Positions 1 through 38,692 of a DNA stretch of 38,692 bases are shown here, one piece after another. This DNA comes from Balneolaceae bacterium. Its GTDB lineage: Bacteria > Bacteroidota > Rhodothermia > Balneolales > Balneolaceae. Every line of letters begins with the position of its first letter. Within the stretch, counting starts at the first letter, position 1. Below the pieces are notes generated by a model. It worked only from the letters and a program-made list of their open reading frames with translations, made no database searches and was not told the origin of the DNA. The position numbers and the translations under genes were made by a program. The stretch lies in contig SLJB01000001.1 of the NCBI GenBank assembly GCA_007135335.1, positions 1 to 38,692 of the forward strand, written 5' to 3'.

Positions 1-1
1 A

Positions 2-982
2 AATGTACAGAAGCATCATGGAGAGCACATTCGCAATACGCTTTTACTGCATGCTGAAAGTGTGGAATTCATGATGGTTCCTCAGGGTGAAATGAGTAAA
101 TCGATCGGGTTTTGGGAAAAGGTTTCTGATTTTCTCTTAAATAATGGTGTTCGGCGAAATACACCTCTGGTCGTAGCAGGAGGAGGTGTAACAGGTGATC
201 TTGGTGGCTTTGCAGCCTCCACAACCTTACGGGGCTTACCCTTAATTCATATTCCAACGACGATTCTTGCCATGGTGGATAGCTCCATAGGCGGTAAAAC
301 CGGCATCAATCACAAAACAGGAAAGAATCTGATTGGGGCATTTTATAAACCCGAAGCTGTAATTGCGGATACCCGGTTTCTCGATACACTGCCGCGAAGC
401 GAATGGATAAACGGACTAAGTGAAATTCTGAAATATGGCGCAATCAGAGATGCGTCAATTTTTGAGGAAGCAGAAATTTTCCTGGAGGAGGATACCGCGA
501 AAATTGACCATTCAACACTCACAAATCTGATCTCAAAGTGTATTCACATAAAAGCAGATATTGTTCAAAAAGATGAATTTGAAGGAGATATTCGTGCATT
601 TTTAAACTATGGCCACACATTTGCCCATGCACTTGAAAAAGAGAGCAACTTTGATTCCATCAGCCATGGGGAAGCTGTATTTCTGGGAATGCTGGCTGCA
701 GGATGGCTTTCTAAACAGTATGGTGCAACTCTCGAAATGAACCATCTGGATAGGTATAAATCACTATACAAATACAGGGTTCTTGCAGAAGATGTATCTA
801 TAGAAAACGTAATGAACCACATGCAGGCTGATAAAAAACGGATTGAAAACCACATTCGGTTTGTTCTGCTTGATGACTGGCAACATCCCGTGCTTAAAAC
901 AGTTAAGGATAGAGAGCTGATTAAACAAGCCTGGAGCATTATTCTCGGAGAACTTCATAAGAATAAAAAACAAACGGATTGA
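2..982 (+). CDS. aroB: 3-dehydroquinate synthase, 5'-truncated by window edge
   Basis: Second enzyme of the shikimate pathway: converts DAHP to 3-dehydroquinate using NAD+ and a divalent metal in the cytoplasm. The reading frame is open from base 2, so the gene begins before the window; the GTG at 62 is only an internal codon. Visible family motifs are GGGVTGDLGGF (NAD-binding glycine-rich loop), PTTILAMVDSSIGGKTGIN, the metal-ligand region SEILKYGAI, LNYGHTFAHALE and HGEAVFLGM. About 327 residues are present of a usual 350-370. The stop codon overlaps the TTG start of the next gene in TTGA, suggesting translational coupling. Identification is firm; only the N-terminus is missing. Confidence 0.96.
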   Translation, partial: NVQKHHGEHIRNTLLLHAESVEFMMVPQGEMSKSIGFWEKVSDFLLNNGVRRNTPLVVAGGGVTGDLGGFAASTTLRGLPLIHIPTTILAMVDSSIGGKTGINHKTGKNLIGAFYKPEAVIADTRFLDTLPRSEWINGLSEILKYGAIRDASIFEEAEIFLEEDTAKIDHSTLTNLISKCIHIKADIVQKDEFEGDIRAFLNYGHTFAHALEKESNFDSISHGEAVFLGMLAAGWLSKQYGATLEMNHLDRYKSLYKYRVLAEDVSIENVMNHMQADKKRIENHIRFVLLDDWQHPVLKTVKDRELIKQAWSIILGELHKNKKQTD

Positions 983-3900
983 TATTTCGCATACTATATA
1001 ATCTATGGATATGGTTCTGGAGAATTTTCTTCTCTCTGGGTATCGCTTTGCTTCTGCTACTGGTAGTTGCCGTGGGATTACTGCAAATCCCGCAAAGCAG
1101 AGATTATATACAGGCGGAGGTTACCGATACATTTAACCGGCAGTTTGAAGGGAGTCTTGAAATTGGAGAAATTACGGGTTTTCTGCCGTTTACAGCAGGC
1201 ATTAAAAACGGATCAATCTATGCTCCCGGAAATTCAACTGAGCCTGTAATATCATTTCAAAGTGCCGACGTGCAGGTAAACTTGTGGCAACTGGTTCAGC
1301 AAAATCTCTCTATCAAAAATTTTGAAGTAAACTCTCCGAAGATCCGCCTGGGGTTTGATGGTGATACTCTGTCCATCGCAAAAGCGTTTGCTCAGAGTGA
1401 TGAGGTCAGAGAACGTTCAATTCTCGAGGGTGAACAGCCCCAACTAGTAAAAAGAATTAACATATTCGCACCACGAATATCCGTTACAGATGGCTCCCTG
1501 CTGGTTGATCAAACCATTGAACTTCCGGAAAATCTACAATTACCCTCTCCATTCGAGGTAGAAAACCTGAGTTTCAGCATTTATCTTGAAGTTACAGATA
1601 CTCAGGTATTTTTTTATCTTCTTTATTTTATTGCAGACTTGCCCAATACCCGTTACGAATCTTTAAATCTATCGGGCCAGTTCTATAATGATGATCACTA
1701 CTTTGAATTGAACCGATTCACCTTATCCACAAATCTCGGTTCTGCCGATTTCAGTTTTGAGGCCACACCTGTCAACCTATTCGTACCAAATCTCAACCAG
1801 CAGTTCAGAGAAGCAGATTACAAACTTCAGATAACCGAAAGTTCATTCCAGACAGAACTGGTTCAACAGTTTGTTCAGGGCTATCCTGATTTTGAACCTA
1901 ATCTGGAGCTCGAGTTGATCTCTGAAGGCACCTTTAATGAATACTTTCTTGACAGGCTGCAGGCAAACATCGGCCAGTCTTCCATACTTGTCTCAGCCAA
2001 AGCAACCGATCTGCTTGATGAGACTATTGCCTATCAGGCGCAAATCGACAATATGGTGATACACCCGTCAACACTTGCCTGGATTTCAGATACCTATTTC
2101 GAGAATGAAATTAATCTGGAACGATATCAGCTCAGTACAATTCGAGGTGAAATCACGGGAGACAACCATCAATTAATGGCAGATTTTCAGGCCCAAACCG
2201 AAGCAGGTTCTATTCTTCTGGATGGAGAACTTAATTTTGAAGATCTTCTCAGCTATAATCTGCTCTTTGAAGTTGATTCCCTCGATATTACTCCATTCCT
2301 CGCTGATACTATCAACAGCAGTGTAATTGAAGGAAGGGTTACACTTTCCGGTGAAAATACCGGATCAGATGCGGTATTCAGAAGCCGTGTGGATCTGAGC
2401 CGCAGTGTATTGCTGGGGTATAACGTAGACACGTTCATAGCTGATCTAAATTTTAACAGAGGTGCACTAAACTACTCCATAACCGGCAGCGATTCGGAAT
2501 TTGCCGTAAATGCGCGCGGCCAGTACGAAGCATATGATGGAATCACCCGCTTTATTACTGAGGGCGATGTAGTGAATTTCAACCTGAAAACATTCTATGA
2601 TGATTTTCACGCGGAAGAAACTTCTTTCAACAGCCGTTTCTCCGCTAATCTCGAGTGGGCAACCATTGATGATCTCACCGGCCGGGTCAGTTTTGAAGTT
2701 GAAGAGTCCACTATTGACCGGGATACACTGCGCCCTCATCAGTTTTATGCGGATATAAACAGTGGATCAGGCGATACCCGGATCCTTCGATTTACCAGCT
2801 CTTTTTTCGATGGAGAAATTTCCGGAAATCTTGAATATGATCTGCTTACAAAGTTTGGCACCTACTGGCACGCCTACCTGCGCGAAAGAATTTCAGAAGA
2901 GATTTTGTTTGATCCTGATTTTGCGCTGCAACTGGAGCAGCCCGTATTTGAGGATGACACGTACCGATCTGCAAATATCGACATTCAGATGACCATCAGA
3001 GACCTTTCCCTGCTGCGTATGTACCTCCCCGATCTGCCTGATCTGCAAAGCCGGGCTCAGTTCAGAACATCTGTTGATGTTTCCAAAGACAGGCTGCTTG
3101 TTACAGGCGAATTGATGGATCAGAATTTTGTATTTGGCGATATACGTGCTGACAATTTCAACGCTGCGTTTACTGCGGGTTTTCGTTATCAAAATGAGCT
3201 AAAAACAAGCAGCACGGTAGATCTTCAGCTCAGTACTTCCGAAGCCGCGATAAGAGGCTTAGAGCTTAAAGACAGTAATCTCAATTTCTCCATGCGGGAT
3301 GATTCAATCCGAATAAATCAGCGCTTTGAACGCCTCGAAGACGATCTCAAAGTTGAATCAACATTTACCAGTTTCCTGAGAGACAGCACCCTCGATCTGG
3401 TAATCGATCAATTAAATCTTGGAACTGAACAATATAACTGGACAACAGAAGGCAACCCGGTTTTACGGTACCACGCCAGAAATGCACTCGAGATTGAACG
3501 ATTTATTTTGGTCAGTGACTCAGATTACCTTGAAATAAATGGAATTTACAGCACAGATTTTGATGATTCGGTAGAGTACAGTGTATCGAACTTTGATCTC
3601 AGCCGGGTATCAGATCTCATAGCCGGGCGGATTCAGTTTTCAGGAATTCTTAACGGTGATTTCACTACCCAAACACTCACTCAAATTCCATCTATTCAGG
3701 GAAATCTAACCGTAGATAACGGCAGAATTTTAGACCGTGTTATTGGTGATGTATCCCTAAACAGTATTTTAAATACCGAAACCAACCGCTTCGAAACAGA
3801 GATCCATATCTATACTGACCCTGATCGCTATCAAAGCTACTACAACAGAAACGATGGAATTGGCCAAGATTTATTGCTAACCGGATACTTTAAACTGCCG

Positions 3901-5664
3901 GATGAAAATACTGATCCCGATGAAGATCTCTTCTATTTTGATGTTGATCTGCGCCAGATCGATATGTGGATTGTTACTTTCATCATCCCCACAATAATGC
4001 AGGAAGTGGAAGGCAGTTCAAGCGGAACCGGATTTATACGGGGATCATTAACAGATTACAACTTTGAAAGTACGTTCAATATTAGTGATGTTTACGCAAA
4101 GCCCGCATTCATGAATGTTGAATATACACTTAACGGAGAACTCGATTTCAACCGTGCTGAAGGCCTGATTTTCCGAGACATTGCACTGCAGGACAACAGA
4201 AACGGACGGGGCACTCTTTTTGGCCGGATTGATCTGGATGATTTCTCACCGTTAACGATCCTTGATTTAACCCTCGACCTGAACAATCTCCACTTCATGA
4301 ACAACTCTTACGATCCGGACCTTCCGTTTTACGGCAGCATCTACGGAACCGGACAGGCACAGATTGTGGGCACAAACTTTTCGCCGGTACTGAGAACCAC
4401 AAGGCCGCTTGTAATCTCATCCGACTCAAGGATCTCAATCCCGCTTGAACCCGAAGTTGAATTTGAACAAAACCGGCGTTTCATACAATTTGTTGAATCA
4501 TTCGATCAACCCTTCCGGGATCGTGACCTAACTCAGCTTGATCGTATTAATGGTGAAGAGGATACCGGGTCTGATCTCACTTTCATGGAGCTTTTTACAA
4601 TGGATCTTCAATTTCAGGCGAATGATCCGATAACCGTGCGTCTCATTTTTGATCCCGTTACCAATGATATTCTCAGCACTCAGGGAACCGGACAGATGCG
4701 TTTGCTTCTCGAAGATCAGGATGTAAGCATGTTTGGCCGGTTTAATATCACAGGTGGAGAGTACCAGTTTGTTAGCGGCGATATTTTTACACGCCGTTTT
4801 ACCCTTCAGGAAGGCGGATCCATAAGCTGGTCGGGCGATCTGGTTGATGCAGACCTCAATGTAACAGCGGTGTACAGGGCGCGGCCAAGTATCTCGAGCC
4901 TTCTTGCAGCATCGGGTTCCATCTCTCAAACTGATCCGGGCCAGAGAATTCCTGTGGATCTTGTACTGCAGATCGGCGGAACCATCACATCTATAGAGAA
5001 TGAATTCTTTTTCCGTGTACCCACCGGAATAGAAGGAAACGTAGATCCGGCCATTACATCGCAGATAAACAGCCTCAATCAAAATGAAGATGAAAAACTG
5101 ATACAGGCAACCAGTATACTGCTTAGTGGTAATTTTATTCCGGCATCATCTGCTCAGGGACTTGGGCTTGCCGAAGGGTTCTCAGGTACGGCGGCTGTTG
5201 TAAATCCTCTGATAACAAGTCAGGTTATCAATCCGCTTCTCTCTAATCAGATAAATTCACTGCTCCGGAGTGATATGACTTTTGACATAGATTTTAACCT
5301 CACAGCACTCAATGAAGTAGACCTCGGAATTGCGCTTCGCCTATTTGATGACCGAATAATCCTTCGCCGTGAAGGACAGATAACAGGGGAACAGAGTGAT
5401 ATTGGTGATATTGGTGCAACCTACAGAATTAACCGCACATTTTCTGTTTCGGCGTTTCACCGGCAAGATCCAACACTATCGTACACAAGCGGAGTTGAAT
5501 CCAGGCAGGCACAGGAAATGAATGGAATTGGCGTAGAGGCACAGGTACAGTTTAACACCTGGCAAAACCTTCGCAGCCGTATTTCAGACGCATTTCGAAA
5601 ACTCTTTGGAATTAAGCCTGATGATCACGAAAATGATGAATCAGATTCACTTGCTAAAAACTAA
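979..5664 (+). CDS. tamB: TamB-like translocation/assembly module protein (DUF490)
   Basis: A very long (1561 aa) inner-membrane-anchored protein of the TamB/AsmA-like group, which spans the periplasm and takes part in outer-membrane protein or lipid delivery. One N-terminal membrane helix (about residues 8-32) is followed by roughly 1100 residues of repetitive beta-rich sequence. The C-terminus (about 1190-1500) has the DUF490 style: a MDLQFQANDPITVR segment, the ITGGEYQFVSGDIFTRRFTLQEGGSI block, and a final YRINRTFSVSAFHR segment. The start is a TTG at 979 that overlaps the aroB stop (TTGA); an in-frame TAA at 964 rules out a longer protein and no in-frame ATG lies nearby. No clear Shine-Dalgarno sequence is visible. 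No tamA gene is adjacent, but a barrel-ended outer-membrane protein lies two genes downstream. Exact cargo is unknown. Confidence 0.85.
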   Translation: MIFRILYNLWIWFWRIFFSLGIALLLLLVVAVGLLQIPQSRDYIQAEVTDTFNRQFEGSLEIGEITGFLPFTAGIKNGSIYAPGNSTEPVISFQSADVQVNLWQLVQQNLSIKNFEVNSPKIRLGFDGDTLSIAKAFAQSDEVRERSILEGEQPQLVKRINIFAPRISVTDGSLLVDQTIELPENLQLPSPFEVENLSFSIYLEVTDTQVFFYLLYFIADLPNTRYESLNLSGQFYNDDHYFELNRFTLSTNLGSADFSFEATPVNLFVPNLNQQFREADYKLQITESSFQTELVQQFVQGYPDFEPNLELELISEGTFNEYFLDRLQANIGQSSILVSAKATDLLDETIAYQAQIDNMVIHPSTLAWISDTYFENEINLERYQLSTIRGEITGDNHQLMADFQAQTEAGSILLDGELNFEDLLSYNLLFEVDSLDITPFLADTINSSVIEGRVTLSGENTGSDAVFRSRVDLSRSVLLGYNVDTFIADLNFNRGALNYSITGSDSEFAVNARGQYEAYDGITRFITEGDVVNFNLKTFYDDFHAEETSFNSRFSANLEWATIDDLTGRVSFEVEESTIDRDTLRPHQFYADINSGSGDTRILRFTSSFFDGEISGNLEYDLLTKFGTYWHAYLRERISEEILFDPDFALQLEQPVFEDDTYRSANIDIQMTIRDLSLLRMYLPDLPDLQSRAQFRTSVDVSKDRLLVTGELMDQNFVFGDIRADNFNAAFTAGFRYQNELKTSSTVDLQLSTSEAAIRGLELKDSNLNFSMRDDSIRINQRFERLEDDLKVESTFTSFLRDSTLDLVIDQLNLGTEQYNWTTEGNPVLRYHARNALEIERFILVSDSDYLEINGIYSTDFDDSVEYSVSNFDLSRVSDLIAGRIQFSGILNGDFTTQTLTQIPSIQGNLTVDNGRILDRVIGDVSLNSILNTETNRFETEIHIYTDPDRYQSYYNRNDGIGQDLLLTGYFKLPDENTDPDEDLFYFDVDLRQIDMWIVTFIIPTIMQEVEGSSSGTGFIRGSLTDYNFESTFNISDVYAKPAFMNVEYTLNGELDFNRAEGLIFRDIALQDNRNGRGTLFGRIDLDDFSPLTILDLTLDLNNLHFMNNSYDPDLPFYGSIYGTGQAQIVGTNFSPVLRTTRPLVISSDSRISIPLEPEVEFEQNRRFIQFVESFDQPFRDRDLTQLDRINGEEDTGSDLTFMELFTMDLQFQANDPITVRLIFDPVTNDILSTQGTGQMRLLLEDQDVSMFGRFNITGGEYQFVSGDIFTRRFTLQEGGSISWSGDLVDADLNVTAVYRARPSISSLLAASGSISQTDPGQRIPVDLVLQIGGTITSIENEFFFRVPTGIEGNVDPAITSQINSLNQNEDEKLIQATSILLSGNFIPASSAQGLGLAEGFSGTAAVVNPLITSQVINPLLSNQINSLLRSDMTFDIDFNLTALNEVDLGIALRLFDDRIILRREGQITGEQSDIGDIGATYRINRTFSVSAFHRQDPTLSYTSGVESRQAQEMNGIGVEAQVQFNTWQNLRSRISDAFRKLFGIKPDDHENDESDSLAKN

Positions 5665-5693
5665 TTTTGAATAACCACCACTAACGTATTTAT

Positions 5694-7844
5694 ATGAGCA
5701 AAGATAAATTAAGCTCTCTTGATAAAAGTGTAATAGACATTCTGAAATCGTATCCCGATGCGTCCATCCCCACACCCCTGCTGGCGGATGCCCTCGGTCT
5801 GACGAGCAAAAAGGGTGCGCAAAAGATTAAAAAGACGGTGAACCGGCTCAAACAGCTCGGGCACGTAATGGTATCAAAAGGAAACCTGGTAAAGCTGAAT
5901 GAGCCAAAAGTTCGTGAAGATCAGATGGTTGAAGGCAAACTTGATGTAACAAGCCATGGCGATGGTTATGTGATGGTTGAAGGCCGCGATCAGGATATCC
6001 GCATTTCGCACCGGTACATGGGCACTGCCCTTGATGGTGATATTGTTCGGGTAAAGCTGCTTGGGTATCATAAAAAAAGTAATAAACCCATCGGCCGTAT
6101 TGAGGAAGTTGTAACGCGTTCAAAAAATATTTTTGTAGGAACACTCGATGAAGTGGCCAAAAATACCTACCTCATCAAAGCTGATGTTAAATCATCCCGG
6201 ATTGATTTTTTTGTAGACCCGGCCGATTTGAATGGTGCAAAACCCGGACAAAAAATCACGTTCAAACTGCTGCAGTGGGAAGATGTTCGCGGATATCCGC
6301 AAGCTAAGGTTCTTGATATATTAGGTGATGCCGGATCAAACGAAGCCAATGTTCTCTCCATTTTAGCTGAAAAACAATTTCACGGAGAGTTTCCGCCGGA
6401 AGTTGAGAAATTTGCCGAAGAGATATCCTATGACATACCGGAACAGGAGATTCAGCGCCGGCGAGATATCAGGGACGAAGTTCTGTTAACCATCGACCCC
6501 GCCGATGCCAAAGATTTTGATGACGGACTGACTATACAGGTACTCGATAACGGTAACTACTATCTGGGAGTACACATTGCAGATGTAACCCACTATATGC
6601 CAAGGAGCACTTCGCTTGACGTTGAAGCCTATAATCGCGCCACAAGTGTGTATCTGGTTGACAGGGTAATTCCCATGCTGCCTGAGCACCTGAGCAATGG
6701 CGTGTGCAGCCTGCGGCCAAATGAGGACAAACTGGCTTACAGCTGCTTTATGGAAATTGCACCCAACGGTAAATTGATTGATTATTCCATTGAAGAAACG
6801 GTTATTCATTCAAAACAGCGCTTTGTGTATGAAGAAGTTCAGGACATTCTGGATGGCAAGACCAAGCACAAATTCGAAACTGAGCTAAAGACACTGGAAA
6901 CACTTGCCAATGTTCTGCTCGAAAAACGATTCAGAGAAGGCTCTATTAACTTCGAAACACCGGAGCCAAAGTTCGTTCTCGATGAGAATGCAAAGCCTGT
7001 TGATGTGATCGTGAAAGAGAGAATTTTTGCACACAGACTCATTGAAGAGTGCATGCTGATGGCAAACAGAACGGTTGCCTATCACATTAACACCCTTCGA
7101 AAAAAAGGTGAAAAAAGCGGAAAGAATGATCACCCGTTTTTCTATCGTGTGCACGATAAACCCGATCTTGAAAAACTTTATAACATACGCGAAACCGTGA
7201 AACCACTGGGTGTTGAGTTTGATCTGGATGGAGCTGTTACCCCAAAAAAGATTAATGATCTCCTTAAAAAAATTGCAGATACCTCACTTGAAAACATTGT
7301 AAACGGCCTGATGCTTCGTTCAATGTCTAAGGCGGAATACTCACCGAAAAATGTAGGCCATTTCGGGCTGGGATTTCCTCATTACGCACACTTTACAAGC
7401 CCAATTCGCCGTTACCCTGATGTGGTAGTGCACAGACTGCTGAAACGGTATAATGCCGGTTCATCAGAATACACTTTTACACAACTTGAAGAAATTGGCG
7501 AACACTGTAGCGAAAGAGAACGTTATGCAGTGGAAGCTGAACGCGATTCCGTTAAATTGAAACAGGTTGAGTTTCTCTCTGAAAGATTGGGCCAGAATTT
7601 TATTGGAACAATTAGTGGTGTTACAGAGAACGGAATCTATGTAGTTATTGATGATATATACTGCGAAGGAATGGTTCGCGTTAGTGATCTCAAAGATGAC
7701 TACTACGTATATCATCAGAAAATGCACTGCTTAATCGGCAGATCCAAAGGCAAGAAATACCGCCTCGGGGATTCAATCAATATAAAAGTGGTAAAGACAG
7801 ATCTTGAAAAAAGACAAATAGATTTAACACTTGCTGACTTTTAA
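5694..7844 (+). CDS. rnr: Ribonuclease R (RNB-family 3'-5' exoribonuclease)
   Basis: Processive 3'-5' exoribonuclease that degrades structured RNA. At 716 aa it is shorter than E. coli RNase R (813) but normal for many bacteria. A small N-terminal winged-helix region (about 1-70) and cold-shock/OB domains (about 75-230) come first. The RNB domain follows, with DPADAKDFDDG giving the four metal-binding aspartates D268, D274, D276 and D277 in the same spacing as E. coli 272/278/280/281. The SPIRRYPDVVVHRLL motif lies near the RNB end, and a C-terminal S1 domain starts at about 630 (GTISGVTENGIYVVIDD). It starts 29 nt after the tamB stop and ends 17 nt before the next gene, so it is probably in the same transcript. 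The identity of the enzyme is secure; the lysine-rich tail of E. coli RNase R is absent. Confidence 0.96.
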   Translation: MSKDKLSSLDKSVIDILKSYPDASIPTPLLADALGLTSKKGAQKIKKTVNRLKQLGHVMVSKGNLVKLNEPKVREDQMVEGKLDVTSHGDGYVMVEGRDQDIRISHRYMGTALDGDIVRVKLLGYHKKSNKPIGRIEEVVTRSKNIFVGTLDEVAKNTYLIKADVKSSRIDFFVDPADLNGAKPGQKITFKLLQWEDVRGYPQAKVLDILGDAGSNEANVLSILAEKQFHGEFPPEVEKFAEEISYDIPEQEIQRRRDIRDEVLLTIDPADAKDFDDGLTIQVLDNGNYYLGVHIADVTHYMPRSTSLDVEAYNRATSVYLVDRVIPMLPEHLSNGVCSLRPNEDKLAYSCFMEIAPNGKLIDYSIEETVIHSKQRFVYEEVQDILDGKTKHKFETELKTLETLANVLLEKRFREGSINFETPEPKFVLDENAKPVDVIVKERIFAHRLIEECMLMANRTVAYHINTLRKKGEKSGKNDHPFFYRVHDKPDLEKLYNIRETVKPLGVEFDLDGAVTPKKINDLLKKIADTSLENIVNGLMLRSMSKAEYSPKNVGHFGLGFPHYAHFTSPIRRYPDVVVHRLLKRYNAGSSEYTFTQLEEIGEHCSERERYAVEAERDSVKLKQVEFLSERLGQNFIGTISGVTENGIYVVIDDIYCEGMVRVSDLKDDYYVYHQKMHCLIGRSKGKKYRLGDSINIKVVKTDLEKRQIDLTLADF

Positions 7845-7861
7845 CTAAACTTTTTGCTTAC

Positions 7862-10800
7862 ATGCGGTTCTCATACAAATTCATCATCATCTCTCTGCTT
7901 ACTCTTTTTATAAGCACCAGTGCCGTTCAGGAGCTGTTTGCCCAGTATTTCTTTTTCGGAAAAAACCGGGTTCAGTATGAACAGTTCGATTGGAGATTTA
8001 TCGAAACAGATCACTTCGATATCTACTACTACGACTCTAAAAACTACCATTTAGCCCAGTTTACGGCAGAAACGGTTGAATCGTCCCTAAAACAGCTTAA
8101 CAACGATTTCGGGGATCAGTTAACAGCGCGTATCCCTGTTATTATTTATGATTCTCATGCAGATTTTTCTCAAACCAATGTGGTTCGGCTTCCGGTGGAT
8201 GCACAGGGAATCGGGGGTGTTACCGATAAGTTTAAAAACAGAATGACACAGCCCTTTATGGGCGACTACGCCGACTTCAGAAGAACCCTTCAGCACGAAC
8301 TGGTGCACGCTTATATTAATGACGTGTACTACGGGGGCTCTGTTCAGTCCATCATTCAGAACAATATTCAGCTTGTATTTCCTCTTTGGTTCGAGGAAGG
8401 GCTTGCAGAATATTTGGCACTCGGCTGGGATACGCAAACCGATATGTTTATGCGCGATGCTGTACTAAATAATTATCTACCACCCATTCCGCAGTTATCG
8501 GGCTTTTTTGCATACAGAGGCGGGCAGGCATTTTGGTATTACATTGCTGATCAGTATGGCAGGCCAAAAATCACCGAAATTCTTCAGCGGGTAAAAACCA
8601 CCCGTAGTATTCAGCAAGCCCTGGTTCAATCGCTCGGCTTACAGGCCGACGAGTTATCTGAACGCTGGCAGGAATACTGGCGGCAGCGCTATTTCCCTGA
8701 AGTAGGCGACAGACAGGCAACCAATGCTGTAGGAACTCACTTATCGCGGCAGCAAAGATCCCGCACCTACGACACAAGCCCCACTGTATCACCGCGTGGT
8801 GATAGAATTGCATTGATTACCAACCGACGGGGAGTATTTGATGTAGTAGTGATTGATGCAAACACAGGCGATCGCTTAAAAACAATTATCAGCGGTGCTG
8901 ATAATCCTATGTTTGAAGAACTCAATATTTTAAATCCAAACCTTACATGGTCCCCCGATGGCTCTAAAATTGCTCTCTCAAGCAAATCGCAGGGAAGGTA
9001 TAATCTGGCAATTGTTGATTATGAAACCCGTGACACACAAACTATTCGATTCCCTGAACTGGATAATATAAACTCTGTGGCATGGTCGCCCGATGGGCAG
9101 AAAATTGCATTTGACGGAAACATAGGACCCTATCAGGATATCTTTGTATTCAATCTTGAAACTAACGACTTCGTAAACCTCACCGGTGATGTGTACAATG
9201 ATATGCAGCCTGCCTGGGGTCCCGATTCCGAGACTGTATACTTTGTATCAAACCGTGGCAACAGAACACAGCCTCATACGTATCTTGCAGGCCATTCCAT
9301 TCTTCAGGATAATGATTTTTACGAAACCGATCTCTACAGAATTCGGGTTGGCAGCACTAGGATGGAGAGATTAACAAATACTCCAAACTGGTCAGAAACT
9401 CAGCCTGCACTCACTGCAGATGGAAGACTACTGTTTGTATCCGATCAAAACGGAATTCCAAATATCTATGAATATGATTTAACCAGCCGTTCGGTGTACC
9501 CAATTACGGATCTTCAATCCGGTGTAATGCAAATTTCTGTTTCGAGTGATGGAACCAGGCTTGCCTTTAACGCATTAAACCGCGGGTTGCCGGATCTTTA
9601 TCTGATGCGATCACCATTCAGTATGAGAAGAGATGCTCCGCTTCGGCCCAATCAATGGGCGCAGGAACGTGAACGTTTAAGTCCAGGTGAGCGAGTTCCT
9701 GCTGTTCGTTACGCTCAGGAGATGATTGCATCAAGACAGCAAGGTAACCTTGTTTCAGCTAGAATTGTTACCCCGCCCGTTGATGCAGATGACGCGTTAG
9801 AAACAGAAGCCGGTACTACCCGGCAACGAGAGCAGGATTCAGGCAGAATTGATTTCAGAAACTATCAGTTTGGTGAATCGGTAATACGTGATACTACTAT
9901 AACCCTGCGCGATGATCCGAGAAATTTTGAGCCGGAAGGAAATGTAACCGAAGACGGTTATTATCAGCCAAAAGAGTACCGGTTACAATTCTCACCGGAT
10001 TTCAGCTACGCAGCCGGTCAGCTTAGCACGTACTACGGTACTTCCGCTTTTGCATTCGTTACACTCACCGATCTTTTTGGTGATCACCAGGTTTCTTTTG
10101 GGTCAAATCTCGTATTCGATCTGCGAAACAGCGACTATACTTTCCAGTATGGATATCTGAGAAATCGCACAAACTTTTTTGCATCATTCTTTCATCAGGC
10201 CAGAAACTATCAAACATTTTTTGGCGAACTGCTTCGATTCAGAACATTTGGCGGAACCATCGATTTCCAATACCCGCTGAATCGTTACCAGCGATTTGAT
10301 TATGGTATTTCTGCAATTGGTGTGGCCAGAGATTTTAGTACGGTACAGGGGCTTGGCGGCAGAAACGTAAGCAACGAAAATGCTTGGTTCCTCTATCCTC
10401 AGGTAACATTTACGGGTGATTATACTGTACCGGGTTTCATAACTCCGCGTGGTGGAAACCGCTATTCACTACGATTGGCGGCGAGCCCGCCGGTTGGTTC
10501 AGATACACCACAATTTGCAACACTGCTGGGTGATTACAGGCAGTATGTGGATCTTGGAGCCGGTTACTCACTGGCACTTAGGGGCTCAGGTGCTGTATCC
10601 TATGGGCGCGACTCACAAACATTCTTTATGGGCGGTATGCTTGGCTGGATTAATCAAAGATGGTCAGATGCAGAAATTCCGTTTGAGCGGCTCGCTGATA
10701 CATTCTTTACACTGCCGGCAACACCACTTCGTGGGCATGAATTCAATACTATTTTCGGTGATAAGTTTTCACTTATCAACGCTGAATTCCGCTTCCCGTT

Positions 10801-11218
10801 GTTTGCAGCCATCTTACCCGGACCGATACCAATATTACCACTTTACAATATTACAGGTGCGGCTTTTATTGATGTAGGTGCTGCCTGGGGCTTCGATATT
10901 CCGTACTCGAGATTTATCGATTCACAAACAGGCGAACCGATAGTGTATTTTGAAAATCCCGCCGGTTTAGACTGGAAAGTAGGCACGAAACAACAGGGAT
11001 TTATCAACCCAAACACCGGTTTACTGCGTGATGGAGCCCCTCTTGAAGGAGATATACCAACTTCCTACGTGGATGGCGATATTCTGATTGGTGCCGGTTT
11101 TGGATTGAGAACAATACTGCTGGGTTTACCTTTCCGTTATGATGTGGGCTGGCCCTATGGAAGAGGCGGATTTCAGGGAAAACCTATTCATTACTTCTCA
11201 ATCGGAATAGATTTTTAA
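7862..11218 (+). CDS. Exported peptidase-MA-like / TolB-like propeller / outer-membrane barrel fusion
   Basis: An 1118-aa exported protein. A signal peptide (about 1-28, ending LFAQ) is followed by a metallopeptidase-like domain with HELVH at 145-149 and a second conserved stretch WFEEGLAEY (about 176-184), the usual zinc-ligand layout of gluzincin/peptidase-MA proteins. From about 290 to 620 there are repeated PD40/TolB-type propeller blades (SPTVSPRGDRIAL, LTWSPDGSKIAL, VAWSPDGQKIAF, AWGPDSETVYF). The last ~430 residues look like a D15/BamA-type outer-membrane barrel, rich in alternating aromatic strands and ending FSIGIDF with the terminal Phe typical of barrel proteins. It sits 17 nt after rnr in the tamB-rnr run, which suggests an envelope role. 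The substrate is unknown. Both zinc motifs are intact, so it may be active. Confidence 0.85.
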   Translation: MRFSYKFIIISLLTLFISTSAVQELFAQYFFFGKNRVQYEQFDWRFIETDHFDIYYYDSKNYHLAQFTAETVESSLKQLNNDFGDQLTARIPVIIYDSHADFSQTNVVRLPVDAQGIGGVTDKFKNRMTQPFMGDYADFRRTLQHELVHAYINDVYYGGSVQSIIQNNIQLVFPLWFEEGLAEYLALGWDTQTDMFMRDAVLNNYLPPIPQLSGFFAYRGGQAFWYYIADQYGRPKITEILQRVKTTRSIQQALVQSLGLQADELSERWQEYWRQRYFPEVGDRQATNAVGTHLSRQQRSRTYDTSPTVSPRGDRIALITNRRGVFDVVVIDANTGDRLKTIISGADNPMFEELNILNPNLTWSPDGSKIALSSKSQGRYNLAIVDYETRDTQTIRFPELDNINSVAWSPDGQKIAFDGNIGPYQDIFVFNLETNDFVNLTGDVYNDMQPAWGPDSETVYFVSNRGNRTQPHTYLAGHSILQDNDFYETDLYRIRVGSTRMERLTNTPNWSETQPALTADGRLLFVSDQNGIPNIYEYDLTSRSVYPITDLQSGVMQISVSSDGTRLAFNALNRGLPDLYLMRSPFSMRRDAPLRPNQWAQERERLSPGERVPAVRYAQEMIASRQQGNLVSARIVTPPVDADDALETEAGTTRQREQDSGRIDFRNYQFGESVIRDTTITLRDDPRNFEPEGNVTEDGYYQPKEYRLQFSPDFSYAAGQLSTYYGTSAFAFVTLTDLFGDHQVSFGSNLVFDLRNSDYTFQYGYLRNRTNFFASFFHQARNYQTFFGELLRFRTFGGTIDFQYPLNRYQRFDYGISAIGVARDFSTVQGLGGRNVSNENAWFLYPQVTFTGDYTVPGFITPRGGNRYSLRLAASPPVGSDTPQFATLLGDYRQYVDLGAGYSLALRGSGAVSYGRDSQTFFMGGMLGWINQRWSDAEIPFERLADTFFTLPATPLRGHEFNTIFGDKFSLINAEFRFPLFAAILPGPIPILPLYNITGAAFIDVGAAWGFDIPYSRFIDSQTGEPIVYFENPAGLDWKVGTKQQGFINPNTGLLRDGAPLEGDIPTSYVDGDILIGAGFGLRTILLGLPFRYDVGWPYGRGGFQGKPIHYFSIGIDF

Positions 11219-11235
11219 CATCATAAGCCACTGTA

Positions 11236-11271
11236 TATCGTTATCGCGGGCCCAGACCCGCGATAACGATA
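11236..11271. terminator. Perfect 15-bp inverted repeat between convergent genes
   Basis: Arms TATCGTTATCGCGGG (11236-11250) and CCCGCGATAACGATA (11257-11271) are exact reverse complements around the six-base loop CCCAGA. It starts 17 nt after the stop of the rightward peptidase/barrel gene and lies beyond the leftward GH31-like gene, where a shared terminator is expected. Neither side has a proper T-run, so a classic intrinsic terminator is not proved; it may be an RNA 3'-end stabiliser or a factor-assisted terminator. Confidence 0.6.
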
Positions 11272-11278
11272 CTTCTAC

Positions 11279-11389
11279 TCAAGGCTGCACCAGATCAAAG
11301 TCGGGAGATTTCACTTCGTGTTCAACAAATGAGCGCATCAAGTGCAGGGTAGTAACAAAGGGTCGGATTAGAAAAGGATTATTAATCAA
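11279..11389 (-). CDS. Possible 36-aa ORF or gene remnant after the GH31-like gene
   Basis: Reading leftward, a TTG at 11389 overlaps the TGA stop of the GH31-like gene in TTGA, the same arrangement as at the aroB/tamB junction. It opens a 36-codon frame ending at 11279 with a protein-like peptide (LINNPFLIRPFVTTLHLMR, then a segment ending SPDFDLVQP). The frame stays open a few codons into the GH31 gene. The stop falls 7 nt before the 15-bp hairpin. It could be a tiny coupled gene, a C-terminal remnant of a lost gene, or chance. I do not recognise the peptide. Confidence 0.25.
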   Translation of the reverse strand: MINNPFLIRPFVTTLHLMRSFVEHEVKSPDFDLVQP

Positions 11390-13224
11390 AACTGAATATA
11401 AAAATCAGTTTTTTGGTGAACACGTTGCAGCCAGTTTACAGTCAATGTGCGGGAATCAGAATTGTACTCCCACATATTCTCTCCTTCTCCTCTTTCCAGT
11501 GAAATATCCTCAGCTGAAATTGACTCCGGTTCATTGATGTATTTAAATTTGAGTATAAGTTGTTTTTCATCGGGCTGCCCTTCAATGTGCCTGAACTGCC
11601 TTCCAATTGTGAACGTAGCGTAGTCGGTGTGTTCGAAATAGCGGAATGCCGTAGTGGTGAACTCTCCCTGAAGATAGTTGTTCGTCAATCCGTCATCTTC
11701 ATACAGCCGGAATGTACCCGTACCACCTGTATAAATTTCTAAGATGAGTTCATCAAAAATTGCCGTAGATACTTTTCCATTCATTCTGTAAGGAATAATC
11801 GAGCCTGCCTTCACAAATACCGGAAAACTGTTGATCGGAGACTCTATAAACCAGGTTTGTCCACCTTCATACTCTGCCCCATCCATAAAGTGATACCACA
11901 AACCCTCCGGAAGATATACTGTTCTCTGTTCCGTTCCCGGTTCATAGATTGGAGCAACAAGAAATGCATTTCCAAGCCTGAACTGAGCTTGGTGCGAAGC
12001 ATTTCCACGAACAGGTTTTACACCGGTTGATCTGATTAAATGTGCAAGACTATATACATATGGGAACAGCTGATCCCGAAGTTGAAAAAGCTCATTCATC
12101 TGAGTCGCACCGGATTCCGAAATTATATCACGTAATGAATCCGGGTTATCAAGAGGCAAATACATTACCGTATTAAAAACAGAAAATTGCAGCCAGCGTA
12201 TCAGCATCTCTTCAGTAAACTGATCTGAACCGGGCTTCAACATGTCAGGCAGAGAATTCACAAGAAATGGCACTTCATAAGTGGATCTGCGAGGATTTAT
12301 TGTCATCTCTATTTGCTCTCTGAAATCAGCGTCAAGTTCATGACTCCATCTGGTTGGAAACCGTTTAAAATCCGGAATTTGCAAGTGTTGAAGAGGAGCA
12401 AAAATGAGTCCTCTTCCATTACTATAGGGTAAGTGATCAGAAATCTCATAAAACATATCCTGAAGTTGTTCCGGATCTTGAAGTAAATTTTTATCTATAT
12501 CCAGCGGATCAGGATTGATTGATATACAACCAATATCATCCATTACAAATCCGGCTTCAACAGAGTAAATCTCTGACGGGCTATGATCTGTAGTTCCACA
12601 AATCGGCAAAAATAACCATGCCGGTGGTATACCAACTCGATGGTCTCTCTTAGCCAAAACAGGATCAATACCCGGTCTTGCCGTCTCCGGAAATCCAAAA
12701 CCGGAGGGTTCACGTGCATTATTCAATGTGAGATGTAGTTTATCAACAGCAAAACCACTTTGGCCTCCGGATTCGAATAGAACCCTGTAGTGTCCGGGTT
12801 CTTTAAATTCAACTGCCATTACAGTACCTGTTTCTACATCGCGGTTTTGCCAGGTAAGCTGTTTAATACCATTCATACTAATCTGAAAGTTCTCAAGTAG
12901 AAATCCTTCATCATTGATAACCCGTATTGGAAGTGATCTTTCAGTATGATCGTCCTCACTATCTGCGGCAAGAACCCAGATAAAATAGCGCCCCGGCTGG
13001 CGCACATAAAATGGAAATGTTAGTGAACCTGAAATATCGATCTGGTGGCGGGAGACTTTTGAAACAGATGTTTTGAAGGGCTTATTTTCCCATCCCGAAT
13101 CATCCGGCAGGCTGCTTGCCTCTATTGACACAATACCGTCAACCTCATAGAATTGCGCATCCGGTAGCCTTGTGCAGGATATTAACAGTAAAAAAAGTAT
13201 AAAATAAAGAAATGTGGTGCGCAT
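11386..13224 (-). CDS. Lipoprotein related to GH31 alpha-glycosidases, catalytic region degenerate
   Basis: A 612-aa protein with a lipoprotein signal (LLLISC, Cys17). Residues about 25-168 form a beta-rich domain resembling carbohydrate-binding or CBM35-like modules (PFYVRQPGRYFIWVLAAD, HYRVLFESGGQSGFAVDKLHL). From about 195 on it resembles GH31: PPAW, a first barrel strand AGFVMDDIG, then RWSHE (292-296), EMLIRWLQFSVFNTVM (339-354), LVAPIYEPG...RTVYLPEGLWYHFMDG (422-449), PVFVKAGSIIP and LYEDDG. In active GH31 enzymes RWSGD holds the acid/base Asp; here GD is replaced by HE. The stretch that should carry the nucleophile (W-x-DMNE type) appears to be missing between strands 2 and 5. I infer a sugar-binding or inactive homologue. 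No sugar-utilisation genes (SusC/D) are adjacent. Confidence 0.72.
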   Translation of the reverse strand: MRTTFLYFILFLLLISCTRLPDAQFYEVDGIVSIEASSLPDDSGWENKPFKTSVSKVSRHQIDISGSLTFPFYVRQPGRYFIWVLAADSEDDHTERSLPIRVINDEGFLLENFQISMNGIKQLTWQNRDVETGTVMAVEFKEPGHYRVLFESGGQSGFAVDKLHLTLNNAREPSGFGFPETARPGIDPVLAKRDHRVGIPPAWLFLPICGTTDHSPSEIYSVEAGFVMDDIGCISINPDPLDIDKNLLQDPEQLQDMFYEISDHLPYSNGRGLIFAPLQHLQIPDFKRFPTRWSHELDADFREQIEMTINPRRSTYEVPFLVNSLPDMLKPGSDQFTEEMLIRWLQFSVFNTVMYLPLDNPDSLRDIISESGATQMNELFQLRDQLFPYVYSLAHLIRSTGVKPVRGNASHQAQFRLGNAFLVAPIYEPGTEQRTVYLPEGLWYHFMDGAEYEGGQTWFIESPINSFPVFVKAGSIIPYRMNGKVSTAIFDELILEIYTGGTGTFRLYEDDGLTNNYLQGEFTTTAFRYFEHTDYATFTIGRQFRHIEGQPDEKQLILKFKYINEPESISAEDISLERGEGENMWEYNSDSRTLTVNWLQRVHQKTDFYIQF

Positions 13225-13325
13225 AAATATGTGTACAACTCATAAAACATTTACTCAGAATATACTGAATTCTATGAGCTGATAAAGCATAGCACGCCAA
13301 CGGAGAAAAACAGAGTTACCTGAAA

Positions 13326-13610
13326 TTAGCTGTTTGCTTCGTTCACAGTTTTCTTAAAATCTTTCGACATCTTCAGCATTGGCACAAACTGCTCAGGAAC
13401 AATAACTTCTTCATTTGTTTTTGGATTTCTGGCTACACGCTGGGCACGTTTTACCACTTTAAAACTTCCAAATCCCCGCAATTCGATGGTTTCGCCTCTT
13501 TTCATTGCATCTATTACGGTATCTAAAAAACCCTTAACTACGGCTTCAGTTTCTACCTTTGTGAGCCCGGTGGATGATGAGATGATGTCTACTATGTCGG
13601 CTTTTGTCAT
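13326..13610 (-). CDS. HU/IHF-family DNA-binding protein
   Basis: A 94-aa histone-like protein that bends and compacts DNA as a dimer. The start chosen is the ATG at 13610 (MTKADIVDII), which fits the HU N-terminus; the same frame stays open 23 codons further upstream, but that extension is not HU-like. Hallmarks are the helical N-terminal half, GFGSFKV, and the beta-arm RNPKT whose proline inserts into the DNA minor groove. The arm region and the C-terminal helix (MSKDFKKTVN) are complete. It lies 101 bp upstream of the GH31-like gene on the same strand and is divergent from the symporter gene. Whether it is the main HU or one of several paralogues cannot be told here. Confidence 0.93.
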   Translation of the reverse strand: MTKADIVDIISSSTGLTKVETEAVVKGFLDTVIDAMKRGETIELRGFGSFKVVKRAQRVARNPKTNEEVIVPEQFVPMLKMSKDFKKTVNEANS

Positions 13611-13657
13611 AATGTTAACTGTTAGCTTATGTTTTGCTTTTTCAATGTTAAGATATA

Positions 13658-13675
13658 ATTGCAAGCATTTGCAAT
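13658..13675. promoter_or_regulatory. Inverted repeat upstream of the HU gene
   Basis: ATTGCAA-GCAT-TTGCAAT is a perfect 7-bp inverted repeat with a 4-bp spacer, 48 bp before the HU start codon in the HU/symporter divergent region. Read leftward it includes TTGCAA with TATATC downstream, so it may overlap the HU promoter. It is a candidate operator only. Confidence 0.3.
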
Positions 13676-13798
13676 ACATTAGCTTGAAAGTAAAAATGTG
13701 TGTTTATCGTTCACCAAATCGCAAACTTTATATAAAAATTTAGCCAAATGTTTTATACATTCGTAGCTGCTGTAAACCTGAAAGATTAATAGTTATCT

Positions 13799-15523
13799 AT
13801 GGAAACATTCGAACGTATCATCTTTACCCTTGAAAGTCTTGTATGGAGTTTTCCTCAAACCATCTTTGGTTATCAGGCACTCCCATTGCTTGTAGTTGTG
13901 ATTCTTGGATTTGGAATATTTATCACCGTTCGTCTTGGTTTTATTCAAATCTTTCAAATGAAAGAAGCCTTTAAAGTGCTATCAGGAAAATATGATGATC
14001 CAAAAGATAAAGGTGATATTAATCATTTCCAGGCACTGAGCACAGCGTTATCTGCAACAGTAGGAGTTGGTAATATTGCCGGTGTAGCGCTTGCCATACA
14101 TGTTGGTGGACCCGGAGCACTTTTTTGGATGTGGGTAACGGCTGTTTTTGGCATGGCAATTAAATACACCGAATGTACACTGGGTGCATTCTACAGAACC
14201 GAAAACAAAGACGGCTCGGTATCAGGCGGCCCAATGTACTATATAGAAAAAGGTCTTGGCCCAAACTGGAAGTGGCTGGCTATTCTTTTTGCAATTTCAG
14301 GTTCTATTTGTGCACTGCTTACCGGTAATGCCATTCAGGCAAACACACTTGCTGATGTGATGAACACCGAGTTCAACGTCCCGCTTTACATCACGGGATT
14401 GATTACGGCTTCACTTGTAGCCGCTGTTATACTGGGTGGTATTAAGAGAATCGGTGCGGTTACTGCAAGGCTCGTTCCATTAATGGCAATTCTCTATGTA
14501 TTTGGAGGACTTGTAATTCTGCTCCTAAATTTCGATCAGATCATTCCCGGTTTTGCTACAATTATTTCTAATGCATTCAATCCCCAGGCAGGTGTGCTTG
14601 GTGTAGGATCAGGAGCGCTAATTTTTACGCTTAGCTATGGAGTTCAGCGCGGACTCTTTTCAAACGAGGCGGGACAGGGTTCCTCACCCATCGCGATGTC
14701 GGCCAGTAAAACCAAAGAGCCTGTACATTCAGGGCTTGTTGGTTTATTAGGACCATTTATCGACACTCTTGTAGTATGTACAATTACAGGTTTAGTTATT
14801 GTTGTAACTGGCGCTTGGGATTCTTACCACAAATCAATCGTAAATCCTTCTGAAGGAAATATTTCTTACACATTAAATGTCTCTGTTCCTGAACCGGTTT
14901 CAGCAGATGAGTTTGTTCTTATTTTTGAAAATGGATTGCCGATAAACGGACAAATGTTACGTTACAACATTCCGGTAGATACCATGTTTGTTGATTCTGA
15001 TTACTCAATACCTTTCAACGGTTCTATTCAACTTTTAGCGGCCAGAACAGACATTGCACAAGTAGCTGATGATGGTGAAATGGCCTTCAGTAGTGCTGGA
15101 ACAGTTGTTTCAGATGAATCAGGAAATATTCTAAGAAATCTGTACGGTGGTGTGATTGAAAATGTGGCCTCGCTTACTTCTGCCGCATTTGCTGTTGGGT
15201 TAGCCCCTCTCATGCCGGGTGGGCAGTATATTGTAACCATTGCCGTATTTTTCTTTGTGATTTCAACATCTATCAGCTGGAGCTACTATGGTGAACGGTC
15301 GATTCACTATCTGCTTGGCAATCGCTCTATATTTACATACCGAATGGTATTTGTAACCATGCACTTTTTAGGGGCCATCGTATCTGTAAGCGTGGTGTGG
15401 TCTTTTGGTGATGTGATGCTTGGAATTATGGCTCTCACGAATATTATAGGGCTTATAGCGCTTTCAGGTATCATTTATAAAATCACTCAAACGTACCTCA
15501 ACAAACAGAAAAAGAAAGAGTAG
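13799..15523 (+). CDS. Sodium:alanine symporter family (AGCS) transporter with internal insertion
   Basis: An inner-membrane secondary transporter that takes up alanine, glycine or a similar small amino acid with Na+. Family features include ALSATVGVGNIAGVALAI, GGPGALFWMW, GSVSGGPMYYIEKGLG and the signature LFSNEAGQGSSPIAMSASKTKEPVHSG. About ten to eleven hydrophobic helices are visible. The protein is 574 aa, whereas typical members are about 450-490. The excess lies between VTGAW (about residue 342) and LTSAAFAVG (about 458), where roughly 100 residues of non-membrane, beta-rich, acidic sequence replace the usual short loop. The upp gene follows after 14 nt, so co-transcription is likely. 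Substrate is inferred from the family only. Confidence 0.92.
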   Translation: METFERIIFTLESLVWSFPQTIFGYQALPLLVVVILGFGIFITVRLGFIQIFQMKEAFKVLSGKYDDPKDKGDINHFQALSTALSATVGVGNIAGVALAIHVGGPGALFWMWVTAVFGMAIKYTECTLGAFYRTENKDGSVSGGPMYYIEKGLGPNWKWLAILFAISGSICALLTGNAIQANTLADVMNTEFNVPLYITGLITASLVAAVILGGIKRIGAVTARLVPLMAILYVFGGLVILLLNFDQIIPGFATIISNAFNPQAGVLGVGSGALIFTLSYGVQRGLFSNEAGQGSSPIAMSASKTKEPVHSGLVGLLGPFIDTLVVCTITGLVIVVTGAWDSYHKSIVNPSEGNISYTLNVSVPEPVSADEFVLIFENGLPINGQMLRYNIPVDTMFVDSDYSIPFNGSIQLLAARTDIAQVADDGEMAFSSAGTVVSDESGNILRNLYGGVIENVASLTSAAFAVGLAPLMPGGQYIVTIAVFFFVISTSISWSYYGERSIHYLLGNRSIFTYRMVFVTMHFLGAIVSVSVVWSFGDVMLGIMALTNIIGLIALSGIIYKITQTYLNKQKKKE

Positions 15524-15537
15524 AAAACGTTATAAAT

Positions 15538-16170
15538 ATGCATCACAGTAAAGTGACGATTATTGAGCACCCAATCATTGCAAGAGACTTAACCATCCTG
15601 CGTGATGAAACTACAAAAACGGCTCAATTCCGCTCGGCAATGGCAAGAATTGCAACCATTCTGGCTTATTTTGCGCTAAAAGATTTGCCACTGCGTGAAA
15701 AAAAGATAATAACCCCGGTTACGACAGCCAGCGGGTTTGATATTAATACTGAAATTGTGGTTGTACCTATACTCCGTGCAGGCTTAAGTCTGGTAGATGC
15801 TATCATCAATTTCGTGCCGGATGCAAAAGTAGGCCACCTGGGGATGTACAGAGACGAAACCACTCATGAACCCGTTGACTACTATTCCAACCTTCCGGAC
15901 AATTTAAAAAATACCCTTGTTCTGCTGGTTGATCCAATGCTTGCCACCGGCGGAAGCGCAGATGATGCCATCGGGTTTCTGAAAAAACAGGGAGCTGTAA
16001 ACATTCGATTTATATCGTTAATTTCAGCACCTGAAGGGTTAGAGCGAATTCAAAATAAATATCCGGATGTATCGATCATTACAGCAGCAGTTGATGAAAA
16101 ACTTAACAGTGATGCGTTCATTGTTCCGGGCCTTGGTGACGCAGGAGACCGTTACTTTGGGACGGATTAA
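15538..16170 (+). CDS. upp: Uracil phosphoribosyltransferase
   Basis: Pyrimidine salvage enzyme: uracil plus PRPP gives UMP. The protein is 210 aa, the normal length. The PRPP-binding loop LLVDPMLATGGSADDAI (about 129-145) matches the Upp signature, and VPILRAGLSLVDAI and the C-terminal uracil-binding PGLGDAGDRYFGTD are intact. It begins 14 nt after the symporter stop, and its last 14 bases overlap the likely start of lptC. Assignment is secure. Confidence 0.97.
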   Translation: MHHSKVTIIEHPIIARDLTILRDETTKTAQFRSAMARIATILAYFALKDLPLREKKIITPVTTASGFDINTEIVVVPILRAGLSLVDAIINFVPDAKVGHLGMYRDETTHEPVDYYSNLPDNLKNTLVLLVDPMLATGGSADDAIGFLKKQGAVNIRFISLISAPEGLERIQNKYPDVSIITAAVDEKLNSDAFIVPGLGDAGDRYFGTD

Positions 16171-16711
16171 CCCTGCTCTTACCATTCTCTTACTAGCAGC
16201 CTTAACCGCCTCTTGCACTGAACTCTCTGAGTACGATTCCGCTCAGATTCGCTCCTCATTAAACGATTCTCTGATAGTGACCACCGAAAGCTGGGATGTA
16301 GAAATGACACTGATGCAGGATGGTAAAAACCGTTTACTCATTGAGGGTTCATATGCGATAAACTACCAGGCTTCAGGCCGAAAACAGACCGAAATTGATG
16401 GCCCGGTTTACGTGCAGATATTTGATTCCATCGGAACCGTTGAAACGGAAGCCTGGAGCAGAAGAGCAGTTTATATAGAAGATCGCGCCGAATTTGAACT
16501 CTTCGATGCTGTAAGGGTTGAAACGACCAGCGGCAACCGCCTCTATTCTGAATATCTTAAGTGGACACAAAATTCAGACCGTATTACCTCACCCTATTTT
16601 GTAACCATTATAACTGCGAACGACAGTATTTCAGGCAGCGGTTTTGATGGCACCACCGACCTCGAAGACTACGTAATCGAAAGGCCAAGCGGCCGAATGA
16701 TGGTTGATTAA
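16157..16711 (+). CDS. lptC: LptC-like LPS export lipoprotein
   Basis: Periplasmic bridge component that passes lipopolysaccharide from the LptBFG transporter towards LptA. The frame is open upstream into upp (ATG at 16067), but the TTG at 16157 fits best: AGGAGA lies 8 nt before it, and it yields a compact lipoprotein signal MGRINPALTILLLAALTASC with Cys20 at the lipobox. The mature part (about 164 aa) has the LptC beta-jellyroll style: WDVEMTLMQDGKNRLLIEGSYAI, then segments ending VRVETTSGNRLYSEYLKW and DRITSPYFVTI. The gene overlaps upp by 14 nt, and the OstA-like gene begins 2 nt after its stop, so the two Lpt-type genes are one unit. A GTG at 16136 is an alternative start. Confidence 0.85.
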   Translation: MGRINPALTILLLAALTASCTELSEYDSAQIRSSLNDSLIVTTESWDVEMTLMQDGKNRLLIEGSYAINYQASGRKQTEIDGPVYVQIFDSIGTVETEAWSRRAVYIEDRAEFELFDAVRVETTSGNRLYSEYLKWTQNSDRITSPYFVTIITANDSISGSGFDGTTDLEDYVIERPSGRMMVD

Positions 16712-16713
16712 GC

Positions 16714-18132
16714 ATGAAGAAATACACCCTCATATTTTCACTCACTCTCTTTTTGGGGATCAGCCTTCATACTCCCAAATCGCTCTATTCTCAAAGTTTG
16801 GTTAACATAATCCAGGCCGACCGTGCTGAAGGCGGTTTTGTGGATGGGCAGAATGTGCGGAAAATTCTTGGGAATGTAATTCTGCAAACCGACAAAATGC
16901 TCATGGAAACAGATAGTGTGTACCAGTTTGTAGACAGAAATCTGCTGATGGCTTTTAACAATCAGATTGAAACTGAAAATGAAATCATCTGGGCAGACAC
17001 CCTCTTTTATAATACAAGAACAGATTTCAGCCGGTTTCGGGGACGTGTAATTATTCAGTCTGAACAGAATACGGTTTTCAGTGATTCTATTGATGTGGAC
17101 CAGCAGCTCGATCTGGCCATTTTTAATGTACCCTTTCGCTTTGAAGATGAAAAAGGTACCCTGATTGCAGAGAGCGGCCTCTATTACCAGGCCGTTGACA
17201 GCGCTATTTTTCGTGGAAATGTTCAACTCGCTGACAGTACCCAATATCTTGAAGCTGATTCACTTTTCATGAACCGTTCTGCCGAACTTTATGAACTATT
17301 CAGCCGTGTATATGCTGATGATTTTGAAGACAATGTGCGTTTTGCAGGCGAATATCTCTATGCTGATTCGCTCGGATACCGGCTTCTTACAGGTAATGCC
17401 TGGCTTATGGAAGTAAATGAAGCACAGACAGATACCACACATCTCTTTGCCGAAATCATCGAACTTCTTGAAACAGACACAACGTCCTACATGGATGCTT
17501 TTGAAAATGTTCGGATCTGGTCGCCAAAATTTTCAGCCATTGCAGACACAACGCATTATCGGGATGATCTGGATCAGTTTATTCTGAAATCTAATCCAAT
17601 TCTATGGCAGGATAAAATGCAGCTTACAGGTCCATACATAGAAGCACTTCTTGAAGATGACGAAATTAAGTTTCTGCGATCGTTCACACAGCCTATTGTT
17701 GTGATGGAAGATTCAACCACAGGCCGTCTTCATCAAATGACAGGAGATACCCTGCATGCTTATTTTGACGAAGGGGCCATCGAACGAATTCGTGTATTTG
17801 ATAATAACCAAAGCATCTTTCACAACAAGGATGAAAATGATGAACCGGACGGATTAATTGAAATGATATCGGCCGGATCACTCATCATGTATTTTACGGA
17901 AGGTGATATCGATTCGCTTGTGGCAAAGAGAAACATAGACGGATCGTTTTTACCGGAAGAACCTCAAAATATTGAAAGACAGCTCGATAATTTTCAATGG
18001 AATCCCGAATTAAAACCGGGAAAACCCGAACCTCGAATCCCTCGATTACCGGAAATTCCAGCTGAACGTCCGTTTGAAATGCCGCCAAGATTTCTTCGAT
18101 ATCTGGAATCTGTCGTGGTAGAGGGTAATTGA
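16714..18132 (+). CDS. OstA/LptA-like periplasmic protein (LPS transport)
   Basis: A 472-aa exported protein with a signal peptide (about 1-26, ending LYSQ). The body is made of repeated OstA/LptA-type beta segments in which 'ADT-LFYN', 'GNV-Q' and 'F-GRV' units recur (for example ADRAEGG near 36, IIWADTLFYN near 90, FRGRVIIQSE, IFRGNVQLADSTQYLEADSLFMNR). This is the pattern of the large OstA-like proteins of Bacteroidota-type genomes, thought to act in LPS transport across the periplasm. It starts 2 nt after lptC. The C-terminal ~60 residues are proline-rich (PGKPEPRIPRLPEIPAERP). Its exact place in the Lpt bridge is inferred. Confidence 0.8.
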   Translation: MKKYTLIFSLTLFLGISLHTPKSLYSQSLVNIIQADRAEGGFVDGQNVRKILGNVILQTDKMLMETDSVYQFVDRNLLMAFNNQIETENEIIWADTLFYNTRTDFSRFRGRVIIQSEQNTVFSDSIDVDQQLDLAIFNVPFRFEDEKGTLIAESGLYYQAVDSAIFRGNVQLADSTQYLEADSLFMNRSAELYELFSRVYADDFEDNVRFAGEYLYADSLGYRLLTGNAWLMEVNEAQTDTTHLFAEIIELLETDTTSYMDAFENVRIWSPKFSAIADTTHYRDDLDQFILKSNPILWQDKMQLTGPYIEALLEDDEIKFLRSFTQPIVVMEDSTTGRLHQMTGDTLHAYFDEGAIERIRVFDNNQSIFHNKDENDEPDGLIEMISAGSLIMYFTEGDIDSLVAKRNIDGSFLPEEPQNIERQLDNFQWNPELKPGKPEPRIPRLPEIPAERPFEMPPRFLRYLESVVVEGN

Positions 18133-18231
18133 TATACCGAATACTAAATTTGTGTTGATGCCGATTGAAACATGACCCATCAAATCAAAGAAGATTAATG
18201 GAAATGATCATCTCAGCTACCATAAAAATCT

Positions 18232-19455
18232 ATGCCTGATAACAAAACAGCTTACATTGTTGATGCAATCCGAACACCTATCGGTAATTTTCGCGGTTCA
18301 CTGTCTCCGGTTCGAACAGATGATCTTGCAGCCGCTGTGATTAAAGAGTTGATGAACAGAAACAGTTCGCTGGATCCTGTAAAAATTGATGACGTGATTT
18401 TTGGGTGTGCAAATCAGGCCGGAGAAGACAACAGAAACGTGGCTCGGATGGCCCTGCTGCTGGCCGGTTTACCCTATACAGTTCCCGGAGAAACGGTAAA
18501 CCGATTGTGTGCATCAAGTATGTCGGCCGCTATTCATGCAGACAGAGCAATAAAAGCCGGTGATGGAGACCTTTTCATAGCAGGTGGTGTGGAACATATG
18601 ACACGCGGTCCGTGGGTTATATCAAAATCATCAAAGCCCTACGGAAATGATGCAGAAATGCATGATTCCAGTTTCGGATGGAGATTTATTAACCCAAAAC
18701 TGGATGAACTTTACGGAACAGAGGGAATGGGCAATACGGCCGAGAATCTTGCTGAAAAGTACAACGTCAGCCGTGAAGATCAGGATGCGTTTGCGGCGTG
18801 GAGTCAGCAAAAAGCAGCGAAAGCACAGCAGAGTGGCCGGCTTGCCGAGGAGATCACACCCGTTGAGATTGTACAAAGAAAAGCCAACACCATTCTGTTT
18901 AAGGATGATGAATTCATCAGACCGGAAACAACTGCTGAAGTACTGGCCACACTGCGACCTGCTTTCAAAAAAGATGGGACTGTGACCGCTGGAAATGCTT
19001 CCGGTTTAAATGATGGTGCAGCTGCTATGCTGATCACTTCTGATTCAGCCATAGAAAAATACAATTTAAAACCACTGGCACGAATTGCAGCATCGGGTGT
19101 AGCCGGTGTAGAACCCGGGATTATGGGTATCGGGCCGGTGTACGCTACTGAAATTGCACTCAAAAAAGCGGGGCTTTCTCTGGATGATATGGACATTATT
19201 GAACTGAATGAGGCATTTTCAGCACAGGTTCTGGCTTGTACCCGAACTATGGGTCTTGAAGATGATGATCCACGGTTAAACCCAAATGGAGGAGCCATCG
19301 CCCTTGGCCACCCACTGGGCATGAGCGGCACACGAATTCTGCAAACGGCAGCTATTGAACTCAAAAGCCGGAATAAAAAATACGCTCTTGTCACCATGTG
19401 TGTAGGTGTTGGCCAGGGTTATGCCGTAGTATTAGAAAATGTAAATCAGTTATGA
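18232..19455 (+). CDS. paaJ: 3-oxoadipyl-CoA thiolase (acetyl-CoA acyltransferase)
   Basis: Thiolase that cleaves 3-oxoadipyl-CoA (and dehydrosuberyl-CoA in phenylacetate breakdown) into acetyl-CoA and succinyl-CoA. It is 407 aa. The block FGCANQAGEDNRNVARMALL and the FGWRFINP and TAENLAEKY stretches are characteristic of PaaJ/PcaF rather than of general acetyl-CoA thiolases. Catalytic residues are present: Cys93 (NRLCASS), His360 (GGAIALGHPLGMSG) and Cys390 (TMCVGVGQG). The residue after CAS is Ser where PcaF-type enzymes usually have Gly. The stop overlaps the paaY-like start (ATGA), and paaZ follows, which supports the phenylacetate assignment. Confidence 0.88.
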   Translation: MPDNKTAYIVDAIRTPIGNFRGSLSPVRTDDLAAAVIKELMNRNSSLDPVKIDDVIFGCANQAGEDNRNVARMALLLAGLPYTVPGETVNRLCASSMSAAIHADRAIKAGDGDLFIAGGVEHMTRGPWVISKSSKPYGNDAEMHDSSFGWRFINPKLDELYGTEGMGNTAENLAEKYNVSREDQDAFAAWSQQKAAKAQQSGRLAEEITPVEIVQRKANTILFKDDEFIRPETTAEVLATLRPAFKKDGTVTAGNASGLNDGAAAMLITSDSAIEKYNLKPLARIAASGVAGVEPGIMGIGPVYATEIALKKAGLSLDDMDIIELNEAFSAQVLACTRTMGLEDDDPRLNPNGGAIALGHPLGMSGTRILQTAAIELKSRNKKYALVTMCVGVGQGYAVVLENVNQL

Positions 19456-20045
19456 TCTGCGAATTCAATGGTTACATTCCGGTTATTCATGAATCGGCAT
19501 TTATTCACCCACAGGCTACCGTTACAGGAAATGTGATTATTGGCAGGGATGTTTACATCGGGCCCGGGGCAGCTATTCGTGGCGACTGGGGTGAAATTGT
19601 AATTAAAGACGGTTGTAATGTTCAGGAAAACTGTACCATTCACATGTTTCCCGGGGTAACGGTAACTCTGAAAGAATCGGCACATATTGGCCATGGAGCC
19701 ATAATTCATGGTGCAGAAATTGGTAAAAATTGTCTTGTAGGTATGAATGCTGTTGTGATGGATCGGGTAGTGGTAGGTGATGAAAGCATCATCGGAGCTC
19801 TCACATTCGTACCTGAAGGAATGGAAATTCCTGCGCGAAAAATTGTGGTTGGCAATCCTGCAAAAATCATAAAAGATGTAAGTGATGAAATGGCAGTGTG
19901 GAAATCAGAGGGCACAAAATGGTATCAGCGGCTACCACAAGAGATGAGAGATAACTGGCGCGAGTGCGAACCGCTCAGGGAAATTCCCGAAAACAGAAAA
20001 ACACAAAAAGGCGGTTATCAAAATTGGGGTGAAATTAAAGATTGA
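19452..20045 (+). CDS. paaY: PaaY-like gamma-carbonic-anhydrase-family hexapeptide protein
   Basis: A 197-aa left-handed beta-helix protein, in paa clusters associated with a thioesterase role that relieves blocked CoA intermediates. The start at 19452 is the ATG overlapping the thiolase stop (ATGA); the same frame is open upstream but only inside the thiolase. Hexapeptide-repeat features run from about residue 15 to 150 (VTGNVIIGRDVYIGPGAAIRGDWG, CNVQENCTIHMFPG). Histidines in TIH, HIGHG and IIHG supply the zinc site typical of the gamma-CA family. The C-terminal tail (GTKWYQRLP, then CEPLREIPENR) is characteristic of PaaY/CaiE. It lies between paaJ and paaZ genes. Confidence 0.85.
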   Translation: MICEFNGYIPVIHESAFIHPQATVTGNVIIGRDVYIGPGAAIRGDWGEIVIKDGCNVQENCTIHMFPGVTVTLKESAHIGHGAIIHGAEIGKNCLVGMNAVVMDRVVVGDESIIGALTFVPEGMEIPARKIVVGNPAKIIKDVSDEMAVWKSEGTKWYQRLPQEMRDNWRECEPLREIPENRKTQKGGYQNWGEIKD

Positions 20046-20064
20046 TATTCGTTTATATAGACTG

Positions 20065-20080
20065 AACAGTTGAAACTGTT
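20065..20080. promoter_or_regulatory. Candidate operator upstream of paaZ
   Basis: AACAGTT-GA-AACTGTT is a perfect 7-bp inverted repeat with a 2-bp spacer, 115 bp before the paaZ start in the 149-bp gap after paaY. Size and symmetry would suit a dimeric repressor such as a TetR-type regulator, but no regulator gene is present and the match could be chance. Confidence 0.3.
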
Positions 20081-20194
20081 GCAGGAACTTATTTTCGGAA
20101 TATATATACCAACCGTTATTACTCTTATCTGTTCTGACACCCTCTCTCAGAATTCATATATTCAGATTTACTTCCGAAACTTAAAGAATACAAA

Positions 20195-22228
20195 ATGCTC
20201 GTTACCTCATATTGTTGCGGAAAATGGATAAAGAACGGTTCTGAAACCGAACTCAAGAGTGCTGTTACCGGCAAAAAAGTAGCTGAATACGCAGAAGCAG
20301 AACTGGATTATAAAGCAATGTGTGATTACGCAAGAGAGGTTGGGGGTCCTTCCATCAGAGAGTTAACCATTCATGAACGTGCTTTTAAGATTAAGTTTCT
20401 GGCGCAGTATCTTCTTGAGCGCAAAGAGAAATATTATGAAATTTCAGCTCATACCGGAGCAACGCGCCGCGACTCCTGGATAGATATTGAAGGCGGAATT
20501 ATTACCGCATTTGGTATTTCCAGCCAGGCCCGCAGAAATCTGTCTGATCTGCCCTGGCATGTTGAAGGCGATGAAGTTACACTTTCACGAAAAGGCACAT
20601 TTACCGGCCAGCATATATGCGTGCCCCGCCGCGGCGTATCAGTGCAGATAAATGCATTTAATTTCCCCGTTTGGGGGATGCTCGAAAAACTTGCACCTGC
20701 ATTTATCGCAGGCCTGCCATCCATCATAAAACCGTCGCCGCTGGGTTCATATCTTGCATTCGAGGTTTTTCGAGACATCATAGAGTCAGAAATTTTACCT
20801 GAAGGTTCTGTTCAGTTTATAGCTGCAAATATTCCGGGCGATCTGTTTGATCACCTTAACAGCCAGGATTCTGTTGCATTTACCGGTTCTGCTGAGACGG
20901 GGAGAAAGCTCAAATCTCACCCGAATATCTTAGCCAATAGTGTTCACTTTAACATGGAAGCCGATTCTCTGAACTGTTCTATACTTGGTGATGATGTTAC
21001 ACCTGATATGGAAGAATTTGACCTCTTCGTAAAAGAAGTAGCCGGTGAAATGACCGTAAAATCAGGCCAAAAATGTACAGCCATTCGCAGAACCATTGTT
21101 CCAAATGATCGGGTTGATGATGTAATTGAAGCATTGAAAATCCGGCTCGAAAAAACTACAATTGGCAGCCCGTTTGATGAAGACACCCGAATGGGCCCGT
21201 TAGCAAGTGAGCTGCAGGCTGAACGTTTTTCCGAACAAATTCAGAAGCTTTCTGTGGTAACTGAATCTGTATATGCAGGTAAGCATTTGAAGGGTGCCTA
21301 CGCAGGTGCTCAGCTTTTAATTTGCCATAAACCCCTTACTGTTGATGAGGTTCATAAGGTTGAAGCCTTTGGGCCGCTAATCACAATTATGCCCTACAAT
21401 ACCACAGAAGAAGCTATTGAGATTGCGAACAAAGCTGATGGTTCTTTAGTTGGTTCTCTTTTTACTGCTGATGATAACATTGCCGTACAAATTGTTATGG
21501 AGTGTGCACCGTATCATGGGCGTTTTATGGTCATCAACAGGCATAGCGCCGGTGAATCTACCGGCCATGGTGCTCCTATCGCCTCTCTTGTTCATGGCGG
21601 GCCGGGACGTGCCGGCGGCGGCGAAGAACTTGGTGGGTACAGAGCCGTATTGCATAACATGCAGCGGGTTGCTCTTCAGGGATCCCCTGCTACCCTTCGT
21701 AATATCACAGGCCAGCACATTAAAGGCGCAAGTACAGCTGAAGCTACCACCCACCCCTTCAAAAAATATTTCGAAGAGCTTACTGTTGGTGAGGCGTTAA
21801 CTACCGAAAAACGAACAGTTACCGATAAGGATGTACAGGATTTTGCTGATCTGACGGGGGATCATTTTTATGCCCATACTAATTCCGAAGCTGCTGAAAG
21901 ATCGATGTTCGGTAAAATTGTGGCTCATGGTTATTTTGTACTATCAGCTACTGCAGGCCTGTTTGTATATCCCGATGAGGGGCCCGTTTTGCTGAATTAC
22001 GGACTCGAAGATTTAAGATTCACCGCACCCGTCTATCCCGGCGATACCATACAGGCTAAACTGATTGTTAAGCGAAAAACCCGTCGTCAGAAAAGAGAAA
22101 CCGATAAAGAACCCTACGGCATGGTGTGGTTTGCGGTGGAAGTAACCAATCAAAATAAAGAACTTGTGGCTGAGTACACCATACTTACGCTTGTGAAACG
22201 AAAAGAAAAACTTGATATCGACCGATAA
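20195..22228 (+). CDS. paaZ: Bifunctional oxepin-CoA hydrolase / semialdehyde dehydrogenase
   Basis: Ring-opening enzyme of aerobic phenylacetyl-CoA degradation: the MaoC-like hydratase domain opens oxepin-CoA and the aldehyde dehydrogenase domain oxidises the resulting semialdehyde. It is 677 aa, versus 681 for E. coli PaaZ. The N-terminal ALDH domain (about 1-510) has the FNFPVWGMLEKLAPA motif (155-169), Glu255 and catalytic Cys294 (SGQKCTAIRR). The hydratase domain (about 525-670) has Asp556 and His561 in DLTGDHFYAH and the hot-dog-fold HGYFVLS. Both active sites look complete. The upstream gap carries a candidate operator. The multicomponent epoxidase (paaABCDE), isomerase (paaG) and ligase (paaK) genes are not in this window. 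Confidence 0.95.
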   Translation: MLVTSYCCGKWIKNGSETELKSAVTGKKVAEYAEAELDYKAMCDYAREVGGPSIRELTIHERAFKIKFLAQYLLERKEKYYEISAHTGATRRDSWIDIEGGIITAFGISSQARRNLSDLPWHVEGDEVTLSRKGTFTGQHICVPRRGVSVQINAFNFPVWGMLEKLAPAFIAGLPSIIKPSPLGSYLAFEVFRDIIESEILPEGSVQFIAANIPGDLFDHLNSQDSVAFTGSAETGRKLKSHPNILANSVHFNMEADSLNCSILGDDVTPDMEEFDLFVKEVAGEMTVKSGQKCTAIRRTIVPNDRVDDVIEALKIRLEKTTIGSPFDEDTRMGPLASELQAERFSEQIQKLSVVTESVYAGKHLKGAYAGAQLLICHKPLTVDEVHKVEAFGPLITIMPYNTTEEAIEIANKADGSLVGSLFTADDNIAVQIVMECAPYHGRFMVINRHSAGESTGHGAPIASLVHGGPGRAGGGEELGGYRAVLHNMQRVALQGSPATLRNITGQHIKGASTAEATTHPFKKYFEELTVGEALTTEKRTVTDKDVQDFADLTGDHFYAHTNSEAAERSMFGKIVAHGYFVLSATAGLFVYPDEGPVLLNYGLEDLRFTAPVYPGDTIQAKLIVKRKTRRQKRETDKEPYGMVWFAVEVTNQNKELVAEYTILTLVKRKEKLDIDR

Positions 22229-22282
22229 ATTGAAAAAAAAAGACTATTTTCATCGTGCTATTACACTCACTAAAAATACTGT

Positions 22283-23473
22283 ATGACAGTACCTATTCAG
22301 CTGATTCACCAATCTGAAGAACTATTTAAATGCGCAGAAAAACTTCAAGGCGCACAACAAATCGCCATTGACCTGGAGTTTGATAAAAACTTCCATCGAT
22401 ACGGTTTTAATCTCTGTCTGCTACAGATATTCGATGGCAATTATTGCTACCTGATAGATCCCCTCAGTAATGATCTCGACATACAGATACTTTTCCGGGT
22501 TCTTGAAAATGAGTCAATCCAGAAAGTATGCTTTTCGTTTGATGAAGATTTAAGGCTTCTTCACTCATTAAATTGCTTCCCAAAAAATCTGTATGACTTA
22601 GATATTGTGTCCCGATTACTGAATTATCCGGCAATGTCGCTCACAAATTTACTCAAAGAGACCCTGGATGTTGAAGCGGTTTCATCATCACAAAAAAGTA
22701 ACTGGTTTAACCGCCCGCTCTCAGAAAAACAGCTTGCATACGCCGCTGATGATGTTCTGCATTTATTTAAACTGAAGGAAATTTTTGATAAAAAAGCAGA
22801 ATCAGGAGAGATCAAAGAGTGGATAAGAGAAGAAAATCAATCTTTAAATGAACTCGACTACAGCGAGATTAATCACAATGAAATATTCAAGGAGAAAGAT
22901 AAGAACCTTTTCAGTGAGCATGAGTGGTATGTGTACAAAAAACTCCTGCTTTGGCGTGATGAAGTTGCTGAAAAGTTTAACAAACCTGCATTCCAGATTG
23001 CAGATAATAACCTGATGAAAACTCTTGCAAAAAATAGTGGTGAACGAATCCACTGGCTGAGCCGGCGAGGAGTATATAAAAAATTAAAAACCAGGGAAGT
23101 ATCTGATCAGATCATCAAGTTGCTTGCTGATGCACGAACAGAAGCCGATGATATGGGCTTATCAACGGAGAAGCCGGCAAAAAAACAGCCTGACTCCACT
23201 GAATATAATCAGATGATGGCAGAAAAACGGAGAGTTAACCTGCTGAAAGACACTTTCTTTAAACCAGTAAAAGAGAAAATTGAAGAAGTTCACGGTAAAG
23301 AATTTGCAAATTACGCACTCAGTAACCGAATCATTTCAGATTTCATTACCGGTAGTAACGGAGAAATCAAATCCTATAAAGTTCATCTCATCAGTCAAAT
23401 TGCGAATGAACTTAATCTCGATACACAACCACTCAAAGATTGCCTTTCACTGAATGGCCGGACAAAAAGCTAA
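22283..23473 (+). CDS. rnd: Ribonuclease D
   Basis: A 396-aa DEDDy-type 3'-5' exoribonuclease acting in tRNA and stable-RNA maturation. ExoI is DLEF (Asp30, Glu32); ExoII is in VCFSFDEDLRLL; ExoIII is the QLAYAADDVLHLFKL motif with its Tyr and Asp. An HRDC domain follows (about 210-285, including LLLWRDEVAEKFNKPAFQI), then a second, weaker HRDC-like C-terminal region. The length agrees with E. coli RNase D (375). The gene stands 54 nt after paaZ, preceded by an A-rich stretch, and ends 15 nt before the stop of the convergent GMC gene, leaving little room for a terminator. Confidence 0.93.
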   Translation: MTVPIQLIHQSEELFKCAEKLQGAQQIAIDLEFDKNFHRYGFNLCLLQIFDGNYCYLIDPLSNDLDIQILFRVLENESIQKVCFSFDEDLRLLHSLNCFPKNLYDLDIVSRLLNYPAMSLTNLLKETLDVEAVSSSQKSNWFNRPLSEKQLAYAADDVLHLFKLKEIFDKKAESGEIKEWIREENQSLNELDYSEINHNEIFKEKDKNLFSEHEWYVYKKLLLWRDEVAEKFNKPAFQIADNNLMKTLAKNSGERIHWLSRRGVYKKLKTREVSDQIIKLLADARTEADDMGLSTEKPAKKQPDSTEYNQMMAEKRRVNLLKDTFFKPVKEKIEEVHGKEFANYALSNRIISDFITGSNGEIKSYKVHLISQIANELNLDTQPLKDCLSLNGRTKS

Positions 23474-23488
23474 GTTTTAAACCATTTG

Positions 23489-25207
23489 TTACAAATTACC
23501 TTTCCGCAATTCATCTGCGGCATAATTTGCAGCTCGTGCCGTAAGTGCCATAAAGGTTAATGATGGATTTTGAATAGCCACTGAACTGAACGCTGCCCCA
23601 TCAGTTACAAATACATTTTTACATCCGTGAATCTGATTCCACTTGTTCAAAATGGATGTTTCAGGATCGCTGCCCATTCTTGCCCCTCCTACTTCATGAA
23701 TATCGAGACCGGGAGCCTGTTGGGTGTCATTTAGACGAATATTTTTTCCTCCGGCAACTTCAAGCATCTCGGCTCCCTGAGTAAGGAAGTCCTGCAAAAG
23801 CTTCTCATCATTCTCTGTGTAATCCACAGATGTGATAAGCTGCGGAATTCCCCAGGTATCCGTTTCGGTCTCGCTCAGGCGAACATGATTATCGAATCTC
23901 GGCACAGTTTCGCCCTGCATCATCATAAATACATTCCAGCTGCCGGGGGTTGCCATTCCCTGTTTGAGATCGGCACCGATGTGCTCCATACGCACACCTC
24001 TCTGCCAGCCTTGTCTTGCAGCGCCAAAAGCAATCAGGTATTTACCCTGAAAATCTGCATCCCCATCCTGGCCGTAAACATTTCTGAACGACGGCATAAT
24101 GGCTTGAGTTGGCCTTCGACCATAGTAATACTGATCTTCAAACCCTTCCATTTCTGCCGTTATTGATCCGCGATAGTTGTGAAAAGTTATATATCTGCCC
24201 AGTAAACCATTGTCATTACCCAAGCCATCAGGAAAACGGTTTGATTTACTATTTAAAAGAATGAGGTTCGAATTCAGACAGGCAGCATTTACAAAGATAA
24301 TTTTGGCATAGTACTCTTCCGCCTCTTTTGTAAGCGAGTCTATCACTCTTACACCGGAAGCTTTCCCTGTTACTTCATCATACAAAATGGATTCCACCAC
24401 AGCATGGGTTCGCTTCGTTAGATTGCCGGTATTCATAGCCCAGGGCAGCGTAGATGAATTTGAACTGAAATATGCCCCGTAAGGACATCCCCTGTAACAC
24501 AAATTTCTTGCCATACACAAACCTCTGTTCTGCTGAAGATGTATTTGGCGGAGTTCAGTTAAGTGGGCACAGCGCCCGTGAAGCACATGGCGATTGCTGT
24601 ATGCGCCTTCCACCTTTTCTTTGATCTCTTTCTCCACGCAATTTAAATCAAAAGGGGGTAGAAACTCACCATCGGGCAGGTGATCCAGCCCATCTCTGTT
24701 TCCGCTCCATCCCACAAAATGTTCTATGTGGCTGTACCAGGGTGCAAGTTCATCGTAGTTAAAAGGCCACTCAATTCCGTATCCGTCCCGTGCGGGTCCT
24801 TCAAAATCGTAACGACTCCAGCGCTGTCCTTGCCGTGCCCAAATCAGGCTTTTGCCCCCTTCCTGGTACCCTCTTATCCAGTCGAATGGCTTTTCCTGTA
24901 TATAAGGGTGCTCGTCATCTTTTACAAAGAAATGCTCAGTGGTTTCATCGTATGCATAGCATCGTGCCACAATTGGGTTTCTCACGAGTTCTGTTTCCCG
25001 AAGCCGACCTCTGTAATCAAACTCCCATGGGTTTTTGGTATCGGTGGGGTAATCATCGCGATGTTTCACCGGCCGGCCCCGTTCAAGCACGAGTGTTTTT
25101 AGCCCTCTTTCGCACAACTCTTTAGCAGCCCAACCTCCGCTCATTCCAGAACCAATTACAATTGCATCAAACGTGCGGTTTTGGCGTGATTTTCCAACAA
25201 ACTCCAT
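23489..25207 (-). CDS. GMC-family FAD oxidoreductase
   Basis: A 572-aa glucose-methanol-choline family flavoprotein that oxidises an alcohol or sugar-type substrate. The FAD-binding FDAIVIGSGMSGGWAAKELCERG lies at about 13-35. HEVGGARMG carries the active-site His, and the C-terminal NPSLTFMALTARAANYAADEL closes the Rossmann part. No Tat or Sec signal is visible at the chosen start. Relatives of this type (gluconate-5/2-dehydrogenase style) often have an adjacent small subunit III gene; none is here, where the neighbours are rnd and a DUF2892 gene. Substrate unknown. Confidence 0.88.
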   Translation of the reverse strand: MEFVGKSRQNRTFDAIVIGSGMSGGWAAKELCERGLKTLVLERGRPVKHRDDYPTDTKNPWEFDYRGRLRETELVRNPIVARCYAYDETTEHFFVKDDEHPYIQEKPFDWIRGYQEGGKSLIWARQGQRWSRYDFEGPARDGYGIEWPFNYDELAPWYSHIEHFVGWSGNRDGLDHLPDGEFLPPFDLNCVEKEIKEKVEGAYSNRHVLHGRCAHLTELRQIHLQQNRGLCMARNLCYRGCPYGAYFSSNSSTLPWAMNTGNLTKRTHAVVESILYDEVTGKASGVRVIDSLTKEAEEYYAKIIFVNAACLNSNLILLNSKSNRFPDGLGNDNGLLGRYITFHNYRGSITAEMEGFEDQYYYGRRPTQAIMPSFRNVYGQDGDADFQGKYLIAFGAARQGWQRGVRMEHIGADLKQGMATPGSWNVFMMMQGETVPRFDNHVRLSETETDTWGIPQLITSVDYTENDEKLLQDFLTQGAEMLEVAGGKNIRLNDTQQAPGLDIHEVGGARMGSDPETSILNKWNQIHGCKNVFVTDGAAFSSVAIQNPSLTFMALTARAANYAADELRKGNL

Positions 25208-25308
25208 AGCAAATTAATAAAATTACAGATAGATGATGGCAGGAAAGTAACCCAATTTTCATCTTGCCCACAACTCATTTTTTGTTAATGCTGTAATCTT
25301 TTGTTAAC

Positions 25309-25343
25309 AAAAAAATAAGGGAACCGATCATCTCGATTCCCTT
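25309..25343 (-). terminator. Intrinsic terminator of the leftward DUF2892 gene
   Basis: Read leftward, an 11-bp stem (arms at 25343-25333 and 25327-25317, one G-T wobble) with loop GATGA is followed by ATTTTTTT. It lies about 95 bp past the DUF2892 stop and before the GMC promoter region, so it should isolate the two genes. An adjacent TTTTGTTAACAAAA palindrome overlaps the T-run. Confidence 0.75.
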
Positions 25344-25437
25344 CATATTTTCCCTCTCGAACAGGACTCTCTGTTGTCTATATATCAACTGCTGATTTCA
25401 CATTACTCTCTTAAATCACTTGTTGTACCCCTTAATA

Positions 25438-25644
25438 TTAATTCTCCCTTTCAAGACTCGGGTCCATCGTGCTCACTTTCAGCACCCTGTATACAGGGCA
25501 AAATGAAATAGCACCCGAAATCACGGGTATTAACCCGATAAAGCCCCAATAGCTGTCAAAGTATAAGCCAAGTGCAACAATTAATGTACCCAGAATAACC
25601 CTTATTATTGAATCTTTATAACCTACATTTTTCTTTAAAATCAT
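25438..25644 (-). CDS. DUF2892 small membrane protein (YgaP-type transmembrane domain)
   Basis: A 68-aa protein. It begins with a basic KKNVGYKDSIIRVILG segment, then two hydrophobic helices (about 17-30 and 35-50) with GFIGLIPVISGAISFCPVYRVL. These are the hallmarks of DUF2892, the membrane part found alone or fused to rhodanese in YgaP. One Cys lies in the SFCPVY motif. The specific function is unknown. It is monocistronic by position: a terminator lies downstream and a divergent mtnA upstream. Confidence 0.85.
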   Translation of the reverse strand: MILKKNVGYKDSIIRVILGTLIVALGLYFDSYWGFIGLIPVISGAISFCPVYRVLKVSTMDPSLEREN

Positions 25645-25763
25645 AACCTTACCTCATCTCATTTTTTATTACTGATTATCGAATTGAAACATTTATGTGT
25701 TTCTCATCTTTTCCTTAATGCTGTACTATTATATCTAATTCACAAACAGAGATTTAAGAGAAT

Positions 25764-25812
25764 AAACCTGATAGTCTATTAGGGGAGTATCCTAAATTAG
25801 CATCAGGGGTTT
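25764..25812 (+). promoter_or_regulatory. Structured leader candidate upstream of mtnA
   Basis: AAACCTGAT (25764-25772) can pair with ATCAGGGGTTT (25802-25812, two bulged G), enclosing a second hairpin TTAGG-GGAGTAT-CCTAA (25779-25795) that can be extended by CTA/TAG. The nested structure ends 43 nt before the mtnA start. It does not match the SAM riboswitch consensus as I know it. Confidence 0.3.
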
Positions 25813-25855
25813 CCCTACAACATGTGCAGGAAATAAGTTTAAATCCACTCCCGTT

Positions 25856-26935
25856 ATGCCTATTTTTATGAAAAACTGTTTTATGGCAAATTCAGAACCT
25901 TCTTTTCAATCTATCAGCTGGCAAGATGACCGACTCAGAATCATCGATCAAACCTTTCTGCCAAAACGGGAGGTATACAGTGAGCTGACATCCGCCGGGC
26001 AGGTTTGGGATGCCATAAAAAAACTGCGCGTGCGGGGAGCCCCTGCAATTGGTATTGCCGGTGCTTACGGGCTCTATCTGGGAATTAAAGATTTCTCCAT
26101 GCAGGGTTTTGATATGTTCTATTCCGAATCTCAGCGAATTGGTGATTATCTGAACTCATCACGGCCAACTGCAGTAAATCTCTCCTGGGCAGTCAATAGA
26201 ATTTTGAATACTCTGTATGCCCACAAAGAGAAATCCATTGACGAACTCAAACAGATTGCCCTAAAAACCGCAATTACCATTCATGAAGAAGACAGGCGCC
26301 TTTGCAAAGAAATTGGTGAACACGGGGTGGAACTCATACCCGAAGATGCACGAATTCTTACCCATTGTAACACAGGCGGGCTTGCAACAGGTGAATTTGG
26401 TACCGCACTTTCAATAATTTTACACGCCCACATGGCAGGAAAAGTGGAGATGGTCTGGGTTGATGAAACAAGGCCATTACTTCAGGGAGCAAGACTTACC
26501 ACATGGGAACTTAAGAAAGCAGAAATACCACATACACTTAACATCGACTCTGCAGCTGCTTTTTTAATGCAGCAGGGCAAAGTTAATCTCGTTGTAACCG
26601 GGGCTGACCGTATCACAAAGAACGGCGACACAGCGAACAAAATCGGCACATATATGCTGGCCATTGCAGCCAGGGCTCATAATATTCCATTTTATGTTGC
26701 CGCTCCTTACTCTACGATTGATATGGAGCTTGAAAATGGAAATCTCATAGAAATAGAAGAGCGGGACGATGATGAAATAAGTAAATTTGCCGGAAAGCTT
26801 ACGGCTCCAAAAAAAACCCCGGTTTACAATCCCGCTTTCGATGTTACGCCACACCATCTCATAACGGCCATCATTACTGAAAAGGGAATCATAAAACCTG
26901 ATTACACCAAGAACTTCAGCAGACTGTTCAGTTAG
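25856..26935 (+). CDS. mtnA: S-methyl-5-thioribose-1-phosphate isomerase
   Basis: Methionine-salvage enzyme converting methylthioribose-1-phosphate to methylthioribulose-1-phosphate. It is 359 aa from the first ATG; ATGs at 25868 and 25883 are alternatives. The last (MANSEPSF) gives catalytic residues at Cys162 and Asp242, close to the family's 160/240, and may be the true start; none has a clear Shine-Dalgarno sequence. Motifs are VRGAPAIGIAGAYG, ILTHCNTGGLATGEFGTAL (catalytic Cys), WVDETRPLLQGARLTTWEL, VTGADRITKNGDTANKIGTY (catalytic Asp) and PFYVAAPYSTID. The related eIF2B-alpha proteins lack this combination. The 3' end overlaps the convergent ytxJ gene by 8 nt. No other salvage genes are nearby. 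Confidence 0.95.
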   Translation: MPIFMKNCFMANSEPSFQSISWQDDRLRIIDQTFLPKREVYSELTSAGQVWDAIKKLRVRGAPAIGIAGAYGLYLGIKDFSMQGFDMFYSESQRIGDYLNSSRPTAVNLSWAVNRILNTLYAHKEKSIDELKQIALKTAITIHEEDRRLCKEIGEHGVELIPEDARILTHCNTGGLATGEFGTALSIILHAHMAGKVEMVWVDETRPLLQGARLTTWELKKAEIPHTLNIDSAAAFLMQQGKVNLVVTGADRITKNGDTANKIGTYMLAIAARAHNIPFYVAAPYSTIDMELENGNLIEIEERDDDEISKFAGKLTAPKKTPVYNPAFDVTPHHLITAIITEKGIIKPDYTKNFSRLFS

Positions 26936-27332
26936 TAAATTTTACTTTTTCAAGCGCTTCTTCAAGTTGGGTCTCTGTAATGGATCCATGGGATGCCTGC
27001 CACAAGACAACCCCGTTATATATTAATAATGCCTGTGGCGACTCATGACGTACACCGGTTTGCTGCTCAATAAAGTTCGAAAGATCTCTGCTTTGCCGAA
27101 CCTCAACAAAATGATATGTAATTGCATCTTGCCGGTTTTGCATCAGAGACTCAATGCTTTTTTTGGAGAAAAAACAGATTCCGCAGCTGTTACTGTGCTT
27201 ATAAAGAATGTGAACTCCCGCATTCGGTTCAAAAACGTGCCGTAAATCATCCAGAGATTCAGGAAAGGTCCATTTGTCCAGCCTAGGTGAAGTATTCCCC
27301 ATTAATCCTCTTAGTCCATTTAAAAAACTCAT
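26928..27332 (-). CDS. ytxJ: YtxJ-type bacillithiol-system thioredoxin-like protein
   Basis: A 134-aa thioredoxin-fold protein of the YtxJ family, which removes bacillithiol from proteins (bacilliredoxin-like) in the cytoplasm. Family marks are LYKHSNSC at the active site and TGVRHESPQALLIYNG (about 92-107), followed by WQASHGSIT. The usual YtxJ active site is CPIS with one Cys; here it is CGIC (Cys50, Cys53), a dithiol pair like thioredoxin. It starts 9 nt after the YciO-type gene on the same strand, so the two are probably one transcript, and overlaps mtnA by 8 nt at the 3' end. Partner thiol is inferred from the family. Confidence 0.82.
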   Translation of the reverse strand: MSFLNGLRGLMGNTSPRLDKWTFPESLDDLRHVFEPNAGVHILYKHSNSCGICFFSKKSIESLMQNRQDAITYHFVEVRQSRDLSNFIEQQTGVRHESPQALLIYNGVVLWQASHGSITETQLEEALEKVKFTN

Positions 27333-27341
27333 GCAAAATAA

Positions 27342-28019
27342 TTATGATGTGGCAGTTTCTGCTAACTGCATTCCCTGAAGAGCAATGGCTTCCATCAAGC
27401 GATCCATGCCAAGCCCTTCTCGTATGATAATTGGGTCTGGTCCTGTAAGATCAAGCACAGTGGTTTCCTGTGCTTCCAAAGGCTCCTGATTATCAATTGT
27501 TACATCTACAATATTATCGAAGCGGCTGAGAAATAGTTCCCTGTCGCCATCTCCCGGATGGCCATACTCAACTCCGGGAAGTTTTGCTGTAATGGCAATC
27601 ACCGGTCTGTCCAGCTCTTTTATCATTTCGAGGCAGATAGGGTAGTCGGGCACACGTATACCAACGGTTCTTTTTTTAGGATGAGTAAGCAGACGCGGCA
27701 CTTCGCGTGTTGATGGCAATATAAACGTATATGGGCCAGGAATGAGGCGCTTAATAAGCTTAAAATTATCGTCCGATAATAACCCGAATGTTGCTGCATG
27801 CTCCAGACTGTAACACATAACTGTGAGATGAGCGCGTTTTCCGAGCTGCCTGATTTGGCGTATCCGGTCGATTCCTTTTTTGTTTTTGTAATCGCAGACT
27901 AATGCATACTGGCTGTCAGTGGGAATCAGTGCCACACCACTATTTATCAATTCGTCGGTGAGTTCAAATATCTTTTTCTTATGAGGATTATCAGGATGAA
28001 TTTGAATTCGGGTTGCCAT
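27342..28019 (-). CDS. yciO: YciO/TsaC-family L-threonylcarbamoyladenylate synthase-like protein
   Basis: A 225-aa YrdC-fold protein. It resembles the YciO branch: the N-terminal IQIHPDNPHKKKI, LIPTDSQYALVC, RIRQIRQLGKRAHLTVMC, PGPYTFILPSTREVPRLL and the C-terminal TTVLDLTGPDPIIIREGLG follow E. coli YciO closely. YrdC/Sua5/TsaC enzymes make threonylcarbamoyl-AMP for tRNA t6A modification; YciO is a paralogue with reported weak activity, so it may not be the main t6A enzyme. It leads a leftward pair with ytxJ and is divergent from the UPF0173 gene. Start ATG at 28019 gives a normal N-terminus. Confidence 0.88.
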   Translation of the reverse strand: MATRIQIHPDNPHKKKIFELTDELINSGVALIPTDSQYALVCDYKNKKGIDRIRQIRQLGKRAHLTVMCYSLEHAATFGLLSDDNFKLIKRLIPGPYTFILPSTREVPRLLTHPKKRTVGIRVPDYPICLEMIKELDRPVIAITAKLPGVEYGHPGDGDRELFLSRFDNIVDVTIDNQEPLEAQETTVLDLTGPDPIIIREGLGMDRLMEAIALQGMQLAETATS

Positions 28020-28180
28020 AATTATGCCATCTTTATGTTATGTATTTTAATTTATACCCTGTTGCATCGGGATACGATTTCAATATTCTTCATTTATAAT
28101 GTAACTACTTGAATAACAATTTCAATTAAATAATGAAAGAGTTCTGATGTACTCAGTAAATGGAGAACATATAATTAATT

Positions 28181-28210
28181 TCCAACGAATTGATTAATCA
28201 ATTTGTTGGA
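28181..28210. promoter_or_regulatory. 30-bp near-perfect palindrome upstream of the UPF0173 gene
   Basis: The half-sites TCCAACGAATTGATT (28181-28195) and AATCAATTTGTTGGA (28196-28210) are reverse complements with a single mismatch and no spacer. It ends 38 bp before the start of the UPF0173 gene and about 160 bp upstream of the yciO start. Length and symmetry point to a binding site for a dimeric regulator, probably repressing the rightward gene; an RNA hairpin is also possible. Confidence 0.55.
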
Positions 28211-28248
28211 TAAAATAAGTAACTACTAACGAATAAAAAGGAACGGAT

Positions 28249-28953
28249 ATGGAAACAAAAATTAAAGCGTGGTGGTTGGGTCATTCAGCAATTCGCATTG
28301 AATCGCAAAACGGAAGTGTAATATATATTGATCCCTTCTTATCAGAGAATCCAACCACACCTGATGAATTTAAAAACCCGGATGATGTGGATTACATTCT
28401 TCTCACTCATGGGCACGAAGATCATGTGGGTGATACACTTGAAATTGCCGAAAAAACAGGTTGCAAGGTTGTTTCGCAGGTTGAATTATCTCATTTGCTC
28501 AAAAAACAGGGTCTAAAAGAAGATCAGCGAATTGAATTTAACAAGGGCGGAACAGTTGAGTTTGATGATTTTTCAGTAACCCTTGTCCATGCAAATCACA
28601 GCTCATCCTTCGGGGGAGAATATGCCGGTGAAGCAGGTGGCCTGATTCTCTCTTTTGAAGATGATATCTGTTTTTATCACATGGGTGATACGAACATCTT
28701 CGGCGATTTAGAGCTCTACCGAGAGCTTTATGTACCGCATGTTGTGGCTGTACCCATCGGCGATCACTACACAATGGGGCCTGAAGAAGCAGCTCTGTGC
28801 TGTGAAATGCTGGAAGCTGAGCTTGCTGTTCCCATTCACTATGGTACGTTTCCGGTTTTAACAGGGTCACCTGACGACTTCAAAAATTTTACAGAAGACA
28901 TCACCGATACCGAAGTTGCTTTACCAAAACCGGGTGAAAAATTTCTTGGGTAA
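28249..28953 (+). CDS. UPF0173 metallo-beta-lactamase-fold hydrolase
   Basis: A 234-aa member of the UPF0173 metal-dependent hydrolase family. The metal-binding motif THGHEDHVGD (H54, H56, D58, H59) is intact, as are the later MGDTNIFGD and PIHYGTFP (His near 209) that complete the dinuclear site. It lacks a signal peptide, so it is cytoplasmic. AAAGGAACGGAT before the ATG gives a reasonable ribosome-binding site. It is followed by a strong terminator and preceded by a long palindrome, so it is probably a single-gene transcript under its own control. Substrate is unknown. Confidence 0.93.
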   Translation: METKIKAWWLGHSAIRIESQNGSVIYIDPFLSENPTTPDEFKNPDDVDYILLTHGHEDHVGDTLEIAEKTGCKVVSQVELSHLLKKQGLKEDQRIEFNKGGTVEFDDFSVTLVHANHSSSFGGEYAGEAGGLILSFEDDICFYHMGDTNIFGDLELYRELYVPHVVAVPIGDHYTMGPEEAALCCEMLEAELAVPIHYGTFPVLTGSPDDFKNFTEDITDTEVALPKPGEKFLG

Positions 28954-28985
28954 ACATCTCTTATAAGTTCAATCTTAAAAATAGC

Positions 28986-29027
28986 AGGTTCACATGAAAC
29001 AACAATTTCGTGTGAACCTTTTTTTTT
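28986..29027 (+). terminator. Strong intrinsic terminator, probably bidirectional
   Basis: A 14-bp stem (AGGTTCACATGAAA at 28986-28999 with TTTCGTGTGAACCT at 29006-29019, one G-T wobble) with loop CAACAA is followed by a run of nine T. It ends the UPF0173 transcript. On the other strand the stem is followed by GCTATTTTT, so it may also stop the leftward DUF420 transcript, whose stop codon is 10 bp away. Confidence 0.9.
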
Positions 29028-29037
29028 GAAATTCCGC

Positions 29038-29607
29038 CTAAACGTATGCATTTAGCATAAAGAAAATAACAACACCTGTAATGGATACATAGAGCCAGAT
29101 AGGAAATGTCCACTTCGAAACTTTTCTGTGGGTGCTGAATTTTCCTGAAAAAGCAAAATAGTAGCTGGTTAACACAAGCGGTACAACAAAAGCTGAAAGT
29201 ATAATATGCGATATTAATATAGAGAAATATACCGGCCTGATGGCTCCTTCTCCCGGAAAAGGGGTATGCCCCACAAAATTATGATACAGCAGATAACTCA
29301 CCAGAAACAGGCTTGATGTGATGAAAGCTGTAAGCATAAGTTTCATATGAGTTATATACTTCTTCTGTTTGATGGCCCAGAATCCGCCAAGAATTAAAAA
29401 AGTACTGATACTGTTAAGTAGAGCATTCAAAGCCGGCAGTTGATATACCCAGCTTGCTGTGTCTTCGGCCGTTTCGCGAAAATAGAGCAGGTAGATCAGA
29501 AACAGGAATGCAAGAGTGCTGATCAACAGGATTGCTGCAAGAGCCTTTTTTACACTAATTTCCTTTAAAAATTGCACCGTAAGTTGTTCACTTAATGACG
29601 AGTCCAT
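29038..29607 (-). CDS. DUF420 membrane protein (CtaM/YozB-like)
   Basis: A 189-aa protein with five hydrophobic helices. Family marks are THMKLMLTAFITSSLFLVSYLLYHNFVG (about 91-118), FSILISHIILSAFVVPLVL and the C-terminal THRKVSKWTFPIWLYVSITGVVIFFML. DUF420 proteins include CtaM/YozB, needed for maturation of certain haem-copper oxidases in Firmicutes; histidines in the helices are conserved. It is divergent from the ACIII operon across a 439-bp gap, which supports a respiratory assembly role, although that role in this phylum is inferred. The stop is beside the strong terminator. Confidence 0.85.
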   Translation of the reverse strand: MDSSLSEQLTVQFLKEISVKKALAAILLISTLAFLFLIYLLYFRETAEDTASWVYQLPALNALLNSISTFLILGGFWAIKQKKYITHMKLMLTAFITSSLFLVSYLLYHNFVGHTPFPGEGAIRPVYFSILISHIILSAFVVPLVLTSYYFAFSGKFSTHRKVSKWTFPIWLYVSITGVVIFFMLNAYV

Positions 29608-30046
29608 ATTATTGATTTAATCTGAATTTCATTTTTTACGCTCAAAAATAGTGTTTAAAACTTAAATTTCCCTCAACCTTTTACCTCGTCTCTGAAATTT
29701 CAGACATACATAAAGAATTGATAATAAATCCAAATGCGGGCTAAAGGTTTGCTAACCTTCTATCATCCAAACCGTTTCAAGTACCATTTTTCCGTAATTC
29801 TAAACTCGTTTTGCCCGCTATTCATTCACAAAAATTTTCGATCGATTTTCAAGCAATTTTCTGATCTGTGCCATATCTTAGACCACAATTTAAAACTGCC
29901 TGACGCTTGCGAGGCGCTCACTATTTAGAATCAGTTTAAATATTGTTGTTCGGCGACTTTGTTCTGTGCGAATATTTTTATATTCGGTACCTTTTCAAGC
30001 TGAAAGCCAAACAACAGCATTTTTAATTAGGTAAAAGACTTTTTAT
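29608..30046. other. 439-bp intergenic region between DUF420 and the ACIII operon
   Basis: A long, AT-rich, mostly unannotated stretch with divergent transcription. It should hold the promoters of both the DUF420 gene and actA. I see a candidate promoter and an 18-bp inverted repeat near 29958-29986. A 64-codon frame at 29734-29928 lacks any protein-family look and I do not count it. No tRNA or known riboswitch was recognised. Confidence 0.6.
29958..29986 (+). promoter_or_regulatory. Candidate ACIII operon promoter with overlapping inverted repeat
   Basis: TTTG at 29958-29961 and TATATTCG at 29979-29986 (17 nt between) resemble the Bacteroidota promoter boxes TTTG and TAnnTTTG, with one mismatch in the second and a slightly short spacer. 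The second box lies in CGAATAT-TTTT-ATATTCG (29969-29986), a perfect 7-bp inverted repeat with a 4-bp loop, which could be an operator for a respiration regulator. The distance to the actA start is 60 bp. Confidence 0.35.
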
Positions 30047-30691
30047 ATGGCTCAGATTTTTCCAAAGTGGACAAATGAAGCACCACGCCGAATACTTGTT
30101 GGTTCAATAGTTTTACTTAATGCCATTGTTTTTGCGGTATGGTATTTTGCCTCACCAGAATTTCTCGATGTGGGCTATGCTCCTGAACAGCCCGTTCCTT
30201 TCAGCCACAGTGTGCACGTTGGACAGCTTGGTATGGATTGCCAATACTGCCACACACAAGTAACCGAATCAAAATATGCCAACATTCCGGCTACTCAAAC
30301 CTGCATGAACTGTCACAGCCAAATCCAAACAGACAGTGAAAATCTTGCCTTGGTTCGCGAAAGCTGGGAGTCCGGTAAGCCCATCGAATGGATTAAAGTA
30401 CACATGCTGCCTGATTACGCATATTTTAACCACGCAGCTCACGTAAATGTTGGTGTGGGTTGTGAATCTTGCCACGGTCGTGTAGACAGAATGGAAGTAG
30501 TATACCAGGCAATGCCCTTAAGTATGGGCTGGTGTTTAGATTGCCACCGTGAACCGGAAAAACATGTAAGGCCGGTATCTGAAGTAACAACAATGGGATA
30601 TGTAGCAGATAATCAGCTTGAACTGGGACGTGAGCTTGTTGCAAAGCATAATATTAATGCTCCGACATACTGCCAGAGCTGCCACTACTGA
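30047..30691 (+). CDS. actA: ACIII subunit ActA, pentahaem cytochrome c
   Basis: First subunit of alternative complex III, the quinol:electron acceptor oxidoreductase that replaces the bc1 complex. It is 214 aa, with one N-terminal membrane helix (about 16-35) and a periplasmic domain with five CxxCH haem sites at 65-69 (CQYCH), 86-90 (CMNCH), 139-143 (CESCH), 163-167 (CLDCH) and 209-213 (CQSCH). The last site ends one residue before the C-terminus. FSHSVHVGQLGMDCQYCH and FNHAAHVNVGVGCESCH resemble NapC-like/c7-type folds. It leads the operon and is 68 nt before actB. Confidence 0.93.
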   Translation: MAQIFPKWTNEAPRRILVGSIVLLNAIVFAVWYFASPEFLDVGYAPEQPVPFSHSVHVGQLGMDCQYCHTQVTESKYANIPATQTCMNCHSQIQTDSENLALVRESWESGKPIEWIKVHMLPDYAYFNHAAHVNVGVGCESCHGRVDRMEVVYQAMPLSMGWCLDCHREPEKHVRPVSEVTTMGYVADNQLELGRELVAKHNINAPTYCQSCHY

Positions 30692-30759
30692 TTCTATCTG
30701 CAGATGACCGTGTAAATTTCTGCACGAAAACGACTTTAAAATAAAACAACCGCCAAGAA

Positions 30760-33700
30760 ATGAGTGATCAGTCGAATCAAACTACTTACTGGAAAAGCTT
30801 AAATGAGCTCGCTCAAAATGAAGAGTATAAAAAATATTCTGAGCGTGAGTTTCCCGAAAATGCTACAGAGCTGACCGACCAGGTATCCAGAAGAAGCTTT
30901 CTCCGGGTAATGGGTGCATCTATTGCGCTTGCAGGATTTGCATCGTGCCGAAAACCTGTTCAAAAAATCCTTCCATACTCCAGGCAGCCTGAGAATTTGG
31001 TTCTTGGAGAGCCTCTGTTCTACGCAACAAGCATGCCTTTTCAGGATAGTGTTACAGGGCTACTCATAACCAATAATGAAGGACGTCCTTCGAAAATTGA
31101 AGGAAATCCTGATCATCCCTCAAGCGCAGGCCGAACAAATATTTACCACCAGGCAAGTGTACTTGGCTTATACGATCCTGACCGCTCAAGATCACCGCGG
31201 CAAAATGGTGAGAATGTAACTAAAGAGGAATTTTATTCCTTTATTCAGACTCATTTTTCTGACAGGGACCGAAATATACTCTTTATCGATGAGGCAACAT
31301 CTTCACCCACATACCATAGAGTAAAAGATCAGATTCTGGATACTTTTGGCAATGCTCAGTGGGTTACTTATGAGCCGTTTTCTGACAACAATGCAATTGA
31401 AGGTACTCAAATTGCTTTTGGCCAGCGGCTTCGCACAGTAAATCACTTTGATCAGGCAGATGTTGTACTTGCCCTCGATGATGATTTCATGAACCCGCAC
31501 TCCGGCAAAAACAGTGTTGAGAGTGCTGTTAAAATTACATCAAGGCGGAAAGTAGAATCCACGGATGATTCTATGTCACGCGTTTATAGTGTTGAGAATG
31601 CCTTTACAAATACCGGTTCATATGCAGATCACAGACTGAGATTGAAATCCTCTCAGATTGCACCATTTGCTTTTGCTCTGGCTGCTAAACTTTCTGAATC
31701 TGTATCCGGCCTCAATGCTTTCAGTGGTGTATCAAACAATTTTTCAACTCATGCATGGATCGAAACACTTGCTGATGACCTGTTAAATTCTCAGGGCAGC
31801 TCAATCATAACCTTGGGAGCAGAACATACACCTGAAGCTCATGCTGCTGTTGCTGCAATGAATACTGCATTAGGAAACAGCGGAAATACGGTAACCTACC
31901 ATTCATTACCATATCGTGAAAACAGAGATGAAAACGAGGCTTTTGTAAACGCTATAAACGAACTTAAAGCCGGAGCTTTCGATACCGTTGTACTGGTTGG
32001 CGGTAATATCGCTTACAATGCCCCTGCGGATCTGGATTTGGTTCAGGCACTCGGCAATGCTGATACTGTAATTCACCTGGCAGATTATTACGATGAAACA
32101 TCGCGGGTGAGCAACTGGCATGTAAACCGTGCACATTATCTGGAAGCATGGGGGGACGGACTCTCATTCACCGGACAACGATCTATCATTCAGCCTCAAA
32201 TTCTACCACTTTTTGACGGGCTCAGTGAAATTGAATTTATAAATACACTTCTTACAGGTGAAGAAAGTACCGGATATGATCTGGTTCAGGAAACCTGGAA
32301 CACTGTATTAACATCCGATTTTACCCGTCAATGGGAAGAAGTACTTCATGATGGAGTAGATTCAGACAGCGAATTTGCTTCTGCTGATGTCTCACTTTCC
32401 GGAAATTTTGGATCGGCGATACAAAATGCACTTTCACAGCAAGCCATTGATGGAATTGAAATTGCCATCAAGCCTGATGTTCGCCTTTTTGATGGGCGAT
32501 TTGCCAATATTGGCTGGCTGCAGGAACTTCCTGAGCCCATGACAAAAATTACATGGGATAATGTTGCATTAATGAGTGCAGCTACCGCAGAAAAAATTGG
32601 AATTGATCCGAAACGAAGCTTCAAAAATAACGATGTTCCGAAAGTAAGAATTTCAGCCGGTGGTACAACTATTGAAATAGCAGCCTGGGTAGAACCGGGA
32701 CACGCCGATGATTCAATTACACTTACCGTTGGTTATGGCCGTGAAAATGTAGGCCGAGTTGCCGATGGGGTGGGTGTTGATACGTATCCGCTCCGAACTA
32801 CCGATAATATGTTTATCCGGGCTGCAACTGTAGAGCCAACAGGTACAACTTACGAAATAGCCTCTGTTCAGGATCACCACACTCTTGAAGGGCGTGATAT
32901 GATTCGAACTGCCACTCTGGATCAGTACAAAGAAACTCCGGACTTTGCTTCCTTTGCAAATTTTCATGGATTTGAAGTACCCGGCCTCAAAGAAGCTGAA
33001 GTTCTCGGCACAGCTGAACAAGGACCCATTTCATTGTTTACAGAACAATATGGGCCTGAACATCAGCCACAATGGGGAATGACCATCGACCTGAACTCAT
33101 GTTTTGGCTGTGGAGTGTGTACCATTGCCTGTCAGGCAGAAAATAACATCCCTGTTATCGGAAAGCGCGAAGTTGGCAGGAGAAGAGCCATGCACTGGAT
33201 CAGAACGGATCGCTATTATGAAGGCGATCCAGACAATCCAACAGCATATCACCAGCCCGTTCCCTGTATGCATTGCGAACTTGCCCCTTGCGAGCAGGTT
33301 TGCCCGGTTGCTGCAACCACTCACAGTGAAGATGGCATCAATCAGATGACATACAACAGGTGCATCGGTACAAGATATTGCGCTAACAACTGTCCGTTCA
33401 AAGTTAGAAGATTCAACTTCTTCAACTACACAAAAGAATATTTAACCACAGGCGACGATCCCGAGATCATACAAATGGCTATGAATCCGGAAGTTACCGT
33501 CCGTTTCCGTGGTGTTATCGAGAAGTGCACGTACTGTGTGCAGAGAGTTAACCGCGGTAAAATCAAATCAAAGATTGCTACCGGTTCAAGAAAGCCTGAA
33601 GATGGTGCAGTGAAGACAGCCTGCCAGCAGGCATGCCCGGCCAATGCAATCTCATTTGGTGATTTGACCGATAACAACAGTGAAGTCTCAAGAAATAAGC

Positions 33701-33798
33701 GTAACGACAGAAATTATGTAATGCTCGAAGAGATGAATGTTCGTCCAAGAACATCGTATCTGGCAAAACTAACTAATAAAAACCCTGAATTAGCATAA
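30760..33798 (+). CDS. actB: ACIII subunit ActB, molybdopterin-like plus iron-sulfur protein
   Basis: A 1012-aa periplasmic electron-transfer subunit. A Tat motif SRRSFLR (43-49) is followed by a hydrophobic stretch and lipobox-like GFASC (Cys63), so it is probably exported folded and lipid-anchored. Residues about 70-750 form a divergent molybdopterin-oxidoreductase-like domain; in ACIII this lacks a molybdenum centre. The C-terminal part (about 770-1012) holds the iron-sulfur clusters: CFGCGVCTIAC (C781, C784, C787, C791), CMHCELAPCEQVCPV (from C836), CIGTRYCANNCPF and CTYCVQR with CQQACPANAISF. That is enough Cys for three 4Fe-4S clusters plus a 3Fe-4S, as in known ActB. Electrons pass from the membrane quinol subunits to ActA/ActE. 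Confidence 0.95.
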   Translation: MSDQSNQTTYWKSLNELAQNEEYKKYSEREFPENATELTDQVSRRSFLRVMGASIALAGFASCRKPVQKILPYSRQPENLVLGEPLFYATSMPFQDSVTGLLITNNEGRPSKIEGNPDHPSSAGRTNIYHQASVLGLYDPDRSRSPRQNGENVTKEEFYSFIQTHFSDRDRNILFIDEATSSPTYHRVKDQILDTFGNAQWVTYEPFSDNNAIEGTQIAFGQRLRTVNHFDQADVVLALDDDFMNPHSGKNSVESAVKITSRRKVESTDDSMSRVYSVENAFTNTGSYADHRLRLKSSQIAPFAFALAAKLSESVSGLNAFSGVSNNFSTHAWIETLADDLLNSQGSSIITLGAEHTPEAHAAVAAMNTALGNSGNTVTYHSLPYRENRDENEAFVNAINELKAGAFDTVVLVGGNIAYNAPADLDLVQALGNADTVIHLADYYDETSRVSNWHVNRAHYLEAWGDGLSFTGQRSIIQPQILPLFDGLSEIEFINTLLTGEESTGYDLVQETWNTVLTSDFTRQWEEVLHDGVDSDSEFASADVSLSGNFGSAIQNALSQQAIDGIEIAIKPDVRLFDGRFANIGWLQELPEPMTKITWDNVALMSAATAEKIGIDPKRSFKNNDVPKVRISAGGTTIEIAAWVEPGHADDSITLTVGYGRENVGRVADGVGVDTYPLRTTDNMFIRAATVEPTGTTYEIASVQDHHTLEGRDMIRTATLDQYKETPDFASFANFHGFEVPGLKEAEVLGTAEQGPISLFTEQYGPEHQPQWGMTIDLNSCFGCGVCTIACQAENNIPVIGKREVGRRRAMHWIRTDRYYEGDPDNPTAYHQPVPCMHCELAPCEQVCPVAATTHSEDGINQMTYNRCIGTRYCANNCPFKVRRFNFFNYTKEYLTTGDDPEIIQMAMNPEVTVRFRGVIEKCTYCVQRVNRGKIKSKIATGSRKPEDGAVKTACQQACPANAISFGDLTDNNSEVSRNKRNDRNYVMLEEMNVRPRTSYLAKLTNKNPELA

Positions 33799-33832
33799 TT
33801 CATAAAGGATATATAATCGCAACGATCTGAAC

Positions 33833-35260
33833 ATGAGTAAAACGTACGAATACGTTCCGGAGCCCGCTCTTGTAAAGGGTAATCACGACTTCAAGGATAT
33901 TACGGCAATGGTTACAGATATTAATCTGAGACCAACGCCCAAAGCATGGTACATTGCTTTTGGAATATCGAATTTGTTATTACTTCTTCTGCTGGTATCC
34001 ATAGCCTATCTTTTTTGGGAAGGAACAGGTATCTGGGGATTGAATCAGCCCGTAGGTTGGGGCTGGGCCATCATTAATTTTGTTTGGTGGGTTGGTATTG
34101 GCCATGCCGGTACTTTGATCTCCGCGATTCTTTTCCTCTTCCGGCAGGGATGGCGAACAGCCATTAACCGGTTTGCCGAGGCTATGACCATCTTCGCTGT
34201 GATGTGTGCGGGTATCTTCCCAGCTATCCACGTTGGACGTATCTGGGTGATTTACTGGGTATTCCCTATCCCGAATCAGATGGCTATGTGGCCAAACTTC
34301 AACAGTCCGCTCTTGTGGGATGTGTTCGCTGTATCCACCTATTTCACGGTTTCTTTATTATTCTGGTATGTTGGATTGGTACCTGATTTTGCTACGCTAC
34401 GAGACAGAATTAAGAGCAAATTTGGGAAACTATTATACGGTACTCTTGCCCTGGGCTGGAGAGGCAGTAACCGGCACTGGTGGAATTATGAAAAATCGTA
34501 CATGATTCTTGCCGGCCTTGCAACTCCGCTTGTACTCTCTGTACACACAATTGTATCCTTCGACTTTGCCGTTTCTATTATTCCCGGATGGCACACAACT
34601 ATTTTCCCGCCCTATTTTGTGGCCGGTGCTGTGTTCTCCGGATTCGCCATGGTACTGACACTCATGATTATCTGTAGAAAGATTTATAAACTCGAAGATA
34701 TCATGACAGTAGACCATATCGAGAAGATGAACATCATTATTCTTGTTACAGGTTCTATGGTAGGCTTTGCCTATGCAATGGAGTTCTTTATTGCATGGTA
34801 CGGCGGCGTTGAATATGAAAAAGCCATCTTTATTATACGTGCCACAGGTCCTTATGCCTGGGCGTATTGGATTATGGTAACCTGTAATGTGTTATCACCA
34901 CAGTTCTTCTGGTCTAAGAAATTACGGCGAAGCGTAGGCTTCACCTTCTTTATTTCGATAGTTGTGAACATAGGCATGTGGTTTGAGCGATTTGTAATTG
35001 CAGTGACCTCACTTTCTACCGACTTTTTGCCATCATCTTGGGGTTACTACTCTCCCACTTTTTGGGATGTGATAACCTACATCGGCACATTCGGTTTGTT
35101 CTTCACTTTCTTCCTGCTCTTCCTTCGGTTCCTCCCGATGGTTGCTGTTGCAGAGCTGAAAGGTGTTATGCCACAAGCTGATCCTCACAATTATGACGAC
35201 AATGGCAATTACGTTCCGCCCAAAGTTGTAATACCGGAACCAAATCGTAAATCTGTTTAA
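33833..35260 (+). CDS. actC: ACIII subunit ActC, NrfD-like quinol-binding membrane protein
   Basis: A 475-aa NrfD/PsrC-type integral membrane subunit with about ten helices. It lies 34 nt after actB. Typical residues include [29 protein letters not shown] (near 85-113), [49 protein letters not shown] (near 125-173) and [38 protein letters not shown]. Conserved His, Asp and Arg residues in these helices line the quinol site and proposed proton half-channel of ACIII. ActC contacts the ActB iron-sulfur domain. Confidence 0.95.
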
Positions 35261-35270
35261 CTATTTTCCG

Positions 35271-35822
35271 ATGAAAAAAGAAACTTCAGATAACAAACTT
35301 TACGGTATACTTGCCGAATTCAGAAACCCGAAAGAGTTGATTGACGCTGCAAAGGTCATTAACGACAATGGTTATCGGAATTACGACACTTTCAGTCCGT
35401 TCCCCATACACGGAATGGACAGAGCCATGAGCCTCAAAAAATCAAAACTCGGCTGGATTGTTGCCGGGCACGGCCTGGCAGGCTTAACCGGTGCCTTTGC
35501 AATGATCTATTATATGATGGTGTATGACTATCCGCTTAACATCAGCGGTAAATCACTGATGAATATTCCGGCGTGGATTCCTGTGATATTTGAATTAACC
35601 GTTCTGCTTTCAGCTTTTGGGGCGGTTTTCGGTATGTTCTTTTTAAATGGACTTCCAAAATTGAATCATCCGTTATTCAATTCAGAAAATTTCAAAAAAG
35701 CAACTGATGATGGTTTCTTTGTCTGTATAGAAACGGAAGATCCGCAGTTTGATGACGAAAAAGTGCACCAGCTACTGTCAGGAGTCGGTGCCACAAATAT
35801 TGAAAAGATATTCGATGAGTAA
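35271..35822 (+). CDS. actD: ACIII subunit ActD (DUF3341)
   Basis: A 183-aa protein with a cytoplasmic ferredoxin-like N-terminus (LYGILAEFRNPKELIDAAKVINDNGYRNYDTFSPFPIHGMD), two membrane helices (about 62-84 and 98-125) and a cytoplasmic C-terminal segment (FFVCIETEDPQFDDEKV). This is the DUF3341 layout of ActD. It starts 10 nt after actC, so translation is probably coupled. It carries no cofactor and has a structural role in the complex. Confidence 0.94.
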   Translation: MKKETSDNKLYGILAEFRNPKELIDAAKVINDNGYRNYDTFSPFPIHGMDRAMSLKKSKLGWIVAGHGLAGLTGAFAMIYYMMVYDYPLNISGKSLMNIPAWIPVIFELTVLLSAFGAVFGMFFLNGLPKLNHPLFNSENFKKATDDGFFVCIETEDPQFDDEKVHQLLSGVGATNIEKIFDE

Positions 35823-35861
35823 TTCATCACTAAACTTAATTTCTCAAGATCGATTCAACGT

Positions 35862-36842
35862 ATGAAATTGGCCTTAAAACTATTAGCGCTTCTGTTGGTT
35901 TCTGTTGTGATGATGTCATGCAGGGGCCAGAAAACGGATAAACCACCTATTCGGCATCATTTTAACATGAATTTCCAGGAGAGGTTTAACGCCCAGCAGG
36001 AAAACCCATTCTTTGAAGATGGCATGGCCATGAGAATGCCGGTTGAAGGTACTGTTGCCAGAGGCAACCTCCGCCATGACACTGTTCTTTTTGAAGGTGT
36101 TGATGATACAGGTAATTATGTTGACGAAATACCGTTTGATCTCACTCGTGATTTTCTGTACAGAGGGAAAGAACGGTATGATATTTACTGCCAGATGTGT
36201 CACGGAGGTACCGGTGACGGACAAGGTGTAATTATGACCGGTGGATACGGATATGTGCCTGCCCCCACCTTCCACAGTGAATCTAGCAGAAACATGCCTG
36301 AAGGTGAAATTTATTCCGCCATAGCTAATGGCATCCGAAATATGCCCGCCTATGCCTCACAAATTAAAGTTGAAGACAGATGGGCAATCGTAGCTTATGT
36401 GCGTGCTCTTCAGGCGAGCCAGAATGTGCGGGAAATAGAGATGGATCGCTATGATGTTGACCTCGCTGAACTGAGAGATATTTATGAAGCAGAACAGGCA
36501 CGACTTGAAGCATTGGCCGCAACGAGAGCTGCAGGTGCAAGCGAAGAAGTTTCTGTTGAAAGAGGAGAGCAACAATTTGTTAGAAATGCCTGCCAGGCAT
36601 GCCATTCTGTGGATGGAAGAGATGGTGTAGGGCCAACATTAGCAGGACTCTACGGTTCAGAAAGAAATTTTACAGATGGTACATCAGCTATTGCTGATGA
36701 AGACTACTTGATTGAATCAATTCTATATCCATCAGCAAAAGTTGTAGAGGGGTATGAGGATGCAATGCAACCTTATGATTATCTCTCGGAAAGTGAGATT
36801 CAATCGCTGGTTGAGTTTATCAGATCATTATCAGACGAATAA
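35862..36842 (+). CDS. actE: ACIII subunit ActE, fused two-domain cytochrome c lipoprotein
   Basis: A 326-aa periplasmic lipoprotein (lipobox VMMSC, Cys20). The first cytochrome domain is the usual ActE: PVEGTVARG, then CQMCHGGTGDG (haem site 110-114) and RNMPAYA (likely axial Met). A charged, probably helical linker (about 205-238) joins it to a second c-type domain with CQACHSVDG (244-248) and EDAMQPYDYLSESEIQSLVEF, which resembles the cytochrome c domain fused to caa3 oxidase subunit II. ActE is usually a single-haem protein of about 200 residues, so this is a fusion. The second haem may pass electrons to the next oxidase. It lies 39 nt after actD and 24 nt before actF. Confidence 0.93.
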   Translation: MKLALKLLALLLVSVVMMSCRGQKTDKPPIRHHFNMNFQERFNAQQENPFFEDGMAMRMPVEGTVARGNLRHDTVLFEGVDDTGNYVDEIPFDLTRDFLYRGKERYDIYCQMCHGGTGDGQGVIMTGGYGYVPAPTFHSESSRNMPEGEIYSAIANGIRNMPAYASQIKVEDRWAIVAYVRALQASQNVREIEMDRYDVDLAELRDIYEAEQARLEALAATRAAGASEEVSVERGEQQFVRNACQACHSVDGRDGVGPTLAGLYGSERNFTDGTSAIADEDYLIESILYPSAKVVEGYEDAMQPYDYLSESEIQSLVEFIRSLSDE

Positions 36843-36866
36843 AATTCGAGAAATAAAGGTAATTAC

Positions 36867-38066
36867 ATGGCTTCAACAAGTCCCAAACTAACAGATTCAG
36901 TTCAATTTCCATCTAACCTTGATGTTGCGAAAACATTCTATGGATTCGGTGTAGTTGGATTAATTGCGAGTTTTGTTGGTTTCTTCCTCAATTCAGAGCA
37001 GTTCTTCTTCTCTTATTTAACCAGCTTTACATTCTTCACGAGTATATCACTGGCGTCTCTCATACTGGTAATGATTCATCACATAACCAAATCATCATGG
37101 GGAACCGTTATCAGAAGAATTCCGGAAGCCTTCATGTCGAACCTCGGTATCTGGGCTATCTTTATGATTCCGGTACTATTAGGAATGAGCAGTCTCTACT
37201 CCTGGACAAACACAGCCTACGTAGCAGATGATCCGATCATGCTTGGTAAAGTTCCGTATTTGAACACACCCTTTTTTGTAATCCGACAGTTCATCTATTT
37301 CGCAATCTGGGGTTATTTGGGGCATAGATTGTACAAAGTTTCTGTTGATATGGATGAAACTAATGATTGGGGACTTACAAAAGTCTTACAAAAACTGAGT
37401 GCACCGGGAATTTTAATTTTCTCCCTCACTGTTGCATTTGCAAGTTTCGACTGGCTTATGTCGCTCGATGCACACTGGTTCTCAACCATGTTTGGTGTTT
37501 ATTTCTTCGCCATGAGCTTTCAGGCACTTTTTCCGATTCTTATTCTGATGATTCTCTGGTTCAGAAAAAAAGGCATTCTTGAAAATACAATTGGAAAAGC
37601 CCATATCTATGATTTGGGTGCCTGGTTTTTTGGCTTTACTGTGTTCTATGCATATATAGCATTCAGCCAGTTTTTGCTAATCTATTATGCCAATATTCCG
37701 GAAGAAACTCTCTGGTTCTATCACAGACTTGAAGGCAGCTGGTCATTTGTAACTTACTCTTTACTGATTTGCCGATTTATTATTCCATTTATACTGCTTC
37801 TGAACAGAGACACAAAACACAATAATAAACTGCTTGTGTTCACCTCGGTTCTGGTTATTTTTATGCATATTGTAGAACTGCACTGGATTGTAATGCCAAT
37901 ACTCAGCCATGACGGAGTTTCAATCAGCTGGCTTGATTTCGCAACATTTATAGGTCTTGGCGGTATTTTTATGGGTCTCTTCTTCCAGAAATTCAGTAAG
38001 CACAATATGGTGCCTGTAAACGATCCGAAATTGGCTGAATCACTCAGCAAACATTACCATCAATAA
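36867..38066 (+). CDS. actF: ACIII subunit ActF, NrfD-like membrane protein
   Basis: A 399-aa integral membrane protein with about ten helices, a divergent duplicate of ActC. Residues resembling known ActF include VMIHHITKSSWGTVIRRIPEAFMSNLGIWAIFMIP (near 69-103), YLNTPFFVIRQFIYFAIWG and FASFDWLMSLDAHWFSTMFGVYFFAMSFQ. The C-terminal helices include VELHWIVMPILSHDG. In ACIII, ActF supplies a second transmembrane proton-channel-like bundle and lacks the quinol site of ActC. The stop is followed 24 nt later by the helix-turn-helix/membrane gene. Confidence 0.93.
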   Translation: MASTSPKLTDSVQFPSNLDVAKTFYGFGVVGLIASFVGFFLNSEQFFFSYLTSFTFFTSISLASLILVMIHHITKSSWGTVIRRIPEAFMSNLGIWAIFMIPVLLGMSSLYSWTNTAYVADDPIMLGKVPYLNTPFFVIRQFIYFAIWGYLGHRLYKVSVDMDETNDWGLTKVLQKLSAPGILIFSLTVAFASFDWLMSLDAHWFSTMFGVYFFAMSFQALFPILILMILWFRKKGILENTIGKAHIYDLGAWFFGFTVFYAYIAFSQFLLIYYANIPEETLWFYHRLEGSWSFVTYSLLICRFIIPFILLLNRDTKHNNKLLVFTSVLVIFMHIVELHWIVMPILSHDGVSISWLDFATFIGLGGIFMGLFFQKFSKHNMVPVNDPKLAESLSKHYHQ

Positions 38067-38090
38067 TTGACTGCAACGATTTTAACAGCT

Positions 38091-38591
38091 ATGAGTAAAA
38101 AGAAAACATTTACCGAAGAAGAAAAAGCTGCTATTGCAAAACAGGCTGCTTCAGGTGGTGATCAAGACCTGAATGAGTTAGCAGAAGAGCATGGTATTAC
38201 GATCGAACAAATTAAACTTTGGATACGCGAAAGTAATGCTGCTGACGTTGACTATGCGGAAGATGAAGTATCTTTAGAGGCTACCGATGACTTTGAAAAA
38301 TCAGTAACTTATGGCGCCACATTCGATAAGCTGAATTACAACAGGTTAGTCTTTTGGTCAGCTTTCGGTACAATTACCATCGTTCTATTTATCGTGGCTA
38401 TCATATATATGCACGATTATACCAGAACTTCTGTCTCACAGGATAGATCTGACCAAAGTTTATTCTACAATATTGAAGAAATTCAGCAGCGTGATCGTGT
38501 TATACTTGATTCCTTTGGTGTGGTTGATCCCGAAGAAGGTATTTACAGGATTCCAATTGACAGTGCTATCACGAATATTGCAACCGATTAG
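38091..38591 (+). CDS. Single-pass membrane protein with helix-turn-helix-like N-terminus
   Basis: A 166-aa protein I do not recognise as a named family. Start ATG at 38091 is preferred over an in-frame TTG at 38067. Residues about 8-47 look like a transposase/sigma-factor-type helix-turn-helix: two helices with GITIEQIKLWIRE as the recognition-like helix. An acidic stretch follows (about 52-70), then one membrane helix (about 86-107, LVFWSAFGTITIVLFIVAIIY), then a 59-residue outside part rich in Asp, Glu, Arg and Gln. Predicted topology is N-terminus in. Its position directly after actF is where a small one-helix subunit (ActG) occurs in some ACIII clusters, so it may be a subunit that gained or retained a DNA-binding-like domain. 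Confidence 0.8.
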   Translation: MSKKKTFTEEEKAAIAKQAASGGDQDLNELAEEHGITIEQIKLWIRESNAADVDYAEDEVSLEATDDFEKSVTYGATFDKLNYNRLVFWSAFGTITIVLFIVAIIYMHDYTRTSVSQDRSDQSLFYNIEEIQQRDRVILDSFGVVDPEEGIYRIPIDSAITNIATD

Positions 38592-38606
38592 AATCAAAAA
38601 AATATT

Positions 38607-38692
38607 ATGAAACACACACTGAAGGCAATAGCAGCGATTTCAGTGTTTTTCCTGTTCAATACGGCAAATGCTCAGTTAAATCAAAATCGTCC
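38607..38692 (+). CDS. Start of an exported protein, truncated at the window edge
   Basis: ATG at 38607 opens a frame with a signal peptide (MKHTLKAIAAISVFFLFN, then cleavage after ANA) and a mature N-terminus QLNQNR before the window ends. It begins 15 nt after the previous stop, so it continues the ACIII operon. Genes here in other clusters include the copper chaperone SCO1/SenC or oxidase subunit II, but 28 codons do not decide between them. Confidence 0.7.
   Translation, partial: MKHTLKAIAAISVFFLFNTANAQLNQNR

Follow-up and report, generated by a model that had tools for sequence, protein, structure and literature searches.

A putative transposase-derived helix-turn-helix domain at the N-terminus of ActG, a subunit of alternative complex III, in Balneolaceae

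Gene content of the locus

The window analysed is a stretch of 38,692 nt from a Balneolaceae bacterium (contig SLJB01000001.1, positions 1 to 38,692), which contains an operon for alternative complex III (ACIII). Between actF and a gene of the SCO1 family lies a short gene encoding a protein of 166 aa, the subject of this study. The features are as follows, with the basis of each assignment in brackets.

30047..36842, + strand: actA, actB, actC, actD and actE of the ACIII operon (Pfam)
36867..38066, + strand: actF, 399 aa (position and relatives at the equivalent place)
38091..38591, + strand: actG-like gene with a helix-turn-helix (HTH), 166 aa (ORF, Pfam, synteny, core profile)
38091..38246, + strand: HTH_Tnp_1 domain, residues 1-52, helices 9-22, 24-34 and 38-50 (Pfam, AlphaFold2, fold search)
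38247..38336, + strand: acidic linker, residues 53-82, with the conserved pre-membrane motif G-x-x-x-D-x-LNY at its end (alignment)
38337..38456, + strand: single membrane helix and its continuation, residues 83-122 (model, hydropathy)
38457..38588, + strand: C-terminal tail, residues 123-166, with the signature L-x-S-F-G-V-V-D-x-x-x-G-I-Y-R-I-P-I-D-S-A (alignment; common to ActG, 8k9e_G)
38609..38692, + strand: 5' part of the SCO1 family gene, truncated where the window ends (sister copies L002, L003)

Pfam assigns ActA to Cytochrome_C7, ActB to Fer4 domains (an Fe-S protein with a TAT signal), ActC to NrfD and ActE to Cytochrome_CBB3, while ActD matches PF11821 with an E-value of 2.5e-65; actF has no Pfam match of its own. 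A gene for a DUF420 membrane protein (PF04238; 29038-29607, - strand) is divergent from actA, with a promoter region of approximately 440 bp between them. The gene boundaries in the initial annotation, 38091-38591, are borne out by the ATG at 38091, which lies 24 nt past the actF stop (38066), by the stop codon at 38589-38591, and by the neighbours on either side: the ATG at 38609, 17 nt 3' of the ORF, opens a product matching the SCO1 of the sister loci. The gene order is actF, the actG-like gene, SCO1 and coxB.

Two further copies of the gene are present in the same assembly. The locus on one contig (G000:C130, L003) is 94% identical at the DNA level over 3480 bases to that of a genome of another species (G020), as against 73% to the window, and therefore probably represents contamination of the metagenome-assembled genome; the idea of a second respiratory operon was set aside on this account. 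The other copy (G000:C52, L002; 92%) is located at the end of a contig and appears to be a strain variant.

Identity of the protein

Relatives were gathered from 59 related genomes, from the whole family (92 genomes) and from 395 genomes of the phylum. The homologues in other Balneolales families, of 110-130 aa, consist of the pre-membrane motif, the membrane helix and the tail, without an HTH. This core of membrane helix and tail lies beside actF across the whole order and much of the class, for the most part HTH-free, and the earlier remark that small one-helix subunits at this position normally lack an HTH-like fold is true of every examined lineage outside Balneolaceae.

In 125 of 127 loci the gene for the core adjoins actF, the two being separated by a small gap or overlapping slightly; one of the remaining two overlaps actF by 101 bases and the other has no actF match, such that the proposed survey of co-occurrence with actF found the two genes adjoining or overlapping in 126 of 127. 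On its other side the core gene mostly adjoins SCO1, with SCO1/coxB following it in nearly all loci, and the complete Rhodothermus-like genome L216 has the order actD-actE-actF-X-SCO1. Within the family the core is present in 84 of 92 genomes and ActD in 85, with both found in 83. When the HTH-free core profile was compared with the PDB, the only significant match was to ActG of the Roseiflexus ACIII (8k9e/8k9f/8x2j/9ilt; E = 2.7e-4), a moderate match confined to 38 C-terminal residues of ActG; the next had an E-value of 0.5. Taken together, the position of the core after actF, the profile match and the co-occurrence with ActD lead to the conclusion that, judged from its sequence, the 166-aa protein is ActG, a small one-helix accessory subunit of ACIII.

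Other searches contributed little. Neither the whole protein nor the tail alone retrieved anything useful from the PDB with phmmer, the top PDB matches of narrower profiles (PPR, dTor) were repeat or designed proteins and hence meaningless, and the Pfam family DUF7358 was set aside at a score of 21.7 against a cut-off of 27. The Foldseek matches of the full model are mostly HTH folds, which precluded a structural match to ActG.

ActG of Rhodothermus marinus has one predicted transmembrane helix, its presence in ACIII has been confirmed by mass fingerprinting, and it is the sole subunit missing from some act clusters (PMC5928083). The Balneolaceae protein resembles the known ActG (R. castenholzii 8k9e chain G; R. 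marinus) as a one-helix accessory subunit of ACIII, its membership being assigned here from sequence, in the C-terminal signature L-N-S-Y-G...I-P-I-D-x-A, and in the location of the gene 3' of actF in the Rhodothermus-like locus. It differs in bearing an HTH and an acidic linker, whereas no folded N-terminal domain of ActG is reported in the literature examined.

As the N-terminal domain taken alone is called a transposase by Pfam, the gene might be thought unrelated to ACIII, representing a stray transposase orfA or an antitoxin-like insertion into the operon. This has a negligible probability and is refuted by synteny and core homology: no transposase partner gene adjoins it, the order actF-X-SCO1 is kept in around 120 loci, and the membrane helix and tail are conserved in the proteins without an HTH.

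The acidic linker and single membrane helix described in the initial annotation are both evident from the alignment, the model and hydropathy. One hydrophobic segment is present in all 107 order-level members. In the model the membrane helix spans residues 83-122 and the tail is built of a helix, a hairpin and a second helix. Positive-inside counts in Balneolales (N>C in 64 proteins, N<C in 12) suggest a cytoplasmic N-terminus, with the tail, from this topology, presumably on the exterior side; across the wider class the same rule gives an ambiguous answer. In the genus of L124, L125, L130 and L131 the linker is histidine-rich (HGGHHHASGE) and possibly metal-binding.

The HTH domain and its origin

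Residues 1-57 match the Pfam family HTH_Tnp_1 (PF01527) with an E-value of 1.8e-6 and 28.5 bits, above the curated cut-off of 24.1, and the same model is matched by 28 of 58 relatives (E ≤ 0.1). AlphaFold2 predicts helices at 9-21/22, 24-34 and 38-47/50, both in the full protein and in the domain alone, with predicted disorder at residues 54-62 and no reliable packing of the HTH onto the rest of the protein (pTM 0.31). The fold neighbours of the domain (Foldseek, VIA-align) are headed by TnpE of Shigella (Z = 5.8), followed by IstA and CENP-B; the Foldseek E-values all exceed 0.1, as expected for a domain of only 52 residues. The Pfam score, the modelled helices and the place of the domain among HTH folds thus uphold the original description of an N-terminal HTH.

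The best NCBIfam matches of the domain are IS66 TnpA and IS3, and transposases of Balneolales match the HTHs too; the best of them (L157) matches those of the family outside the genus of the window across some 58 residues, with E-values reaching 5e-10. Hence the closest HTH relatives found here are those of IS3/IS66-type transposases, and the domain looks to have been captured from a transposase of the IS3 OrfA / IS66 TnpA type. A search of the genomes of the genus found no instance of this HTH subtype outside actG. With the N-termini of these transposases the domain shares the three-helix fold, an above-cut-off match to HTH_Tnp_1 and a conserved K, A and W; it is unlike them in being acidic where they are basic, in its fusion to a respiratory subunit and in having no transposase partner gene. 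The fixed respiratory context, with no such partner alongside, is not that of a functional IS3/IS66 transposase.

Gain, loss and constraint

Among the 107 members from Balneolales, 72 carry the HTH and 35 do not. All carriers fall within the Balneolaceae clade of a tree of actF and SCO, where they make up 72 of 84 rows (support 100), and the presence or absence of the domain requires a minimum of five changes on this tree, against a mean of 35 for shuffled labels. A single gain is preferred because the HTH domains are homologous and occupy an identical place, and five to six losses are then needed; the distribution fits such a gain in the ancestor of Balneolaceae. Two of the losses have left scars in the DNA: L120 (compared with L114) and L043 (compared with L098) retain the first 35-48 nt or so of the HTH, about a dozen codons, and then jump to the linker. 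In a Balneola-like group of close relatives (L125:1492-1670 and L128:1363-1540), the HTH codons have a DNA identity of 67-78%, while the flanks, nearby actF and what remains of actG, mostly reach 95-100%; the module has apparently been exchanged by recombination.

The N-terminus of ActG carries a different addition elsewhere. In several other families of the class (L207-L212, L214, L217, L221 and L223), an FN3-like beta domain of approximately 90-100 aa, with the pattern W..V..A..Y.LQV..D..F, occupies the position that the HTH has in Balneolaceae. No Pfam model matches it, and its best PDB match, to an FN3 consensus protein, is weak (E = 0.052). If this assignment is right, unrelated domains have been added to the N-terminus of ActG on more than one occasion, and this speaks for a site of attachment over a device dedicated to binding DNA.

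The repeated loss of the HTH, its swapping among close relatives and the unrelated extra N-terminal folds of other families would all be consistent with a neutral or near-neutral passenger, merely tolerated or aiding membrane insertion or the solubility of the N-terminus. This is nevertheless improbable, given that the dN/dS of the HTH is mostly 0.02-0.15, close to that of the core, and that K13, A20 and W45 are retained in at least 97% of members. The pooled pN/pS is 0.20 for the HTH and 0.13 for the core, and an exception to the constraint is the Balneola-like group with apparently exchanged codons. As the domain is mostly under purifying selection where it is kept, it is likely to have some function.

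Function of the HTH

The initial annotation had offered two readings, a membrane-tethered regulator and a structural subunit with an HTH serving only in protein contacts. For the former, the tail would act as a sensor for the condition of ACIII or of the periplasm, with a cytoplasmic HTH binding an operator, for instance upstream of actA. An intact HTH fold under purifying selection, a single membrane helix whose probable cytoplasmic side bears the HTH, and R/K at two helix-3 positions in the genus are compatible with this, as is the resemblance to regulators of the ToxR/CadC type in the order of HTH, linker, membrane helix and tail. In those regulators, however, the HTHs are basic and winged and the sensor domain is their own, whereas the tail of ActG is older than the HTH and part of a respiratory complex; since it is conserved in HTH-free lineages, it was not built as a sensor for the HTH. 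The occurrence of five to six HTH losses with retention of the operon, and of an FN3-like domain at the equivalent place in other lineages, also stands against a regulator.

The surface of the domain is a further difficulty. Its mean net charge is -2.0 (n = 70), compared with +3.5 for the transposase HTHs of Balneolales (n = 15), although the associated p-value of 8e-9 is only indicative, related sequences having been treated as independent. The conserved positions (K13, A17, A20, A32, I42 and W45 in alignment numbering) are of the packing type, whereas the exposed positions of the recognition helix, helix 3, are variable and 35-62% acidic. The genus of the window retains two basic residues there (I-K/R-x-W-I-R); several Balneolaceae genera have none at these positions. 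The basic, conserved DNA-reading face expected of a tethered regulator is thus not what is observed. This pattern is consistent with a scaffold that was kept while its DNA face was lost, and the HTH looks poorly suited to binding DNA.

A tethered regulator is accordingly unlikely, and DNA binding by the HTH is disfavoured. Weak or new DNA binding is conceivable because the genus keeps its two basic helix-3 residues, though the chances of it are slim. Similarly doubtful is an ActG that binds DNA through its captured HTH, either tethering ACIII to the chromosome or reporting the assembly of the respiratory chain to a promoter. Of the two original readings, the structural subunit is better supported, by the ActG core, by an HTH that is restricted to one family and repeatedly lost, and by the acidic, variable DNA face. 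A domain that is poorly suited to DNA and has been lost in several lineages is more likely to be a structural appendage than a regulatory switch.

The probable explanation is that the protein is an ActG whose HTH was captured once from a transposase and now serves as a contact module in the cytoplasm that no longer reads DNA. An HTH of the IS3 OrfA / IS66 TnpA type would have been fused once to the N-terminus of an existing ActG in the ancestor of Balneolaceae, on what is likely to be the cytoplasmic face of the membrane, and would since have ceased to read DNA. The acidic, variable DNA face together with a probably cytoplasmic N-terminus favours a small module making contacts at the cytoplasmic face of ACIII or of its oxidase supercomplex, where it may serve packing, assembly or stability; protein-protein contact is the most likely role.

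No published account of an HTH-bearing ActG was found in the part of the open literature that was searched. The gene should not be annotated as a transposase or a regulator. The locus appears to record a capture of a transposase HTH by a core respiratory complex that can be traced from a single gain, through a period of mostly purifying selection, to several losses with scars in the DNA. It also suggests that the N-terminus of ActG is a docking place for lineage-specific domains, the HTH in one case and the FN3-like domain in another, and this variety bears on the role of ActG, the least understood subunit of ACIII.
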